A DNA stretch of 64,000 bases, from contig NZ_RJQC01000001.1 in NCBI RefSeq assembly GCF_003725415.1, positions 42,585-106,584 of the forward strand, written 5' to 3'. Positions 1-64,000 of this stretch are shown here, in pieces. Numbering within the stretch: the first letter of the stretch is position 1; each line of letters opens with the position of its first letter. The notes beneath the pieces were generated by a model. It made no database searches. It worked only from the letters and a program-made list of their open reading frames with translations, and was not told the origin of the DNA. A program made the position numbers and the translations under genes. Source of the stretch: Absicoccus porci. GTDB taxonomy: Bacteria > Bacillota_I > Bacilli_A > Erysipelotrichales > Erysipelotrichaceae.

Positions 1-19
1 GAAAGCGAGAGTGTAATCT

Positions 20-69
20 AAACTGTGTAAGTTAGTTAGATGCGTACGGCTAACTAATGAACACAGTTT
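20..69. repeat. Long imperfect hairpin before the transposase
   Basis: AAACTGTGT (20-28) and TTAGTTAG (32-39) pair with CTAACTAA (50-57) and ACACAGTTT (61-69). This gives 17 of 20 paired positions around a 10-base loop, followed by a short T run. It could terminate transcription entering the element from outside, a common device for keeping transposase expression low. That role is inference. Confidence 0.6.
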
Positions 70-113
70 TTATTATGCCTATCTCATGATATGGTTGAAG
101 GAGAAAAAGGAAA

Positions 114-1364
114 ATGAATGAAATGAGTAAAATTAAAAGAAATCCCGCCGCTGTCAAGATTGCCAATGAAATCCTTAAAGAATATGACTGTGATTCATTA
201 GCCGATATGCAGGATGCTCTCAAAGAAATCTTTGGTCCATTGTTTGAAGGCATGCTTCAGGGGGAAATGGACAATCATCTTGGTTATAAATCCAATTCAA
301 AAGAGCCAAAATCTACAAAGAACAGAAGAAATGGTTCCAATCCCAAAACTTTAAAAACCACAATGGGAGAAGTAGAAATCAATGCGCCAAGAGACAGGAA
401 TGGATCCTTCGAACCAGTCATTGTTCCCAAACGATCAAAGGATGTTTCCGATATCGAAGGAAAGGTATTATCCATGTATGCACGTGGAATGTCACAACGG
501 GATATCTCATCAACGATCGAGGATATTTATGGTTTTAAAGTATCCCATGATATGATCTCGGATATAACCAATGCTATCCTTCCGGAAGTGGAAGAATGGC
601 AGAACAGACCGCTCAAAAAATGTTACCCATTTGTTTTTGTCGACTGTATGTATGTTTCTGTCAGAAACGATTATGAAGCCAAAGAAGAAGCCGTTTATGT
701 GATTCTTGGGTATGACCTGCAGGGACAAAAGGAAATTCTTGGTTTGTGGATGGATTCCACGGAATCAAAGAACTACTGGATGCAGGTATTTGATGAGATC
801 AAGGCACGAGGAGTCGAAGATATCTTTTTCATTTCTATGGATGGCGTATCCGGTCTTGAATCGGGTGCCAAAGCTATTTTCCCCGGAGTTGTCGTACAAA
901 GATGTATCGTTCATCTGATTCGGAACTCCATCCGATATGTACCAACCAAGGACTACAAAAAATTCACTGCCGATCTTAAAAAAGTATATGGAGCCTCTTC
1001 ACTAAAAGCAGCTAAGACTGCGTTCGACACATTCTGCGACAACTGGAAACAATATCCTGGAGCGATCGAAGTATGGAAAAGGAATTTCCTTCATGTAGAA
1101 CAGCTGTTTGATTATGGATCTGCTGTTCGAAAAGTCATGTATACGACAAATGCGATCGAATCGGTAAATTCCTCCTTTCGAAAAGTGACGAAAAAAGGGT
1201 CATTTCCAAATCATGAAGCTGTATTCAAGCTGCTCTATTTACGGGTGAAGGAACTACAGAAAAAATGGGACAAAGGACATTTGAATAATTGGTCGATGGT
1301 ATTGAATCAATTGTTGGTCAACGATCAGTTTAAGGATCGTATCGAAAAGTACATTCAATACTGA
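114..1364 (+). CDS. IS256-family transposase
   Basis: A 416-residue DDE transposase of the mutator/IS256 type that moves the surrounding element. Diagnostic stretches include the N-terminal GEMDNHLGY (about 50-58), the central FVFVDCMYVSVR (first catalytic Asp), the FFISMDGVSGL region with the second Asp, VVQRCIVHLIRNS, and a C-terminal TTNAIESVN stretch with the catalytic Glu. The length is normal for the family and the frame is intact, so it may be functional. A purine-rich GAAGGAG sits 11 bases before the ATG. Confidence 0.95.
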   Translation: MNEMSKIKRNPAAVKIANEILKEYDCDSLADMQDALKEIFGPLFEGMLQGEMDNHLGYKSNSKEPKSTKNRRNGSNPKTLKTTMGEVEINAPRDRNGSFEPVIVPKRSKDVSDIEGKVLSMYARGMSQRDISSTIEDIYGFKVSHDMISDITNAILPEVEEWQNRPLKKCYPFVFVDCMYVSVRNDYEAKEEAVYVILGYDLQGQKEILGLWMDSTESKNYWMQVFDEIKARGVEDIFFISMDGVSGLESGAKAIFPGVVVQRCIVHLIRNSIRYVPTKDYKKFTADLKKVYGASSLKAAKTAFDTFCDNWKQYPGAIEVWKRNFLHVEQLFDYGSAVRKVMYTTNAIESVNSSFRKVTKKGSFPNHEAVFKLLYLRVKELQKKWDKGHLNNWSMVLNQLLVNDQFKDRIEKYIQY

Positions 1365-1428
1365 ATCTTGAAATGATATATATTCCAATTTCCTTGTTTA
1401 CAATGAGACTCCGCCCCTAAGAACCCGA

Positions 1429-1471
1429 AAAAACGGCCAGTCAAAAAAATCAATTTTCAGCTGGCCGTTTT
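1429..1471 (+). terminator. Terminator-like hairpin after the transposase
   Basis: AAAACGGCCAG (1430-1440) pairs perfectly with CTGGCCGTTTT (1461-1471) around a 20-base AT-rich loop. It lies between the transposase stop and the inferred right end. A weaker, similarly built sequence ending in TTTTTAAGCAT lies at about 51505-51540. Confidence 0.6.
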
Positions 1472-1706
1472 AAGCATACCTTAGGGTCGATCATTATAAA
1501 CAAGTTTTCTCGGCATAAAACATCATTTTAAAAACAAGATCGAGAACTTATCAAAATCGACTATAAAATATTAAATACACACTTTTCTTGACAAACCCTT
1601 TTAGAATAAGCATATGTTATGTGATGTGAAATTCCATTAATACTTTTATCCTAAGAATCAGATAATACAACTCTAACTCTTTAAGAATTTTAATATATCA
1701 AAACTT

Positions 1707-1727
1707 GGAGGTCACTGAGTGACCTCC
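1707..1727 (-). terminator. Terminator hairpin for the decayed PRD regulator
   Basis: GGAGGTCAC (1707-1715) pairs perfectly with GTGACCTCC (1719-1727) around TGA. Read on the reverse strand it follows the stop of the decayed regulator and is trailed by AAGTTTTG. It is probably the old 3' end of that gene. The rest of 1603-1706 is AT-rich and I see no gene in it. Confidence 0.55.
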
Positions 1728-1734
1728 ATTCATG

Positions 1735-3285
1735 TTATTCTTGTACTATTAGGTGTTTGACAAAGTCATCGAAGGTATGGGAGTGAAGGAGTTGTTGGAT
1801 CTTCTCGGGGGAATCTAAGGAATGTAAGATGGCTTCATATAATTCCATGAATTCGTTTCGATCTTTTTTGTACGGCAATCATTAATACGATATATACTTT
1901 TTCGTCATCCCATAGGATTCCTTTTGGGCTTAATAGGACAGAGCACATGGTTCTTTTGACGTTGAGTTCCATGGCGTGGGGAATCGTAAAGGTGCCAAAG
2001 AAACCGGCGGAGGATAGTTTTTCTCTTTGGAGCACAGATTCAATAAAGCCATCGGAAGTGTTTCTTGATCAATGAATTGTTAGCCCATAAAGCGAATGAC
2101 TTCTTCTTTATTGGTTAAGTCATTGCGAATAAAGAAGAGGTTTTTATGAAAATAGGTATGGAACAAATCATTAAAGTGATCGGTCTTTTTTTGGTCAATG
2201 CATTCTTGTGTGGCGGTCATGATCTTCATTTGGTCTTGTAGATTATAAAAAGGGGAAATACAAACGACTTTTTTACCAAATATCTGCGTTTGTTTCGTGG
2301 TGATGATGTCTGCATTTTGAATATGTATATCGTGAATATTCAATTGATGAACTTGATACAATTGAATGAATTCCGATAAATTGGCCAGCAATGCTTTTTG
2401 GATCTTATCGGCAATATGATGGTATTGATCACAAAATAAGATGACATTGACTTTTTGATTGTTTTGCAGACAATTCTTTATCAAATAGCCAATGTGCACA
2501 CTGATAAAGCCAATTTCGCTTTCGTCAATTTCAATTTGAAATTGTTCCGATATGCGTTGAGTCAGATAAACGGAGACATCATGAATAAAGGGGCTATTGT
2601 TCTTTAATTGATTCAACGATATATTTTCTGCAGGCCGATGTATTTTTGCGCGTTTGATCATGGCATCTATGTGCAATGAAAAATTATACAATTGTTCCGA
2701 ATAATCAATGTCCAACATATATTTTTGAAACGTATCGATCAAAATATCATTGATGGTATCAATGAAAGATTGAGAAATAACTTCTTTTTTATTGTCGTCA
2801 TCAATCAAATTGGAAGATTTAATTTGACCGGTCAATAACGAAGCCATATAGGCAATATCGTTTTTTGTTGGATGAATATGCCAGTGATTGGAATATTGCC
2901 TACAAATTTCATTGGCGATCGTATATTCAATCGAATGGGTCAAATCATTTTTTTGTTTGGATACAATATAGTGATTGTCACGTATTCGATATAAAGCAAT
3001 GATTATACTAACAATTACATTTTCTTCATAGACCGAATCGACAAAGTAGCCTTGGTGGTCAATGGCATTCAATATGATGTGCTTGATGCGATCGGTACCG
3101 GTATCATTGAAATAGGCATGAATATCCGACATAGGATCGAAGGAGGCATTTAATTCCTTAGAAATCAAGGCTTGAATGAAAGAGCGTTTATTCTTTTCTT
3201 CACCAAGAATGGAAATATAGCCTTTTTCTCTTTGAATCTTTAAATCAAAGGGTGCTAATTCTTTATTGTATTCGCTATGCTAAAA
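1735..3285 (-). pseudogene. Decayed PRD/PTS-domain transcriptional activator
   Basis: Remnant of a BglG/LicR/MtlR-like regulator of sugar PTS genes. The longest open stretch (2080-3168, continuing upstream in frame to about 3285) shows two PRD modules, with regulatory-His contexts SLHIDAMIKRA and ISVHIGYLI, and then an EIIB-like part. A separate frame at 1835-2035 carries an EIIA active-site context, FTIPHAME, and a third frame at 1735-1870 carries the EIIA C-terminus. The gene is broken by frameshifts near 2060 and 1870 and has lost its N-terminal DNA-binding part at about 3285, where the sequence switches to a different decayed gene. Confidence 0.8.
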
Positions 3286-3397
3286 AGAACTCAAAGAAAA
3301 ATATCCAAATGTACCAATGATGGTCATGGATATGTGGGATTATGGTTCAATGAATGCGAAAGTCGTATTGGATAAGGCTTTGCAATTTTTAAAATAA
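3284..3397 (+). pseudogene. C-terminal fragment of a lactose/cellobiose-type PTS EIIB
   Basis: An open stretch without its own start encodes the C-terminal ~37 residues of an EIIB of the lactose/cellobiose family; VPMMVMDMWDYGSMN followed by KVLDKAL is the usual ending. It abuts the truncated antisense regulator at 3285, so a deletion or rearrangement joined the two. The family assignment rests on this short tail only. Confidence 0.5.
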
Positions 3398-3398
3398 T

Positions 3399-4233
3399 AT
3401 GCAAATTCAAACGGTCATTGACGCCATAAAAAAACAATATCGTGGATGTTATTATGATACGGATACACCCATTGATCCACAAACAACCAGAAATCAAATT
3501 TTTTTTGGAGATCTGAATCAAGAATGTATCGGTATTGTTGGGCAAATGTACATGTCATTCAAGCAGCAATTGACCAACAAGCCAACTTGATCATTTGCCA
3601 TGAATCCCTATTTTGGAATCATGGCGATCATACGACATGGTTAGAAGATGCCAACAATGATGTCTACTTGCAGAAAGTCGAACTGCTCAGAAAACACGAC
3701 ATGGTCGTATGGCGCAATCATGACTATATTCATTCGGGGATCCAGACCAAAACGGGATATACAGATGGAATCTTTATGGCTTAGCCAATCAAATGGGATG
3801 GGGCATAGAAAATCAACTCAGCTTTCCAATGGCCTTTTCCATTCCCGAGATCCCATTGACCGATTTGGTGGATTGCTTCTTAACGAAACTACCCATTTAT
3901 GGAGCCCGTGTTGTTGGCAATATCCATACACAAGTAAAAAAGATCTGTATTGGGTTCCATATTTTTGGCATCCCCCAAGACAACCAGTTGATTGAATACA
4001 TAGAGGAAGAAGACATCGATCTTGTTCTTGCCGGAGAAACCGTAGACTATACCGTAAATGAATATATCTATGAAGCTGGTCTACTGCATAAAAATATGGC
4101 TTTATTAACGGTCGTACACTTCAATATGGAAGAACCTGGCATGAAATATATGGCCGAACATATGCCAGATACATTACAAGCTATTCCCTGTCATTTTGTG
4201 AGTTCTAAAGATATGTATCAATATACGATATAA
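3399..4233 (+). pseudogene. Frameshifted Nif3-like dinuclear-metal protein
   Basis: Three consecutive frames (3399-3590, 3524-3784, 3793-4233) together give one protein of about 275 residues resembling the Nif3/YqfO (GTP cyclohydrolase I type 2-like) family. NLIICHESLFWNHGD contains the metal-binding His context and GARVVGNIHTQVKKI is the central strand. Frameshifts lie near 3560 and 3785 and a stop at 3782. It starts 2 bases after the EIIB fragment, so both probably belonged to one lost sugar-uptake operon. The family call is moderate; the breakage is seen directly. Confidence 0.65.
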
Positions 4234-4266
4234 AAAGGAAGGAACGATTGATCTCAAGATTGGAGA

Positions 4267-4306
4267 CATTTCATCATGTGTATATGATGAAATGCCTTCG
4301 ATTTTT
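4267..4306 (+). terminator. Intrinsic terminator after the Nif3-like remnant
   Basis: CATTTCATCA (4267-4276) pairs with TGATGAAATG (4285-4294), followed by CCTTCGATTTTTT. A good rho-independent terminator for reading from the left. Confidence 0.8.
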
Positions 4307-4493
4307 TACTTGCATAGTTATATTGTTTCTATTAAAAATAAGAAGATGAAAAAAGGTCTATGGGGTAAGGATGATAAAAAGAAATCCACGGGTGTAGATA
4401 ACTTTCTTAGGATAAAAATAGATTTCAATACATTGATGATGTTAAAAAATTAAACGTTAAAATGGCAAATATTCATAATAATCTCAGATTTCA
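4307..4493 (+). other. Gene-poor spacer with a 35-codon ORF
   Basis: Between terminator and promoter the only open stretch is a Lys-rich 35-codon frame (4347-4454, starting MKKGLWGKDDKKK). It has no ribosome binding site and resembles nothing I recognise. It is probably the tail of a lost gene. Confidence 0.3.
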
Positions 4494-4522
4494 TTGATAA
4501 ACGTATAAGGAAAATGTATAAT
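4494..4522 (+). promoter_or_regulatory. Sigma-A promoter for the ATPase/HEPN pair
   Basis: TTGATA (4494-4499), a 17-base spacer, and TATAAT (4517-4522). This is close to consensus. The ribosome binding site AAGGAAGGAG follows at about 4538-4547. Confidence 0.8.
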
Positions 4523-4553
4523 TAATGAACTATATAAAGGAAGGAGTACAAAA

Positions 4554-5801
4554 ATGTTATTGGAATTTTCTTGTTCAAATCATAAATCTATACGTAAAGA
4601 TGTACTTTTTTCTGCATTGGCGGGAACCGATACCACCAAAATTGAAGACACAAAAGAATTTGGAAAATATCGCGTGCTGAAATCTGCGGTTATTTATGGG
4701 GCTAATGGTTCTGGAAAGAGTAACTTTTTGGATGCAATATCTTTTGTGAAAAACTTAGTATTAAACAGCATTCATCATCAACCGGGGCAAGGAATTCGCC
4801 AAGTTCCTTTTAAAACGGAAGGGTATGAAGTACCTAGTGTTTATAAAATTCAGTTTGTCATCGATAATATAAGATATGTCTATCAATTCAGTTTAAAGCA
4901 GATGCTTGTAGAAGATGAGTATTTTTATTTCTTTCCTAATGGGAAACAAAAGAAAGTGTTTGAAAGGCATGGAGATACATTCACTGCGGGAAGAAGCTAT
5001 AGAGGAAAATTTGATAGTTGCAAAGATGTATTGAAACCCAATCGATTGATGCTTTCATGTGCAGCAAATTTCAGTACTGTGCATGAAGTTGAAGAAGCAT
5101 ATCAATTTTTCAGAGATGATATTGTAATTTATGGAGATAATCTTCAAGATAATTGGATGAACTATTCATTGCATGCCATTGATTCAAATGCAGCTTTAAA
5201 GAACGCAGTGATAACATTTATGCAGGAATTGGGAATGGGAGTCAAGGATATTGCTATTAAAATTGACCAATCGACACCTGAACCAAATGATATTCCACCT
5301 TTTTTAGCTCCAGAATTCAGAGAAAAGTTATTGAATGCGCCAATGGATAGGATTGATGCTAAAGTTGTGTATGATAACTTTGATACAAATCTGATCGGGG
5401 AAGAATCTAGTGGAGTAAAAAAACTTTTTGCATTGTTATGTCCGTTGATTGACATTATTGTAAATGGAAAAGTTTTAATTTGTGATGAATTGGAATCAGG
5501 ACTTCATGAAGCATTGGTATATGGGCTTCTAAAAATGTTTATGACAACAGATTCAGGAAATAAATTTCCACAACTGTTTTTTACTACACATGATACCGGA
5601 TTGTTGAATTTAGATATGTTTCGTCGTGATCAAATATGGTTTACAGAATTAAAAGAGGATCGGTCAACAGATCTATATTCGCTTTCCGAAATTCAAAATG
5701 TGCGGAAAGATGAAAATATTGGAAAAGGGTATATTAATGGGAAATATGGAGCAATTCCAATGTTGAATTTAAATTTTGCGAATATAATGTCAAATATGTG
5801 A
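4554..5801 (+). CDS. AAA/ABC-type ATPase of the AAA_15/OLD-like group
   Basis: A 415-residue P-loop ATPase. Walker A is GANGSGKS (49-56). SSGVKKL (about 284) sits where an ABC signature is expected, ICDELESGLHE (about 310-320) gives Walker B with catalytic Glu, and FFTTHDTGLL gives the switch His. This SMC/ABC-like build is shared by ATPases paired with nucleases in RloC-, PrrC- and Abi-type systems. No coiled-coil insertion of RecF/SMC size is present. It is followed after 10 bases by the HEPN gene, so the two form a unit. The role as sensor/regulator of the HEPN partner is inference; the ATPase call is firm. Confidence 0.85.
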   Translation: MLLEFSCSNHKSIRKDVLFSALAGTDTTKIEDTKEFGKYRVLKSAVIYGANGSGKSNFLDAISFVKNLVLNSIHHQPGQGIRQVPFKTEGYEVPSVYKIQFVIDNIRYVYQFSLKQMLVEDEYFYFFPNGKQKKVFERHGDTFTAGRSYRGKFDSCKDVLKPNRLMLSCAANFSTVHEVEEAYQFFRDDIVIYGDNLQDNWMNYSLHAIDSNAALKNAVITFMQELGMGVKDIAIKIDQSTPEPNDIPPFLAPEFREKLLNAPMDRIDAKVVYDNFDTNLIGEESSGVKKLFALLCPLIDIIVNGKVLICDELESGLHEALVYGLLKMFMTTDSGNKFPQLFFTTHDTGLLNLDMFRRDQIWFTELKEDRSTDLYSLSEIQNVRKDENIGKGYINGKYGAIPMLNLNFANIMSNM

Positions 5802-5811
5802 GGTGAAGAAG

Positions 5812-6510
5812 ATGGCAAAAATCGACTTCAATCTTGCAGATAGAGCTGAAAATATACGACAACCAAAAAAACAGATACCTGTAGTTCATTTTGAACTACA
5901 AGATATTTTTAACCATTTCAATGAAAGTTTAAAGGATATAGATAATCAAAGTGAAACAGCGGATATTCTTTTACAAGAAGGTAAAGACGAAGAATGTCAG
6001 GATATTTGGCGATCTCAAATTGTTTTTTTAGAAGGTATCCTTGATTTTTATCTTCATGAAATGAGTAAGTATGCTTTATATCAGATGTTTAGCGGGCAAT
6101 GGAATAAAAGTAAAAAATATTTTGGGATAAAGGTACCAATGGAGTGGGTAGAAAACGCATATGAAGATTTATCTACAAAAGAATGGTTCTTTTCATTCCT
6201 TAATCAGGAGATGAGTAAACAGGTTTATCTTTCTGCAGAAAGCATGAAAGATCAGTTAAATTTAATTGGGATTCCTTTTAATGATGTGATGTCCAAGGCA
6301 TTTCCAAAGTCAAATGGTAATGATTCGCTTAAATATGGAAAAACAATAGTAAGAGAAATGTTTGATCGAAGAAACAAAATCGTGCATCAAAATGACAGGG
6401 AACATACTTCTGCGAATCGAACTTCAATTTCAAAAGATTTGGTTACACTGTATCGACAACAGATTGCTACTATTGTAAACGCCATTCAAGAAATAGCCAT
6501 TGATAAATAA
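5812..6510 (+). CDS. Putative HEPN-domain RNase (toxin/effector)
   Basis: A 232-residue, mostly helical acidic protein. The C-terminal region carries RNKIVH (R187 to H192), the R-x4-H motif of HEPN ribonucleases, within MFDRRNKIVHQND. The preceding helices (VFLEGILDFYLHEMS and a KSKKYFGIKVP loop) resemble the RiboL-PSP-HEPN/MAE_28990 group. I start at ATG 5812, placed behind AGGTGA; a GTG at 5803 lies inside that ribosome binding site. It is translated right after the ATPase, consistent with an ATPase-controlled RNA-cleaving effector. The motif is seen; the enzymatic role is family knowledge plus inference. Confidence 0.7.
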   Translation: MAKIDFNLADRAENIRQPKKQIPVVHFELQDIFNHFNESLKDIDNQSETADILLQEGKDEECQDIWRSQIVFLEGILDFYLHEMSKYALYQMFSGQWNKSKKYFGIKVPMEWVENAYEDLSTKEWFFSFLNQEMSKQVYLSAESMKDQLNLIGIPFNDVMSKAFPKSNGNDSLKYGKTIVREMFDRRNKIVHQNDREHTSANRTSISKDLVTLYRQQIATIVNAIQEIAIDK

Positions 6511-6669
6511 TCAGGTAATATTGGGATTGGCGATTATTTATATGCATTACTGAAAAAGTAGTACATCATCGAATCCTAAAAACAATAGAAATTTATGCCA
6601 CCTTAATTTATCGATAAAATGTTTGTGCGGACATGTGCAAACGCCTATCGATAAGTAGGTGGTTTTAAT

Positions 6670-7010
6670 ATGCCACAATATTTTGCAAGAATTGCACAAT
6701 TTCAGTTGAATAGAGCAATTTCAAATCGTAAGATCGCAGACATATTAGGTATTTGACGTAATATTGTCCATAGCACGATCTATAAAATAGAAGAAAGTGG
6801 ATTCCGTTTTAAAGAAATAGTCCATATGTCTGATAAAGAGATTGAAGCCAATTTCAAAAGAGCAACGAATCATACGGAACCAAATCCAGGTTATGAGATA
6901 CCAGATTTTAAGATACCGACAAAACCCAATGTAACAAAAACGATCCTCTGGGAAATATTGTGATGGTTGTCTGCTAAATTCAAAGAGACCATACACCGTT
7001 TATCAGTAAT
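6670..7010 (+). pseudogene. IS21 istA-like transposase, N-terminal remnant
   Basis: Reading from ATG 6670 gives a helix-turn-helix start (RKIADILGI, then a stop where Ser would continue, then RNIVHSTIYKIEESG), followed by SDKEIEANF and KPNVTKTILWEIL. The last matches the KPGVTLKLLWEEY region found in Bacillota IS21 transposases. It is broken by an in-frame stop near 6757 and lacks the catalytic domain. Confidence 0.65.
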
Positions 7011-7172
7011 CTTCAGAAGGACTTCTATCTGACAATGCTTACGGAACGAAAGGCTCACATTTTAGATTTCTCACTGAGAAAACTTAATATTTAGCCGGTG
7101 TTAATGCCAATACTAAATTTACCAATGTCTACACACTATCTTTAGACGAATCATTGCGTTCTTTGGTAAGAT

Positions 7173-7478
7173 TTACCATTGATCTTGACGAAATGACAGG
7201 GATGCAGCTAGTGTTTGCCAATACGGAATCACCAAAGTTCCCATAGTGATTCTCATATCGACGTGAGATCGGTTGGATGCTTCATCATCCAGAGGCAGAA
7301 AGTCCACTTCGTCTATGATCATACGTTTATATTTCGCAAAGAATTTTAATTGCTGTTCCAGTCTAATCCTACCCGTTTCAACGGCAGTATCATGTCCCGG
7401 TTTAGTATAGGCTAGAAACTGATCAGTGAGAGTGTAATCGAATTGATCTTGCTTGGTCGTTATTTTGGATATTTTCAC
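7173..7478 (-). pseudogene. IS21 istB-like ATPase fragment
   Basis: About 100 residues with the IstB Walker B region KRMIIDEVDFLPLD and upstream YTKPGHDTAVETGRIR-like sequence. The Walker A part is missing. It lies opposite the istA remnant, so this is a fossil of the same or a second IS21 copy. Confidence 0.55.
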
Positions 7479-7620
7479 TGTCTACTTGATAGGGGCGTAT
7501 CAAACTTTCTAATTCCGTTCAGCAAGATTCTACAAGGTTTATTTTCTTTTTCTATGCAAACGGATCTATGACGTTTATATAAAATATTTTATGTTATCAA
7601 TATATTGCTTTACCCAAACA

Positions 7621-7650
7621 AAAAGCCCCTCAATGAGGAGCTTTTTTACG
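7621..7650 (+). terminator. Intrinsic terminator
   Basis: AAAAGC-CCTC (7621-7630) pairs with GAGG-GCTTTT around CAAT, followed by T. It can work in both directions because of the flanking A and T runs. It separates the IS debris from the exopolysaccharide genes; 7651-8001 contains no gene I can support and must hold the promoter for the next operon. Confidence 0.75.
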
Positions 7651-8001
7651 CAGATAGGTTCACTTAGAATTCTCTACCGCTATTCTTACGCGTATTGTAC
7701 TCATTGATTTGTGATTTGTCAATTATCAATCCTTATTTTTAAAACCTAAATTGCATTTTTAACATACTCATAAAATATTTAAAAAGAAGTTGCTAATGGT
7801 TTAAGGAAGTGGGTTCGTGCTTGTTTTGATTGCGTCTGAATACAAGCTGCAAGTCCTATTCTAAGGTATTTGTAGATTTTGTGATAAAATCAAATGGAAT
7901 GCAGTCTTATTTACTGTTTTCATGGACTTGTTATGGTGAAAGTGGTAAGTTGATACTGCCTGCTTCTTAATATTTAAGCAAATGTAATAAAGGGTGAGTT
8001 T

Positions 8002-8730
8002 ATGGAACAAAAGCGAATGATTCGAAATCAGTACAATGATTATACAGATGAAGTGGATACGATTGATTTGTTAGAAGTAGCTCGTGCCATTGTCAAGCAT
8101 CTTCGATTGATCATTGTATTAACAATTGTATGTGGGACTCTGGCATTTGGAATTACATCTTTTCTCATTCCGAAAGAATATACCAGTTCAACGACGATTT
8201 TCTTGACACCGATGGTGGACCAAACGACGGGGAGTGCCGACTATAATTCACAAATGGCCAATTCAAAATTGGTGACCAACGTTGTGGAATTGTTGACCCA
8301 AAATAACATCATGTCGGAAGTAGCTAAGGATACTGGTTTGGAAAGTGGCCAAGCCGCACGGAATTATCTAACGGTTACGAATCAACAAGATACCGAATTG
8401 ATCACGGTTTCGGCAACAACAAGTAATCCAAAATTATCTAAAAAGTTAGCTGAAGATACTGTCGATGTATTTATTGAAGAAATGCAAGATAAGATCAATG
8501 TAAAAAACATTGAAGTGGTCGATAAAGCACGTTTGTCGTATGAACCAAGCGGTCCAAATGTGAAAAAGAATACCATGGTTGGTGCTTTATTAGGTTTCTT
8601 GTTGGGTGTTGCCTATGCGGTGATTCGCATGTTGATGGATACGCGATTGAAAAACAAAGCAGAAGCAGAAAAATATCTGGGTATTCCTGTGTACTGTGAA
8701 TTGCCGGATCTGGAAAAGTATTATGATTGA
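8002..8730 (+). CDS. Wzz/YveK-type polysaccharide chain-length and kinase-modulator protein
   Basis: 242 residues with two membrane segments (about 31-52, a hydrophobic LIIVLTIVCGTLAFG stretch, and about 192-212) flanking an external domain of about 140 residues. This is the CapA/YveK/CpsC layout. The family regulates export and length of exopolysaccharide and activates the partner BY-kinase. The C-terminal cytoplasmic tail is short, as expected for the split Gram-positive type. First gene of a five-gene cassette; its end overlaps the phosphatase start by 8 bases. Ribosome binding site AAAGGGTGAG is close to the ATG. Confidence 0.9.
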   Translation: MEQKRMIRNQYNDYTDEVDTIDLLEVARAIVKHLRLIIVLTIVCGTLAFGITSFLIPKEYTSSTTIFLTPMVDQTTGSADYNSQMANSKLVTNVVELLTQNNIMSEVAKDTGLESGQAARNYLTVTNQQDTELITVSATTSNPKLSKKLAEDTVDVFIEEMQDKINVKNIEVVDKARLSYEPSGPNVKKNTMVGALLGFLLGVAYAVIRMLMDTRLKNKAEAEKYLGIPVYCELPDLEKYYD

Positions 8731-9484
8731 TTTGCATTCACATATAGCATGGGGCATCGATGATGGCATGCCCAATCAAACCGATGCACGGGAAGCTTTA
8801 CACATGGCCAAGGTCGATGGCATCGAAGCTATTTGTAGTACGCCACATGTTGTACCCGGACAATTGGATGCACAATGGCTTCATGCGATACGAACTCGTC
8901 AAGAAGAATTACGAGCCATCAGTGATATTCATATTTATTTCGGCGCCGAAGTCATGATGAATTCATCGTTCATTGAAGAATTGGATCAGAAATGGTATCC
9001 CACCATAAATGGTACATCGTATATGTTGGTGGAATATGATGTGCGTAAAGATATTCATCGTATACCGGATTTTATGGATCCTTTATATGAATTGGATATT
9101 CGAGGATACAAACCCGTTATAGCCCATATTGAAAGGTATTTTCATCATGGCTTGGATTGGAATATCATTCATACCTGGCAACAAGCAGGCTATGTGTTAC
9201 AAATCAACCGTACGAGCATCATGGGTATCCATGGCAAACAAATGGAAAAGAATGCCAAAGAATTGTTGACACAAGGTGTCGGCCATGTCGTTGCGACGGA
9301 TACGCATCGAGCTAGTGGGCATCGTATTGCATATTTAAGTGATGCTTTTGGTCGGGTGTCCAAATGGATTGGTTCAGAAAATGCTGCCTTATTGTTTGAA
9401 CAAAATCCTTTGGCCATCCTTCAAGGAAAACCAGTAACCAATTTAACCATACAGAAAAGAAGATTTCGCTTCTTTGGGAGATAA
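8723..9484 (+). CDS. PHP-type protein-tyrosine phosphatase (CpsB/YwqE-like)
   Basis: A 253-residue PHP metallophosphatase that removes phosphate from the tyrosine tail of the BY-kinase. The sequence opens with MIDLHSH and GIDDG, the metal-binding motif of the PHP family. Other ligands appear in STPHV, VIAHIERY and the late ATDTHR. I start at ATG 8723, overlapping the stop of the previous gene, because the family begins exactly at MIDxHSH; longer starts add unrelated residues. Translational coupling with its neighbours supports the role. Confidence 0.9.
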   Translation: MIDLHSHIAWGIDDGMPNQTDAREALHMAKVDGIEAICSTPHVVPGQLDAQWLHAIRTRQEELRAISDIHIYFGAEVMMNSSFIEELDQKWYPTINGTSYMLVEYDVRKDIHRIPDFMDPLYELDIRGYKPVIAHIERYFHHGLDWNIIHTWQQAGYVLQINRTSIMGIHGKQMEKNAKELLTQGVGHVVATDTHRASGHRIAYLSDAFGRVSKWIGSENAALLFEQNPLAILQGKPVTNLTIQKRRFRFFGR

Positions 9485-9486
9485 GC

Positions 9487-10197
9487 ATGGCAAGAAAAAA
9501 AGCAAATCAATTTGATATAGATGAAATCTACCGAAATTTACGAGCAAATATTGAATTTGCCCAATTGGACGAACATATGCAAGTCATCAATATTGTGAGT
9601 ACTTTTTCAAATGAAGGAAAAACAACGGTTGCTCTTAACTTAGCTCGAATTATGGCAGCCAAATATCAGAATGTTTTGTTGATGGATTGTGACTTACGAA
9701 ATCCATCGATTCATAAGCAACTGCATATCAGTAATGCCAAAGGATTAGCCAATATCATCAGTGAGTTTGAACCCAATAAACCCATTCGTTCGTATGATGC
9801 GATACGTGCTGTAAAATTTGAAACGGGCGAACGATTATCTGTTTTGACAACGGGACATCGCGTTCCAAATCCGAGTGAAATTCTGGATTCACGGCGATTT
9901 GGTGAAATTTTAAATCAAGCTCGTAAAGAATATGGCTACATCATCATTGACTGTCCGCCAATGACGGTAACTAGTGATGCGGTTCCCATCTCCAATGTGG
10001 CGGATGGTACCTTATTTGTGATTTCTTCCAAAGATACGGATAAAAGAAAAGCCCGAGCTGCCATCCATGACTTACAACGTGTGGGTGGAAATGTATTTGG
10101 AACCATCTTGACCAAGGTACAAGATCTTGGCTCCAAACGATATGGTTATGGATATGGTTATGGATATGGCTATGGCGAAAATAATAGGGAGAAATAA
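9487..10197 (+). CDS. Bacterial tyrosine kinase (CpsD/YwqD-like) with YGYGYG tail
   Basis: A 236-residue P-loop BY-kinase working on itself and on exopolysaccharide proteins. Walker A lies in STFSNEGKTTVALN (about 38-51), Walker A' in LLMDCDLRNPS (about 74-84), and Walker B in YIIIDCPP (about 155-162). The C-terminus is a run of alternating Tyr and Gly (about 218-230), the autophosphorylation cluster. The run is encoded by a near-perfect tandem repeat in DNA, so its length could vary by slippage. It starts 2 bases after the phosphatase. Confidence 0.92.
   Translation: MARKKANQFDIDEIYRNLRANIEFAQLDEHMQVINIVSTFSNEGKTTVALNLARIMAAKYQNVLLMDCDLRNPSIHKQLHISNAKGLANIISEFEPNKPIRSYDAIRAVKFETGERLSVLTTGHRVPNPSEILDSRRFGEILNQARKEYGYIIIDCPPMTVTSDAVPISNVADGTLFVISSKDTDKRKARAAIHDLQRVGGNVFGTILTKVQDLGSKRYGYGYGYGYGYGENNREK
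10142..10178 (+). repeat. Tandem repeat encoding the kinase Tyr/Gly tail
   Basis: About six copies of the unit TATGG(T/A/C) in a row, in frame with the BY-kinase, coding for Tyr-Gly pairs. Each 6-base unit adds or removes one potential phosphotyrosine without changing the frame. Confidence 0.8.
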
Positions 10198-10198
10198 C

Positions 10199-10723
10199 AT
10201 GAAAGGAAAAGTGTTGTTTTCTTTAGGAATGGCTGCAGCATTATTGGTAGGTTGTGGCAATCAAAGCATCACCGTTTCCAAAAACGATGTCTTGGAAGTC
10301 GCCCAAGACGATGCCAATGTAGAGAGTAAAGATTGTTCGGATGTGTCCGTAAAAAAAGGTGTTGATTATTATACCGTGAAATTCACGACCGATAAGGGAA
10401 GCTATTCGTATAAAATTGGTCTTAATGGACATATTCAATCGCGTTCATATAATAAAAGTGTTTCGGGAAAGACTTCGAAGAATGAAACGAAAACAACTGA
10501 ACAAAAAACAACGAATACAAGTTTTGATGAGAAACAACAAGCAGCCATTGATGCGGTTTTAAGCAATATGGACCTATCTCAATCCGATGTAACGGATATT
10601 CAATGTACGCTGAGTGAAGATGGCAGTCAATATACGGTGACTATGATAAACAATGGCACATCAATCCAAGCCATCGTTGATGCGAATACGAATGCGGTCA
10701 CATCAACGATCGTCGGTCAATAA
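10199..10723 (+). CDS. Secreted lipoprotein, PepSY-like
   Basis: 174 residues with a lipoprotein signal peptide: Lys-rich start, hydrophobic stretch and lipobox LLVGC with Cys at about 20. Two similar modules follow (YYTVKFTTDKGSYSYKIG and later SQYTVTMINNGTSIQAIVD), each preceded by a stretch like 'vt.vk', the look of PepSY-type repeats. A Thr/Lys-rich linker sits between. It lies inside the exopolysaccharide cassette and overlaps no gene. Its exact function there is unknown. Confidence 0.7.
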   Translation: MKGKVLFSLGMAAALLVGCGNQSITVSKNDVLEVAQDDANVESKDCSDVSVKKGVDYYTVKFTTDKGSYSYKIGLNGHIQSRSYNKSVSGKTSKNETKTTEQKTTNTSFDEKQQAAIDAVLSNMDLSQSDVTDIQCTLSEDGSQYTVTMINNGTSIQAIVDANTNAVTSTIVGQ

Positions 10724-10736
10724 GGAGATGAATGCA

Positions 10737-12227
10737 TTGAAAAAGAAAAAAACACCCATTTGGAAAAATCCCGTCTTCTACCTTTCCATCTTGATGGTTG
10801 TAGTGGTCGCTTTCTTATTTTTTCAAATTGTAAAATTAAACCTATTACCAAATACGCTGGTCGGTATCATTGGTGTCGTTTTATTGATTTTCATTGTGTT
10901 AACGATTCTATTTGGCTTGGTTCTAGGACGTAGTCGCAAAGGTTTTCGTATTTTTGGCATTATTTTAAGTATTGTCCTCATCGGAACCAGTTGTTTTGGA
11001 TCGTATTATTTGATGAATGCCAATGGCGCTCTAGACCGCATTGCTTCCGATAGTAACTATGATCGTCATACCATTCAATTGTATGCCGTTAAGCATTCGA
11101 GTCTAAATAGTGAAAAAGACTTAAATGGACAAACCATTGGTATCTTAAAAAACAGCCAACGTACATATGTGAATAAAGTCATCAAACAACTCAAAGCAGA
11201 CAAAGATATCAAATTTACTACCAAGACCTATGATTCCAGTGTCGAATTAGTCAATGACTTTTTAGGTCAAAAAATCGATTGTATGATGATCGATGCCTCC
11301 AATCTTTCGGTCATGGAAGAAATGGATGGCCGCCAAGACATTCGTAGTGAAATCAAATCCATTTATAAATATACCTACTATGTTAAAAAAGCGGATACCT
11401 CATCGACTGCGGATGTGACCAGTGATGCCTTTACGGTATTGATCAGTGGATCCGATTCTCGTGGTTCCATCAATGAAACATCGCGAAGTGATGTCGACAT
11501 GTTGGTAACGGTCAATCCGAAAACACATGTTGTCTTGATGACAAGTATTCCTCGTGATTATTATGTCGAAACTACGTGTGAAGCCAGCATGGGTTGTGGC
11601 AATGGTGAAAAAGATAAGTTGACGCATACCGGTTTGCATGGCATTGACACCACCGAAATGACGATTGAAAAATTCATGGATATGGATATCAACTACCACG
11701 TCAAAGTTGGTTTTTCCACGCTCAGTAATTTAGTCGATGAATTGGGTGGCATTACCGTCAATAACCCACAAAGCTTTTCGACCGGCAATTATTCTTTCCA
11801 ACAAGGAACAATTGAATTGAATGGTGAACAAGCCTTGGCCTTTGCGCGGGAACGCTATAGCTTTACCGAAGGTGATAAAGAGCGCGGTCGCAATCAAATG
11901 CGCGTACTGACCGGCATCTTAAATAAAGTTATGAGCCCATCCATTTTAAAGAACTATCAAGGTATCATGAACACATTAGCCGATAGTTTCCAAACCAATA
12001 TGGATACGGATGATATCAGTGCCCTTGTCAAAGAACAACTTTCTTCTCAAGCTTCATGGAAGATCTATACGACCAGTCTAGATGGAACAACTGGAACAGC
12101 TTATTGTTACGAATTGGGCGATAATGCATCCGTTGTCTTCCCCGATGACAATAGTATTTCGGAAGCCAAAACAAATATTCAAGCGGTTGAGCATGGAGAA
12201 GACCCTCCATACGCCAGTCAATCCTAA
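10737..12227 (+). CDS. LytR-CpsA-Psr (LCP) family ligase with solute-binding-like insert
   Basis: About 496 residues. LCP enzymes transfer polymers from undecaprenyl diphosphate carriers to peptidoglycan. Three membrane segments come first, then an external region resembling a periplasmic binding-protein half (DLNGQTIGILKNSQ, then IDCMMIDASNLS), then the LCP domain: FTVLISGSDSRG, SRSDVDMLVTVNP, SIPRDYYVE, and LNGEQALAFARERY with conserved Arg residues. I prefer TTG 10737, nine bases behind AAGGAG. The ATG at 10728 is in frame but touches the ribosome binding site. Last gene of the cassette and the probable anchoring enzyme. Confidence 0.88.
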   Translation: MKKKKTPIWKNPVFYLSILMVVVVAFLFFQIVKLNLLPNTLVGIIGVVLLIFIVLTILFGLVLGRSRKGFRIFGIILSIVLIGTSCFGSYYLMNANGALDRIASDSNYDRHTIQLYAVKHSSLNSEKDLNGQTIGILKNSQRTYVNKVIKQLKADKDIKFTTKTYDSSVELVNDFLGQKIDCMMIDASNLSVMEEMDGRQDIRSEIKSIYKYTYYVKKADTSSTADVTSDAFTVLISGSDSRGSINETSRSDVDMLVTVNPKTHVVLMTSIPRDYYVETTCEASMGCGNGEKDKLTHTGLHGIDTTEMTIEKFMDMDINYHVKVGFSTLSNLVDELGGITVNNPQSFSTGNYSFQQGTIELNGEQALAFARERYSFTEGDKERGRNQMRVLTGILNKVMSPSILKNYQGIMNTLADSFQTNMDTDDISALVKEQLSSQASWKIYTTSLDGTTGTAYCYELGDNASVVFPDDNSISEAKTNIQAVEHGEDPPYASQS

Positions 12228-12229
12228 TG

Positions 12230-12262
12230 AAACGCTCTGTGGTAATGCCATAGAGCGTTTTT
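12230..12262 (+). terminator. Intrinsic terminator of the exopolysaccharide cassette
   Basis: AAACGCTCTGTGG pairs with CCATAGAGCGTTT (one mismatch) around TAATG and ends in TTTTT. Confidence 0.9.
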
Positions 12263-12322
12263 AATACAAATGATTATTGCATAAAATATATACTTTAATG
12301 AGAAAAGTTCACATATAAGTAT

Positions 12323-12380
12323 GAGGTTCTACCCAAAAGTTGGACATTTTTTACGCAGAGAAATCTGCGCTTTTTCTTTG
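12323..12380. other. Solo IS3/IS150-like end plus small hairpin
   Basis: ACCCAAAAGTTGGACA (12331-12346) resembles the terminal repeat of IS150-type IS3 elements. CGCAGA (12354-12359) and TCTGCG (12364-12369) then form a hairpin followed by CTTTTTCTTT. No transposase accompanies it, so this looks like a leftover end. The rest of 12263-12519 holds no gene. Confidence 0.4.
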
Positions 12381-12509
12381 TTTTCTCATTTTGAGACCCC
12401 CGTTCATCTTCCAAGCTTTTTAAATTTGTAATCTTTCCATACGCAAACGCAAAAAAATACATTTGCTTTATATTCTTATCACAAAATTATCCCTTGTTGA
12501 AAAAAAGGA

Positions 12510-12519
12510 GTCCATATCT
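12510..12519. repeat. Target-site duplication, left copy
   Basis: GTCCATATCT directly before the IS4-family element; the identical 10 bases follow it at 14125-14134. An 11th base, C, is also shared. Confidence 0.85.
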
Positions 12520-12550
12520 CAATGTCATTAAGTTAAGAAATGACGGCTTT

Positions 12551-12583
12551 GAGGGGAACACAAAAAATGTGCTCCTCTTTTTT
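12551..12583 (+). terminator. Terminator inside the IS4 element leader
   Basis: GAGGGGAACA pairs with TGTGCTCCTC (one mismatch), then seven T. It lies upstream of the transposase and would stop transcripts entering from outside. Confidence 0.8.
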
Positions 12584-12627
12584 TATGGAAAATTTGAATT
12601 TTTTGTTGACATACAGGTTGAAATGTG

Positions 12628-12657
12628 TGGCCTATTATCATTTCTGATAATAGGCCA
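12628..12657 (+). other. 13-bp perfect hairpin before the transposase start
   Basis: TGGCCTATTATCA (12628-12640) pairs perfectly with TGATAATAGGCCA (12645-12657) around TTTC. It ends 23 bases before the ribosome binding site GGAGG. It may restrict translation from read-through mRNA, as leader hairpins do in other IS elements; that is inference. Confidence 0.6.
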
Positions 12658-12690
12658 ATTGTTTATAGGTATATGTTTTTGGAGGTACTT

Positions 12691-13998
12691 ATGAACAATT
12701 ATAAATCGTTAAAAAAGCAATTAAAATTTTGCATCAAAACCATGAATGATTCTCCTTCACTATTTGTTGTTGATTCAAATAAGGATTTTACACGGAAAAG
12801 AAAACATCTTTTTGGAAGTACTCTTTTCAATGTGCTTTTATTAGAGTCTGGATCTTTAAAAGATGAAATGTTCAAATTGTTTGGATATAAGCTTGATACG
12901 CCCACAGCTTCTTCATTTGTACAGGCACGTAGTAAGATTCGTCCAGATGCATTCCGTACATTATTCAATATGTTCAATGAACGAACACAGAAAATCAAGC
13001 TTCACAAAGGCTATCGCCTTCTCGCTGTTGATGGTTCTGTTCTGCCTATCAGCAGTGCTATCAAAGATACTAAAACCACTTTTTATAAGGCTAATAATTC
13101 GAATAAACCTTTCTCCGCCTATCATCTGAATACAAGCTATGATCTATTGGAATGTACTTATGATGATATTGTTCTTCAAGGAAATGCCGTAATGAATGAA
13201 AATGGTGCATTCAATGAAATAGTGGATAGATACGATGGTCCTAAAGCTATTTTCATCGCGGACAGAGGCTATGAATCTATCAATTCTTTTGTGAAAGTAG
13301 GTATGAAGAACCATAAGTATTTGATCAGGGTAAAGGATATTCATTCTAGAACAAGCGTACTGCGTAGTTTTGGTCCTTTTCCAGATGCAGAATTTGATAT
13401 GCATGTTCGCCGTACCCTAACTATTAAACAAACGAATGAAATTAAAGCTCATCCTGAAATATATAAGTTTGTCCCTAAGAATCAGAGATTTGATTTTTTT
13501 GACGGAAGCCCTTATTTTGATTTTGAATGTCGTGTTGTACGTTTCAAAATTAGTGATGATACCTACGAAAGTATTATTACAAATTTAGATGAATCCGAAT
13601 TCAATATACAAGATATTAAAGAACTGTACCACCTTCGTTGGGAGATTGAAACAAGTTATCGTGAATTGAAATATCATCTAGATTTAAATACATTGCATTC
13701 AAAGAAAAGAATGTTTATAGAGCAGGAAATCTATGCAAAGCTGGTTCTATATAATTTCTGCAGCAGAGTAAGTAATAATATAAAAATCAAAGAAAAAGAC
13801 AGAAAATACGAGTATCAATTAAATTATGTACGTGCTTTTCATATAATACGTAACTACCTAAAAGAAAAAGGTGGAAAGAATCCACCTGATATTGAATCAC
13901 TGATAGCTAAAGAAATACTGCCAATCCGTCCTAATCGCCAGAATGAACGGAAAGTGAAAGCCAAATCACCGGTATCTTTTAACTATCGATATGATTAA
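12691..13998 (+). CDS. IS4-family transposase
   Basis: A 435-residue DDE transposase. LLAVDGSVLPI holds the first Asp, FIADRGYESINSF the second, and HLRWEIETSYRELKYHL gives the Y-(2)-R-(3)-E-(6)-K signature of IS4 enzymes. I start at ATG 12691 behind GGAGG; an upstream in-frame start at 12625 would run through the 13-bp hairpin. The frame is intact and the enzyme probably active. Confidence 0.92.
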   Translation: MNNYKSLKKQLKFCIKTMNDSPSLFVVDSNKDFTRKRKHLFGSTLFNVLLLESGSLKDEMFKLFGYKLDTPTASSFVQARSKIRPDAFRTLFNMFNERTQKIKLHKGYRLLAVDGSVLPISSAIKDTKTTFYKANNSNKPFSAYHLNTSYDLLECTYDDIVLQGNAVMNENGAFNEIVDRYDGPKAIFIADRGYESINSFVKVGMKNHKYLIRVKDIHSRTSVLRSFGPFPDAEFDMHVRRTLTIKQTNEIKAHPEIYKFVPKNQRFDFFDGSPYFDFECRVVRFKISDDTYESIITNLDESEFNIQDIKELYHLRWEIETSYRELKYHLDLNTLHSKKRMFIEQEIYAKLVLYNFCSRVSNNIKIKEKDRKYEYQLNYVRAFHIIRNYLKEKGGKNPPDIESLIAKEILPIRPNRQNERKVKAKSPVSFNYRYD

Positions 13999-14018
13999 CA
14001 ATTAATATTATATAATTT

Positions 14019-14096
14019 TTAAAATGTAGTAGCAATACTACAATTTTCGTCGTGCCTTCAAATAAAAATACCATCCAGACAATAGTATCTGGATGG
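14019..14096 (+). terminator. Two hairpins at the end of the IS4 element
   Basis: TGTAGTA (14024-14030) pairs with TACTACA and is flanked by A and T runs, a plausible transposase terminator. CCATCCAGA (14071-14079) then pairs perfectly with TCTGGATGG (14088-14096), close to the right inverted repeat. Confidence 0.6.
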
Positions 14097-14124
14097 TTCG
14101 TCATCTCTTAACTTAATGGCATTG

Positions 14125-14134
14125 GTCCATATCT
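14125..14134. repeat. Target-site duplication, right copy
   Basis: GTCCATATCT, identical to 12510-12519. Confidence 0.85.
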
Positions 14135-14168
14135 CCTTTATATTGTGTACGCTTACACCATGGAATTA

Positions 14169-14198
14169 TTGGCAAAGCTTGCGAATCTGGTCTATAAT
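14169..14198 (+). promoter_or_regulatory. Promoter for the DAHP synthase gene
   Basis: TTGGCA (14169-14174), 18-base spacer, TATAAT (14193-14198). It lies downstream of the IS insertion, so the insertion probably did not abolish expression. Confidence 0.7.
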
Positions 14199-14222
14199 CG
14201 AAACATAGAAAGAGGAATCTAT

Positions 14223-15251
14223 ATGAGTTTCACATTTGTTAAGCATTTACCAATCCCAAAAGAAATAAAAGAGGCCTATCCTTTATCCGAAAAGGCGAGG
14301 GTTATCAAAGAAGAAAAAGATAAAGAATTAGCGAATATCTTTCGTGGTAAAGATGATCGTTTTGTATTGATCATTGGTCCTTGTTCTGCTGATAATGAGG
14401 CAGCTTTGTTGGATTATGTATCCCGATTAAAAGATGTTCAAGCCAAAGTCAAAGACAAGATTTTTATCGTCCCTCGTGTGTATACGAATAAACCACGTAC
14501 GACAGGTAAAGGATATAAGGGCATGTTGCATCAACCGGATCCAGAAAAAGGACCAGATTTGATGGCTGGTTTGATTGCCATTCGTAAGATGCATATGCAC
14601 GTTATTGAACAGACTGGATTTATCACGGCAGATGAAATGTTGTATCCATCCAATCATTGGTATATGAGTGATATCGTATCGTACAATGCCGTAGGTGCTC
14701 GTAGTGTGGAAAACCAAGAACACCGCTTGGTAGCTTCGGGCGTTGAAGGGCCTTGTGGCATGAAAAATCCAACCAGTGGCGATTTTAATGTCATGTTGAA
14801 TTCCATTGAAGCAGCTCAAGCCGAACAAGAATTTATCTACCGTGGCTGGGAAGTCAAGACCAAAGGAAATCCATTGACCCATGCCATTTTGCGTGGTGGC
14901 AACAATAAACATGGTAACAATATTCCTAACTATCACTATGAAGATTTAATGCGTTTATGTGATATGTATGCCAAACGAGATTTAGAAAATCCCGCTTGTA
15001 TCGTGGATTGTAACCATTCCAATTCCGGTAAACAATATCGTCAACAAGTTCGAATTGCGCGTGAAATCTTAAATAGTCGTAAATATTCAACGGATATTCA
15101 TAAAATAGTCAAAGGTTTGATGATCGAATCGTATTTGGTTCCTGGCAATCAACATATTGGCGATGGTATTTATGGCAAATCCATCACGGATGCTTGTCTT
15201 GGCTGGGATGAAAGTGAACAATTGATCTACGAAATTGCGGAGGCCTTATAA
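14223..15251 (+). CDS. 3-deoxy-7-phosphoheptulonate (DAHP) synthase, class I
   Basis: A 342-residue enzyme joining phosphoenolpyruvate and erythrose 4-phosphate, the first step of aromatic amino acid synthesis. LIIGPCSADNE (about 46-56), PRVYTNKPRTTGKGYKG with the substrate-binding Lys/Arg, and the late VDCNHSNSGKQ are typical of the AroF/G/H type. Length is normal for the Phe/Tyr/Trp-sensitive family. I start at ATG 14223 behind AGAGGAATCT; longer starts read into the promoter. The stop overlaps the next start by one base (TAATG). No other shikimate genes lie nearby. Confidence 0.92.
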   Translation: MSFTFVKHLPIPKEIKEAYPLSEKARVIKEEKDKELANIFRGKDDRFVLIIGPCSADNEAALLDYVSRLKDVQAKVKDKIFIVPRVYTNKPRTTGKGYKGMLHQPDPEKGPDLMAGLIAIRKMHMHVIEQTGFITADEMLYPSNHWYMSDIVSYNAVGARSVENQEHRLVASGVEGPCGMKNPTSGDFNVMLNSIEAAQAEQEFIYRGWEVKTKGNPLTHAILRGGNNKHGNNIPNYHYEDLMRLCDMYAKRDLENPACIVDCNHSNSGKQYRQQVRIAREILNSRKYSTDIHKIVKGLMIESYLVPGNQHIGDGIYGKSITDACLGWDESEQLIYEIAEAL

Positions 15252-16126
15252 TGCAAGTGGGCATTTGTGGAGCAGGTACCATGGGCCATTCCATGGCTGA
15301 GATCTTTGCGAAAAGTGGGTATACGGTTACTTTATACAATCATCGTCTGCCAACTTTAGAAAAAGCGAAGACACAAATCGATCCCTCGGTACGCGATGCC
15401 ATCGTGTATACAACTTCATGGGATGATCTCTATGCCATGGATCTGATCGTTGAAAATGTCAAAGAAGACATGGATGTCAAATTGGCATTCTATCAAGAAC
15501 TATCCAAACATATCCAGGATACGACCATTGTAGCCACCAATACGTCAGGACTATCCATCAATACTTTAAGTAAAGGTATTAGCCATCCGGAACGTTTTAT
15601 TGGTTTTCATTGGTTCAATCCGCCTACCATCATTCCTTTGATTGAAATCATCAAAGGAGATCAGACAACAGATACGATTGCGCAAACCATCTATGATGTA
15701 GCGTTATCGTTGGATAAAAAACCGGTCATGGTCAATAAAGATGTGTTAGGCTTTGCTGCCAATCGGGTACAATTGGCCGTGGTCCGCGAAGTCTTAGATC
15801 TTGTTGATCGTGGTATCGTATCCAAAGAAGGTGCCGACGATTTGATGAAATATGGCCTTGGCTTTCGCTGGGCTTGTCTTGGACCCTTGGAAACGTTGGA
15901 TTTTGGTGGGCTAGACACCTTTTATCACATCAGTGAATACTTGATCCCGGATCTTTGTGATTCGCATGATGTACCAAAGATCTTAGCGGAAAATTATGAA
16001 AAAGGTCGCTATGGTATCAAAACCAAAGCGGGTTTCTATGATTATCCCGATGATTTGGACCAAAAGAAGACACAAGAACGAGACCAAAAATTAGCCGCAT
16101 TATACAATGCCTTATATAAGAAATAA
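15251..16126 (+). CDS. 3-hydroxyacyl-CoA dehydrogenase family protein
   Basis: 291 residues with an N-terminal NAD-binding Rossmann fold (GICGAGTMGHSMAEIFAKSG, 3-22), the catalytic His in GFHWFNPPTIIPLIEII (about 116-132), and the C-terminal helical domain with ADDLMKYGLGFRWACLGP and FGGLDTF. This is the 3-hydroxybutyryl-CoA dehydrogenase/L-gulonate dehydrogenase fold. No other fatty-acid or butyrate genes are near, and it is coupled to DAHP synthase, so the substrate is uncertain. Confidence 0.8.
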   Translation: MQVGICGAGTMGHSMAEIFAKSGYTVTLYNHRLPTLEKAKTQIDPSVRDAIVYTTSWDDLYAMDLIVENVKEDMDVKLAFYQELSKHIQDTTIVATNTSGLSINTLSKGISHPERFIGFHWFNPPTIIPLIEIIKGDQTTDTIAQTIYDVALSLDKKPVMVNKDVLGFAANRVQLAVVREVLDLVDRGIVSKEGADDLMKYGLGFRWACLGPLETLDFGGLDTFYHISEYLIPDLCDSHDVPKILAENYEKGRYGIKTKAGFYDYPDDLDQKKTQERDQKLAALYNALYKK

Positions 16127-16137
16127 ATCGTATATGG

Positions 16138-16165
16138 CTCCTTTCCAAGATGGAAAGGAGTTTTT
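16138..16165 (+). terminator. Intrinsic terminator
   Basis: CTCCTTTCC (16138-16146) pairs perfectly with GGAAAGGAG (16152-16160), followed by TTTTT. Confidence 0.92.
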
Positions 16166-16210
16166 CATTGTCTTTCGAAATATACGTAAATTGATGGTCT
16201 TTTGCCAATT

Positions 16211-16272
16211 TACAAAAACAAAATGAACGATTTTGCGGAAAATAGCCAAAATAAAATGAACGATTTTGTGGA
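16211..16272. repeat. Two copies of an AAAATGAACGATTTTG repeat
   Basis: CAAAATGAACGATTTTG followed by CGGA (first copy) and TAAAATGAACGATTTTG followed by TGGA (second copy), about 34 bases apart in direct orientation. Repeated subterminal blocks of this kind are typical of IS21-family ends, and decayed IS21 genes occur at 6670-7478. The assignment to IS21 is tentative. Confidence 0.4.
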
Positions 16273-16307
16273 TTTAAAAAAAGAGACAGACCAAAACGGT
16301 CCATCTC
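16273..16307 (-). terminator. Reverse-strand terminator
   Basis: On the reverse strand AGAGATGGACC pairs with GGTCTGTCTCT around GTTTT (one mismatch) and runs into TTTTTTT. It follows a decayed reverse-strand reading frame. Confidence 0.7.
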
Positions 16308-16640
16308 TCTATTCCCATTTATAAGACAATTCTTCAAACAAAGCCTTCTATCCATGGCCAATAAATCCAAACCATACGTAAGGACCTCGTTTTGTTTCGA
16401 GGCATGGGCCAATGTACCCACGACCAGGAAGAACATTTGCAAGGCATGTAAAATCACAATCCGTAAGATTATTTATAAGCTGCTTAAGTAAGCTTTGGTA
16501 TAAAACAGTTTGTCGGATAAATCCATAATCTTTTAAAAAGAGGAGGGTCTTTGCATATCTTAAAACACATGGATTCGTATGAAAACGCCCATGCAAATGG
16601 AAAGGATCCATTCGTATGGGCATTCATTATTTGTCATCTA
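16308..16640 (-). pseudogene. Decayed reverse-strand ORF, unrecognised
   Basis: One reverse frame stays open for about 90 codons from 16623, has a TAG at about 16349, and continues in frame as KALFEELSYKWE to a stop just before the terminator. It may be the remnant of a mobile-element gene given the repeats beyond the terminator. I cannot name the family. Confidence 0.35.
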
Positions 16641-16700
16641 CTCGCTATTTGATGAATCAATATGCTTAAATACATGACATTGTTCACATTTGTAACTTCC

Positions 16701-17276
16701 TTATTTTTGTTTGGGAACCTCATGAATTTCATAGACTTCCGGTTCATCTTCTTTTTGTTGTTTGAATTGTGCAATCAATAAAGCCGTGATACCCGCAATG
16801 ATCACGATGACTTTCGTAACCGTACTGGTGGACATTTCAAATGCTGTGGATACCGCTTGATTACTCGATGGAATGACATACCAACTAATCAACAGGATAC
16901 AGGCCGACATCAATAAGTTTCGTACGATATTGCCCGCAATATTTCCTGGACTTAACGCCGATACCCCAACGGCACTGGCCACCATAAATGGCAAATGGAA
17001 ATAGGTCATCAAGATCTGAATCAAAAATGGCAACGCAATCAATTGGACGATCATCCAAACCAAGGCTTTATGCGGTTGTTGGAAGACTGCACAATAATCC
17101 GCAATCTTCATACATAAGATCATCGCCAATAAGGCCAAACCAAACCAATGCACCAACGTCCACGTTTGGGTGACATAAATCGTTGGGTTGGTCGCTAATA
17201 AATAAATGGCAGCCACCAACATACCAATCGCAATAAACTGAGAAAGACGGCGACAAACCAATTTTGTTGTTTCCAT
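16701..17276 (-). CDS. Predicted membrane protein, unknown family
   Basis: 191 residues with about five hydrophobic segments (FIAIGMLVAAIYLLA, LVHWFGLALLAMIL, ALVWMIVQLIALPFLIQIL, LLMSACILLISWYV, VTKVIVIIAGITALLI), then a charged cytoplasmic-type tail (KQQKEDEPEVYEIHE). No motif identifies a function. Directly after its stop, the same frame continues for about 20 codons with SYKCEQCHVFKH, a zinc-ribbon-like piece (16630-16697), so the original protein may have been longer. It is divergent from the secreted-protein gene. Confidence 0.65.
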   Translation of the reverse strand: METTKLVCRRLSQFIAIGMLVAAIYLLATNPTIYVTQTWTLVHWFGLALLAMILCMKIADYCAVFQQPHKALVWMIVQLIALPFLIQILMTYFHLPFMVASAVGVSALSPGNIAGNIVRNLLMSACILLISWYVIPSSNQAVSTAFEMSTSTVTKVIVIIAGITALLIAQFKQQKEDEPEVYEIHEVPKQK

Positions 17277-17392
17277 ATAAAATAGACCCCCTTAGATAGG
17301 CATAATAGGCGAATTATTATTTTTGTCAATAGTTTAGTTTGATTTAAAGTAACTCCTCTATGATGAAACCATCACCCAAGGAGGTTTCGATT

Positions 17393-18808
17393 ATGACACA
17401 CAATGAAGCCGGTCGTGCCATGTTAGCCATTGCTTTAAGTTTGACCCTAAGCGTGGCATCTATGCCCGTTTATGCACAAGAAAGCGAACCACAAGTGTCC
17501 GACACCCAAGATTATGATTATACGGGTACTGAAAATGCGCAAGTGACCAATAAAAATGTCAAAAATAAAACAGTTTCGAGTGAAAATGCGGATGAAAACG
17601 TTGTTTTAGCCAATGATGGTACAGCTACGATCAATAAAGCCACGCTAAAGAAAGCCGGTGATGGCAGCGATGATGATAGTAGTAATTTCTATGGCATCAA
17701 TGCCATCGTTCTAAGTGTAGGCTCCAATGCCCAAGCCAATGTATGGAACAGTTTATTATCCAGTACAAGTACAGGCTCCAATGCCTTGTTTGCGACCAAT
17801 GAAGGTACGATCTATGCCTATAACGATACGATTCAGACAACGGCTGACAATGCCCGTGGCCTAGATGCTACTTATGATGGAACGATCATTGCCAAAAAAG
17901 TCAAAGTGACGACCCAAGGCGATCATAGTGCCAGTTTGGCAACGGATCGCGGTGGTGGTAACGTCTCCGTTTCCAACAGTACCTTATCCACGACAGGATC
18001 GGGTAGTCCCTTGATTTATTCTACGGGATATATTGTCGTAGATGATGTAACCGGTACATCCACCAACAGTCAAATTGCCAGTTTGGAAGGGGACAATACG
18101 ATCTTGATCCAAGATTCGGAATTGAACTCGACCATGACCGATAAAACGGCCAGTGACCCTGTCGCCAACGGTATTATCTTGTATCAATCTGCCGATGCTT
18201 CCACATCTCAAACGGCGCACTTCCAAGCCAAGGATTCAACGTTGACATCCAATATCCAATCTGGTGCCATGTTTTATGTGACCAATACGAAAGCTAATAT
18301 TTATTTAAATAACACCAAATTGGACTTTGATACATCCAAAGCCAATCTATTGACCGTTGCTGGCAATGATTCGAACAATTGGGGTCAATCCGGATCCAAT
18401 GGCGGTACCGTTACCTTCACAGCGAAGAAACAAACGCTCAAAGGCAATATCTCGGTCGATGATATGAGTAGCTTAGATTTGTATTTATTAAAGAATACCA
18501 GCTATACCGGTTCCATCTCTGGTAGTGCCGATGTATCCGTGGATAAAACATCCAAATGGGTCGTAACGGATGATACCACTGTCAACAATTTAGCGGTTGC
18601 CAAAGGGACAAAGATCATCGATAGTAAGGGGAAAACAGTATCGATCGTTGCCAATAGTAAAACCGTTGTTAAAGGGGATAGTTCATTGACACTGACTGTG
18701 ACAGGCAATTATTCTACAACCGTTACGACAACATCAATCAACAATGCGATCACCAGTACCATCGATACAACCAGCTTTGAAGCCTATTATAAAAATCATA
18801 AATCATGA
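17393..18808 (+). CDS. Secreted repeat-rich protein, probable beta-solenoid
   Basis: 471 residues with a signal peptide (hydrophobic AMLAIALSLTLSVASMPV, cleavage after VYAQ) and a long Ser/Thr/Asn/Asp-rich body with short repeating strands. VSNSTLSTTGSGSPLI, LIQDSELNSTMTD and YLNNTKLDFD repeat about every 25-30 residues, the look of right-handed beta-helix adhesins or pectate-lyase-like proteins. No LPxTG anchor, S-layer or cell-wall-binding domain is visible, so it may be released or held non-covalently. I start at ATG 17393 behind AAGGAGG. No catalytic residues recognised. Confidence 0.7.
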   Translation: MTHNEAGRAMLAIALSLTLSVASMPVYAQESEPQVSDTQDYDYTGTENAQVTNKNVKNKTVSSENADENVVLANDGTATINKATLKKAGDGSDDDSSNFYGINAIVLSVGSNAQANVWNSLLSSTSTGSNALFATNEGTIYAYNDTIQTTADNARGLDATYDGTIIAKKVKVTTQGDHSASLATDRGGGNVSVSNSTLSTTGSGSPLIYSTGYIVVDDVTGTSTNSQIASLEGDNTILIQDSELNSTMTDKTASDPVANGIILYQSADASTSQTAHFQAKDSTLTSNIQSGAMFYVTNTKANIYLNNTKLDFDTSKANLLTVAGNDSNNWGQSGSNGGTVTFTAKKQTLKGNISVDDMSSLDLYLLKNTSYTGSISGSADVSVDKTSKWVVTDDTTVNNLAVAKGTKIIDSKGKTVSIVANSKTVVKGDSSLTLTVTGNYSTTVTTTSINNAITSTIDTTSFEAYYKNHKS

Positions 18809-18820
18809 AAATTTTTCATG
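18804..18820. other. Palindrome at the end of the secreted-protein gene
   Basis: CATGAAA-ATT-TTTCATG is a perfect inverted repeat overlapping the stop codon. There is no clean T run, so it is only a weak terminator candidate. Confidence 0.4.
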
Positions 18821-18845
18821 AATGAAAAAATAATTGAAAAAAATA

Positions 18846-18874
18846 TTGACAAGAATGAAAATTAGGATTATTTT
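18846..18874 (+). promoter_or_regulatory. Promoter of the arginine operon
   Basis: TTGACA (18846-18851), 17 bases, then TATTTT (18869-18874). The -35 is perfect and the -10 weak. It lies 26 bases before the T-box stem I. Confidence 0.6.
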
Positions 18875-18897
18875 ATGACCATAAAAACAAATCGCTG

Positions 18898-19116
18898 ACT
18901 AGGAGAGTAAGCTTGACAGTAATTTCTAGCGAGATGGCACAGAGTGGAAGGCCATTAAATGAAGGCAAGCCCAAACGCACCTATGAGAGTCCAAGTGAAT
19001 GGAGTAGCTTGGAACGTTTCACCCACGTTACGGAGAAGAGGCCTTGTTTGAGGCAACTAAAGTGGTACCGCGTTGATAGCGTCTTTGGATCTTTGGATTC
19101 GAAGGCGCTTTTTTTC
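18898..19116 (+). promoter_or_regulatory. T-box leader, arginine-specific (specifier CGC)
   Basis: A full T-box regulator. Stem I base TAGG (18900-18903) pairs with CCTA (18980-18983); AGTA (18906-18909) is the loop E half; GCTTG (18911-18915) pairs with CAAGC (18966-18970). The specifier loop between them reads AAACGCA, giving the codon CGC for arginine at 18976-18978. The T-box core AGTGGTACCGCG is at 19061-19072, with TGGT to bind the tRNA end. Terminator: AGCGTCTT (19078-19085) pairs with AAGGCGCT (19102-19109) before seven T. Uncharged tRNA-Arg should allow read-through into argG. Confidence 0.93.
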
Positions 19117-19150
19117 TTAGCGTAAGCGTAGAAAGAAAGAGGACAAAAAC

Positions 19151-20368
19151 ATGAAAAAATTTAACAAGATCGTATTAGCGTATTCTGGAGGATTGGATAC
19201 ATCCATCATGATCCAATGGTTGAAAGAGAATTATGATGATCCCGAAATAATCGCGGTATCTGGTGATGTTGGACAAAAAGATGAATTGGAAGGCTTGGAA
19301 GAAAAAGCCCTCGCAACTGGCGCATCGAAATTCTATGCCCTAGATTTAAAAGATGCCTTTGTGGAAGATTATATCTATCCTTGCTTAAAAGCCGATGCTG
19401 TTTATGAAGGTGTGTATTTATTAGGAACCTCTATGGCTAGACCTTTAATTGCGAAAGGTTTGGTCGATATTGCGCATAAAGAAGGTGCCGATGCTATCTG
19501 TCATGGTTGTACCGGAAAAGGAAATGACCAAGTTCGTTTTGAATTAAGCATCAAAGCCTTTGCACCCGATATGCCAATCATTGCCCCTTGGCGGGAATGG
19601 GAATTGAAATCCAGAGATGAAGAAATCGACTATGCCGAAAGTCATCACATCCCTCTAAAGATCAACAGAGAAACCAACTACTCCAAAGATAAAAACATCT
19701 GGCACTTAAGCCATGAAGGTTTAGACCTGGAAGATCCAGCCAATGAGCCCCAATACGATAAGATCCTAGAATTAGGTGTTACCCCCGAAAAAGCACCTGA
19801 CGAACCTACCTATATTACCTTACATTTTGAAAAAGGTATCCCAACCCAATTAAATGGTGAATCCATGAGTGCCCAACAATTATTATTGAAATTGAATCAA
19901 TTGGGTGGAGCCAACGGTATTGGCATCATCGACATGGTTGAAAACCGGTTAGTCGGTATGAAGAGTCGTGGCGTTTATGAAACACCAGGTGGAACCATTA
20001 TGTATAAAGCCCATGCTTTATTGGAAACCATCACAATGGATAAAGAAACGCAACACTTCATGCAACATGTATCCGTTAAATATGGTGAATTGGTTTACAA
20101 CGGACAATGGTTTACTCCATTAAGAGAAGCTTTGGATGCCTTTGTCGATAAAGCCAATGAATATGTCAATGGCGATGTCAAATTAAAATTGTATAAAGGC
20201 AACATCATTCCAGCTGGTATGACTTCACCAACCAGTCTGTATTCGGAACAAATCGCAAGTTTCGGTGAAGATGACAGCTACGATCAATCCGATTCCAAAG
20301 GATTCATCAATTTGTTTGGTTTACCAATCAAAGTAAGAGCTCAACAAGAAAAGAAATGGAATAAGTAA
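19151..20368 (+). CDS. argG: Argininosuccinate synthase
   Basis: 405 residues. Joins citrulline and aspartate with ATP, the penultimate step of arginine synthesis. [11 protein letters not shown] (about 9-19) is the ATP-pyrophosphatase loop; [11 protein letters not shown] (about 117-127) and [11 protein letters not shown] are family hallmarks. The length fits ArgG. First gene after the T-box, with a purine-rich AAAGAAAGAGGA before the ATG. The operon order argG-H-C-J-B-D-F puts all dedicated arginine genes under one tRNA-sensing switch. Confidence 0.97.
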
Positions 20369-20387
20369 TTTATAGGAGGGATTCATT

Positions 20388-21764
20388 ATGGCACTATGGG
20401 GCGCACGTTTTTCTGAACAAGCCGACAAGCGGCTACAAGCATTTAATGCATCGATTTCGATCGATCAAAAAATGGTCAATCAAGACATCAAAGGATCCAT
20501 TGCTCATGTCACGATGTTAGCCGATCAAGGCATCATCGAAACGAGTGATAAAGAAGCCATCATTTCCAATTTAAAAGACATTCAAAAGGAAATTGCCGAT
20601 GGTTCCTTACCCATCGATCCTGATGCGGAAGATATTCATATGTTTATCGAAGCAGAATTGACCAAACGAACACCGTCCGGAAAAAAAGTGCACACTGCCC
20701 GTAGTCGAAACGATCAAGTCGCCACGGATTTCAAACTCTACAGTTTGGATACTTGTGCCGAAATCAAAAAATATATCGTTGCCATGATCCAGACCCTTTT
20801 GCATCAAGCCAAAGCCAATACCCATACGATCATGCCAGGCTATACGCACCTGCAAAGAGCCCAACCCATTACCTTTGCCCATCATTTGATGGCCTATGTG
20901 GAAATGTTAAAACGCGATCTTTCCCGGTTGGATGATGCGATGCAACGAGCCAACACCTGTCCATTAGGCGCTGGGGCTTTGGCTACCACGACCTATCCCA
21001 TCGATCGGTATGAAACCGCTGAACTATTAGGCTTTAGTGGCCCCACCTTAAATAGTATCGATAGTGTGAGTGATCGTGACTTTGCGATTGAAATGACCAA
21101 TACCTTTGCGATGATCATGATGCATCTTTCTCGATTCTGTGAAGAAATCATTCTGTGGTGCAGCTGGGAATTCCAGTTTATCGAATTATCCGATGCCTTT
21201 GCGACAGGATCTTCCATCATGCCACAAAAGAAAAATCCCGATGTGGCTGAATTGGTACGTGGCAAGACCGGTCGGGTCTATGGTGATTTGAATACCTTAT
21301 TGGCCATGATGAAAAACTTACCATTGGCGTATAATAAAGATCTGCAAGAAGATAAGGAAGCGTTCATGGATGCAGCCCAAACCGTAGAAGACTGTCTGGT
21401 AACGATGATCCCGATGGTCGATACATGGACGGTTCATCCACAGAAGATGAAAGAAGCTGCCCAAAAAGGCTTTATCAATGCGACCGATTGTGCTGACTAC
21501 CTGACAAAGAAAGGCATGGCTTTCCGAGATGCTTATGGATGCATTGGCCAACTTGTTAAGTATTGTATTTCCACTCATCAAGACTTAGAATCATTATCAA
21601 TGGATGAATACCATAAGATTTCACCATTGTTTGATGACGATGTCTATGAAGCGGTAGCCTTAAAGACTTGCGTAAAAAATCGAAACGTGGTTGGCGGCCC
21701 AAGCCCAGAAATGGTTGAGAAACATATTTCTTTGGTAGAAAAGGAGTTGGAAGCATATGAGTAA
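20388..21764 (+). CDS. argH: Argininosuccinate lyase
   Basis: 458 residues of the fumarase/aspartase superfamily; splits argininosuccinate to arginine and fumarate. Landmarks are the N-terminal LWGARFSE, HTARSRNDQVATD, TAMPGYTHLQ-like MPGYTHLQRAQP, and the superfamily signature GSSIMPQKKNPD (catalytic Ser in the mobile loop). AGGAGG lies 9 bases before the ATG. Its end overlaps the argC start by 8 bases. Confidence 0.97.
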   Translation: MALWGARFSEQADKRLQAFNASISIDQKMVNQDIKGSIAHVTMLADQGIIETSDKEAIISNLKDIQKEIADGSLPIDPDAEDIHMFIEAELTKRTPSGKKVHTARSRNDQVATDFKLYSLDTCAEIKKYIVAMIQTLLHQAKANTHTIMPGYTHLQRAQPITFAHHLMAYVEMLKRDLSRLDDAMQRANTCPLGAGALATTTYPIDRYETAELLGFSGPTLNSIDSVSDRDFAIEMTNTFAMIMMHLSRFCEEIILWCSWEFQFIELSDAFATGSSIMPQKKNPDVAELVRGKTGRVYGDLNTLLAMMKNLPLAYNKDLQEDKEAFMDAAQTVEDCLVTMIPMVDTWTVHPQKMKEAAQKGFINATDCADYLTKKGMAFRDAYGCIGQLVKYCISTHQDLESLSMDEYHKISPLFDDDVYEAVALKTCVKNRNVVGGPSPEMVEKHISLVEKELEAYE

Positions 21765-22797
21765 GTTACAAGTAGGTGTCATTGGTGCTAGTGGATATGG
21801 GGGAGCTGAACTGGTTCGATTATTATTGAACCATCCCGATGTCGAAGTTTGTGCCATTAGTTCCCATCAATATACGGGACAGCCTATCAGTGATCTCTAT
21901 CCCGGATTTCAAAATTGTACGGATTTAGTTTTTATCGAACAAGATCAAGTGATTGAAAAAAGTGATTTGATCTTTGTGGCCTTACCATCCGGATTGAGCG
22001 AACCCATCGCGAAAGCTTGTATTGAACAAGGCAAAAAGATCATTGATCTCGGTGCCGATTTCCGATTGGATTCCAGTGAAGAATATGAAAAATGGTACGG
22101 TAAACCATTTGGCGATATAGAACTTCATAAAATGAGTGTCTATGGCCAATGTGAATTACATCATGACCAAATCAAAGATGCCCAGATCATTGGCAATCCA
22201 GGTTGTTATCCAACTTCGATCGAATTGGGTTGTTATCCAGCCATTCATTCTGGTTGGGTCGATACCGATCATATTATCTTAGATTCCAAATCGGGTACGA
22301 CAGGTTCGGGTAAGAAATTAACGGAAAATACCCATTTTCCACGAACCAATGAAGCTTTTGCTCCATATAAAGTCGGTTGTCATCGCCATACCCCTGAAAT
22401 TGAAATGATGCTTTCGGAAATGGCAGGACAACCGGTCAAAGTGACATTTGTACCACATTTGTTGCCAATCAATCGAGGAATTGTTTCTACGATTTATTTG
22501 CCATTGAAAGCCGATGTAGATCTGGAAACGATCCATCAAACATACAAAAAAACCTATCAGAACGATCCCTTTGTTCGTGTTTTGGACCTAGGGAAGGTTG
22601 CCGATTTGAAATTTGTGACGTATTCTAATTATTGTGATATTTCCTTGCATATGGATACGCATACCCATACGTTGATCGTGGTCTCTTGCATTGACAACAT
22701 GATCAAAGGAGCCGCGGGCCAAGCGATCCAAAACATGAATATCATGTATGATTTTGAGCTAATGAGCGGTTTAAAAACTGTAGCTCCTTCATTTTAG
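21757..22797 (+). CDS. argC: N-acetyl-gamma-glutamyl-phosphate reductase
   Basis: 346 residues. NADPH-dependent reduction of N-acetylglutamyl phosphate to the semialdehyde. VIGASGYGGAELVRLL (8-23) binds the nucleotide and GNPGCYPTS (about 146-154) holds the catalytic Cys; HRHTPEIE carries the conserved His. Type 1 length. Overlaps argH by 8 bases and is followed after a few bases by argJ. Confidence 0.97.
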   Translation: MSKLQVGVIGASGYGGAELVRLLLNHPDVEVCAISSHQYTGQPISDLYPGFQNCTDLVFIEQDQVIEKSDLIFVALPSGLSEPIAKACIEQGKKIIDLGADFRLDSSEEYEKWYGKPFGDIELHKMSVYGQCELHHDQIKDAQIIGNPGCYPTSIELGCYPAIHSGWVDTDHIILDSKSGTTGSGKKLTENTHFPRTNEAFAPYKVGCHRHTPEIEMMLSEMAGQPVKVTFVPHLLPINRGIVSTIYLPLKADVDLETIHQTYKKTYQNDPFVRVLDLGKVADLKFVTYSNYCDISLHMDTHTHTLIVVSCIDNMIKGAAGQAIQNMNIMYDFELMSGLKTVAPSF

Positions 22798-22809
22798 GGA
22801 GGGATGGAA

Positions 22810-24018
22810 ATGAAGAAACAAGGCGTATGTGCAGCCCAAGGATTTGTAGCCAACGGTTTACATTGTGGGATTCGTCCCAATCAAACGAAAAACGATCTAG
22901 CCATCGTCTACTCGAAAGTACCAGCCAGTGCTGCTGCCATCTATACGACCAATGCCGTAAAGGGTGCACCTATTTATGTAACCAAAGAACATATTGCCGA
23001 TGGCAAAGCGCAAGCTATCTTAGTCAATAGTGGCAATGCCAATACGTGCAATGCCGATGGCATCGAAGTAGCGGAAAAAATGTCAGCGGCAGTAGCCAAA
23101 GAATTGGGTCTACAACCTGCGGATATCATGATCGCATCAACCGGTGTGATTGGTCAGCCCATGCCATTGGATAATATCTTAGAAGCCATGCCGGCTTTAT
23201 GTTCCGATTTGAGTGATGAAAAAGAGAATGAAGCGGCCAAAGCCATTCTAACGACCGATACCATCACCAAAGAATATGCCACAACGTTTGAAATCGATGG
23301 CGTGACATGTACCTTAGGGGGTATGGCTAAAGGATCGGGTATGATTGCACCCAATATGGCCACGATGTTAAGTTTTGTGACCAGCGATGTAGCCATTTCT
23401 TCGGAATGTCTACAAAGTGCCTTAAAAGAAGTGGCCGATGATACCTATAATATGATCAGTATCGATGGCGATACATCGACCAATGATACCTTCGGTATTT
23501 TATGTAATGGTTTGGCTGGTAATGTGGAAATTACCCAAAAAGATAAGAATTATGAAACATTCAAAGCCGCCTTATATACCGTATGCGAACATATTTCGAA
23601 GATGTTAGCGAAAGATGGCGAAGGCGCATCAAAATTATTGACGGCCAAAGTCAGTCATGCCCAAACCAAAAAGGATGCCAAGATCGTCGCAAAATCCATC
23701 GTAGAATCCACCTTATTAAAATGTGCGATGTTTGGCAACGATGCCAACTGGGGTCGTATCTTATGTGCTATTGGGTATGCCGATGCCAATTATGATATCC
23801 ATAAAGTCGAAGTGGATCTTGCATCCAAGGCAGGTTCCATCAAAGTATGTGTCGATGGCCATGGCATTGCCTTTGATGAAGATAAAGCACTCCAAATCTT
23901 AAAAGAAGATGAAATTGAGATTCTTGTGAATCTACATGATGGAGATTATGAGGCAACGGCTTGGGGTTGTGATATGACCTATGAATATGTGAAGATCAAT
24001 GGAGAATACCGTTCATGA
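22810..24018 (+). CDS. argJ: Glutamate N-acetyltransferase / ornithine acetyltransferase
   Basis: About 402 residues. Transfers acetyl from N-acetylornithine to glutamate, recycling the acetyl group, and may also use acetyl-CoA. GGMAKGSGMIAPNMATML (about 177-194) contains the Thr that becomes the N-terminal nucleophile after self-cleavage. FGNDANWGRI is another family mark. I prefer ATG 22810, six bases behind AGGGAGGG; the in-frame ATG 22804 touches that ribosome binding site. The window has no separate argA, and argJ would make it unnecessary if bifunctional. Confidence 0.95.
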   Translation: MKKQGVCAAQGFVANGLHCGIRPNQTKNDLAIVYSKVPASAAAIYTTNAVKGAPIYVTKEHIADGKAQAILVNSGNANTCNADGIEVAEKMSAAVAKELGLQPADIMIASTGVIGQPMPLDNILEAMPALCSDLSDEKENEAAKAILTTDTITKEYATTFEIDGVTCTLGGMAKGSGMIAPNMATMLSFVTSDVAISSECLQSALKEVADDTYNMISIDGDTSTNDTFGILCNGLAGNVEITQKDKNYETFKAALYTVCEHISKMLAKDGEGASKLLTAKVSHAQTKKDAKIVAKSIVESTLLKCAMFGNDANWGRILCAIGYADANYDIHKVEVDLASKAGSIKVCVDGHGIAFDEDKALQILKEDEIEILVNLHDGDYEATAWGCDMTYEYVKINGEYRS

Positions 24019-24881
24019 GTAGTGCCATTGAAAAAGCGACCATTCTATCGCAGGCCTTACCTTATATTCAAAAATACGATAATAAGATCGTTGTCATCAA
24101 ATATGGTGGCAATGCGATGGAAAATGAACAATTGAAACAAAACGTCATGCAAGATGTAGTCTTGTTGACGCAAGTGGGTGTCAAGTTGGTATTGGTTCAT
24201 GGTGGTGGACCCGATATCAATGCGACCCTGAAACAAATGCATATTGAATCGCATTTTGTGAATGGTTTACGTGTGACAGATCAAGAAACGATGAATGTCG
24301 TACAAATGGTCTTAGCGGGTAAAACCAATAAAAATTTAGTGAATATGATTTCCATGTTGCATGCCAAAGCCGTGGGCATCACCGGTATGGATGGTCATAT
24401 CATCCAAGCCAGTCAAAAAGATCCGGAACTCGGATGTGTAGGTCAAATTGATGAAATTGATCCGGAATTGATCTTTAAATTGATTGATGATGGCTATATC
24501 CCTGTGATTGCTTCGGTGGGCTGTGATGCACATGGCAATGTTTATAATGTGAATGCGGACATGGCGGCCAGTGCCATTGCCGGTGCCTTGGGAGCTGAAA
24601 ATATGATCTTTGTTTCCAATGTACCCGGCGTGTTAAAAGATCAAAACGATCCGCATTCTCTGATTCGTAAAATCCCTGTGAGTGAAATTAGTGAATTGGA
24701 AAAAGCAGGAATTATTTCTGGAGGTATGATTCCGAAAGTAAATTGTTGTGCAGACTGTGTTCGACAAGGTGTGAATAAGACCGTGATCATTGATGGTCGT
24801 GTACCGCATGCTTGTTTGATTGAAATGCTGAGTGACGAAGGAATTGGTACCATGATAGTAGGTGAAGGTTATGAATTTTAA
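24015..24881 (+). CDS. argB: Acetylglutamate kinase
   Basis: 288 residues of the amino acid kinase family. Phosphorylates N-acetylglutamate. VVIKYGGNAM (about 26-35) and LVLVHGGGPDI (about 58-68) bind ATP and substrate; GLRVTDQETM is the arginine-pathway signature. The ATG overlaps the argJ stop (ATGA). Confidence 0.97.
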   Translation: MSSAIEKATILSQALPYIQKYDNKIVVIKYGGNAMENEQLKQNVMQDVVLLTQVGVKLVLVHGGGPDINATLKQMHIESHFVNGLRVTDQETMNVVQMVLAGKTNKNLVNMISMLHAKAVGITGMDGHIIQASQKDPELGCVGQIDEIDPELIFKLIDDGYIPVIASVGCDAHGNVYNVNADMAASAIAGALGAENMIFVSNVPGVLKDQNDPHSLIRKIPVSEISELEKAGIISGGMIPKVNCCADCVRQGVNKTVIIDGRVPHACLIEMLSDEGIGTMIVGEGYEF

Positions 24882-26040
24882 AGAAATTGATGATACATAT
24901 GTAGCACATACATACAAAAGATTCCCCTTATTAATCACATCGGGAAAAGGAAGTTATGTGTTTGATGATACGGGAAAAGCCTATTTGGATCTGACAGCCG
25001 GTATTGGTGTCAATTCATTGGGATATGGGTATGAGCCATTGATCCATGGCATTGAAAAACAAGCCGAGAAATTGATCCATATTTCTAACTTGTTCTATAA
25101 TGAACCCTTATTGGAATTAGCACCAAAATTAGTAAAACGAACTCATATGAAGAAGGTCTTCTTCCAAAACTCTGGTGCGGAAGCCAATGAAGGAGCCATT
25201 AAAGTGGCTCATAAATATGCCAATGATCACTATCATGGCCAACGGGATACCATCTTGACATTGGTCAATTCTTTCCATGGTCGAACCATGGAAACCTTGA
25301 TGGCGACTGGACAAGATGTGTTCCATCACCATTTTGATCCATTCCCATTGGGATTTGATTATATCGTTGCCAATTCCATTGATTCCTTACATGAAAAGGT
25401 CAATGATCATACGGCAGCCATCATGATGGAAATGATCCAAGGTGAAGGCGGTGTCAATGATTTGGATAAAGCCTTCGTAACGGAAGTACAAAAGGTTTGC
25501 GATGAAAAGGATATCTTATTGATCATCGATGAAGTCCAGACTGGTATTGGTCGTACAGGTACCTTCTTTGCCTATGAACAATTTGGTATTCATCCAGACA
25601 TTGTTTCGTTTGCGAAAGGTATTGCCGGTGGTATTCCAATGGGTGGTGTCTTATTGTCTGATAAGGTTGAAAATACCTTGAATTACGGTGAACATGGATC
25701 GACTTTTGCGGGCAACCCATTAGCGTGTGCCGCTGCAAATGTCGTCTTAGATACGATCACGCCAACTTTCCTACAAAATGTCAAATGCAAGGGAAAACAC
25801 TTAAAAGCACGTTTGGAAGCCATCGATAAAGTGAAGTCGGTTACGGGTCTTGGCTTAATGGTTGGTGTAGAATTGGCCGATGGCATTCAAGTCCAAGACG
25901 TAATCAGTAAAGCTAGAGAAAATGGTGTATTGTTCTTGACGGCAAAAAATAAGATTCGTTTATTACCACCACTAACGATTTCTAGAAGTGAAATTGATAT
26001 TGCGATGGATGTATTAGAGAAGATTTTGGAGGACATGTAG
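24871..26040 (+). CDS. argD: Acetylornithine aminotransferase
   Basis: About 389 residues, class III PLP aminotransferase. Makes N-acetylornithine from the semialdehyde. NSGAEANEGAIK binds PLP phosphate, DEVQTGIGRTG carries the cofactor Asp, and FAKGIAGGIPMGG the Schiff-base Lys. ATG 24871 lies inside the end of argB, preceded by GGTGAAGG; a GTG at 24862 is in frame but is part of that site. Confidence 0.95.
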   Translation: MNFKEIDDTYVAHTYKRFPLLITSGKGSYVFDDTGKAYLDLTAGIGVNSLGYGYEPLIHGIEKQAEKLIHISNLFYNEPLLELAPKLVKRTHMKKVFFQNSGAEANEGAIKVAHKYANDHYHGQRDTILTLVNSFHGRTMETLMATGQDVFHHHFDPFPLGFDYIVANSIDSLHEKVNDHTAAIMMEMIQGEGGVNDLDKAFVTEVQKVCDEKDILLIIDEVQTGIGRTGTFFAYEQFGIHPDIVSFAKGIAGGIPMGGVLLSDKVENTLNYGEHGSTFAGNPLACAAANVVLDTITPTFLQNVKCKGKHLKARLEAIDKVKSVTGLGLMVGVELADGIQVQDVISKARENGVLFLTAKNKIRLLPPLTISRSEIDIAMDVLEKILEDM

Positions 26041-26952
26041 ATGAAGCATTTACTATCGTTGTTGGAAACATCGGAACAAGATATTCAAGATATCTTGAAT
26101 TTGGCCGATATCGTAAAGGCCGAAGTCAAACAAGGTATTTATAAACCGTATTTAAAAAATAAAACGATTGGTTTGATTTTTGAAAAGAATTCTACGCGTA
26201 CTCGTGTGTCCTTTGAAGTCGGTGCGGTCCAATTGGGCGCGTATCCGTTGTTCTTGGATGCTTCGACCATGCAGATTGGTCGTGGTGAACCCATCCAGGA
26301 TACGGCTCGTGTCTTATCCCGTTATTTGGATGGCATCATGATCCGTACCTTTGAGCAAGCCGAAGTCGAAGCCTTAGCTGAATATGGTGATATTCCTATC
26401 ATCAATGGATTGACGGATTTTGCCCATCCATGCCAAGTATTGGCTGATCTGCAAACCATTCGTGAATACAAAGGTAAACTAGAAGGCTTGAAGATGACCT
26501 TTATTGGTGATGGTAACAATATGTGCAACTCGTTGATGGTTGGTGCCTTAAAGACGGGTATGTCCTTTGCGTGTGCATGTCCAGAAGGCTATTTACCAGA
26601 TCCAAAGTGTTTGGATTTTGCGAAAGCCTATGGCGACAAGTTCCAATTGACCAATGATCCAATGGAAGCAGCCAAAGATGCCGATGTCATCTTAACCGAT
26701 GTTTGGGCATCGATGGGTGAAGAAGGCGAAGCGGCTCAACGAAAAGCAGTCTTTGAAGGGGTTTATCAAGTCAATGCGAAATTGATGGAACAAGCCAAGA
26801 GTGATTGCATGGTACTGCATTGTCTACCAGCCCATCGTGGGGAAGAAATCACGGAAGATGTATTTGAAGCCCATGCCAATGAGATCTTTGATGAGGCGGA
26901 AAATCGTCTCCATGCCCAAAAAGCGGTCATGGTTTTATTGATGCAAGATTAG
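26041..26952 (+). CDS. argF: Ornithine carbamoyltransferase
   Basis: 303 residues. Combines ornithine with carbamoyl phosphate to citrulline. STRTRVSFE (carbamoyl phosphate site, about 50-58), the FAHPCQVLADL motif, and HCLPAHRGEE (catalytic Cys) are all present. It starts one base after the argD stop and ends the operon. No carAB genes are in the window, so carbamoyl phosphate is supplied from elsewhere. It lacks signs of a catabolic arc cluster, so the role is biosynthetic. Confidence 0.97.
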   Translation: MKHLLSLLETSEQDIQDILNLADIVKAEVKQGIYKPYLKNKTIGLIFEKNSTRTRVSFEVGAVQLGAYPLFLDASTMQIGRGEPIQDTARVLSRYLDGIMIRTFEQAEVEALAEYGDIPIINGLTDFAHPCQVLADLQTIREYKGKLEGLKMTFIGDGNNMCNSLMVGALKTGMSFACACPEGYLPDPKCLDFAKAYGDKFQLTNDPMEAAKDADVILTDVWASMGEEGEAAQRKAVFEGVYQVNAKLMEQAKSDCMVLHCLPAHRGEEITEDVFEAHANEIFDEAENRLHAQKAVMVLLMQD

Positions 26953-26977
26953 GAGTGTGAACCGCACTCCTTTTTTT
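26952..26977 (+). terminator. Intrinsic terminator of the arginine operon
   Basis: GGAGTG (26952-26957) pairs with CACTCC (26965-26970), followed by seven T. Confidence 0.9.
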
Positions 26978-27107
26978 GTGTAAATGATCTGATTTGAAAC
27001 AAATGTTTAAATACGCAAAATAATGAAAATTTATCTCGGAATTATTTACGATTTTTTATTATTATTTATTATAAAGTTATTTGATTTAATGAATAGTTAA
27101 GTTTTCT

Positions 27108-27135
27108 TTGAGTCCATAGGGAAAATTGATATAAT
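27108..27135 (+). promoter_or_regulatory. Promoter of the MarR/alcohol dehydrogenase pair
   Basis: TTGAGT (27108-27113), 16 bases, TATAAT (27130-27135). The preceding 26978-27100 is very AT-rich with no gene. Confidence 0.65.
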
Positions 27136-27164
27136 GTGCATATAAGTTTAAAGGGAGCATATGT

Positions 27165-27617
27165 ATGGAGGAATTTGAAACATTCGTATTCATAATTAGT
27201 AAAATTCATTTTTTGATTCAAAAAATAAAGAACGATGAAATGAAAAAATATGGTCTACACGGTTCGGATGCGGTTTTTTTATTTGCATTGTACCATCATC
27301 ACCCGGATGGCTTAACATCTAAAGAATTAACTCAAATTTGTAACGTCGATAAAGCTGCCGTATCTCGAGGATTGAAAGAATTGTCAAATAAGGGTATGAT
27401 TATTCGTGAAAAGAATGATCAAAAAGTATATCGTCTGAAATATACCTTAACGGAGGATGGTATGCAAATTGCAAAACGAGTTTATGAAAAAATTCAATCG
27501 GCAATGGATCTAGCGGGAGAAAACATGGATAATCCAGATGCATTCAATGCCTATCTTCAAATCATGTATGAGAATCTAGTCGCTTTTATCGGAGATACGA
27601 AAAATGAAATGGGCTAG
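27165..27617 (+). CDS. MarR-family transcriptional regulator
   Basis: 150 residues with the winged-helix core GLTSKELTQICNVDKAAVSRGLKELSNKGMI (helix-turn-helix and wing) and a helical dimerisation C-terminus. Such proteins repress nearby genes and let go on binding small phenolic or oxidised ligands. The next gene overlaps its end, so it probably controls the dehydrogenase and itself. No clear palindromic operator is visible around the promoter. Confidence 0.88.
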   Translation: MEEFETFVFIISKIHFLIQKIKNDEMKKYGLHGSDAVFLFALYHHHPDGLTSKELTQICNVDKAAVSRGLKELSNKGMIIREKNDQKVYRLKYTLTEDGMQIAKRVYEKIQSAMDLAGENMDNPDAFNAYLQIMYENLVAFIGDTKNEMG

Positions 27618-28806
27618 ACGATGGATATGCCGCATGTTCCAAACGAGCATGCGGCTTCTTTTCCCTTTTTTGCCATATCGCAATCCCCAAATCTTACATG
27701 CAATCAATCAAATCGATACCGTAAAGAAACAACATCCTTTGATCGTGACAGGTTCCCATACATCCAAAAGTGAAGGCATGAAAGAACTCATACATCATTA
27801 TGACAACGTAACCATCTTTGACGGCGTCAAGGCCAATCCGACAACCGAAATGATCGATACGGCTTTTCAATTGTATGAAAAGGAACATTGTGATCATATC
27901 ATTGGTTTTGGAGGGGGTTCATCTTTGGATTGCGCCAAAGCTGTGGCCGCTCAAGTGGCTCAACCACGCAAATCAATTGCCCAAATGGCAGGGGTCTTAA
28001 AAGTTTGCAAACAAACACCGTTTATGATCCTGATTCCAACAACGGCTGGTACCGGTAGTGAAACGACGATTGCGGCAGTGGTAACGGATAGTCAGACCCA
28101 TCACAAATATGCGATCAATGATTTTTCTTTGATCCCGGATGTGGCCATATTGGAGCCGGCATTAACCGTATCCTTACCACCCCATTTAACAGCCTCGACC
28201 GGTATGGATGCGTTGACACATGCCATGGAAGCCTACATTGGTCGATCAACGACGAAACAAACACGGCAAGAAGCGTTAGAAGCCATTCGTTTGATTTATG
28301 AAAATATCTTGGTAGCTTATCAAGAGGGAACCAATATCGAAGCACGAAAAAACATGCTTCATGCATCCTATCTAGCGGGTGATGCGTTTTCTAAATCGTA
28401 TGTGGGCTATGTACATGCGATTGCGCATTCATTGGGCGGTCAATACAATTTGCCTCATGGGCAAACCAATGCGACCTTATTGCCCATCGTATTGAAAGCA
28501 TATGGACATCCCATTGATAAAAAGTTACATGATATGGCTTGTGTGGTTGGTTTAGCGGATGAAAGTACATCAGATGCACAAGCGGCACAAAGGATGATCC
28601 AATCGATTCAAAAGTTAAATCGTGCTATGGATATTCCATCCACGATACCACAAATTCGAAAAGAAGATATTGCTTTGATGGCTCGCTATGCCGATCAAGA
28701 AGCCAATCCTTTATATCCTGTTCCGGTCTTATGGGACCAAAAGGAATTGGGCATTCTTTATGAACAGGCTATGGACAAACCCAAAAATTTAGCTACTATA
28801 AAATAG
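27604..28806 (+). CDS. Iron-containing alcohol dehydrogenase
   Basis: Up to 400 residues of the Fe-ADH family (butanol/1,3-propanediol dehydrogenase type). FGGGSSLDCAKAVAA (about 99-113) binds NAD(P), PTTAGTGSETT (about 143-153) is the family signature, and metal ligands lie in MDALTHAMEAYIG, HAIAHSLGGQYNLPHG and nearby. ATG 27604 overlaps the MarR gene and has GGAG seven bases upstream. The first residues are atypical and a hairpin (CCGCATG with CATGCGG, 27631-27655, then a T-rich tract) lies within them, so ATG 27634 is an alternative. The alcohol used is unknown. Confidence 0.88.
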   Translation: MKWARRWICRMFQTSMRLLFPFLPYRNPQILHAINQIDTVKKQHPLIVTGSHTSKSEGMKELIHHYDNVTIFDGVKANPTTEMIDTAFQLYEKEHCDHIIGFGGGSSLDCAKAVAAQVAQPRKSIAQMAGVLKVCKQTPFMILIPTTAGTGSETTIAAVVTDSQTHHKYAINDFSLIPDVAILEPALTVSLPPHLTASTGMDALTHAMEAYIGRSTTKQTRQEALEAIRLIYENILVAYQEGTNIEARKNMLHASYLAGDAFSKSYVGYVHAIAHSLGGQYNLPHGQTNATLLPIVLKAYGHPIDKKLHDMACVVGLADESTSDAQAAQRMIQSIQKLNRAMDIPSTIPQIRKEDIALMARYADQEANPLYPVPVLWDQKELGILYEQAMDKPKNLATIK

Positions 28807-28831
28807 AAAAAGAGTAGAAAGTGAGCAGTAT

Positions 28832-29482
28832 ATGGAAATAAAAGATATGTATGATTTGGATCATACGTTAGCGAAATCGTATTTATCCCAATTTACTTAT
28901 CCTTGGGAAGCCTTGAAAGGAATCAAGGATTTTATCTTAGAATTAGGACCCACCTTATCCAGTGAATATAAAGAAGTGAGTGAACATGTTTGGGTACATG
29001 AAAGTGCTACGGTAGCACCAACGGCTTATTTGGGTGCTCCTTGTATCATTGGTCCACGAACGGAAGTGCGTCATTGTGCATTCATTCGTTCCAGTGCTTT
29101 AGTGGGAGCTGACTGTGTAGTTGGTAATAGTGTGGAATTAAAAAATGTGATCTTGTTTGATCATGTACAGACACCGCATTATAACTATGTGGGCGATAGT
29201 ATTTTAGGCTATTATTCGCATATGGGAGCTGGCTCGATCACTTCCAATGTGAAAAGTGATAAGACTTTAGTTGTTGTCCATGGTCCAAAAAATATCGAAA
29301 CGGGCTTAAAGAAATTTGGAGCCATGTTGGGAGACCATGTTGAAGTGGGCTGCAACAGCGTCTTGAATCCGGGTACGGTCATTGGTCCCGATTCGAATAT
29401 TTATCCGGTATCTTGTGTACGAGGTGTCATTCCTAGCCATAGTATTGTGAAGACCGGTGGCGTGATCGTCGCGAAACGATAG
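28832..29482 (+). CDS. Left-handed beta-helix nucleotidyl/acyltransferase-like protein
   Basis: 216 residues with hexapeptide repeats forming a left-handed beta-helix (VWVHESATVAPTAYLG, IIGPRTEVRHCAFIRS, GNSVELKNVIL, GAGSITSNVKSD), as in the acetyltransferase half of GlmU. The pyrophosphorylase half is absent. Unlike GlmU it lacks an N-terminal Rossmann domain, though a nucleotidyltransferase gene follows 12 bases later and may supply it in trans. Substrate unknown. Confidence 0.8.
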   Translation: MEIKDMYDLDHTLAKSYLSQFTYPWEALKGIKDFILELGPTLSSEYKEVSEHVWVHESATVAPTAYLGAPCIIGPRTEVRHCAFIRSSALVGADCVVGNSVELKNVILFDHVQTPHYNYVGDSILGYYSHMGAGSITSNVKSDKTLVVVHGPKNIETGLKKFGAMLGDHVEVGCNSVLNPGTVIGPDSNIYPVSCVRGVIPSHSIVKTGGVIVAKR

Positions 29483-29494
29483 AAAGAGGGTAGT

Positions 29495-30403
29495 ATGCAT
29501 ACATCATTAGTTATCATGGCTGCTGGATTGGGAAGCCGGTTTGGTACGGGAATCAAACAATTGGAACCCGTTGGTTTGCACGATGAAATCATCATGGATT
29601 ATTCCATTCATGATGCGATCCAAGCAGGATTTGATCAAATTATCTTCATCATTCGAAAAGACATTGAAGAAGATTTCAAAGAACGGATTGGTAACCGCAT
29701 TGAAGAGGTTGTCAAAGACAAAGAGATTGCGATCCATTACTGTTTCCAGGCTTTGGAAGATTTGCCCGCTGGCTTTACTTGTCCATCCACACGGACCAAA
29801 CCATGGGGAACGGGACAAGCCGTATTAGCGGCAAAAGACTTTATCGATGGACCATTCTGTGTCATCAATGCCGATGATTATTATGGAAAAAAAGCGTTTT
29901 CCATGATTTATGATTTTCTCCAAACCAATACCGATCCCGATGCGTATTGTATGGCCGGCTTTATTCTCAAGAACACGTTGAGCGATAATGGTACCGTCAC
30001 ACGAGGTCTATGTCAGACCAAGGGTGATGATTTGATTTCCATCGTGGAGACCCATGACATTGAAAAAACCAAAGAAGGCGCACAAAGTCATGGTCAAAGT
30101 ATTGATGTTAACAGTCATGTTTCCATGAATATGTGGGGCTTTACCCCAGCGTTCTTACCCATCTTAGAAGCGGGATTCAAAACGTTTTTAGCCGATCCAA
30201 AAAATCATGAAAAGGGGGAGTATTTATTGCCGATTCTGATTGGAGATCTATTAAAAGAAAAACGAGTACGTGTCAAAGTATTGGAAACACCAGACACTTG
30301 GTTTGGGGTCACGTATCAAGAAGATAAACCCGTTGTTGAGAAGAGCTTTCGCGCTTTGATTGAACAAGGAGTCTATCCGGAAAATTTATATTCTGATATC
30401 TAG
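29495..30403 (+). CDS. Sugar-phosphate nucleotidyltransferase-like protein
   Basis: 302 residues. MAAGLGSRFGTGIKQL (8-23) is the nucleotide-binding signature G-x-G-T/S-R, slightly altered to GLGSRFG. VINADDYYG (about 125-133) gives the metal-binding Asp. This is the NTP_transferase fold making NDP-sugars. The C-terminus lacks a beta-helix; the preceding gene may complement it. The sugar is not predictable. Confidence 0.82.
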   Translation: MHTSLVIMAAGLGSRFGTGIKQLEPVGLHDEIIMDYSIHDAIQAGFDQIIFIIRKDIEEDFKERIGNRIEEVVKDKEIAIHYCFQALEDLPAGFTCPSTRTKPWGTGQAVLAAKDFIDGPFCVINADDYYGKKAFSMIYDFLQTNTDPDAYCMAGFILKNTLSDNGTVTRGLCQTKGDDLISIVETHDIEKTKEGAQSHGQSIDVNSHVSMNMWGFTPAFLPILEAGFKTFLADPKNHEKGEYLLPILIGDLLKEKRVRVKVLETPDTWFGVTYQEDKPVVEKSFRALIEQGVYPENLYSDI

Positions 30404-30449
30404 AATTTGTTTTGTTTATGGTATAGTAATAATACGGAGTTAAAGTATT

Positions 30450-30878
30450 ATGTCATTAGAAGTTCGAAAAGCCAATGTGGACGATTTTCCACGCGTACGT
30501 TATTTCTATCAGTATTGTGAGAAACACGGTGATCAGGTACATACATTGGAAAAAATCAACGATGATATGTTACGAGAAGCCGTCGAGAATGAAAAGGTGT
30601 ATTTGTGTTTTCAAGAAGATAACTTGATTGGGGCTATGATTCTTAAAGTTGAGGAACGAAAAGCTTGGATCACGCACATCGCAATTCATCCTGCTTTTTT
30701 TGGAAGAGGCATATTGAATATGATGGTGCAATATGCGTTAGATCATCTACAAGCCAATAACATCACAAATGTGCAGCTTTTTATTCCTGAAGATAATATC
30801 CAACAAGCCAACATGTTTAAAAATTTGGGTTTCAAACCTGGTACGGGCAGTTGGCTAGAGTACTTATTTGAGGAATAG
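30450..30878 (+). CDS. GNAT-family N-acetyltransferase
   Basis: 142 residues. The acetyl-CoA loop appears as HPAFFGRGILNMMV (about 90-103), with ITHIAIHP as the preceding strand and ANMFKNLGFKPG near the end. The acceptor is unknown. Immediately followed by the winged-helix gene. Confidence 0.85.
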   Translation: MSLEVRKANVDDFPRVRYFYQYCEKHGDQVHTLEKINDDMLREAVENEKVYLCFQEDNLIGAMILKVEERKAWITHIAIHPAFFGRGILNMMVQYALDHLQANNITNVQLFIPEDNIQQANMFKNLGFKPGTGSWLEYLFEE

Positions 30879-30880
30879 CT

Positions 30881-31177
30881 ATGTCACAAACGGAAAGATC
30901 AGTCTTAAATTACATTCGTCATGCTTTGGGGAATCATTTGTCGATTCCAATCCTATGGTATATTTCACATCATGACAAGGCGACCTATGAACAAATTCGA
31001 GGGTATATTATTTATGTAACCAATACAGATTTGAAACAAGCTTTGTCCGAATTGGTAACTTACCATGTTTTGAACGATAAACAAGGTGTGTATACATTCA
31101 CCAAAGATGGGCAAGCCTTAGTACCTATTATAGATGAAATCTTTCAATGGGCACAAACAACAGCAAAGAAATCCTGA
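30881..31177 (+). CDS. HxlR-like winged-helix DNA-binding protein
   Basis: 98 residues. WYISHHDKATYEQIRG and VTNTDLKQALSELVTYHVL match the recognition-helix and wing layout of HxlR/PadR-type regulators; KDGQALVPIIDEIFQW is the usual C-terminal helix. It lacks the N-terminal Cys used by redox-sensing HxlR proteins. Two bases after the GNAT gene, so probably co-transcribed. Confidence 0.75.
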   Translation: MSQTERSVLNYIRHALGNHLSIPILWYISHHDKATYEQIRGYIIYVTNTDLKQALSELVTYHVLNDKQGVYTFTKDGQALVPIIDEIFQWAQTTAKKS

Positions 31178-31192
31178 AGAGGATTTCTTTTT
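31165..31192 (+). terminator. Intrinsic terminator overlapping the HxlR-like gene end
   Basis: AAAGAAATCC (31165-31174) pairs perfectly with GGATTTCTTT (31181-31190) around TGAAGA, followed by T. The stop codon at 31175-31177 lies in the loop. Confidence 0.85.
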
Positions 31193-31208
31193 AGATGGAG
31201 GAATCAAT

Positions 31209-32111
31209 ATGAAAAAATTTTTTGGGATTGATGATTTACCCACCGGTCATGCATCCGATGCATTGACCCATGGCTGTATCGTCTTAGAAGGCGGTGCCTT
31301 TCGGGTATTGTATTCGGAAGGGGTCTTGGATGCTTTGATGCAGGCGGATATCAACATGGATTGTACCATTGGTGTCAGTAGTGGGGCCATGAATGGCGTC
31401 AGCTATACGATGGGACAAATTGGTCGCAGTGCCTTATTGAATCTAAAATATCGTCATGATCCGGAATATGTAGGATTCCATACGCAAAATACCGGAATCA
31501 TTGGGTTTGATTTTGTGTTTAAAGGACGTTTTGCCCAAGAATATCCATGGGATTATGATACCTTTTATAAAAAAGAACGACGTTTTGTCGTTGTTTGTAC
31601 CGATGTGGAAACCGGGCAAGCCACCTATTTTGAGAAGAGTCGTTGTGATGATATTTTAAAAGCGGTAGAAGCATCGGCTTCGATGCCCTATGTTTCCAAA
31701 CCAGTGGAAGTCCAAGGTGGTTTATATTTGGATGGTGGCTGTTCGGTGAAGATTCCAGTCCAATGGGCCATTGATCAAGGCTATGAAAAAATCATCGTGG
31801 TGCGTACCCGTCCTCGTTCGTATCGCAAGAATTCGCGTTCAATGGCTTTGGTCAATCGTTTATTTTATAAAGACTATCCACTCTTTCAAAAACAACTGGA
31901 TACCAGCAATCGTCGATATAATGAAGAATGTGATCGTATCGATCAATTGACCGATCGTGGTCGTATCTTTACGATCTATCCGAGTGAGCCCATTACGATT
32001 TCGCGATTGGAAACGGACATGGATAAATTAGGGCAATTGTATTATCTAGGCTATGAAGATGCCAAAGGACAATTGGCAAAATTAAAAACATATTTGGAGG
32101 CGACAAAATGA
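31209..32111 (+). CDS. Patatin-like phospholipase (paralogue 1)
   Basis: 300 residues. Patatin fold acyl hydrolase with LEGGAFRVLYSEGVLDAL (oxyanion loop, about 25-42), nucleophile Ser in GVSSGAMNG (about 54-62) and Asp in LDGGCS (about 175). Catalytic dyad complete. Close relative of the gene at 35460 and more distant from that at 49700. No signal peptide, so it should act in the cytoplasm. ATG 31209 follows GGAGG. Confidence 0.9.
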   Translation: MKKFFGIDDLPTGHASDALTHGCIVLEGGAFRVLYSEGVLDALMQADINMDCTIGVSSGAMNGVSYTMGQIGRSALLNLKYRHDPEYVGFHTQNTGIIGFDFVFKGRFAQEYPWDYDTFYKKERRFVVVCTDVETGQATYFEKSRCDDILKAVEASASMPYVSKPVEVQGGLYLDGGCSVKIPVQWAIDQGYEKIIVVRTRPRSYRKNSRSMALVNRLFYKDYPLFQKQLDTSNRRYNEECDRIDQLTDRGRIFTIYPSEPITISRLETDMDKLGQLYYLGYEDAKGQLAKLKTYLEATK

Positions 32112-32641
32112 AAGGATTGGTTTTATTATTTCCAGGTATTCGTTATACCGTCGATATGCCTTTGTTGTATTATTCCGGTTTGTATTATCGTCAACAAGGA
32201 TATAAAGTGGTTCCCGTATCGTATGGTGCCCAATTTGATCAAGTTGAATTTCATAATCAAGATATCACGCAGGAAATTGAGGATGCGAAAACGTATTGTT
32301 TGCCACAACTGCAAGCCATCGATTATTCGAAGTATGATTCTGTTATCTTTGTGTCCAAAAGTTTAGGTACGGTGATAGCTGGATGGGCCCAACAAACGTT
32401 ACAGATTTCATGTAAACAAATCTATTTGACCCCCATTAAACAAACCCTTCCTTATATGGATTCGTCTTGTATGGCCATTGCCGGCGATGCCGATCAAGTA
32501 TTGGATCCCGCGGTATTGAAAGCCTATTGTAAGAAGCATGACATCGAATATCATGTATTTCCTGGTGGACATCGAATTGAAGTGAAAAAGGATATTTCCC
32601 GAAACTTGAAAACCATTGATGCGATTGTAGCGTTACTGTAA
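32108..32641 (+). CDS. Small alpha/beta-hydrolase
   Basis: 177 residues. The nucleophile elbow is VSKSLGT (about 88-94, Ser in a K-S-L-G context), the acid is likely in IAGDADQVLD and the His in FPGGHRIEV. LVLLFPGIRY at the start forms the oxyanion region. The start overlaps the patatin stop by 4 bases, suggesting joint action on lipids. Substrate unknown. Confidence 0.78.
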   Translation: MKGLVLLFPGIRYTVDMPLLYYSGLYYRQQGYKVVPVSYGAQFDQVEFHNQDITQEIEDAKTYCLPQLQAIDYSKYDSVIFVSKSLGTVIAGWAQQTLQISCKQIYLTPIKQTLPYMDSSCMAIAGDADQVLDPAVLKAYCKKHDIEYHVFPGGHRIEVKKDISRNLKTIDAIVALL

Positions 32642-32696
32642 AGTAGCGCTTTTTAAATGTTATGAGAAATATAAGTCAAAAAAGTCAAAAGTTATA

Positions 32697-32725
32697 TTGT
32701 ATTTAATACAAACTCATCGTATAAT
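32697..32725 (+). promoter_or_regulatory. Promoter of the aldolase group
   Basis: TTGTAT (32697-32702), 17-base spacer, TATAAT (32720-32725). AAGGAGAG follows 19 bases later before the ATG. Confidence 0.75.
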
Positions 32726-32761
32726 GAGGCCAGAGATATTTTTTAAGGAGAGTATAAAAAC

Positions 32762-33607
32762 ATGTTAGTTACATCAAAAGCTATGTTTGAAGCAGCCCAA
32801 GCGGGACATTTTGCAATCCCATCGGCCAACTTTGTCGATGAAGATTCTTTAAAATGGCATTTGGAAGTTGCTGAACAAGAAAATTTACCAATTATCATTG
32901 CGTTGGCAGAAAGCCATTTAAATCGTTTGATTGATTTAGAAACAGCTGCATATATTGCTGAATATCGTGCAAAAAAAGCCAGTGTTCCAGTTGTTTTACA
33001 TTTGGATCATGGCGAAAGTTTTGAAACTTGTAAGAAAGCCATCGATTTAGGATTTACGTCTGTCATGATCGATGGATCCAAGTTGCCAATGGCTGAAAAT
33101 ATTGCCTTGACCAAGAAAGTCGTTGATTATGCCCATGCGCATGGCGTTGTCGTAGAAGGTGAAATTGGTCATGTTGGATCGAATGAAAATGCCGATGACA
33201 ACGATATCTATACAACCGTGGAAGAAGCAACAACATTTGCGAAAGAAAGCCAAGTGGATTCCTTAGCTGTTTCCATTGGTACCGCACATGGTTTGTATAA
33301 AGGAACGCCAAAATTGAATTTTGATCGTTTGCATGAATTAGCCGCTGCCGTTTCTTGTCCATTGGTTTTACATGGTGGATCCAATAGTGGTGATGATAAC
33401 TTGCATCGTTGTGCTACCGAAGGTATTGCGAAAGTCAATGTCTATTCTGATTTCATGGTCAGTGCAGCTAAACCTGTATTCGCTTTGGAACAAAAAGAAC
33501 CAGAAGTCGAAGATTACTACACGATGAAAGCAGCCGCTAAAAAAGGTATGCAAGATATGTTGCGTCATGTGTATAAATTATTCGCAACTCAACCCGTAGA
33601 AAAGTAG
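32762..33607 (+). CDS. Class II aldolase (fructose/tagatose-bisphosphate type)
   Basis: 281 residues. Zinc aldolase splitting ketose bisphosphates to dihydroxyacetone phosphate and an aldehyde. VVLHLDHGES (Zn-binding His and Asp, about 77-86), VVEGEIGHVG, VSIGTAHGLYKG, LHGGSNSGD and KVNVYSDF are the landmarks. Closest in style to FbaA/GatY/KbaY; sugar specificity cannot be read. It heads a unit with YjbQ-like and triosephosphate-isomerase-like genes, pointing to triose-phosphate metabolism. Confidence 0.88.
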   Translation: MLVTSKAMFEAAQAGHFAIPSANFVDEDSLKWHLEVAEQENLPIIIALAESHLNRLIDLETAAYIAEYRAKKASVPVVLHLDHGESFETCKKAIDLGFTSVMIDGSKLPMAENIALTKKVVDYAHAHGVVVEGEIGHVGSNENADDNDIYTTVEEATTFAKESQVDSLAVSIGTAHGLYKGTPKLNFDRLHELAAAVSCPLVLHGGSNSGDDNLHRCATEGIAKVNVYSDFMVSAAKPVFALEQKEPEVEDYYTMKAAAKKGMQDMLRHVYKLFATQPVEK

Positions 33608-33617
33608 AGGAGAAAAA

Positions 33618-34136
33618 ATGACAGTATATCGTAAAGTGATTCATGTACAATCTCATGGAAAAACCACATCTTATATCAATATTACCGATGAAGTTCGCCA
33701 AGCCATCGAAGAAAGTGGTGTAAAGACCGGCATTTGTGCCGTTATTTCACCACATACGACATGTTCAGTATTCTTTGAAGAATATGCCCATGACCGTGAT
33801 GAAAATGGCGATGAATCTTTGCAACATGATTTAAACATCGGTTTAGCCAAGATCTTCCCTGATCATGTGGATGCCAATACATACACGTACCCTGGTGAAG
33901 AACACTACAAATCCGTTGAATCTTGGCCAAATGCCAAAGATTACTTGCCAAACGGACGCCAAGACCTTTGGAACGGAGATGCGCACTTGCGTTCTACGTT
34001 GTTAGGTTCAAGTGAAGTCTTTGATGTCACTGAAGGAAAATTAGGTGTTGGATCAACGGGTTATGTTTATTTTGCCGATTTTGATCGTACACGTGGTCGT
34101 CAACGTCGTTGTGTTATTACTGTGTTAGGAGAATAA
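33618..34136 (+). CDS. YjbQ-family protein (UPF0047)
   Basis: 172 residues. SPHTTCSVFFEEYA and the following His-rich EEHYKSVESWPNA region, then GKLGVGSTGYVYFADFD, match the YjbQ family. Some members show thiamin-phosphate synthase activity, but the true function is unsettled. It sits between the aldolase (10 bases) and the isomerase-like gene (4 bases). Confidence 0.85.
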   Translation: MTVYRKVIHVQSHGKTTSYINITDEVRQAIEESGVKTGICAVISPHTTCSVFFEEYAHDRDENGDESLQHDLNIGLAKIFPDHVDANTYTYPGEEHYKSVESWPNAKDYLPNGRQDLWNGDAHLRSTLLGSSEVFDVTEGKLGVGSTGYVYFADFDRTRGRQRRCVITVLGE

Positions 34137-34140
34137 GAGT

Positions 34141-34821
34141 ATGGAAAGAAAACCATTTTTAGTTGTAAATCCCAAATCCTATTTATATGGAAAAGAAAGC
34201 TTAGATCTTGCGATTGCTTCAGATAAAGTCGCTGCAGATACTGGCTTGACCATTTTCTTTACTTGTCCGTATGCGGATATTCGTTTGATCAAAGAAAATA
34301 CGAAACATGTGATCGTTACCGCACAATCCATGGATCCATTGACACCGGGACGTGGTATGGGCCATGTCTTAGGTGAATCGTTAAAAGAAGCCGGTGCCGG
34401 TGCTTTATTCTTGAATCATGCCGAAAATCCAAAAACCGTCAGTGATTTATATAAGACTATCAATCGTGCAAAAGAATTAGGCTTGATCACGATCGTATGT
34501 GCCGATTCCGTAACCGAAGCCAAAGCCGTTTCTTGCATGAAACCCGATATCGTCTTAGCCGAACCAACCGATTTAATTGGTACCGGACAAGTAGCCGATG
34601 ATTCATATACAACGGATACATGTAAAGCCATTGCGGAAATTGATCCCGATGTTTTGGTCATGATTGCTTCGGGTGTATCAACGGCTGATGACTGCTACAA
34701 TGTCGTAAAATTAGGTGCTGATGGTACGGGTGCTACTTCTGGTATCTTAAAAGCACCCGATCCAAAAGTACGTGTGCGTGAAATGGCGGAAGCCATTGTC
34801 AAAGCTTGGAATGAAAGATAA
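34141..34821 (+). CDS. Triosephosphate isomerase-like TIM-barrel protein
   Basis: 226 residues, short like archaeal TpiA (bacterial enzymes have about 250). NPKSYLYGKE carries the Lys in place of the usual NWKMN, LNHAEN (about 98-103) the electrophilic His, VLAEP (about 138-142) the catalytic Glu, and IASGVSTADD / GADGTGATSG the phosphate grip. All three catalytic residues seem present. It could be a dedicated isomerase for a sugar pathway rather than the glycolytic enzyme. Confidence 0.78.
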   Translation: MERKPFLVVNPKSYLYGKESLDLAIASDKVAADTGLTIFFTCPYADIRLIKENTKHVIVTAQSMDPLTPGRGMGHVLGESLKEAGAGALFLNHAENPKTVSDLYKTINRAKELGLITIVCADSVTEAKAVSCMKPDIVLAEPTDLIGTGQVADDSYTTDTCKAIAEIDPDVLVMIASGVSTADDCYNVVKLGADGTGATSGILKAPDPKVRVREMAEAIVKAWNER

Positions 34822-35425
34822 TTCGATTTCTTTTCGTTGGTGGGGCCATAGTTGTTTTCAAGTGACCTATCAAGATTACTCCATTGTATTTGATCCCTAT
34901 CAGATGGGCAGCGTACCGGGCTATCCTCCTTTACATCTTATAGCCAATGAAGTGCATTGCTCCCATGATCATGCCGATCATAATGGAGTTTCTCAAGTGC
35001 AGATACAACCAGGAACCAATCCTTGGCAGATGCAATATATAGATACCTTTCATGACCATCATCAAGGTGCCCATCGCGGTAAAAATATTGTAACGGTCTT
35101 ATCGGCCGATGGCTATCGCATTGCACATTTGGGTGATTTGGGCTGTATCAGTACGATCAATGCTTTAAATGATTGTGATGTATGGATGATTCCAGTGGGT
35201 GGCTATTATACCATTTCTGCCTTGGAAGCCAAGGCCATGATCGATATGTATCAACCCAAAGTTGTCTTACCGATGCATGCACGATTTGGTCAAAAAGGCT
35301 ATGCAGAAATAGCACCTATCAACGATTTTTTAACGGAATGCTCCCATGTAAAAGTCGTTGATTCGGTGTATACCTACACCAAAGATTCCCCATCGGAAAC
35401 CATTCTTTTTGATAAGAGTGTCTAA
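34811..35425 (+). CDS. Metallo-beta-lactamase-fold hydrolase (UlaG/YtnP-like)
   Basis: 204 residues. CSHDHADHNG (about 50-59) is the metal-binding HxHxDH motif, slightly extended; further ligands appear in RIAHLGDLG and LPMHARFG. FRWWGHSCFQV near the start is usual in L-ascorbate-6-phosphate lactonase-like (UlaG) proteins. ATG 34811 overlaps the previous gene by 11 bases. This may be a lactonase of the same sugar route; that is inference. Confidence 0.82.
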   Translation: MKDNSISFRWWGHSCFQVTYQDYSIVFDPYQMGSVPGYPPLHLIANEVHCSHDHADHNGVSQVQIQPGTNPWQMQYIDTFHDHHQGAHRGKNIVTVLSADGYRIAHLGDLGCISTINALNDCDVWMIPVGGYYTISALEAKAMIDMYQPKVVLPMHARFGQKGYAEIAPINDFLTECSHVKVVDSVYTYTKDSPSETILFDKSV

Positions 35426-35443
35426 TGTTTAGGCACTCTTTTT
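35414..35443 (+). terminator. Intrinsic terminator
   Basis: AAGAGTGTCTAA pairs with TTAGGCACTCTT (one G-T pair) around TGT, then TTT. The stop of the preceding gene lies in the stem. Confidence 0.85.
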
Positions 35444-35459
35444 ATGTTACTATAAGCGT

Positions 35460-36458
35460 ATGAATAAATTTGATCCAATCGATGATATTAAAGTAAAAAC
35501 CAAACAAGTTGTTAAAAAAGTGCAATATGATCGTCAAGTACGTACGTATACGAACTTGGATGATTTGCCTCGTGGCATTGCTTCCAACCAAATCACCGAA
35601 GGATGTATGGTCTTAGAAGGTGGTGCTTTTCGTGGGTGTTATACATCCGGTGTTTTAGATGCGTTGATGGAAGCCGATATCAATTTACGCACGACCATTG
35701 GCGTTTCGGCGGGAGCCATGAATGGAGTGGGCTATGTTTGTGGCCAAATTGGTCGGAGTGCGTATATCAATCTGAAATATCGAAATGATGATCGCTATGT
35801 CGGTCTGCAAGCGATGCGTACCAATCATGGCATCATTGGGTTTGATTTTGCAATGTTGGAATTAAATAAAGAATATCCGGTCGATATGACGCGGTTCAAT
35901 GCACCCAATCGAGATTTTATCGCGGTAGTGACCAATTGTAAGACTGGTAAACCGGAATATATGAAAAAAGGGGTATGCAAAGATATTATTGGGGCCGTAG
36001 CGGCTTCGGCTTCGATGCCATATGTGTCGCAAATGGTGGAGATTGAAGGACAACCGTATTTGGATGGTGGCTGTTCCTGTGCGATTCCGTATCAATGGGC
36101 ATTGGATCATCATTTTGAGAATATTGTGGTGGTCCGCACCCGTGACATTGAATTCCGCTATCCAGAAGAACCTAATCACAATGCGATGATTTGTGCCCGA
36201 TATTTGAACTATCCCAATCTAGTTAAGGTGTTAGAAGAAGGGGATATGCGGTATAATAAACAGTGTAATGAGTTGGAACAATTACGCAATGAGGGACGTA
36301 TCTTCATGATTAGTCCATCACAGCCCATCGATATTGGTCGCTTAGAAAAAGACACCTCGCGATTGGCCGAAATCTATTATTTAGGCTATGCGGATGGGAA
36401 ACGATGTGTCCCATCTTTAAAAGCATACTTACATAGGGGGGATCGAAATGATTTGTAA
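35460..36458 (+). CDS. Patatin-like phospholipase (paralogue 2)
   Basis: 332 residues. Same layout as the gene at 31209 but with about 35 extra N-terminal residues. VLEGGAFRGCYTSGVLDAL, nucleophile GVSAGAMNG and LDGGCS are intact, and the C-terminal SPSQPIDIGRLEKD matches SEPITISRLETD of paralogue 1. There is no ribosome binding site before ATG 35460, and TACTAT at 35448-35453 would start transcription almost on the ATG, so the mRNA may be leaderless. Confidence 0.9.
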   Translation: MNKFDPIDDIKVKTKQVVKKVQYDRQVRTYTNLDDLPRGIASNQITEGCMVLEGGAFRGCYTSGVLDALMEADINLRTTIGVSAGAMNGVGYVCGQIGRSAYINLKYRNDDRYVGLQAMRTNHGIIGFDFAMLELNKEYPVDMTRFNAPNRDFIAVVTNCKTGKPEYMKKGVCKDIIGAVAASASMPYVSQMVEIEGQPYLDGGCSCAIPYQWALDHHFENIVVVRTRDIEFRYPEEPNHNAMICARYLNYPNLVKVLEEGDMRYNKQCNELEQLRNEGRIFMISPSQPIDIGRLEKDTSRLAEIYYLGYADGKRCVPSLKAYLHRGDRNDL

Positions 36459-36921
36459 GAATTGCGGTCATGAAAACGATGATCGTCGTCGATATTGTGA
36501 AAAATGTGGTGAATATTTATATCCAGAAGAAGACTTTACTGAAACGACCAAGGTGCATAAGGTGCAAACCGTGGTGAAGACCGATAAGAAAAAGGTCTTT
36601 CATTATGTTTTGATTGGTATGATCGTCACGTTGTTGGTAGTCGGTGGTTCGAGCATTTATTTTATGAATCAATTGCGGGTGTCCAAAAATGCCGAAATTG
36701 CTTCGTTAGAAAAAAAGAATCAAAAGTTGACCAAACAGGTCAAGAAATTGAAGCAGCAACAATCCAAATCGGATACTTCGTATGATAAAGAAATTGCGAA
36801 ATTGAATAAAGAAAATAAAGAACAGGCTCAAAAAATCGTTGAGCTACAAGAACAATTGAGTGGTCAGGATACAAGTTCATCCTCATCCTCTTCAACGAAG
36901 AAGAGTTCTTCATCGGATTAA
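36448..36921 (+). CDS. Zinc-ribbon membrane protein with coiled coil
   Basis: 157 residues in four parts: zinc ribbon CKNCGHENDD and YCEKCGEYL (3-24), linker, a single membrane helix (VLIGMIVTLLVVGGSSIYFM, about 54-73), then a long Lys/Glu/Gln coiled coil (about 80-140) and a poly-Ser tail. Function unknown; the layout suggests a cytoplasmic metal-binding head and an external coiled-coil tail. The ATG overlaps the patatin end by 11 bases and GGGGGG precedes it. Confidence 0.75.
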   Translation: MICKNCGHENDDRRRYCEKCGEYLYPEEDFTETTKVHKVQTVVKTDKKKVFHYVLIGMIVTLLVVGGSSIYFMNQLRVSKNAEIASLEKKNQKLTKQVKKLKQQQSKSDTSYDKEIAKLNKENKEQAQKIVELQEQLSGQDTSSSSSSSTKKSSSSD

Positions 36922-36950
36922 AAAAATAGATGCATCTTTGATGCATCTAT
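36921..36950 (-). terminator. Terminator of the RidA gene
   Basis: ATAGATGCATC pairs perfectly with GATGCATCTAT around TTT. On the reverse strand it runs into TTTTTT, so it serves the leftward gene and may also stop rightward reading weakly. Confidence 0.85.
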
Positions 36951-37411
36951 TCTTGTAGTTCGAAAATAGCTTCAATTTCAACGGGTGCATCCATCGGCAA
37001 TTGATTGATACCCACAGCTGTACGAGCATGGGTGCCATTTTGACCAAATATATCAAACAACAATTCACTAGCACCATTGGTGACAAGGTGTTGTTGATCA
37101 AAGCCGGTCTTGCTGGCAACAAAGGCTTGGACTTTGACAACCGATTTCACATTGTCTAGATCACCGACTTGATATTTAACGGCCGACAACATATTGATGA
37201 TGCATAAACGCGCACATTCTTGACCTTGTTCTAGAGTGAGGGATTCACCAAGTTTACCGGTATAGGCAAGGGAACCATCCAACTTACAAGGTAGTTGTCC
37301 AGATACAAACAACAGGTTGCCTGCTTGTTTACATGGAATATACATGGCTTTGGGTTCGCTGCTTTCTGGTAACTCAATGCCCAGTTCTTCCAAACGTTTT
37401 TCAATATACAT
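36947..37411 (-). CDS. RidA/YjgF-family protein
   Basis: 154 residues, the longer RidA subgroup. LLFVSGQLPCKLDG and ITNMLSAVK-like IINMLSAVKYQVGDLDNV and HARTAVGINQLPMDAPVEIEAIF are family features; the conserved Arg (HARTA) that binds substrate in active RidA is present. RidA clears reactive enamines and imines from amino acid metabolism. I start at the Met at 37411; a longer frame upstream has no ribosome binding site. It is divergent from proB. Confidence 0.85.
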   Translation of the reverse strand: MYIEKRLEELGIELPESSEPKAMYIPCKQAGNLLFVSGQLPCKLDGSLAYTGKLGESLTLEQGQECARLCIINMLSAVKYQVGDLDNVKSVVKVQAFVASKTGFDQQHLVTNGASELLFDIFGQNGTHARTAVGINQLPMDAPVEIEAIFELQE

Positions 37412-37484
37412 ACAAAATACCTTCTTTCTTATGTAATCATAGGATAGAAATTTCATTTTTGTCAATGTAAGAGAAGGAGTTATC

Positions 37485-38621
37485 ATGCGAGATTTTTCTC
37501 ATATTAAACATTTGATCGTTAAAGTTGGATCGTCTTCCTTATGTGATGAAAAAGGAAACATCGATTCGCAACGCATTCTTGGTTTGGTTCAACAGATTGC
37601 GCACATCCGACAACGTGGCATTCAAGTCACTTTGGTTTCGAGTGGTGCCATTTCGGCGGGCATGAAAGCCATGAATTTACGTAAAAAACCGGAAACCATT
37701 CCTGAAAAACAGGCATTGGCAGCCATTGGCCAAGCCTCTTTGATGAAAATCTATGAAGATATGTTTCATATTTTTCATATGAAGAGTGCCCAGATCTTAA
37801 TGAATCATGATGATTTTGATGATCGCAAACGTCTATTGAATTTCTATCATGCGATGCAAAGCTTGATCAAATACAAGGTCGTACCCATCATCAATGAAAA
37901 TGATACCTTAGCTGTCGATGAGATCAAGGTAGGCGATAACGATACAATGGCCGCTTTGGTTGTTCCCATTGTCAATGCCGATCTTGTGGTTTTGATCAGT
38001 GATATCGATGGACTCTATGATAAAAATCCCCATATCTATAAGGATGCCCAATTGATTGAAGAGGTCGATGAAGTCAATCATGAAATTGAAAGTATGGCGA
38101 GTGATACCGATACTCAAATGGGTACGGGAGGCATGGTCACAAAACTACGGGCGGCCAAGATTTGTACGGAATATGGTTGTGATATGGCCATCGTCAATGG
38201 ACAAAGCCCACATGTGTTATTGGATCTATTGGATGGCAAACCCGTTGGTACCTTATTTCATGGGGATGTGGGTCGTAACTTAAATGCACGCCAACTTTGG
38301 ATCATGTATCAAACTTGGTCAAAAGGCTGCATCATTGTCGATGCCGGTTGTGCCAAAGCCTTGCGTCATCATAAGAGTTTATTGCCATCAGGCATTACGG
38401 GCGTATCGGGTGATTTTTCGATGTCAAGCATTGTGGATATCATCGATGAAAAGGGTGTGAAACTTGCGAAAGGTATTTCCAATTATTCCAGTAAAGAAAT
38501 TGATAAAATCAAAGGCAAGAAGACCAGTGCCATCGAATCGATATTAGGTGAGCATGATTACGATGAAGTGGTCCATGCCAATAATATGGTATTAGTGAAA
38601 CGGAGTGAAAAACATGATTGA
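37485..38621 (+). CDS. proB: Glutamate 5-kinase
   Basis: 378 residues. Phosphorylates glutamate for proline synthesis. Amino acid kinase domain with LIVKVGSSSLCDEKG (9-23), VSSGAISAGM, INENDTLAVDEIKVGDND and GTGGMVTKLRAAK; a PUA domain follows (VDAGCAKALRHHKSLLPSGI, about 283-302). AAGGAG stands eight bases before the ATG. Its end overlaps proA. Confidence 0.96.
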   Translation: MRDFSHIKHLIVKVGSSSLCDEKGNIDSQRILGLVQQIAHIRQRGIQVTLVSSGAISAGMKAMNLRKKPETIPEKQALAAIGQASLMKIYEDMFHIFHMKSAQILMNHDDFDDRKRLLNFYHAMQSLIKYKVVPIINENDTLAVDEIKVGDNDTMAALVVPIVNADLVVLISDIDGLYDKNPHIYKDAQLIEEVDEVNHEIESMASDTDTQMGTGGMVTKLRAAKICTEYGCDMAIVNGQSPHVLLDLLDGKPVGTLFHGDVGRNLNARQLWIMYQTWSKGCIIVDAGCAKALRHHKSLLPSGITGVSGDFSMSSIVDIIDEKGVKLAKGISNYSSKEIDKIKGKKTSAIESILGEHDYDEVVHANNMVLVKRSEKHD

Positions 38622-39843
38622 ACAATTATTAACCGATGCCAAAAAGGCATGTCGTACGTTCCAAATGGTCGATAGTGATACAAAGATCCAAGCATTAGAA
38701 TCCATTGCGAAATATTTGATCCAGAAACAAGACGTGATTCTTCAAGCCAATGAAAAAGATATTGCCCAAGCCAAAGAAAATGGGATTTCATCGGCAATGA
38801 TCGATCGTCTATTATTGACTAGTGATCGTATCCAGGAAATCAGTGATGGCGTTTTGAAGGTTGCCCATTTGGAAGATCCAGTCGGCCAAGTGATTCGTGA
38901 AATGCATCGTCCCAATGGATTGCTCATCAAACAAATTCGCATTCCGATTGGTACGGTTGGAGTTGTTTATGAAGCTAGACCTAATGTGACCGTTGATATT
39001 GCGGCTATTTGTATCAAGACCAATAATGTTTGTATCTTAAAAGGTGGAAAAGAAGCGTTTTATTCCAATATGGCATTGGCACAAGTCATGCAAGAAGCCA
39101 TTCAAGATATCTTGCCGGTATCACCTATCTATATGATCGATGAAATGGATCATGCCGTTGTGAGTGAATTGATCAGTGATCGTGCCCATGTGGATGTCGT
39201 CATTCCTCGTGGTGGAAAGGGATTGATCCAATATGTGGTTCAAAACGCAAAAGTACCCGTCATTGAAACGGGTGCGGGTTTGTGTCATTTGTATGTGGAT
39301 AAAGAAGCCGATATCGATATGGCCTTACAGATTGCGCAAAATGCTAAGCTCCAACGGCCAAGTGTATGTAATGCGATTGAAACCATCTTGGTGCATACTG
39401 ATGTTGCCAAAGAATTTTTAATTCGACTTGCACCTATGTTTGCGAAAGTTCAAGTCTTTGGTGATGCGAGAAGTCTACAATATATCCCGGGTGAAATGGC
39501 CACAAAAGAAAACTATGCGACGGAATACGATGATTATAAGATCAATATCAAAGTCGTGGATTCCATGCAGGAAGCCATTGAACATATTTATACCTATTCT
39601 ACGAAACATTCGGAATGCATTGTAACTAAGAATGACAAACGGGCCCAATATTTTATGGATGCCTTAGATTCAGCTTGTGTGTATCAGAATGCTTCAACGC
39701 GCTTTACGGATGGTGGACAATTTGGTTTTGGTGCCGAAGTCGGTATCAGTACCCAAAAGCTACATGCACGTGGTCCGTTGGGCTTACCGGAAATGTGTTC
39801 AACTAAATATGAAATCTATGGCCATGGCCAGATTCGTGAGTAA
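38614..39843 (+). CDS. proA: Gamma-glutamyl phosphate reductase
   Basis: 409 residues of the aldehyde dehydrogenase superfamily; reduces glutamyl phosphate to the semialdehyde. RIPIGTVGVVYEARPNVT (about 109-126), VIPRGGKGLI, and VIETGAGLCHLYVD are typical. The catalytic Cys lies in RPSVCNAIETILVH. I use ATG 38614, behind CGGAG; GTG 38605 is in frame but upstream of it. No proC in the window. Confidence 0.96.
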   Translation: MIEQLLTDAKKACRTFQMVDSDTKIQALESIAKYLIQKQDVILQANEKDIAQAKENGISSAMIDRLLLTSDRIQEISDGVLKVAHLEDPVGQVIREMHRPNGLLIKQIRIPIGTVGVVYEARPNVTVDIAAICIKTNNVCILKGGKEAFYSNMALAQVMQEAIQDILPVSPIYMIDEMDHAVVSELISDRAHVDVVIPRGGKGLIQYVVQNAKVPVIETGAGLCHLYVDKEADIDMALQIAQNAKLQRPSVCNAIETILVHTDVAKEFLIRLAPMFAKVQVFGDARSLQYIPGEMATKENYATEYDDYKINIKVVDSMQEAIEHIYTYSTKHSECIVTKNDKRAQYFMDALDSACVYQNASTRFTDGGQFGFGAEVGISTQKLHARGPLGLPEMCSTKYEIYGHGQIRE

Positions 39844-39868
39844 GAGTGATTCGTCACTCTTTTTTTTG
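39842..39868 (+). terminator. Intrinsic terminator of proBA
   Basis: AAGAGTGA (39842-39849) pairs perfectly with TCACTCTT (39854-39861) around a TTCG tetraloop, followed by T. The stop of the converging GtrA gene lies inside it. Confidence 0.92.
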
Positions 39869-40261
39869 GAAAACAAAGTATCGTTGACCAAGATAGTTGA
39901 GGCCAACAAATAGGCACATACCCACCAACATGGTCCCATTGTCTTTCATTGATACGCTAAGGGAGCTGAATAGGTTGGCCACCAATGGTTTGGCCAGTCC
40001 ATACGCAATGTAATAATAGATGGTAATGTTGAGGGCAAAGGGAAGGATATCACCAATGCTTTTATCTTTTTTCTGAAAAGTAAAATACTTATTGAGAAAG
40101 TAGCTGAGGATACTGCCAAAAAAGTAATTGGAAGCACTCGATAGCCAATACGATAAGCCCAATACGTTATACGCAAGAAACATGATGGATGTGCCAAATA
40201 GGGTATTGATACAACCTACCAAAAGAAACCGCCATGTAGTTTGATCGATCCATTTAGTCAT
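39854..40261 (-). CDS. GtrA-family membrane protein
   Basis: 135 residues with four membrane helices and the family features RFLLVGCINTLFGTSIMFLAY and FGSILSYFLNKYFTF. GtrA-like proteins help move lipid-linked sugars across the membrane with a GtrB-type glycosyltransferase. The partner gene directly upstream is broken, so this copy may have lost its function. Start at the Met at 40261. Confidence 0.85.
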   Translation of the reverse strand: MTKWIDQTTWRFLLVGCINTLFGTSIMFLAYNVLGLSYWLSSASNYFFGSILSYFLNKYFTFQKKDKSIGDILPFALNITIYYYIAYGLAKPLVANLFSSLSVSMKDNGTMLVGMCLFVGLNYLGQRYFVFQKKE

Positions 40262-40699
40262 TTTGGATACCTCTGCGACTCTGTTTTTTGATGATATAAA
40301 TCGGACGATGTTTACTTTCCATATAACACTTCGATGCGTATTCACCAATCATGGAAAGACAAAGAATTTGTACGCCCGCAAAGAACATCATCATAAAGAT
40401 CATGAAATAGTGCGGAATAAACACCAAGGAAACAAGCATACAGAGAATACCAATGATTACACATAACTGAATGGTGCATCTGAAACGGAATAGATGGCTT
40501 GTAAGGCATAGGTGAACAAGCTTACAAAATTCCATTTGGATTGACCACCAGCACGTTTTTCATCATGAAAGCCGATCCATTTGGTGTCAAAACCAACATA
40601 GGAGAAAATACCTTTCATATAGCGATTGTTTTCTTTGATTTCCAAGATGGCATCGACCATAGGACGAGACATCATTCGACCAAGTCGTATACGTTTCAA
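40254..40699 (-). pseudogene. Truncated GtrB-like glycosyltransferase (GT2)
   Basis: Two overlapping reverse frames encode the C-terminal half of a bactoprenol-phosphate glycosyltransferase: IKENNRYMKGIFSYVGFD, KRAGGQSKWNFVSLFTYALQAI, then, after a frameshift near 40490, membrane segments and CLSMIGEYASKCYMESKHRPIYII. The N-terminal catalytic domain with its DxD motif is gone at about 40699, where unrelated plus-strand sequence begins. The reading was probably co-transcribed with the GtrA gene. Confidence 0.75.
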
Positions 40700-40885
40700 G
40701 ATGCGGATGGAAAATCCATCTATTTGGCGATATCAGTAGCACCCTATTCGGCAGCTCATCTATGGAGCCTAATCGTTGCTGGACTATCGATTCTAGTCGG
40801 ATGGATTGCTTTTCGTTGGATGGGGAAGGTTCATTCCTTCCATCCATCAGTTTTTTATGAGCGATATGGCTTAGCGAAAATGTAG
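40690..40885 (+). pseudogene. N-terminally truncated membrane-protein fragment
   Basis: An open stretch ending at TAG 40885 encodes SIYLAISVAPYSAAHLWSLIVAGLSILVGWIAF, a membrane segment, and a charged tail. Its beginning is lost at the junction with the glycosyltransferase remnant. I cannot name the family; the next plus-strand reading is a sensor kinase, so it may be a lost signalling partner. Confidence 0.4.
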
Positions 40886-40907
40886 TATTTGTGCAGCAGG
40901 GTTTTGT

Positions 40908-42080
40908 TTGTGTGTCTATGGAAGTACGATTGTTTTAAATCCTATCTGGATGCAGTGGTATCACGAAAATATCAACAACACGACCTATCCGACTCAGCTA
41001 GAGACTTCTTTGTATTCCTATGCGAAAACGACGACTTTGTCCAACAAGAATAAAAAAGCGATTTCGAAAGCCATCCGTAAACACATGGATTTCTATGAAA
41101 GTGTCAGTATTCTCTATGATCAAAAGTTTATCAATGTGGATCATTCATCGAAACAAAGGAACTATCTACAATATATGAATGAGGATACGTTTGGCACGGT
41201 GCATACCTTTCAGGTACAATGGAAAAATCGCAAAACGTGGGTCTATGTCAATATGTATCCGGAATTGTATGACATGCAGGCAATAGAATACATAGAAATT
41301 GGCATTATTTTTTCTTTTTATGTTTTGATTCTGTATGGTTTTATGAAAAAGCGTGTACAAATCATTGAAAAGTTGACGCAGGATATTTCTTATTTGGAAA
41401 ATGGCGATTGGACGCATGCGATTGGTGTGGAAGGCCAAGATGAATTGGGGCGCTTGGCCCAACAAATTGATGAAATGCGATTGTATGCGTATGAGAATCA
41501 ACAAGCCGAACGACGAGCTAGCCAGGCCAATCATGATTTAATTACATCGATGTCTCATGATATTCGAACACCATTAGCGACATTAAAGGGGTATTTAGAA
41601 ATATTGTCGCTAAAAAAAGGGGAAGAAGAAAGGTAAGCGTTTTATATACAACGGTGTTTGAAGAAAACGGATGAGTTGATTGATTTATCCGAGGCGTTAT
41701 TTAAACAAAGTCTGCATGTATCCGATTCAAAAGAACTGCACATGGGCAAGATGGCCATTCAGGAAATCATTGCCTTATTGAATCAGATTGATGATCTCAA
41801 AAAACGAGGCTATGATATACAATTTGTGGATCAGACCATGCATGGCTGCATTGAAGGCAACTTGCCTTTGGTTCATCGTATTTTTAATAATTTATCCTCG
41901 AATATCATTAAATATGCGGATAAACAAAAACCGATCCATATATTGACCAAAGTTGAAAAGGGTGAATTTTATATCCGATTTGAAAACTATATTGCGTCTA
42001 CAAAAGATGTAGAAAGCAATCATATTGGTTTACAAAGTGTGCAGATGAGCATGAAACAACTACAGGGTTCTTGTTTATGA
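40908..42080 (+). pseudogene. Broken sensor histidine kinase
   Basis: Frame 40908-41636 gives an N-terminal membrane anchor, an extracellular domain, a second membrane helix (YIEIGIIFSFYVLILYGF), a HAMP-like stretch (ISYLENGDWTHAIGVEGQDELGRLAQQIDEM), and the phospho-acceptor motif MSHDIRTPLATLKGYLEIL with its His. It stops at 41634. Frame 41658-42080 continues with the dimerisation helix and an ATPase N-box (VHRIFNNLSSNIIKYA), then ends before the G boxes. A frameshift and a C-terminal truncation make it inactive. No response-regulator gene is beside it. Confidence 0.82.
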
Positions 42081-42143
42081 GCAGACCCATGATCTCTTTT
42101 TGATCGTATTGACACTTCCTTTATGTAAATAGTTTTTTTATGT

Positions 42144-42149
42144 TACAAT
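42144..42149 (+). promoter_or_regulatory. Possible -10 of the leader RNA
   Basis: TACAAT at 42144-42149 lies 18 bases before the leader stems. No good -35 is at 17-base distance; a TTGACA at 42109 is too far (29-base gap). Weak call. Confidence 0.4.
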
Positions 42150-42164
42150 ACCGATACCTATAAA

Positions 42165-42290
42165 GAACGTGTTAGAGATTGGCTCGTAGCACGTACCAAC
42201 CTACAGAAATGCAAGGTGGTAAAGCCAAGATGATAGGTCCGTTTTCATATAGGGTCCTATCATCATCGATAGGGCTTTTCTTTTTTTAAA
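42165..42290 (+). promoter_or_regulatory. Unidentified pseudoknot leader with terminator/antiterminator
   Basis: Stems readable in the RNA: ACGTG (42167-42171) with CACGT (42190-42194); TTGGCT (42179-42184) with AGCCAA (42223-42228), which interleaves with the first stem and so forms a pseudoknot; ACCA-CCT (42195-42202) with AGGTGGT (42214-42220). Downstream, GATGATAGG-TCC (42229-42240) can pair with GG-GTCCTATCATC (42252-42264). The alternative GTCCTATC (42254-42261) with GATAGGGC (42268-42275) is a perfect 8-bp stem followed by TTTTCTTTTTTT. The two share CCTATC, so they exclude each other: an attenuator. It matches none of the riboswitch consensus sequences I can recall. Confidence 0.75.
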
Positions 42291-42302
42291 AGGAGGAACA
42301 AC

Positions 42303-42668
42303 ATGAAAACAAGAAGTTTAGAATCATTATTATCAAAGTATCCAGAAAAACGAATTTGGCTTTATTTAGGCGACCAAAAAACCAAAGATGAATTGATTCG
42401 TCAATTTTGTTTATTGAATGGCTTTGTTTCGTATGATGGAGAAGTTTTTGAAAATATCGACCTCAGAGAAGAAGAGCATGATCAAATTCATATGGTTGAT
42501 GGCAGAACGTTATATATCTATAGTCGTCAAAAGAATACAGGCCTTTTACACAATGTAGTTTATATCGATTTTAAAAAGTATGTAGAAAATCGTATTTTTT
42601 ATATCGTAAGTGAGGAAGAAACGAATCAACGATTGTGCGAGTTTCCCAATGGAATCAAATACATTTAA
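42303..42668 (+). CDS. Small protein of unknown function behind an attenuator
   Basis: 121 residues, charged, no membrane segment or signal peptide. Predicted alternating helices and strands (RIWLYLGDQKTKDELI, QIHMVDGRTLYIYSR, NVVYIDFKKYVENRIFYIVS). I do not recognise a family. AAAGGAGG stands eight bases before ATG 42303, right after the terminator T-run, so its expression depends on the leader. It converges with the acetyltransferase gene, 4 bases overlapping. Confidence 0.7.
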   Translation: MKTRSLESLLSKYPEKRIWLYLGDQKTKDELIRQFCLLNGFVSYDGEVFENIDLREEEHDQIHMVDGRTLYIYSRQKNTGLLHNVVYIDFKKYVENRIFYIVSEEETNQRLCEFPNGIKYI

Positions 42669-43519
42669 CGTGTCCAGACCGGATGCGTCAATTCTTGATA
42701 CAAGGTCTGGATACTTTTTAAGGTTGCATGACTAGCTCTGGCATAGAGTTTTGGATCGTTTAATCGCACCATCAAGGTTCTCGATTTACGAGGTTGATGC
42801 AAGGTATAATATTTTTCTAAATGCTCATTGGCACTGGTATGGATCCGCAGATGCGGATCTTTTAAATAGGTTAAAAAATCATCGATGGCAGAACTATCGA
42901 TATACCAGATTGTATCCATTGAATGATCCGATACGATCGCAACGCCTTTTTTGGTAGTCAATATTTTTTTCTTTCGGGCTAACTGATAACGCAAATAAGC
43001 TAGATATTGTTCGTGATTCAGGATGGGCGTGCCTTCAAAATGCTGCATAAATTGGGTATAGATGGCATAGGAATCCACAAACTTTGTCGATACGTTGGTG
43101 GGATGACCTTTCTTTTTGGGTTCGATCCATGCCACTTTCCCATAGGCAATCGACTGAAAGCGATGGTTTTCTAATAATTGGGGAAAATCGGTTTCACAAT
43201 AGGTCAAGACATGATTGTAGTGGCTTTGTTCCAAAACCACTTTGAGCAAGGATTTGAAATGGCCATGTTGCCGATGATTCGGATGGGTACAGGCCCATTG
43301 GATGCCAAGGGCAGAAACCATATGATCTTGTATTTGAATCTTGGTGGGTATGGTTTGAATCAAACTGATCAAATGCTCATTTTGCCAGAATCCATAGAGA
43401 TGATGCGAATCGTATTGATGCATCATCCAAGCTTGCACTTGAAAAGGTTCCCATTGGATCATGGAGACTTCTAAAAGTTGTTGGACCGCTTCGGCTTGCG
43501 GAGTACAGGTGGTGATCAT
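42665..43519 (-). CDS. Eis-like GNAT acetyltransferase
   Basis: 284 residues. The N-terminal GNAT part shows VSALGIQWACTHPNHRQHGHFKSLLKVVLEQ (about 67-98), the acetyl-CoA-binding region, and a second half resembling the C-terminal lobe of Eis-type multi-acetyltransferases. Substrate unknown. Translationally linked to the small membrane-protein gene upstream (4-base overlap). Confidence 0.78.
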   Translation of the reverse strand: MITTCTPQAEAVQQLLEVSMIQWEPFQVQAWMMHQYDSHHLYGFWQNEHLISLIQTIPTKIQIQDHMVSALGIQWACTHPNHRQHGHFKSLLKVVLEQSHYNHVLTYCETDFPQLLENHRFQSIAYGKVAWIEPKKKGHPTNVSTKFVDSYAIYTQFMQHFEGTPILNHEQYLAYLRYQLARKKKILTTKKGVAIVSDHSMDTIWYIDSSAIDDFLTYLKDPHLRIHTSANEHLEKYYTLHQPRKSRTLMVRLNDPKLYARASHATLKSIQTLYQELTHPVWTR

Positions 43520-43731
43520 TGCGGATCCTCTTCATCGTGTTCGGTATATTCGGCATCGATCGCATCGGGATTGCGTTTTTCTGCTTTGATCTTTTTATCT
43601 CTTTGTTTCCAGGCTCCATAGCCTAAAGATACAAGGTAGATGATCACAAGAGCTGGCAATAAGACGGGTAAAAATTGAATCAGAAGGATCATTAACCCAA
43701 ATAATAGAATATATGTATAAAAAAATCGCAT
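43516..43731 (-). CDS. Small membrane protein, unknown
   Basis: 71 residues with a hydrophobic N-terminal half (ILLFGLMILLIQFLPVLLPALVIIYLVSLGY) that can form one long or two short membrane helices, then a charged tail ending in Asp/Glu residues. No family recognised. It lies between the YigZ-like and Eis-like genes in one leftward unit. Confidence 0.65.
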   Translation of the reverse strand: MRFFYTYILLFGLMILLIQFLPVLLPALVIIYLVSLGYGAWKQRDKKIKAEKRNPDAIDAEYTEHDEEDPQ

Positions 43732-43743
43732 AGTGTCTCCTTT

Positions 43744-44340
43744 TTAGATGGGGGTTTCCCATTCTATTTGCCCAATTGAGATGGGTTGGATCGATCCGTT
43801 GGATAGTTCTTTTAGATCGGATGTGATATCGTGATCGGTCAAATATTGATAGGTCACTTGTTCATTATAGTCTTTCAGGGTAATTTCGATTTGATGGGTA
43901 CGAAAATAGGCATCCAATTTACCAATCAGATCATAGCCAAACGTAATGGTGTATTCTTCCAATAGTTTGGTTTCGGATTTGGTGGCTTTATCCAAGGCTT
44001 CTTTGACACTGGAACTATAGGCGCGAACCAAGCCGCCTGTTCCTAATTTGATGCCACCAAAATATCGAACCACGACCACAAAGATGTCTTCCATATGGTT
44101 GTGTAATAAGACATCCAACATCGGATGGCCAGCGGTTTGGCTGGGTTCACCATCATCATTGGATCGTACGATGTTGCCAATAATCATAGCCGTACAATAA
44201 TGACGGGCTTGGGGATGGCTTTTTTTGATTTGTTTCAAGAATTCTTTGGCTTCTTGTTCATCGTTGGTTCGATGCAGATAGGTAATAAATTTGCTTTTTT
44301 TGATTTCGATGGTGTTGGTTACATCTTCCATAATTCTCAT
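43744..44340 (-). CDS. YigZ/IMPACT-family protein
   Basis: 198 residues. KKSKFITYLHRTNDEQEAKEF near the start, SNDDGEPSQTAGHPML (about 66-81) and VVVVRYFGGIKLGTGGLVRAYS (about 92-113) are the family hallmarks. The C-terminal DUF1949-like ferredoxin fold is also present. YigZ proteins interact with translation factors, but their role is not settled. First gene of the leftward unit. Confidence 0.9.
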   Translation of the reverse strand: MRIMEDVTNTIEIKKSKFITYLHRTNDEQEAKEFLKQIKKSHPQARHYCTAMIIGNIVRSNDDGEPSQTAGHPMLDVLLHNHMEDIFVVVVRYFGGIKLGTGGLVRAYSSSVKEALDKATKSETKLLEEYTITFGYDLIGKLDAYFRTHQIEITLKDYNEQVTYQYLTDHDITSDLKELSNGSIQPISIGQIEWETPI

Positions 44341-44446
44341 AGACTGATTCTACCATGCCAAGGACCGTTTTGTCCTTTTTTTTAGGAAACATAGAAAAAT
44401 ATGATTATATGGATATTGAAAGTTTAGACCATAAGAGGTGGAAAAA

Positions 44447-44722
44447 ATGGAATCCTATGTGCAGACAACGAAGGTGTTAAAATCTTTATCCGACCCAAAA
44501 CGGTTGGAAATTGTTGATCGATTGATGGAAAAAGAATATTGTGCATATGAATTATTGCCTTTGTTTCATGTGACACAACCTACGTTATCACACGACATGA
44601 AGGTATTGAGTGAAGCGGGTGTGATCAAACAACAGAGAAAAGGAAAAAATGTGGTTTATTCAGTGGATCGAAAAGTATTGGAGGATGTGGTGAATCATCT
44701 GAATGCGATCATTTCGAAGTGA
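44447..44722 (+). CDS. ArsR-family winged-helix regulator
   Basis: 91 residues. LKSLSDPKRLEIVDRLMEKEYCAYELLPLFHVTQPTLSHDMKVLSEAGVI (about 9-58) is the ArsR helix-turn-helix. The usual metal site ELCVCDL is reduced to EYCAYEL with one Cys, so classical arsenite or cadmium sensing is doubtful. ATG 44447 lies behind AGAGGTGG. No metal-efflux gene is adjacent. Confidence 0.85.
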   Translation: MESYVQTTKVLKSLSDPKRLEIVDRLMEKEYCAYELLPLFHVTQPTLSHDMKVLSEAGVIKQQRKGKNVVYSVDRKVLEDVVNHLNAIISK

Positions 44723-44768
44723 ATGATTTACAATTGTTAATGAAAGTGATACACTGGGTTCAAATGAT

Positions 44769-44968
44769 AGAGGCGCAAAAAAGACACCGTAGAAAGGGAG
44801 TCGGCAGATGTTGATTTTCTATGGTAGCGATTTTGCCGAACTGCTTATTCAGGCATGGATAGGTGGTGGGCTTGCAGAGAAGATCTGTAAGACTGTCTAC
44901 CTTTGGTAGGAGAGCTATCTGATTGCCTTTCACGTAACCAGTAAGATAGCTCTTACTGGTTTTTTTTA
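44769..44968 (+). promoter_or_regulatory. Lysine riboswitch (L box)
   Basis: The aptamer opens with AGAGGCGC (44769-44776) and contains the conserved AGAAAGGGA followed by GTCGGC and TTTGCCGAACTG, and the later GCTTGCAGAGAAGATCTG region, as in L-box RNAs. Antiterminator: AGAGCTATCT (44911-44920) pairs with AGATAGCTCT (44944-44953), ten perfect pairs. Terminator: ACCAGTAAGA (44937-44946) pairs with TCTTACTGGT (44951-44960), ten perfect pairs, then eight T. Lysine binding should favour termination before lysA. Confidence 0.92.
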
Positions 44969-44985
44969 TATAAAGGAGGAAAGTG

Positions 44986-46248
44986 ATGTTAGAAATTGGT
45001 GGCGTACGAGTCGATACGCTTGCACAAACATACAAGACACCGTTGTTTGTGTATGATGAAGATCAATTACGATCCCGTTTACAGGAATATGCAACCTTTT
45101 TTCAATCCGATACGATGGAAACAGGTGTCCTATATGCTTCCAAAGCATTTAGCTGTAAGGCGATGTTGCGATTGGTCAAAGAATATGGTTTAAGTCTGGA
45201 TGTGGTGTCCGGTGGTGAACTTTATACCGCAAAAGCCGTAGATTTTGATATGTCCAAGGTTTATTTTCATGGAAACAATAAATCCAAGGAAGAATTAGAA
45301 ATGGCCATTAATTATGGTGTGGGAACGATTATTGTGGATAACTTGATGGAAGCGCAAATGCTTCATGAAATGAGTCAAAGCATCGATCATACGATCCACG
45401 TCTTGCTTCGAGTCAATCCAGGAATTGATGCCCATACACATAAATATATCGTAACGGGACATGTCGATAGTAAATTCGGTATTTCCTTGCTCCAAGAAAA
45501 AGAGTTGGTGGATGTGATTCGCACATTTGATCAAGATGAGCATCTATCTTTTGATGGGTTACATGCCCATATTGGATCGCAGATTTTTGATAAGAATGCA
45601 TTTATTGCCGAGATTGAAAAGATGTTTGGTTTCATCAAACATTTAGAAGATACCTATGATATTCATTTGAATACGTTGGATTTGGGTGGTGGATTTGCCG
45701 CTACCTATACTTCGGAAGATCATCCTATTCCTTTGCAGGAAGTTTGTTCAACCATTGTTTCTCATTGTGAGAAACAAAACCAAGAATTGGGATTATCCAT
45801 TCAAAAGATCTTGATTGAACCGGGACGGAGCGTGGTTGCGGAAGCGGGTTCCACCATCTATACGGTGGGATTCATGAAACAAACACCGAATAAAAAGTAT
45901 GTATTTGTCGATGGGGGCATGGCCGATAATATTCGGCCGGCATTGTATCAAGCCAAATACAATGCAGATATTGCCAATAAAATGGATGCACCGAAAGATA
46001 CGGTTTACACCGTGGCTGGAAAAGCTTGTGAATCCGGCGATATCTTGATTGAAGGCATTGCCTTACCAAAGTGTGAACCGGGAGATTTATTGGTTACGTA
46101 TACAACGGGTGCCTATGGCTATGCGATGGCCTCGCACTACAATAAAAATCCTTTGCCCGGTGTTGTCTTCTGTCGACAAGGAAAAGCACGTGAAGTGATT
46201 CGAAGGGAATCGTACGAACATTTGATTGATTTAGAAACGGATGAATAA
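44986..46248 (+). CDS. lysA: Diaminopimelate decarboxylase
   Basis: About 420 residues, PLP alanine-racemase-like fold. Converts meso-diaminopimelate to lysine, the last step. TGVLYASKAFSCKAML carries the Schiff-base Lys (about 46), GLHAHIGSQIFD the conserved His, LGGGFAATY the phosphate loop, and EPGRSVVAEAG the Arg. The C-terminal GKACESGD provides the partner active-site Cys. ATG 44986 is behind AAAGGAGG, just after the riboswitch terminator. Confidence 0.96.
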   Translation: MLEIGGVRVDTLAQTYKTPLFVYDEDQLRSRLQEYATFFQSDTMETGVLYASKAFSCKAMLRLVKEYGLSLDVVSGGELYTAKAVDFDMSKVYFHGNNKSKEELEMAINYGVGTIIVDNLMEAQMLHEMSQSIDHTIHVLLRVNPGIDAHTHKYIVTGHVDSKFGISLLQEKELVDVIRTFDQDEHLSFDGLHAHIGSQIFDKNAFIAEIEKMFGFIKHLEDTYDIHLNTLDLGGGFAATYTSEDHPIPLQEVCSTIVSHCEKQNQELGLSIQKILIEPGRSVVAEAGSTIYTVGFMKQTPNKKYVFVDGGMADNIRPALYQAKYNADIANKMDAPKDTVYTVAGKACESGDILIEGIALPKCEPGDLLVTYTTGAYGYAMASHYNKNPLPGVVFCRQGKAREVIRRESYEHLIDLETDE

Positions 46249-46265
46249 GAAAGGATGTGTTTTCA

Positions 46266-47144
46266 ATGATCAAGGGTTCTATTGTTGCATTAATTACACC
46301 ATTTCATGAAGATGGCAGTGTTGATTTTGATAAGTTAGGTGAATTGTTGGAGTATCATGTAGCCAATCATACCGATGGTATCTTGGTTTTAGGAACAACG
46401 GGTGAATCGAGTACCATGACCCATGAAGAAGATGATGCGGTCGTTCGTTATACGATTGATAAGATCGATCATCGGATTCCCGTTGTGGTTGGAGCTGGTT
46501 CTAACGATACGAAAACAGCAGTCGATAAGAGTATCAAATATGAAAATATGGGTGCCGATTATTTGTTGATCATCACGCCGTACTACAACAAGGCCAATGA
46601 AGGTGGTATGATTGCCCACTTTACAACCGTAGCCAATGCGGTTCATACCCCTATTATCTTATATAACGTACCAGGACGTACGGGATGTAAATTAAGTGAA
46701 CATGCCGTATCCGTATTATCAAAACATCCAAATATTTGTGGTATCAAAGAGGCTAGTGGGGATATTAGTTATGCTACCCGTATTTCTCGTTATTTGAGTG
46801 ATGATTTTGTGATGTATTCTGGTAATGATGATATGGTCGTTCCCATTCTTTCCTTAGGTGGTTCCGGTGTCATTTCTGTCTTTGCCAATACCAATCCACA
46901 AGAAGCCCATGATATGGTGCAAGCTTGGTTTGATGGGGATTTGAAGAAATCTTTATCCATCCAACAAAAATATCTTGATTATATTCATGCCTTATTCTGT
47001 GAGGTCAATCCAATTCCAGTCAAGGCTGCTTTGAATTTGATGGGTAAGAACGTGGGTGGTTATCGTTTGCCATTGTATCCAATGGATCCTAAGAACCACG
47101 ATCATTTGGAAGAAGAAATGAAGAAAGTAGGGATCATTGAATGA
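46266..47144 (+). CDS. dapA: 4-hydroxy-tetrahydrodipicolinate synthase
   Basis: About 292 residues. Condenses pyruvate with aspartate semialdehyde. IVALITPFHEDGSVDF, GTTGESSTMTHEE (about 43-55, pyruvate site), IILYNVPGRTGC with the catalytic Tyr, and GIKEASGD (Schiff-base Lys about 160) are all typical. ATG 46266 matches family starts; a GTG at 46257 is closer to AAGGA and cannot be excluded. Overlaps dapB by 4 bases. Confidence 0.96.
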   Translation: MIKGSIVALITPFHEDGSVDFDKLGELLEYHVANHTDGILVLGTTGESSTMTHEEDDAVVRYTIDKIDHRIPVVVGAGSNDTKTAVDKSIKYENMGADYLLIITPYYNKANEGGMIAHFTTVANAVHTPIILYNVPGRTGCKLSEHAVSVLSKHPNICGIKEASGDISYATRISRYLSDDFVMYSGNDDMVVPILSLGGSGVISVFANTNPQEAHDMVQAWFDGDLKKSLSIQQKYLDYIHALFCEVNPIPVKAALNLMGKNVGGYRLPLYPMDPKNHDHLEEEMKKVGIIE

Positions 47145-47860
47145 AATTAATCATTGGTGGACAAGGTAAGATGGGCTCACTTTTAAAAGAAACGGCCCAG
47201 AACTTAGGTCATACAGTTTTAGCCAATGTCGATACATCCAATTTGGATGTCTTAGATACACTGGAAAGTGCGGATATGATCGTTGATTTTTCCCATCGCG
47301 ATAATTTAAATTGGATCATTGACTATGTCAACGCCCATGATTGTGCTTTGGTTTATGGGACTACGGGGTTGGATGCGGATCAAAAAGCGCAATTGGTGAC
47401 TTTATCCAAAACGCATCCTGTCTTCTTTTCCGCAAATTATTCCTATGGTGTGGCGGTCTTTACCGAGATCATGAAAGTAGCCGTACCAATGTTGAAAGAT
47501 AGTTTTGATATGGAGTTGGTGGAAACCCATCACAACCAAAAGGCCGATGCGCCAAGTGGTACGGCCAAAGCCATCTTGGAAATCATGAATCCCAATGGCG
47601 AATTCAAAGAAGTCTATGGTCGTCATGGCTTGATTGGTCCACGTCAAAAAGAAATTGGTGTCCATGCTTTACGTGGTGGTACCGAAGCTGGTGAACATAC
47701 GGTTCATTTCTTTGGTGATAATGAATCGATTACGATCACGCATCATGCAACCAATCGTCAGATTTTTGTCAATGGGGCTCTAAAAGCCGCAGCTTGGTTG
47801 GAAGGTAAACCGGCTGGATTGTATGGCATGCCAGATCTTTTAGGAGTGAATCAGGCATGA
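47141..47860 (+). CDS. dapB: 4-hydroxy-tetrahydrodipicolinate reductase
   Basis: 239 residues. NAD(P)H-dependent step after DapA. IIGGQGKMGSLL (3-14) binds the cofactor, ETHHNQKADAPSGTA (about 127-141) is the catalytic and substrate motif. Slightly short for the family (about 240-270) but complete. The ATG overlaps the dapA stop (ATGA) and the end overlaps the next gene by 4. Confidence 0.96.
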   Translation: MKLIIGGQGKMGSLLKETAQNLGHTVLANVDTSNLDVLDTLESADMIVDFSHRDNLNWIIDYVNAHDCALVYGTTGLDADQKAQLVTLSKTHPVFFSANYSYGVAVFTEIMKVAVPMLKDSFDMELVETHHNQKADAPSGTAKAILEIMNPNGEFKEVYGRHGLIGPRQKEIGVHALRGGTEAGEHTVHFFGDNESITITHHATNRQIFVNGALKAAAWLEGKPAGLYGMPDLLGVNQA

Positions 47861-48747
47861 AGATTGCGATCATAGGTCGTGGTGCTATTGGAACGTTGTA
47901 TGGTCAGTTGTTTGAAAAGGGTCATCAAGATGTGGTCTTCTTAGTAGATGCGGATCGTAAGAAACGTTATGAAGCCAATCCTTTGATTTGTAACGGAAAA
48001 CCAGTGGATTTTCAATATGAAACCCAAACCGATCCGGTGGATCTCTTATTTATTTCCACAAAATATAGTGGTCTGCCAAGTGCCATCGAACAAGCAAAAG
48101 ATTCAATCGATGCACATACGATCATTGTATCAGCTTTAAATGGAATTGTATCTGAGGAGGAATTGCGTAAAGCCTTTCCAAAGAACAAGGTAATTCGAAC
48201 CATTGTTCAAGGTATGGATTCGACCTATTTACATAATCAATGTACATATAAAGTGGTTGGTGAACTTTTGTTTGGAGCGGATGAAAAAGATCAAATGGAA
48301 GCGTGTCAATGTTTGGAACAATTGTATACGTCTTGTCAAATTCCTCATCGTTGGGTCGAAGATATTGTTAAGGAACAATGGAATAAATTGATGTTGAATT
48401 GCGGTATTAACCAAACGTGTGCAGCGTATTATACAACGTATGGTGGTATCAAGGTCGATGGTCCGCTACAAGATATTTATATGAAAGCGATGTTGGAAGT
48501 GAAGGCCGTGGCCAATGCCCAAAATATTCCAATTACGGATGCGGATGTGCAACATTGGTTTGATGTGATGGAACCGTTATCCAATGAGGGTATGCCCAGC
48601 ATGCGTCAAGATATCATTGCGCATCGAAAAACGGAATTGGCCTTGTTTTCGGGTACGGTCGTTCCTATCGCAAAAAAATTAGGTATTCAAACACCGGTAT
48701 TGGAAGATCTGGCCCGACGTATTCGTGCGATTGAAGCTGCGTTCTAA
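47857..48747 (+). CDS. Ketopantoate reductase (PanE/ApbA)-like protein
   Basis: 296 residues. N-terminal Rossmann fold IIGRGAIGTLYG (4-15) for NADPH and the C-terminal helical domain with KEQWNKLMLNCGINQ (catalytic Lys, about 171-185) and RQDIIAHRKTELALFSG carrying the substrate Glu. Ketopantoate reductase makes pantoate for coenzyme A. Coupled to dapB by a 4-base overlap, which is unusual for a pantothenate gene; it could act on another 2-keto acid. No panB, panC or panD in the window. Confidence 0.8.
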   Translation: MKIAIIGRGAIGTLYGQLFEKGHQDVVFLVDADRKKRYEANPLICNGKPVDFQYETQTDPVDLLFISTKYSGLPSAIEQAKDSIDAHTIIVSALNGIVSEEELRKAFPKNKVIRTIVQGMDSTYLHNQCTYKVVGELLFGADEKDQMEACQCLEQLYTSCQIPHRWVEDIVKEQWNKLMLNCGINQTCAAYYTTYGGIKVDGPLQDIYMKAMLEVKAVANAQNIPITDADVQHWFDVMEPLSNEGMPSMRQDIIAHRKTELALFSGTVVPIAKKLGIQTPVLEDLARRIRAIEAAF

Positions 48748-48790
48748 ATAATATTTAGAAGTGTTAGAAAAATAAACAATGCATGGAACT

Positions 48791-48819
48791 TTCACAAAAC
48801 ATAGTTTTTTCGATATAAT
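48791..48819 (+). promoter_or_regulatory. Promoter of the class II amidotransferase gene
   Basis: TTCACA (48791-48796), 17 bases, TATAAT (48814-48819). Ribosome binding site GGGTGAAGGA follows. Confidence 0.7.
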
Positions 48820-48842
48820 GAAACCGGAAAGGGTGAAGGAAC

Positions 48843-49625
48843 ATGTGTGAATTGTTTGGCTTTTCAGGAAATACCTATAAAGAGATGAATGACTATTTGG
48901 ACGTGTTCTATTCCCATAGTGTACGACATCCGCATGGATGGGGCTTGGCTATCTTGGATGGTAAAGTTTCACGGGTTGAAAAAGAGTCCAAACAAGCGAT
49001 TCGATCCCTTTATTTAGCGGAGCGTTTATCCGAACCGATTTATGCACGGACGTGTTTAGCCCATATTCGTTATGCGACCGTAGGCGAAATGAAATACAAC
49101 AATTGTAATCCCTATCGGTGGGTAGATCGATATGGTCGCACGTGGACCATGGTCCATAATGGTACCATCTTTAATTATGATGCATTGAATAAATATAAGA
49201 AAGTCCAAGATGGCGAAACCGATAGTGAACGTGTGTTGTTATTTATTGTGGATGCAATCAATCGTAAAGAAATTGAATTGGGTAAAGAGTTGAATCAACA
49301 AGAACGTTTTGAACTCTTGGATACATTGGTTTGTGACTTATCCCAAGGTAATAAATTGAATTTGATGATTTATGATGGCGACAATTTCTATGTTCACACC
49401 AATGAGGCACATACCCTGAATCAATTGGAAACACCGGATGGTCGTTACTTTTCGACCAAACCTTTATCAGAGGAAGATTGGTATCCGGTTCCGTTGACGC
49501 AATTGTTGGCGTATCAAGATGGTGAATTGATTTATCAAGGAACCAATCATCATCATGAATATGTATATAATGCGGATCAATTTAAGTCCATTGGTGGTGA
49601 CTTTATTGACTTTGCGAATCTCTAA
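48843..49625 (+). CDS. Class II glutamine amidotransferase (YafJ-like)
   Basis: 260 residues. MCELFGFSG gives Cys2 as the N-terminal nucleophile after Met removal. RHPHGWGLAIL, CLAHIRYATVGEMKYNNCNPY and WTMVHNGTIFN form the glutaminase pocket. There is no synthase domain, so the acceptor of the ammonia is unknown. Similar stand-alone enzymes act in peptidoglycan or ergothioneine-type chemistry. Alone between promoter and terminator. Confidence 0.85.
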   Translation: MCELFGFSGNTYKEMNDYLDVFYSHSVRHPHGWGLAILDGKVSRVEKESKQAIRSLYLAERLSEPIYARTCLAHIRYATVGEMKYNNCNPYRWVDRYGRTWTMVHNGTIFNYDALNKYKKVQDGETDSERVLLFIVDAINRKEIELGKELNQQERFELLDTLVCDLSQGNKLNLMIYDGDNFYVHTNEAHTLNQLETPDGRYFSTKPLSEEDWYPVPLTQLLAYQDGELIYQGTNHHHEYVYNADQFKSIGGDFIDFANL

Positions 49626-49655
49626 GAAATGGATGGGTGTCCATTTCTTTTTTTT
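49623..49655 (+). terminator. Intrinsic terminator
   Basis: AAGAAATGGA pairs perfectly with TCCATTTCTT around TGGGTG, followed by TTTTTT. Confidence 0.92.
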
Positions 49656-49699
49656 CGGAAATGATTTAGAATATATATCACATAGTAAAGGATGATCAT

Positions 49700-50563
49700 A
49701 TGACAAGAATTGGTTTAGTATGTGAAGGCGGTGGCATGAAATGTGCCTATGGGGCCGCTATATTAGATAAATTTTTAGATGATAAGATTACGTTTGATTA
49801 TTGTATTGGTGCTTCAGCAGGTAGTGCGAATCTAGCAAGCTACTTGGCGGGACAACGCGGTCGCAATATACGTTTTTATACAAAGTGGATCAAGAATCCG
49901 GAATTTTTTGGCAAAAAGAGTTTTTTGAAGACCGGTGATTTATTTGGTCTCCATTATATTTATGGTACCCTTACCAATTCGACGGGCAAGGATCCAATCA
50001 ATTATCAAGCCATCATGGATAATCCATCCGAGTTTGAATTGGTCGCAACCGATGCCAAAACCGGAAAACCGGTGTATTTTGATAAGTCGGTCATGAAACA
50101 AGATGATTATCGTGCCATCATGGCTTCCAGTGCCATTCCAGCGGCTTGTCATCCCATCCAAATTGGCAAGGACCGTTATTATGATGGTGGGGTATCGGAT
50201 GCGATTCCTTGTCAAAGAGCTTTGGATAAAGGATGTGACAAATTGGTCGTAATCACGTCCAAACCACGGGATTATGTCAAAGAACCAGAAGCGCATAAGA
50301 AGTTGTATCATGCGTTATGTGCCAAATATCCAGCAACGATCAAGGATTTGGATAGACGACATATCATGTATAAACAAGAACAAGATTTGATGTTTGATTT
50401 GGAAAAAAAGCACAAGGCGTTTATCTTTGCGCCCAGTGAGCATCTACCCATGAGTACGACATCCATGGATCCCAAAGAAAATGAACAATTGTATTCGTTG
50501 GGTATGTATGATTATGTGAAGTTGAACAAGGCATTTCAAGCCTTTATTGAGGATGCACGATGA
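49700..50563 (+). CDS. Patatin-like phospholipase (paralogue 3)
   Basis: 287 residues. VCEGGGMKCAYGAAIL (oxyanion, 7-22), nucleophile GASAGSAN (about 37-44) and Asp in YDGGVSD (about 165). Closer to the RssA/YjjU-type stand-alone patatins than the two at 31209 and 35460. AAAGGATGATC precedes the ATG. Overlaps the next gene by 4 bases. Confidence 0.9.
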   Translation: MTRIGLVCEGGGMKCAYGAAILDKFLDDKITFDYCIGASAGSANLASYLAGQRGRNIRFYTKWIKNPEFFGKKSFLKTGDLFGLHYIYGTLTNSTGKDPINYQAIMDNPSEFELVATDAKTGKPVYFDKSVMKQDDYRAIMASSAIPAACHPIQIGKDRYYDGGVSDAIPCQRALDKGCDKLVVITSKPRDYVKEPEAHKKLYHALCAKYPATIKDLDRRHIMYKQEQDLMFDLEKKHKAFIFAPSEHLPMSTTSMDPKENEQLYSLGMYDYVKLNKAFQAFIEDAR

Positions 50564-51150
50564 AAAAAAAGGTAAAGACGATCATTTGTATCGCATATCT
50601 TGTGGTGATGTTTTCTTTGATCGTTCATCTATTGGAACAGCCATTTGATATTTTTCATCGCTTTGCGTGGGTATTGATTGGTTTTTATGTATGTGATCTG
50701 ATCGATGTGACATATAAAGAAAATCGTTTGATCCAAGCCTTAGCTATCACGTTTGGTTTTTATTCCCTATACCAAGCCTGGTTAAATTTATATACAATGT
50801 TGACGATTCCGTCCTTTCTTTCCATGATTTTTACCATTTGTCTTTTGGCTCGACTCCTCTTGTGTTTTGTGCCATGGAAACAATGGAAGAAGACCAAATA
50901 TCGGGGGTATACCTTATTACGAAACTTACCTCTTTTCGGAATGGGTGTGGTATTAGAGCTCTTATTTATCGAATCGGGAAATATGAATAGTTATGGATTA
51001 TGGTTGATGGAGATATTCATCCCTTTACTCTTTGTGTTCTTTGAACTCGAAGATCTTCAACTCAAAAGACCAACCATTTGGATGGTAGGTAGTTGGATCA
51101 GCCATTTGGGATTGGCCTTGATGTTTTTACAGATGATTGGACAGATATAA
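50560..51150 (+). CDS. Predicted membrane protein, unknown
   Basis: 196 residues with about five or six hydrophobic segments (IICIAYLVVMFSLIVHLL, FAWVLIGFYVCDLI, ALAITFGFYSLYQAWL, FLSMIFTICLLARLLLCF, LWLMEIFIPLLFVFF, LGLALMFLQMIGQI). No family recognised. Coupled to the patatin by overlap, so the two may act together at the membrane. Confidence 0.65.
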   Translation: MKKKVKTIICIAYLVVMFSLIVHLLEQPFDIFHRFAWVLIGFYVCDLIDVTYKENRLIQALAITFGFYSLYQAWLNLYTMLTIPSFLSMIFTICLLARLLLCFVPWKQWKKTKYRGYTLLRNLPLFGMGVVLELLFIESGNMNSYGLWLMEIFIPLLFVFFELEDLQLKRPTIWMVGSWISHLGLALMFLQMIGQI

Positions 51151-51185
51151 TGAATATGTTAATTTTTGCATATTATGATTTTATT

Positions 51186-51215
51186 AGCTAGTTTCCATTG
51201 AAGCTAGCTTTTTTG
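51186..51215 (+). terminator. Intrinsic terminator
   Basis: AGCTAGTTTC pairs with GAAGCTAGCT (one G-T pair) around CATT, then TTTTT. Confidence 0.85.
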
Positions 51216-51625
51216 TATGGTCACTTTATGAACGAAAGAAGGATGAAAAATTCAAATTTTAAGAAAGTTTTAAGGTTCTATTTCATTGAACAGTGTTTAA
51301 AAAATCTGTAATAACTGGAATTAGTTCCCACTGGGAAGAACATTCGTCCATATGGAATAACTGTTCGATTATGTATTAATTGTTAGAAGCATAATGTATA
51401 TAACAAATGTCAATTCATTATTTGGAAAAATCATGAAAAAAAGCTTGAAACTGTTGTTCTGTATTTGATGGGACGACACTAACGAAATCGGCAATAAAAA
51501 ACTAATCAGAAAACGAATATTTCAATTAGCCTTTTTAAGCATATATTTCATATAAACCAGATTGTTTAAATATTGATGTCCTTTAAAATGAACTTAAATA
51601 ACAGAGAGAATAAATTTTAATTACT
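51216..51625. other. AT-rich non-coding stretch
   Basis: No gene found. A short palindrome TTCCCACTGGGAA lies at about 51325-51338, and about 51505-51540 has a weak stem (AACTAAT with ATTAG) ending in CCTTTTTAAGCAT, similar in build to the terminator in the IS256 element at 1429-1480. It may be leftover IS sequence. Confidence 0.4.
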
Positions 51626-52015
51626 CACCCTTTTTGTCAAAACATGAAGATTTAGTAGATCCAAACCACATTTTTAATGATTCAATAGCGGAATCAAGTT
51701 TTTTTAATTCAGCTTCGATTTTTTCCATATCGGAAGTTTCATCTGCAAATATCTCTATCAAACGATCTTTTTATTTTCTAGATTATTTAATGATGAAAAT
51801 ATTTCAACTGCTGTTTTTGTTACTGATTGATGGCAATTGGTTTAAATCACTGACGAATGGCACAATCGGTCTTACAATATTTATTGCATAAATAAACATC
51901 ATCATATATTTCAGACATATTTAATACAGTCTTTGGATCCGGTATTCTTGAATTTTCATAATCAAATAAAGTATGTTCGCTAATATGGAGCCCTTCTGAT
52001 GCAGTAGATCGTGAA
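51626..52015 (-). pseudogene. Decayed HTH (XRE-like) regulator
   Basis: On the reverse strand, from about 52010, one frame reads EGLHISEHTLFDYENSRIP followed by DPKTVLNMSEIYDD and YCKTDCAIRQ, the helix-turn-helix and Cys-containing tail of a regulator group common in Bacillota mobile elements. It is broken near 51845. Another frame gives DETSDMEKIEAELKKLDSA and MWFGSTKSSCF before a stop near 51626. The N-terminus is missing. The rest of 52016-52244 holds no gene. Confidence 0.6.
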
Positions 52016-52244
52016 TTCAGAACAAAATTTTATTGGAGGGGATGCCTATCTGGCAGATTAAGATATACATTCTAAAAGAAAAGTAAGTTATGTAAAATCT
52101 GAATAAACAAATAGAGAATAAAACCAATTGTGGGCAACATTGAATCATCAAATTTTAGATACTATCGTATCAATTTTTTTTAGTCATTCCATTAGCTATA
52201 TCTTTACTGTTGTGTTAGGATAATATCGTGAAATTATTCACATA

Positions 52245-53303
52245 ATGCGTATGAATACAAAATTGAATGAATATATTGAAAAATTGGCATCTACCCATCA
52301 GTTATCTTTGGATGCCTATGAATATGTAATTACCCATCGAGATGAAGAGGCGGCCGAATGGCTGGCACGCAAAGCACGAGATATATCGCAATCGATTTAT
52401 GGAAAATCCATTTATGTGCGAGGTCTGATTGAATTTACGAATATCTGTAAGAATGATTGTTTCTACTGTGGGATTCGTAAAGATGCTTCTTGCAGTCGTT
52501 ATCGTTTGGATCAAGAGGATATTCTGGAATGTTGTGCCGAAGGTTATGATTTAGGCTTTCGAACCTTCGTGCTCCAAGGTGGCGAAGATGCGTATTTCAA
52601 TGATGCACGCTTATGCGACATTGTTTCTAAAATCCATACCTTGTATCCCGATTGTGCCATTACCTTATCCGTTGGGGAACGAAATAAAGAAAGTTATCAA
52701 CGCTTATTTGATGCTGGAGCCAGTCGTTATTTATTACGACATGAAACGGCTGATCGTAATCATTATCATAAGCTGCATCCATCTTCGATGTCATTTAGTC
52801 ATCGGATGCGATGCATCCAAGATTTACGGGATATTGGTTATGATGTGGGTATTGGTATGATGGTGCAATCCCCGTATCAAACAGCCCATCATTTAGCTGA
52901 AGACCTAAAATTTGTGGAAACCTTTCATCCCGAAATGTGTGGTATTGGTCCGTATATCACCGCCAAAGATACACCGTTTCATGATCAGCCATCGGGAAGT
53001 GTGGAATTGACCTTGTATTTGATCAGTATTCTACGTCTGATTTATCCACCCATGTTGATTCCAGCTACTACAGCTTTAGGTACACTCGATCCCGTTGGTC
53101 GCGAAAAAGGGGTATTGGCTGGAGCGAATGTAGTCATGCCCAATTTAAGTCCAGTGGGTGTTCGACGCAAATATCAGTTGTACGACAATAAGATTTGTGT
53201 GGGAGATGAAAGCGCCCAATGTCGTCACTGTTTAGAAAATCGGATGGATCGTATTGGATATACGGTCGTCACCGATAGAGGAGATATAAAATTATGGGAT
53301 TAA
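52245..53303 (+). CDS. hydE: [FeFe]-hydrogenase H-cluster radical SAM maturase HydE
   Basis: 352 residues. C68-x3-C72-x2-C75 in ICKNDCFYCGI binds the SAM iron-sulfur cluster. VLQGGED, LLRHETAD and GIGMMVQSPYQTAHHL are HydE hallmarks that separate it from BioB, PylB and ThiH/HydG. HydE works on a Fe(CO)2(CN)-cysteine synthon made by HydG in the known pathway. Starts at ATG 52245 (or 52251); no clear ribosome binding site. Only 10 bases overlap with hydF. Neither hydG nor a hydrogenase gene is present here. Confidence 0.9.
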   Translation: MRMNTKLNEYIEKLASTHQLSLDAYEYVITHRDEEAAEWLARKARDISQSIYGKSIYVRGLIEFTNICKNDCFYCGIRKDASCSRYRLDQEDILECCAEGYDLGFRTFVLQGGEDAYFNDARLCDIVSKIHTLYPDCAITLSVGERNKESYQRLFDAGASRYLLRHETADRNHYHKLHPSSMSFSHRMRCIQDLRDIGYDVGIGMMVQSPYQTAHHLAEDLKFVETFHPEMCGIGPYITAKDTPFHDQPSGSVELTLYLISILRLIYPPMLIPATTALGTLDPVGREKGVLAGANVVMPNLSPVGVRRKYQLYDNKICVGDESAQCRHCLENRMDRIGYTVVTDRGDIKLWD

Positions 53304-54460
53304 ATGGAAGTTTATCTGCCCATCGTGTACATATCGCATTTTTTGGAATGCGCAATGCCGGAAAGAGTTCCTTGGTCAATGCGATCACAAATCAGCCCAT
53401 GTCGGTGGTTTCTGACGTGGAAGGAACGACGACCGATCCGGTTCGTAAAGCCATGGAAATTTTACCTTTGGGTCCCGTGGAAATCATCGATACGCCAGGT
53501 TTTGATGATGTGGGTAGTTTAGGTGAAAAACGAAAAGCACGAACTAAAGATATCCTAAAAGAAGCCGATGTAGCGGTATTGGTCGTGGATGGTCAAAAAG
53601 GCTTACAAGCCTTGGATGCGGAATTGATCGATATTTTTAAAAGTATGGCCATTCCGTATTTGGTGGTCTACAATAAAAGTGATGTGGATACATATCCCGT
53701 CGATGGGATCTGGGTCAGTGCCAAAGAAAAAGACGGCATTGAACAACTCAAAGAAACGATTGGGCATTTGGCCAAAGATGTGGAATCGCATAAAGCGATC
53801 ATTGGGGATTTGATTGATCCAGGTGATAGTGTGATCTTGGTGATTCCTATCGATAGTTCGGCTCCCAAAGGCCGTTTGATCCTGCCCCAACAATTGGTCA
53901 TTCGTGATATCTTAGATCATCATGGTTTAGCCTATGTTTGTCAGGATGATGAATTGGAAATTGCACTGACACATCTTCATCCAAAAATGGTGGTCACCGA
54001 TTCCCAACGATTTGGACGCGTATCCAAAGTGGTTCCTGAATCGATCCCGCTGACTTCCTTTTCCATCTTGATGGCTCGTTATAAAGGTATCTTGAAACAA
54101 GTGGTCGAAGGGGCCCAACACATCAAAAACTTGACGGATTCATCAAGAATATTGATTAGTGAAGGATGTACCCATCATCGTCAATGTGGTGACATTGGCA
54201 ATGTGAAATTACCGCATTGGATCCGTGAATATACCGGTTATACGGTTCCTTATGATCTTTCTTCGGGAAAAGACTTTCCCGAGGATGTGTCCGATTATGA
54301 TCTGATCATTCATTGTGGCGGTTGCATGTTGAATGAAAAGACCATGCAGAATCGGTTGAAACAAGCGAAAGCACAACATACGTATATGACAAATTATGGA
54401 ACGGCCATTGCGCAAATGCATGGTATCTTAGATCGTTCCATTGCACTATTTGACATCTAA
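53294..54460 (+). CDS. hydF: [FeFe]-hydrogenase maturation GTPase HydF
   Basis: 388 residues. GTPase domain with GMRNAGKS (18-25), DTPG (66-69) and NKSD (127-130); middle dimerisation domain; C-terminal iron-sulfur domain with C292-T-H294 and H340-C-G-G-C344, the CxH...HCxxC pattern of HydF. HydF is the scaffold on which the di-iron subcluster is finished and handed to the hydrogenase. All signature residues are intact. The start lies inside the end of hydE. Confidence 0.93.
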   Translation: MGLNGSLSAHRVHIAFFGMRNAGKSSLVNAITNQPMSVVSDVEGTTTDPVRKAMEILPLGPVEIIDTPGFDDVGSLGEKRKARTKDILKEADVAVLVVDGQKGLQALDAELIDIFKSMAIPYLVVYNKSDVDTYPVDGIWVSAKEKDGIEQLKETIGHLAKDVESHKAIIGDLIDPGDSVILVIPIDSSAPKGRLILPQQLVIRDILDHHGLAYVCQDDELEIALTHLHPKMVVTDSQRFGRVSKVVPESIPLTSFSILMARYKGILKQVVEGAQHIKNLTDSSRILISEGCTHHRQCGDIGNVKLPHWIREYTGYTVPYDLSSGKDFPEDVSDYDLIIHCGGCMLNEKTMQNRLKQAKAQHTYMTNYGTAIAQMHGILDRSIALFDI

Positions 54461-54470
54461 CTGTAAGGAT

Positions 54471-54524
54471 TTCCAAGCAGAAAGCTGTTTTATCACAGAC
54501 TCTTGGAAGGAGTCTGTTTTTTTT
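54471..54524 (+). terminator. Terminator with possible alternative stem after hydF
   Basis: ACAGACTC (54495-54502) pairs perfectly with GAGTCTGT (54510-54517), then TTTTTTTT. TTCCAAG (54471-54477) can instead pair with CTTGGAA (54502-54508), which covers the terminator loop and one stem base. It may be a plain terminator or an attenuator dividing hydEF from the downstream genes. Confidence 0.75.
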
Positions 54525-54534
54525 GGAGGAAAAT

Positions 54535-54783
54535 ATGGAAAATAAACGATTAGGCGTCATTGCGATCGTGATCGAAGATCTCGAACAAGCCGAACAAGTC
54601 AATGCTTTGATCCACGAATACAATGATTTGATGGTAGGGCGTATGGGCATTCCCTATAAAGAAAGAAATATATCGGTGATTTCTTTGATGGTCGATGGAA
54701 CCACCGATCGCATCAATGCTTTAACTGGCAAATTAGGTCGTATCGAAAAGGTACAAGTGAAGTCTATGTTGACGAAGGTGTAA
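54535..54783 (+). CDS. Iron-only hydrogenase system regulator, TM1266-like
   Basis: 82 residues. An ACT-like/NikR-C-like fold: [38 protein letters not shown] and [17 protein letters not shown] match the TM1266 family, which is found next to hydEFG genes. No DNA-binding domain. Function as a regulator is only presumed in the literature I know. GGAGG precedes ATG 54535; the stop is two bases before the NifH-like gene. Confidence 0.85.
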
Positions 54784-54785
54784 CT

Positions 54786-55538
54786 ATGAAAAAAATCGCA
54801 ATTTATGGAAAAGGTGGGATTGGTAAATCGACCATGACCAGTCATTTGGCGGCTGCCTTAGCAAGCCTGGGTTATAAAGTTATTCAAATTGGTTGTGATC
54901 CCAAAGCGGATTCCACCATTAATTTATTAGGGGGTCATCCCTTAGAACCAGTCATGAACTATTTACGAGAACACGATGAAGATCCTACCTTGGATGAAAT
55001 CATGAAAGTAGGATTTGGTGGCATCCACTGCATTGAAACGGGTGGACCCACACCAGGAATTGGTTGTGCGGGACGAGGCATCATTGCCACCTTTAATTTA
55101 TTAGAAGATTTAGACCTCATTGAACAAGTCCAACCCGATGTCATCTTATTTGATGTCTTAGGAGATGTTGTATGTGGTGGGTTTGCCGCACCGATTCGGG
55201 AAGGCTATGCCGATGAAATTTTGATCGTAACCAGTGGGGAGAAAATGGCTTTATATGCGGCCAATAATATCAATACGGCTGTCAATAATTTTAAAGATCG
55301 TTCCTATGCCCAAGTGCGAGGTTTGATCCTCAATCGCCGCAATGTGCCTTCCGAAGAAGAAAAGGTCAAAGCCTTTGCGAATGAAAATCATTTATCGATT
55401 GTTTGTGATGTACCACGCAGTGATGAAATCAATGAATGGGAAGACCAAGGCAAGACAGTCATTGAAGGAAATCCAAATTCACCGATTTCGAAGATTTTCT
55501 TTGATTTGGCCAAAGACTTGATGGAGGATGCCTCATGA
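54786..55538 (+). CDS. NifH-like ATPase reductase (copy 1)
   Basis: 250 residues. Nitrogenase iron-protein family. Walker A GKGGIGKS (8-15), KADSTINLL, and both [4Fe-4S]-bridging Cys, C94 in GIGCAGRG and C130 in DVVCGGF, are conserved. Such dimers pass electrons with ATP hydrolysis to a NifDK-like partner. It is shorter than true NifH (about 270-290), and no nif cofactor genes are near, so it belongs to the nitrogenase-like group with chlorophyllide, F430 and methylthioalkane reductases. Overlaps the next gene by 4 bases. Confidence 0.93.
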
Positions 55539-56791
55539 TCACGCAACCCTATTTTCAAACGATCGAACAATTATCCTATGCCAAGAAAATTCCGAGTGAA
55601 TATATTCCAGCTTGTCATTTGATTTATTCCTCACCGGCAACGCTATCGTATAATTCACCAGGTGCTTTGGGCTTTGGCGTCAAACGTGCCGGTTTAGTGA
55701 TTCCGGAAAGTGTGATGTTGCTGATCAGTCCAGCCAGTTGTGGACGCAATTCAACCATTCTTTCGGCTCAAGAAGGCTATGCCAAACGCATGTTCTATTT
55801 ATTGATGAGCGAAACCGATTTAGTAACGGGACGCCATCTAAAGAAGATTCCTCAAGCCATTGAAGAAATCTTGGAAGTGTGTGACCCCAAAGTGGTTGTT
55901 TTGTGTATCACTTGTGTCGATGCCTTATTAGCTACGGATCTGGAACACATTGCCAAACAATGCCAAGAAAAGACTGGGGTGATCGTGGTACCGAGTTATA
56001 TGTATGCCTTGGAACGAGAAGGGCGAAAGCCACCGATGATGGCCATTCGCCAGACGATCTATTCCTTATTGAAACGTGATCGCATCGACCCTCGCATGGT
56101 CAATTTGATGGGTTTCTTTTCTCCCATTGATAGTGAATTGATTGATCTACTTCAAGCGGCTGGACTGCATACCATCAATCAAGTCAGTACAATGAAAACT
56201 TTGGAAGCCTATTACACGATGGGACAGGCCAATTTTAATTTGGTTTTAGATCCCGAATCCATTTATGCTGCGGAAGATTTAAAGAAACGCTTGGGCATGC
56301 CATATATTGAATTACCACGATTGTACGATGTGGAACGCGTCCATCGCCTGTATCATTTGTTCGGACAAGCGATTGGCGTATCACTTCCAGATGAATCGTA
56401 TTATGTAGAAACAAAAGAAATGATCCATCGGATTGATCTGACGAATAAAAAGATCTGTATTGGGGAAATGTGCAATGCGAATCCATTTGAATTGGCTTGT
56501 GCCCTATCGCAACAAGGGGCCATCATTTGTGAAATCTTTGCGAATGTGACCGATTATGATAAACCATGGATCCAACGTTTAGAAAAAACATCATCCGATA
56601 CGAAAGTCTATACCGGAATTTCACCAACCATGATTCATTACGAACCACGAGAAGATATCGATTTTGTGATTGGGAAAGATGCTTCCGACTATTATCCTGA
56701 AGTGCCTGCGATATTGTGGAATGCCGAAAACCAACCCTATGGCTATAAAGGCATTCAAGGCTTATATGTGGAAATGGAGGCGATACTATGA
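55535..56791 (+). CDS. Nitrogenase component 1-like subunit (D-type)
   Basis: 418 residues of the oxidoreductase/nitrogenase component 1 family. Three Cys stand where P-cluster ligands are expected: C27 (YIPACHL), C69 ([10 protein letters not shown]) and C127 ([12 protein letters not shown]). [12 protein letters not shown] further on may be a fourth. The family hallmark TCVxxLLATD resembles TCVxxLIGDD of NifD. Length is below NifD (about 480-490) but similar to other nitrogenase-like subunits. Linked by overlaps to the NifH-like gene before and the short subunit after. Confidence 0.85.
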
Positions 56792-57762
56792 AAGGTTTAT
56801 TTCGTTATTTATCGCCGTTTGCCCCGGATATTTCTGGGGCCGTCAGTGTACTGTATGAACTTGGTGGAATCATTGTGATCTTAGATGCAGGTGGATGTGC
56901 CGGTAATACCTGTGGGTTTGATGAACCGCGCTGGTTCACTAAAAAGAGTGCGATATACTCCGCTGGATTACGTGATTTGGATGCCATCTTAGGACGAGAT
57001 GATGAATTAATGGATAAAATAGCCGGTGCCATTGAAACCACTTCGGCCAATTTTATTGCCTTAGTTGGAACACCTGTCCCATCGGTCATTGCGACCGATT
57101 ATCATGCCATCAGCAAGCTATGTGAAAAACGCTTTGGCTTGCCTTGTCTCTATATTGAAACTACAGGTATGAAATATTATGATGTCGGTCAACAAATGGC
57201 GTATGCTGCCATTGATCATATGGTTGAAAAGAAGGGCAGTCTAGATACCGTGTATGTGGGGGCAACGCCTTTGGATGTACCGTTTATAGACGGTGATTGT
57301 TTGACATCGTTATCTTCATATGCGGCTTTACCACAAGCGAAACAAGCCATCGTGATGTCGGTATCGGGTTTACCCTTGGTACGTAAATACAAGATTCCCT
57401 ATACCTTTGGTTTGAATCTAGGACACATTGATGTTCAACCAAAGAAAACTTTAATCATTTCCCAGCAAGTCTGGGCACATATGATCCGACAATGGATGGG
57501 CCAAGGCGATGTCGCTTCCTTCTTTATGATGGATAAGGAATATATGCAGCCAAATGATGTGCATTTGGATGGAGAACTGGATTTAGTGAAATTGGTTAAA
57601 ACTAGAAAGTATGAAAGAATCTTATGTGATCCTTTATTGATGCGAGCTTTACCGGATTATACCGGTGAATTTATATCATTACCACATTTTGCGGTATCGG
57701 GTCAGTTGTACCAAAAAGCCAATATAGAGGCGTATCTATCCGATTTGGAGAAAGCCCTATGA
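56788..57762 (+). CDS. Nitrogenase component 1-like subunit (short, K-type)
   Basis: 324 residues. FAPDISGAVSVLYELGG (10-26) and AGGCAGNTCGFDEPRW (35-50) align with the P-cluster end of component 1 subunits, giving C37 and C42. The third Cys position reads ALVGTPVPSVIATD, so it is absent. About 100 residues shorter than the partner; it probably forms the second half of a D/K-like heterotetramer with an unusual cluster. Overlaps the previous and following genes by 4 bases each. Confidence 0.78.
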   Translation: MKGLFRYLSPFAPDISGAVSVLYELGGIIVILDAGGCAGNTCGFDEPRWFTKKSAIYSAGLRDLDAILGRDDELMDKIAGAIETTSANFIALVGTPVPSVIATDYHAISKLCEKRFGLPCLYIETTGMKYYDVGQQMAYAAIDHMVEKKGSLDTVYVGATPLDVPFIDGDCLTSLSSYAALPQAKQAIVMSVSGLPLVRKYKIPYTFGLNLGHIDVQPKKTLIISQQVWAHMIRQWMGQGDVASFFMMDKEYMQPNDVHLDGELDLVKLVKTRKYERILCDPLLMRALPDYTGEFISLPHFAVSGQLYQKANIEAYLSDLEKAL

Positions 57763-59972
57763 TTCGTAAACGAATTCGTGTCTATGGCATCGTACAAGGT
57801 GTTGGGTTCCGTCCCTTTATATATCGGATTGCCCAAGAAGCCAAGATCACAGGTTCGGTCTGCAACAAAGGACCGTATGTAGAAATCTATGCTCAAGGAA
57901 CCAATGATCAGGTTTCCACCTTTATGTCTTGGATCCAGACCAAAGCACCCGAACGATCCGCTATCTTAAAGATGGATAGTCAGATCATTCCCGTAGAATC
58001 GGAGAATGATTTTACCATCATTCATTCTGAAAAAGTAAAAGGGGACATCTTTGTTTCCCCGGATATTGCGATTTGTGATCAATGTGCCAAAGAACTCTTT
58101 GATCCGACGAATCGTCGATATCATCATCCGTTTATCAACTGTACGGCTTGTGGACCGCGATTGACCATTTTGGATTCGATGCCTTATGATCGGGTGCGCA
58201 CCAGCATGAAAAAGTTTCCGATGTGTCCCGACTGTGAACGGGAATATACCCATCCTGATAATCGTCGGTATCATGCCCAGCCGGTATGCTGCAACAAGTG
58301 TGGGCCGGAATTGTACATTGTTGGGAAAGATATCCATGGCGAAGAGGCCTTACACTACACCAAATCCATGATTCGTAAGGGTGGTATTGTGGCCATCAAA
58401 GGCATTGGTGGTTTTCATTTGTGTTGTGATGCGACCAATGAAAAAACTATCGCCTATTTACGAAAGTGGAAGCATCGACCATTTAAGCCCTTTGCAATCA
58501 TGGCCAAAAATATGGATGTAGTAAAACGAGAATGTAAGGTCAATGAAGCCCAACAAAAATATATGACCGGTCCCCAACGACCTATTTTATTGTTGGAAAA
58601 ACAAAAGAATGGTTTGGTCTCGGATTTGGTCGCACCAGATAATCCGATGTTGGGAGTGATGTTGCCGTATGCCCCGGTACAATTGTTGTTGTTTGAAGGG
58701 GATATGCCCGATTGTTTGATCATGACCAGTGCCAATCCCAAGGGGGCACCGATTTGTAGGGAAGATGCCGATGTGATCGAAAATCTTGGTGATCTTTGTG
58801 AGGCCGTCTTATCCAATGATCGCGATATCCGTTTACGTGCGGATGATAGTGTCATGGCTTGGATTCATGGCAAACCATCCATGATTCGACGTAGTCGTGG
58901 GTATGCCCCTTTGCCAATGATGATTTCGCAAAGCAAGGATTATAAAGTATTGGGTATTGGTGGTGAATTAAAGAATACCTTTTGTTTGGCTACCAAAGAT
59001 TTGTATTATTGTTCCCCCTATGTGGGCGATTTAAGTGATATTCGTAGTGTCGATGCTTTGAAACAAGCCATCACGCGAATGGAAGATTTATTAGAAATCC
59101 AACCCGAAAGGATCGTGTGTGATTTACATCCTCGTTATAATTCGGTCCAAGTGGCCAAGGAATATGGTTTGCCTATCATGCAGATCCAACATCATTATGC
59201 CCATATTCTTTCTTGTATGGCGGAAAATGATTATTTAGATCCAGTCATTGGTGTATCTATGGATGGAACGGGCTATGGTTTGGATGGTACGATCTGGGGT
59301 GGTGAGATCCTGGTTTGTGATGTGCATCATTTTGAGCGAAAAGCCCATATCACGCCGTTTATGCAGGCGGGTGGGGATCTATCTTCCAAAGAAGGATGGC
59401 GCATTGCCGTATCCCTTCTGCAAGATAAAGATCTGTGTGTACAATTGGGAGTATGCAGTGCCTTTGAATATGATCTCGTTTTTCAAATGATCCAAAAGCA
59501 GATCAATAGTGTTGTATCAACCAGTGCGGGACGATTGTTTGATGCAGTGAGTGCCATTTTGGGATTGTGTCGGATCAATACGACCGAAGCGCAGGCATCG
59601 ATGTTGTTGGAATTTGAAGCACGTAAGTGGCAAGGGGAAGGTATGAACTTTCATGGTGATACGACGGCTTTGGTGCAAGCTATTGCCCAACGAATGTTTT
59701 ATAAGGATGATCGATCCTATTTGGCCTACAGTTTTCATGAAGGACTGGCCAATTATATTGTCGATCGTGTCGTAGAAGTAAGAAAAGAAACCGGTCTATC
59801 TACCGTGGCTTGTAGTGGCGGTGTCATGCAGAATCAATTGTTGATGGATCTGGTTCGAAATAAATGTGAAGAAAATGGCTTTCAAGTATTGTCGCATTCG
59901 ATGATTCCTTGTAACGATGGAGGCATCGGTTTGGGACAAGCCTTGTATGGCATGATGAATGGAGAGGAATAA
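57759..59972 (+). CDS. hypF: Carbamoyltransferase HypF
   Basis: 737 residues. Uses carbamoyl phosphate to make the carbamoyl group that becomes cyanide on [NiFe]-hydrogenase iron. In order: acylphosphatase domain (GIVQGVGFRPF, about 10-20), two zinc fingers (CDQCAKE to CTACGPR and CPDCERE to CCNKCGPE, about 106-183), YrdC-like domain, and Kae1-like domain (IQHHYAHILSCMAEN, SMDGTGYGLDGT, SGGVMQNQLLM). Complete. Overlaps the short component 1 gene. Confidence 0.96.
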   Translation: MIRKRIRVYGIVQGVGFRPFIYRIAQEAKITGSVCNKGPYVEIYAQGTNDQVSTFMSWIQTKAPERSAILKMDSQIIPVESENDFTIIHSEKVKGDIFVSPDIAICDQCAKELFDPTNRRYHHPFINCTACGPRLTILDSMPYDRVRTSMKKFPMCPDCEREYTHPDNRRYHAQPVCCNKCGPELYIVGKDIHGEEALHYTKSMIRKGGIVAIKGIGGFHLCCDATNEKTIAYLRKWKHRPFKPFAIMAKNMDVVKRECKVNEAQQKYMTGPQRPILLLEKQKNGLVSDLVAPDNPMLGVMLPYAPVQLLLFEGDMPDCLIMTSANPKGAPICREDADVIENLGDLCEAVLSNDRDIRLRADDSVMAWIHGKPSMIRRSRGYAPLPMMISQSKDYKVLGIGGELKNTFCLATKDLYYCSPYVGDLSDIRSVDALKQAITRMEDLLEIQPERIVCDLHPRYNSVQVAKEYGLPIMQIQHHYAHILSCMAENDYLDPVIGVSMDGTGYGLDGTIWGGEILVCDVHHFERKAHITPFMQAGGDLSSKEGWRIAVSLLQDKDLCVQLGVCSAFEYDLVFQMIQKQINSVVSTSAGRLFDAVSAILGLCRINTTEAQASMLLEFEARKWQGEGMNFHGDTTALVQAIAQRMFYKDDRSYLAYSFHEGLANYIVDRVVEVRKETGLSTVACSGGVMQNQLLMDLVRNKCEENGFQVLSHSMIPCNDGGIGLGQALYGMMNGEE

Positions 59973-59975
59973 ATT

Positions 59976-60185
59976 ATGTGTGTAGGATTACCTGCTAAAG
60001 TAAAAAAAGTAAAAGATGGACAAGCCATCGTGGATGCGATGGGTGCCACTCGTGTGGTATCGAGTGAATTGGTGGACGGTTTAGAACCGGGGGATTTTGT
60101 GATGGTGCATGCGGGAGCTGCCATTGCCAAGATCACCGAAGATGATGAAACCGAAGCCAGTGCCATCATGGAGGCTTTAGAGTGA
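59976..60185 (+). CDS. hypC: Hydrogenase assembly chaperone HypC
   Basis: 69 residues. MCVGLPAKV starts with the conserved Cys2, which with HypD holds the Fe(CN)2CO unit. LVDGLEPGDFVMVHAGAAIAKI is the conserved barrel end. The gene follows hypF by 3 bases and overlaps hypD by 4. Confidence 0.95.
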   Translation: MCVGLPAKVKKVKDGQAIVDAMGATRVVSSELVDGLEPGDFVMVHAGAAIAKITEDDETEASAIMEALE

Positions 60186-61225
60186 ACGAACAAGTCTTAA
60201 AAGCCAAACAAATCGTGGAAAACTATGACGGCCGACCGCTACGAATCATGGAAGTTTGTGGCACGCATACCCATGAAATCTTTCGTTTAGGGATTCGGCA
60301 AATGTTGCCCGAAAACATTCATTTGATCAGTGGACCAGGCTGTCCGGTTTGTGTAACGCCGGTTGGTTATATTGATCAAGCTATTGATCTAGCTTTAAAT
60401 CATCATTGTACGATTTGTACCTTTGGTGATCTAATTCGGGTACCTGGATCGGACATGTCCCTCCAACAAGCCCGGGCCAAAGGGGCGAAGATCGTCATGA
60501 TCTATTCACCAACCGATGCCTTTACTTATGCTCAAAGTCATTTGGATGAAGACGTTGTCTTATTAGCGGTTGGTTTTGAAACCACGACACCAGCGAGTTG
60601 TATGGCCATTCGCGATGCCAAGAAAAATAATTTAACGAATTTTTCGGCATTGGTAGCCAATAAAACGATGGATAACGCTTATTTGGCTTTAAAAGATAGT
60701 GCCGATGCCTTCTTATATCCAGGGCATGTATCGACGATCACAGGTTGTCAGATTTATCGTGATCTTTGTGAAGAGGGAATTTCCGGAGTCGTGACGGGTT
60801 TTACGGGACCCGAGATCCTAACGGCTTTGGCTGTGATCATCAAAAAGTTAGAAAAAGGGCAACCCTTTTTCATGAATTGTTACCCACGGGTGGTACGCGA
60901 TGAAGGTTCGCCATCGGCTCGAAAGATCATCGCATCGGTCATGGAACCGTGTGATTCCATTTGGCGTGGTATTGGCAATATTCCCGGTTCGGGACTACAA
61001 ATCAAAGCGGCTTATCAAGACTTTGATGCCCGTAAGAAATATGGTTTAGAAAATACCCAAGGACATCCGAATCCAGCGTGTCGTTGTGGGGATATTTTAC
61101 GTGGGGATTGTATGCCGAATGAATGTCCATTGTTTGGCAAAGTGTGTACACCAGAACATCCAGTGGGTGCTTGTATGGTTTCCAATGAAGGATCGTGTTC
61201 GGCTTTTTATAAATATATGGAGTAG
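60182..61225 (+). CDS. hypD: Hydrogenase maturation factor HypD
   Basis: 347 residues. MEVCGTHTHEIFR (about 19-31) with the Cys and His of the iron site, SGPGCPVCVTP (about 56-66) with the redox CxxC, and a Cys-rich C-terminus binding a [4Fe-4S] cluster (CRCGDILRGDCMP to ACMVSNEGSC, about 298-340). Together with HypC it is the platform for Fe(CN)2CO. Complete. Confidence 0.96.
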   Translation: MNEQVLKAKQIVENYDGRPLRIMEVCGTHTHEIFRLGIRQMLPENIHLISGPGCPVCVTPVGYIDQAIDLALNHHCTICTFGDLIRVPGSDMSLQQARAKGAKIVMIYSPTDAFTYAQSHLDEDVVLLAVGFETTTPASCMAIRDAKKNNLTNFSALVANKTMDNAYLALKDSADAFLYPGHVSTITGCQIYRDLCEEGISGVVTGFTGPEILTALAVIIKKLEKGQPFFMNCYPRVVRDEGSPSARKIIASVMEPCDSIWRGIGNIPGSGLQIKAAYQDFDARKKYGLENTQGHPNPACRCGDILRGDCMPNECPLFGKVCTPEHPVGACMVSNEGSCSAFYKYME

Positions 61226-61231
61226 TAGAGT

Positions 61232-62236
61232 ATGGAAAAATATGTAACGTTAGCGCATGGAGCCGGTGGTCAACAAACCTCGGCCTTGATCCATGATATC
61301 TTTCAAAAATATTTAGGCAATCCGGATTTTACGGCCGATGATGCCGCGGTTTTGACCAGTCCTTCGGGACAATTGGCCATGTCAACCGATGGCTTTATCG
61401 TTTCACCAAGTTTCTTTCCGGGTGGCAATATTGGCAAATTGAGTGTTTGTGGAACCGTCAATGATTTGGCTTGTATGGGGGCCAAACCGTTATACATGAC
61501 TTGTGCCTTTCAGATTGAAGAGGGCTATCCCTTAAAAAAATTAGATGAAGTGGTTCAATCGATGGCGAAGACAGCCAAAGAAGTCGGTGTACATTTTGTA
61601 GCAGGTGATACCAAAGTGGCTGGTAAAGGTCAAGTGGATGGCATTTTTATCACGACAACGGGAGTAGGTCAGATCCAACCGGATTTTCATCCCCAAGGCA
61701 ATCAAGCCAAACCGGGGGATAAGATTTTGGTGACCGGTGATGTCGGTCGTCATGGTTGTACGATCTTATTGGAGCGCAATGATTTTCAAATTCAAACCGA
61801 TGTGACCAGTGATTGTGCCCCTTTATGGCATACGGTCGAAGCAATGTCCCAGGTAACCAAGGATATTCATGTGATCCGAGATGCAACGCGTGGTGGTGTT
61901 GGTACGGTCTTGTATGAAATTGCCGATGAATCGCAAGTCGGCGTGAAAATCGATCAAGAAGCGGTTCCTGTTCAGAATCATGTGAAAGGCGTTTGTGGTA
62001 TGTTGGGATTGGAACCTTTGTATCTAGCTTGTGAAGGACGTATGGTCGTGATCGTACCGGCTGAACAGGCCCAAGCCATCTTGGATACGTTGCATACCTT
62101 ACCGTATTCGCAAAATGCGGCCATTATTGGTGAAGTGACGCAAGATCATGTAGGCAAAGTAGTCATGAAAACTTCGATTGGTTCGGAAACGTTGTTGCCA
62201 AGTCCATCGGGCGAGTTATTGCCACGTATCTGTTAG
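61232..62236 (+). CDS. hypE: HypE thiocarboxamide dehydratase
   Basis: 334 residues of the PurM/SelD-like fold. AHGAGGQQTSALI (6-18), STDGFIVSPSFFPGG and RDATRGGVGTVLYE are conserved; the C-terminus PRIC ends with the Cys that takes the carbamoyl group from HypF and is dehydrated to a thiocyanate. Complete. Four [CN/CO]-making Hyp proteins thus lie side by side, and the nickel factors HypA and HypB are not here. Confidence 0.96.
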   Translation: MEKYVTLAHGAGGQQTSALIHDIFQKYLGNPDFTADDAAVLTSPSGQLAMSTDGFIVSPSFFPGGNIGKLSVCGTVNDLACMGAKPLYMTCAFQIEEGYPLKKLDEVVQSMAKTAKEVGVHFVAGDTKVAGKGQVDGIFITTTGVGQIQPDFHPQGNQAKPGDKILVTGDVGRHGCTILLERNDFQIQTDVTSDCAPLWHTVEAMSQVTKDIHVIRDATRGGVGTVLYEIADESQVGVKIDQEAVPVQNHVKGVCGMLGLEPLYLACEGRMVVIVPAEQAQAILDTLHTLPYSQNAAIIGEVTQDHVGKVVMKTSIGSETLLPSPSGELLPRIC

Positions 62237-62245
62237 GAGGCTCTA

Positions 62246-63004
62246 ATGATAAAATTAGCGTTTTACGGAAAAGGTGGAATTGGAAAGTCAACGACGGTTT
62301 CCAATATGGCGGTTGCGTTTGCCCAAATGGGATATAAAGTGATGCAGATTGGTTGTGATCCGAAGGCGGATTCCACGATGAATTTACGTGAAGGCAAAGA
62401 GAAACAAGCCGTCTTAGATATCCTGCGGGAAAAAAATAAAGAAGCCACGCTGGACGATGTGATTACCCAAGGTTATGCGGGGGTGTATTTGGTTGAAGCG
62501 GGTGGTCCCATTCCAGGGCTTGGTTGTGCCGGTCGTGGCATCATTGCGGCCATGGAATTTTTGGATGAAAAGAAAGCCTATGACATCTATCAACCCGATA
62601 TTGTGTTGTTTGATGTCTTGGGGGATGTTGTGTGTGGTGGTTTTTCGATGCCGATTCGGGAAGGCTATGCCGATCAAGTCTATATCTTAACATCCGGTGA
62701 AGCCATGTCCATTCATGCGGCGATGAATATTGCCCTAGCGGTCGAAACCTTTCAAAAACGAGGCTATGCCACGTTGGGCGGGGTCATCGTGAATAAACGG
62801 AATGTGAAAAAAGAAGAAGAGCGAATCGAACAATTGTGCGAAGATATCCATTCCCAAGTGATTTCCACTTTGGAATATGATCCATTGATCCAAGAAGCCG
62901 ATGAGATGCATAAGACCGTCTTAGAAGCTTTTCCACAAAGTGATGCGGCAGACCGCTATCGCCATTTGGCCCAGGTCTTATTAGAAAGCAATCAAAATGA
63001 ATGA
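62246..63004 (+). CDS. NifH-like ATPase reductase (copy 2)
   Basis: 252 residues. Same layout as copy 1: Walker A GKGGIGKS (8-15), C94 in GLGCAGRG and C130 in DVVCGGF. The two copies are clearly paralogous but diverge in the 45-75 region and the C-terminus, so each probably serves a different partner. GGAGG precedes the ATG and the end overlaps the next gene by 8 bases. Confidence 0.93.
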   Translation: MIKLAFYGKGGIGKSTTVSNMAVAFAQMGYKVMQIGCDPKADSTMNLREGKEKQAVLDILREKNKEATLDDVITQGYAGVYLVEAGGPIPGLGCAGRGIIAAMEFLDEKKAYDIYQPDIVLFDVLGDVVCGGFSMPIREGYADQVYILTSGEAMSIHAAMNIALAVETFQKRGYATLGGVIVNKRNVKKEEERIEQLCEDIHSQVISTLEYDPLIQEADEMHKTVLEAFPQSDAADRYRHLAQVLLESNQNE

Positions 63005-64000
63005 GCATGTAGCGAAGATCCAAGTAAAAGACATTCAATCCTCGACACCGTTTCATGCGGGATTGGAGTTTACGCCCCAAACACGAGGAACATGGACGAT
63101 TGCGCATACCCCGCTTTTGATTCCCGAAAGTCATGAGATCTTTGTGTGTCCGCAAGGTTGTTTGCGTGGGGTTGTCTTGAGTGCCGCTGAAGCCCATGGG
63201 ATGGATCGATTTTCCATGGTCACTGTAACGGAAGACGATTTATACAATGGTAAGATCGAAGAATTGTTCATCGACGGAGTCAGTGATATTGTGGAACATT
63301 TGGATCCCCAACCCCCTTTGGTGATGACGTTTACGAGTTGTGTGCATCATTTTGTGGCCATTGATTTGGATTTGGTCTTCAAAGAATTAAATCAACGGTT
63401 CCCAGATATCTGTTTTGTAGAAAATTATATGAACTGTACGATGCGCCATTCCAAGGTGCATTATGAATCGATGACGACCAAACAATTGTATGCGGGCTTA
63501 CAGCCCACCAAACAGGATGGTTCCATCAATATCATTGGCAATTATTTTACCCTAGATCGAGATAGTGAGATCTTTCAAATCATCGGAGATGCGAAAGATT
63601 TGTGTCAGATGCGAACCTTTGATGAATATTTAGAAATGGCTGCTTCTTCATATAATATCTATAATGCACCTGTAGCGATTGAATGTGTGCAAGATTTAGA
63701 GAAACGATTGAACCAAAAACCCATCTATATGCCCTATTCATGGGATATCGAAGAAATCAAACAGGATGAAGCCAAGTTGATGGAGATCTTAGGCATTTAT
63801 CCGGATCTTTCTCGCTATGAAAAAGATGCGCTTCGTGCTTTAGAAAAACTGCACGATGCGATCAAGGATATCGAAATTCAAATCGATATGAGTGCCACGC
63901 CGCGTCCTTTGAGTTTAGCCAAATTACTTTTAGAGCATGGATTCCATGTGACAACGGTCTATACCGATACCATTTTACCAGGAGAAGAAAAGGCTTTGGC
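62997..64000 (+). CDS. Nitrogenase component 1-like subunit, cut by window end
   Basis: About 334 codons to the window end with no stop. The reading from ATG 62997 (overlapping the NifH-like stop) begins MNEHVAKIQVKDIQ. P-cluster-type Cys appear as C51 and C55 (FVCPQGCLRG) and C115 (TFTSCVHHFV), a spacing like NifK/BchB. Late SATPRPLSLAKLLLEHG is the third-domain start. A second component 1 subunit likely follows outside the window. Confidence 0.8.
   Translation, partial: MNEHVAKIQVKDIQSSTPFHAGLEFTPQTRGTWTIAHTPLLIPESHEIFVCPQGCLRGVVLSAAEAHGMDRFSMVTVTEDDLYNGKIEELFIDGVSDIVEHLDPQPPLVMTFTSCVHHFVAIDLDLVFKELNQRFPDICFVENYMNCTMRHSKVHYESMTTKQLYAGLQPTKQDGSINIIGNYFTLDRDSEIFQIIGDAKDLCQMRTFDEYLEMAASSYNIYNAPVAIECVQDLEKRLNQKPIYMPYSWDIEEIKQDEAKLMEILGIYPDLSRYEKDALRALEKLHDAIKDIEIQIDMSATPRPLSLAKLLLEHGFHVTTVYTDTILPGEEKAL

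Follow-up and report, generated by a model that had tools for sequence, protein, structure and literature searches.

The leader RNA of the gene under study is a SAM-I (S-box, RF00162) riboswitch that has diverged a little too far to reach the standard database cut-off. From its sequence we consider it highly probable that this is a form of the riboswitch lacking helix P4, and that it acts on one gene through transcription attenuation. The identity and structure of the aptamer and its association with the gene are shown by the data; the ligand, the direction of switching and the role of the protein are inferences. The leader and gene lie at positions 42144-42668 of the window, the whole 64,000-nucleotide stretch of DNA that was analyzed. 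The RNA is of a known kind, and the new points are confined to an undescribed protein family linked to the riboswitch and a possible double control in its relatives.

The match to RF00162 spans 42155-42255 and scores 40.4 bits (E = 3.7e-8 in cmscan with an E-value threshold, and 8.9e-8 when the whole genome is searched). The leader falls just short, by 4 bits, of the curated gathering cut-off of 44.4 bits and so goes unreported in a default Rfam scan of the window, whose only hits were a T-box and a lysine riboswitch, with no family above gathering at the leader. The T-box leader (RF00230, 105.6 bits) lies at 18886-19089 (+), and the lysine riboswitch at 44760-44925 (+), ahead of a diaminopimelate/lysine cluster (44983 onward) whose gene names were read from the translations. 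Four orthologous leaders, located ahead of genes for homologues of the window protein, score 51.6-57.6 bits with RF00162, all above the cut-off, and thus the SAM-I assignment does not depend on the marginal score alone. A family-specific covariance model of the P4-less form (R1), comprising 26 sequences with the window leader among them, gives the leader 66.9 bits (E = 4.2e-15).

The original prediction had placed the leader outside the known riboswitches, and had itself named an Rfam search as the check on this; that search matches a known class, SAM-I. The default scan, with nothing above gathering at the leader, would favor a novel, unclassified riboswitch class, but this is refuted by the RF00162 match, by the orthologous leaders above the cut-off and by the association of the same aptamer form with metK, and has next to no chance of being correct. 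A candidate for a new class is removed, and it is clear that P4-less SAM-I aptamers can escape the default Rfam cut-off.

The elements of the aptamer are assigned as follows.

42155-42239 (+), SAM-I aptamer, P4-less form (R1 and RF00162 scores as above)
42156-42161 (+), 5′ strand of P1, ACCTAT, pairing with 42233-42238 (fold, covariation)
42167-42194 (+), P2, formed by ACGTG (42167-42171) and CACGT (42190-42194) plus GAG/CTC
42179-42184 (+), 5′ half of the pseudoknot, TTGGCT (fold, covariation)
42195-42220 (+), P3 (ACC.ACCT / AGGTGGT), which contains the pocket for the SAM adenine, A42198 and U42217
42223-42228 (+), 3′ half of the pseudoknot, AGCCAA (fold, covariation)
42233-42238 (+), 3′ strand of P1, ATAGGT, common to P1 and the antiterminator (fold)

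The interleaved ACGTG/CACGT and TTGGCT/AGCCAA stems from which a pseudoknot had been predicted are real, and lie where they had been placed. The P2 loop contains the 5′ half of the pseudoknot, and this is the P2-loop/J3-4 pseudoknot of SAM-I. The leader folds better than its shuffled sequences (z = -3.49), with 1 of 200 shuffles as good. Over the 26 related leaders, standard pairs make up 89.1% of the named structure, compared with 79.1% in shuffles; 17 pairs are changed on both sides, compared with 9.3 (0 of 500 shuffles), and slid registers give no more than 9. The pseudoknot helix, 42179-42183 with 42224-42228 in the window, shows 94.6% pairing over these leaders, with four of its five pairs changed on both sides. 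Covariation, which had been proposed as a check on the stems, is present in P1, P2, P3 and the pseudoknot alike.

The SAM contacts, and their numbering, are those of the crystal structure of SAM-I. The equivalents in the window are A42160-U42234, U42161-A42233, G42165, C42197, A42198, A42199, U42217 and G42218; all are present, and these positions are invariant in the 26 aligned leaders. The leader shares with SAM-I the P1 helix, P2 with the pseudoknot between its loop and J3/4, P3, the pocket, and the switching logic of P1, antiterminator and terminator; it differs in the missing P4, an altered kink-turn, the sub-gathering score and the unrecognized protein that it regulates.

Helix P4 is typical of SAM-I but is not required. 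It is absent here, with few bases separating the 3′ half of the pseudoknot from the 3′ strand of P1, and another P4-less leader (L033) still scores 53.9 bits with RF00162. Rfam places the 3′ strand of P1 at 42248-42255 and includes a P4; this placement was dropped, for the P4-less fold pairs exactly and fits all the relatives. Leaders of this Erysipelotrichaceae-like family have generally lost P4, whereas those of the sister family within the order retain the helix. The SAM-I/IV variant (RF01725) is also without P4 and has the same aptamer core as the window leader, and RF01725 does match the leader, at 29.6 bits (E = 0.0089). Yet RF00162 matches better over the same genome, and the RF01725 score is 11.5 bits below that family's own cut-off of 41.1. 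On the side of the variant, published SAM-I/SAM-IV RNAs combine features of both classes and have no internal loop in P2 (PMC2864571). Against it, the region downstream of P1 in the relatives was not seen to contain any additional conserved hairpin and pseudoknot. We consider assignment to SAM-I/IV instead of SAM-I very unlikely.

A kink-turn in P2 is typical of SAM-I. In the window its internal loop is altered to TTA / GTAG, without the standard tandem G-A, and the same gap is found in two further leaders of the 26. Taken with the sub-gathering score and the missing P4, this may mean that the affinity of the aptamer for SAM is reduced. One could go further, and suppose that a SAM-I-like aptamer has come by drift to recognize a different ligand, or has lost the ability to switch through decay. 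The RF00162 score, lower than in the orthologues, and the altered kink-turn would fit such a history, as would the loss from the window of a sequence complementary to the aptamer that four relatives carry before the Shine-Dalgarno sequence. However, all the known SAM-contact positions are intact, P1, P2, P3 and the pseudoknot all pair, and both antiterminator and terminator are preserved. Moreover, the same genome has a second SAM-I copy (L041), before metK, that scores lower still with RF00162 (34.5 bits), so that the low score is better seen as a trait of the lineage. We consider drift or decay improbable, and retain a SAM-responsive SAM-I aptamer as the preferred reading.

The aptamer is embedded in a compact transcription unit.

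42144-42149 (+), probable -10 box TACAAT, preceded by TGT (possibly an extended -10); the -35 is weak
42229-42264 (+), antiterminator of 9 bp, 42229-42237 with 42256-42264
42254-42275 (+), intrinsic terminator stem GTCCTATC/GATAGGGC (42254-42261 / 42268-42275), followed by TTTTCTTTTTTT
42289-42296 (+), Shine-Dalgarno sequence AAAGGAGG (from sequence)
42303-42668 (+), gene for the 121-residue protein, with its ATG at 42303 and its stop ending at 42668; founding example of an undescribed family
42669-42718 (+), likely terminator downstream of the gene, TCCAGACC/GGTCTGGA followed by TTTTT (read from the sequence)

TATAAT or TACAAT stands at the -10 place in all five orthologous leaders, and a sigma-70 scan found no full promoter in the 42144 region. 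The strong ribosome binding site that had been predicted is present. The likely terminator following the gene was not picked up by the consensus scan; with it in place this is likely to be a single-gene unit. Upstream, at 40908-42080 (+), lies a gene for a sensor histidine kinase (HAMP, HisKA) that has an in-frame TAA at 41634-41636, beyond which the frame continues to 42080; it is either a pseudogene or the result of a sequence error.

The terminator scan gives a match at 42251-42278, where 0.4 would be expected, and the antiterminator can be extended by pairing 42221-42226 with 42273-42278. The strand 42229-42238 can pair either with the 5′ strand of P1 or with 42256-42264, and the latter excludes the terminator. 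Antiterminator and terminator are mutually exclusive, as had been anticipated, since their strands overlap (42256-42264 and 42254-42275), and the same plan is found in the orthologous leaders. In the usual S-box plan P1 held by SAM leads to termination, turning the gene off. Here bound SAM would hold P1 (42156-42161/42233-42238) and block the antiterminator, whereupon the 8-bp terminator would form and transcription would end ahead of the gene. When there is little SAM, 42229-42237 would pair with 42256-42264, breaking the terminator, and the 121-residue protein would be made. Since the 3′ strand of P1 is shared in this way with an antiterminator that competes with the terminator, SAM should turn the gene off. 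Among riboswitch mechanisms in Firmicutes, transcription attenuation predominates (PMC2258182). The alternative folds differ little in energy (-25.9 against -22.4 or -26.8 kcal/mol, computed without pseudoknot or ligand). The U-run also follows the long form of the antiterminator, which ends at 42273-42278 and could itself be a terminator; the sequence therefore does not reveal how strong the off/on ratio is.

In four relatives (L062, L063, L095 and L096) the sequence CTCTTTATAGG before the Shine-Dalgarno sequence is an exact complement of the 5′ strand of the aptamer, CCTATAAAGAG, and can pair alternatively with the Shine-Dalgarno sequence itself. The complement is 10-12 bases long, L095 being one base shorter. 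Of the five small-protein leaders, only that of the window is without it, but one this long occurs in just 1 of 47 metK leaders; the four leaders carrying it are related to each other and not independent. This suggests that there may be a second, translational layer of control in the relatives. A switch before the Shine-Dalgarno sequence is unsupported in the window copy (z = -0.2). It is possible, if rather doubtful, that riboswitch and protein form a SAM-starvation module whose small proteins are a new family and whose riboswitch, in the relatives, acts twice, by termination and by the pairing of CTCTTTATAGG with CCTATAAAGAG or with the Shine-Dalgarno sequence in the read-through RNA. If so, SAM would block translation in the relatives besides causing termination.

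The regulated gene had been called unrecognized, and it is: searches of Pfam and NCBIfam gave no match, and no relative of the protein was found in phage and plasmid collections, IMG/VR or the PDB. A single-sequence search with the window protein found no relatives in 98 genomes, and doubtful matches only in 273. One of these (36% over 46 residues) sits directly behind a SAM-I riboswitch, and a two-row profile of it with the window protein gave three more homologues (E = 2.6e-26, 2.3e-15 and 2.0e-12). There are thus four homologues, with E-values from 2e-50 to 2e-12 using a profile that contains one of them, and no further strong homologue among 316 genomes of the order. Their records include uncultured Faecalitalea and Candidatus Merdibacter. 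Other weak protein matches (L032, L036, L065-L085 and L091-L094) are probably due to chance; none of the ones checked is preceded by a SAM-I riboswitch.

A SAM-I riboswitch lies directly ahead of the gene in all five members, from four genera including that of the window. Whether the protein family always follows the leader had been raised as a check; every strong homologue found does so, but the reverse does not hold, as most SAM-I copies of the bacterial family precede metK. The neighboring genes vary from case to case (a MATE-type transporter, an ABC transporter, a methyltransferase and a histidine kinase, all but the last read by eye from translations), and so the conserved unit is the riboswitch with the protein. 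The protein is real and belongs to a small undescribed family of a few gut bacteria, made, we infer, under shortage of SAM or methionine. This provides a testable clue to the family, whose expression would be expected when SAM is scarce, the same condition as for SAM synthetase. As a working guess, the cell may need it under SAM shortage as a small protein with a binding or regulatory role.

Structure prediction for the window protein gave a useless model (pLDDT 39). For the Faecalitalea homologue, of 94 aa, the model is fair (pLDDT 86.5) and shows a small alpha/beta fold, for which there was no match among the solved structures of the PDB. This fold weakly resembles those predicted for small uncharacterized phage proteins (BFVD A0A1S5R1R0 and I6R9N2; Foldseek probability 1.00, E 0.003-0.01, TM about 0.5), and one homologue has a weak sequence match to phage proteins of phrog_17589 (E = 0.002), whereas the window protein has no significant sequence relation to the phage proteins.

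RF00162 is found in 51 of 60 related genomes, usually as one copy and usually before metK, encoding SAM synthetase, and a copy matching R1 is present in 230 of 273 genomes of the family. No paper on SAM riboswitches of the family came up in literature searches. The metK leaders share with the window the P4-less aptamer and the antiterminator/terminator platform; they differ in controlling SAM synthetase and, with one exception among 47, in being without the complement that precedes the Shine-Dalgarno sequence in L062, L063, L095 and L096. Elsewhere, a second SAM-I riboswitch, bearing P4, precedes a different 120-residue protein (L014 in G034, 1501-1596, -); this protein looks similar by eye, but hhalign gives 2% probability and homology is not supported. 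A P4-less SAM-I riboswitch (L056 in G024, from 1052, +) stands before an ABC-transporter-like gene instead of metK.
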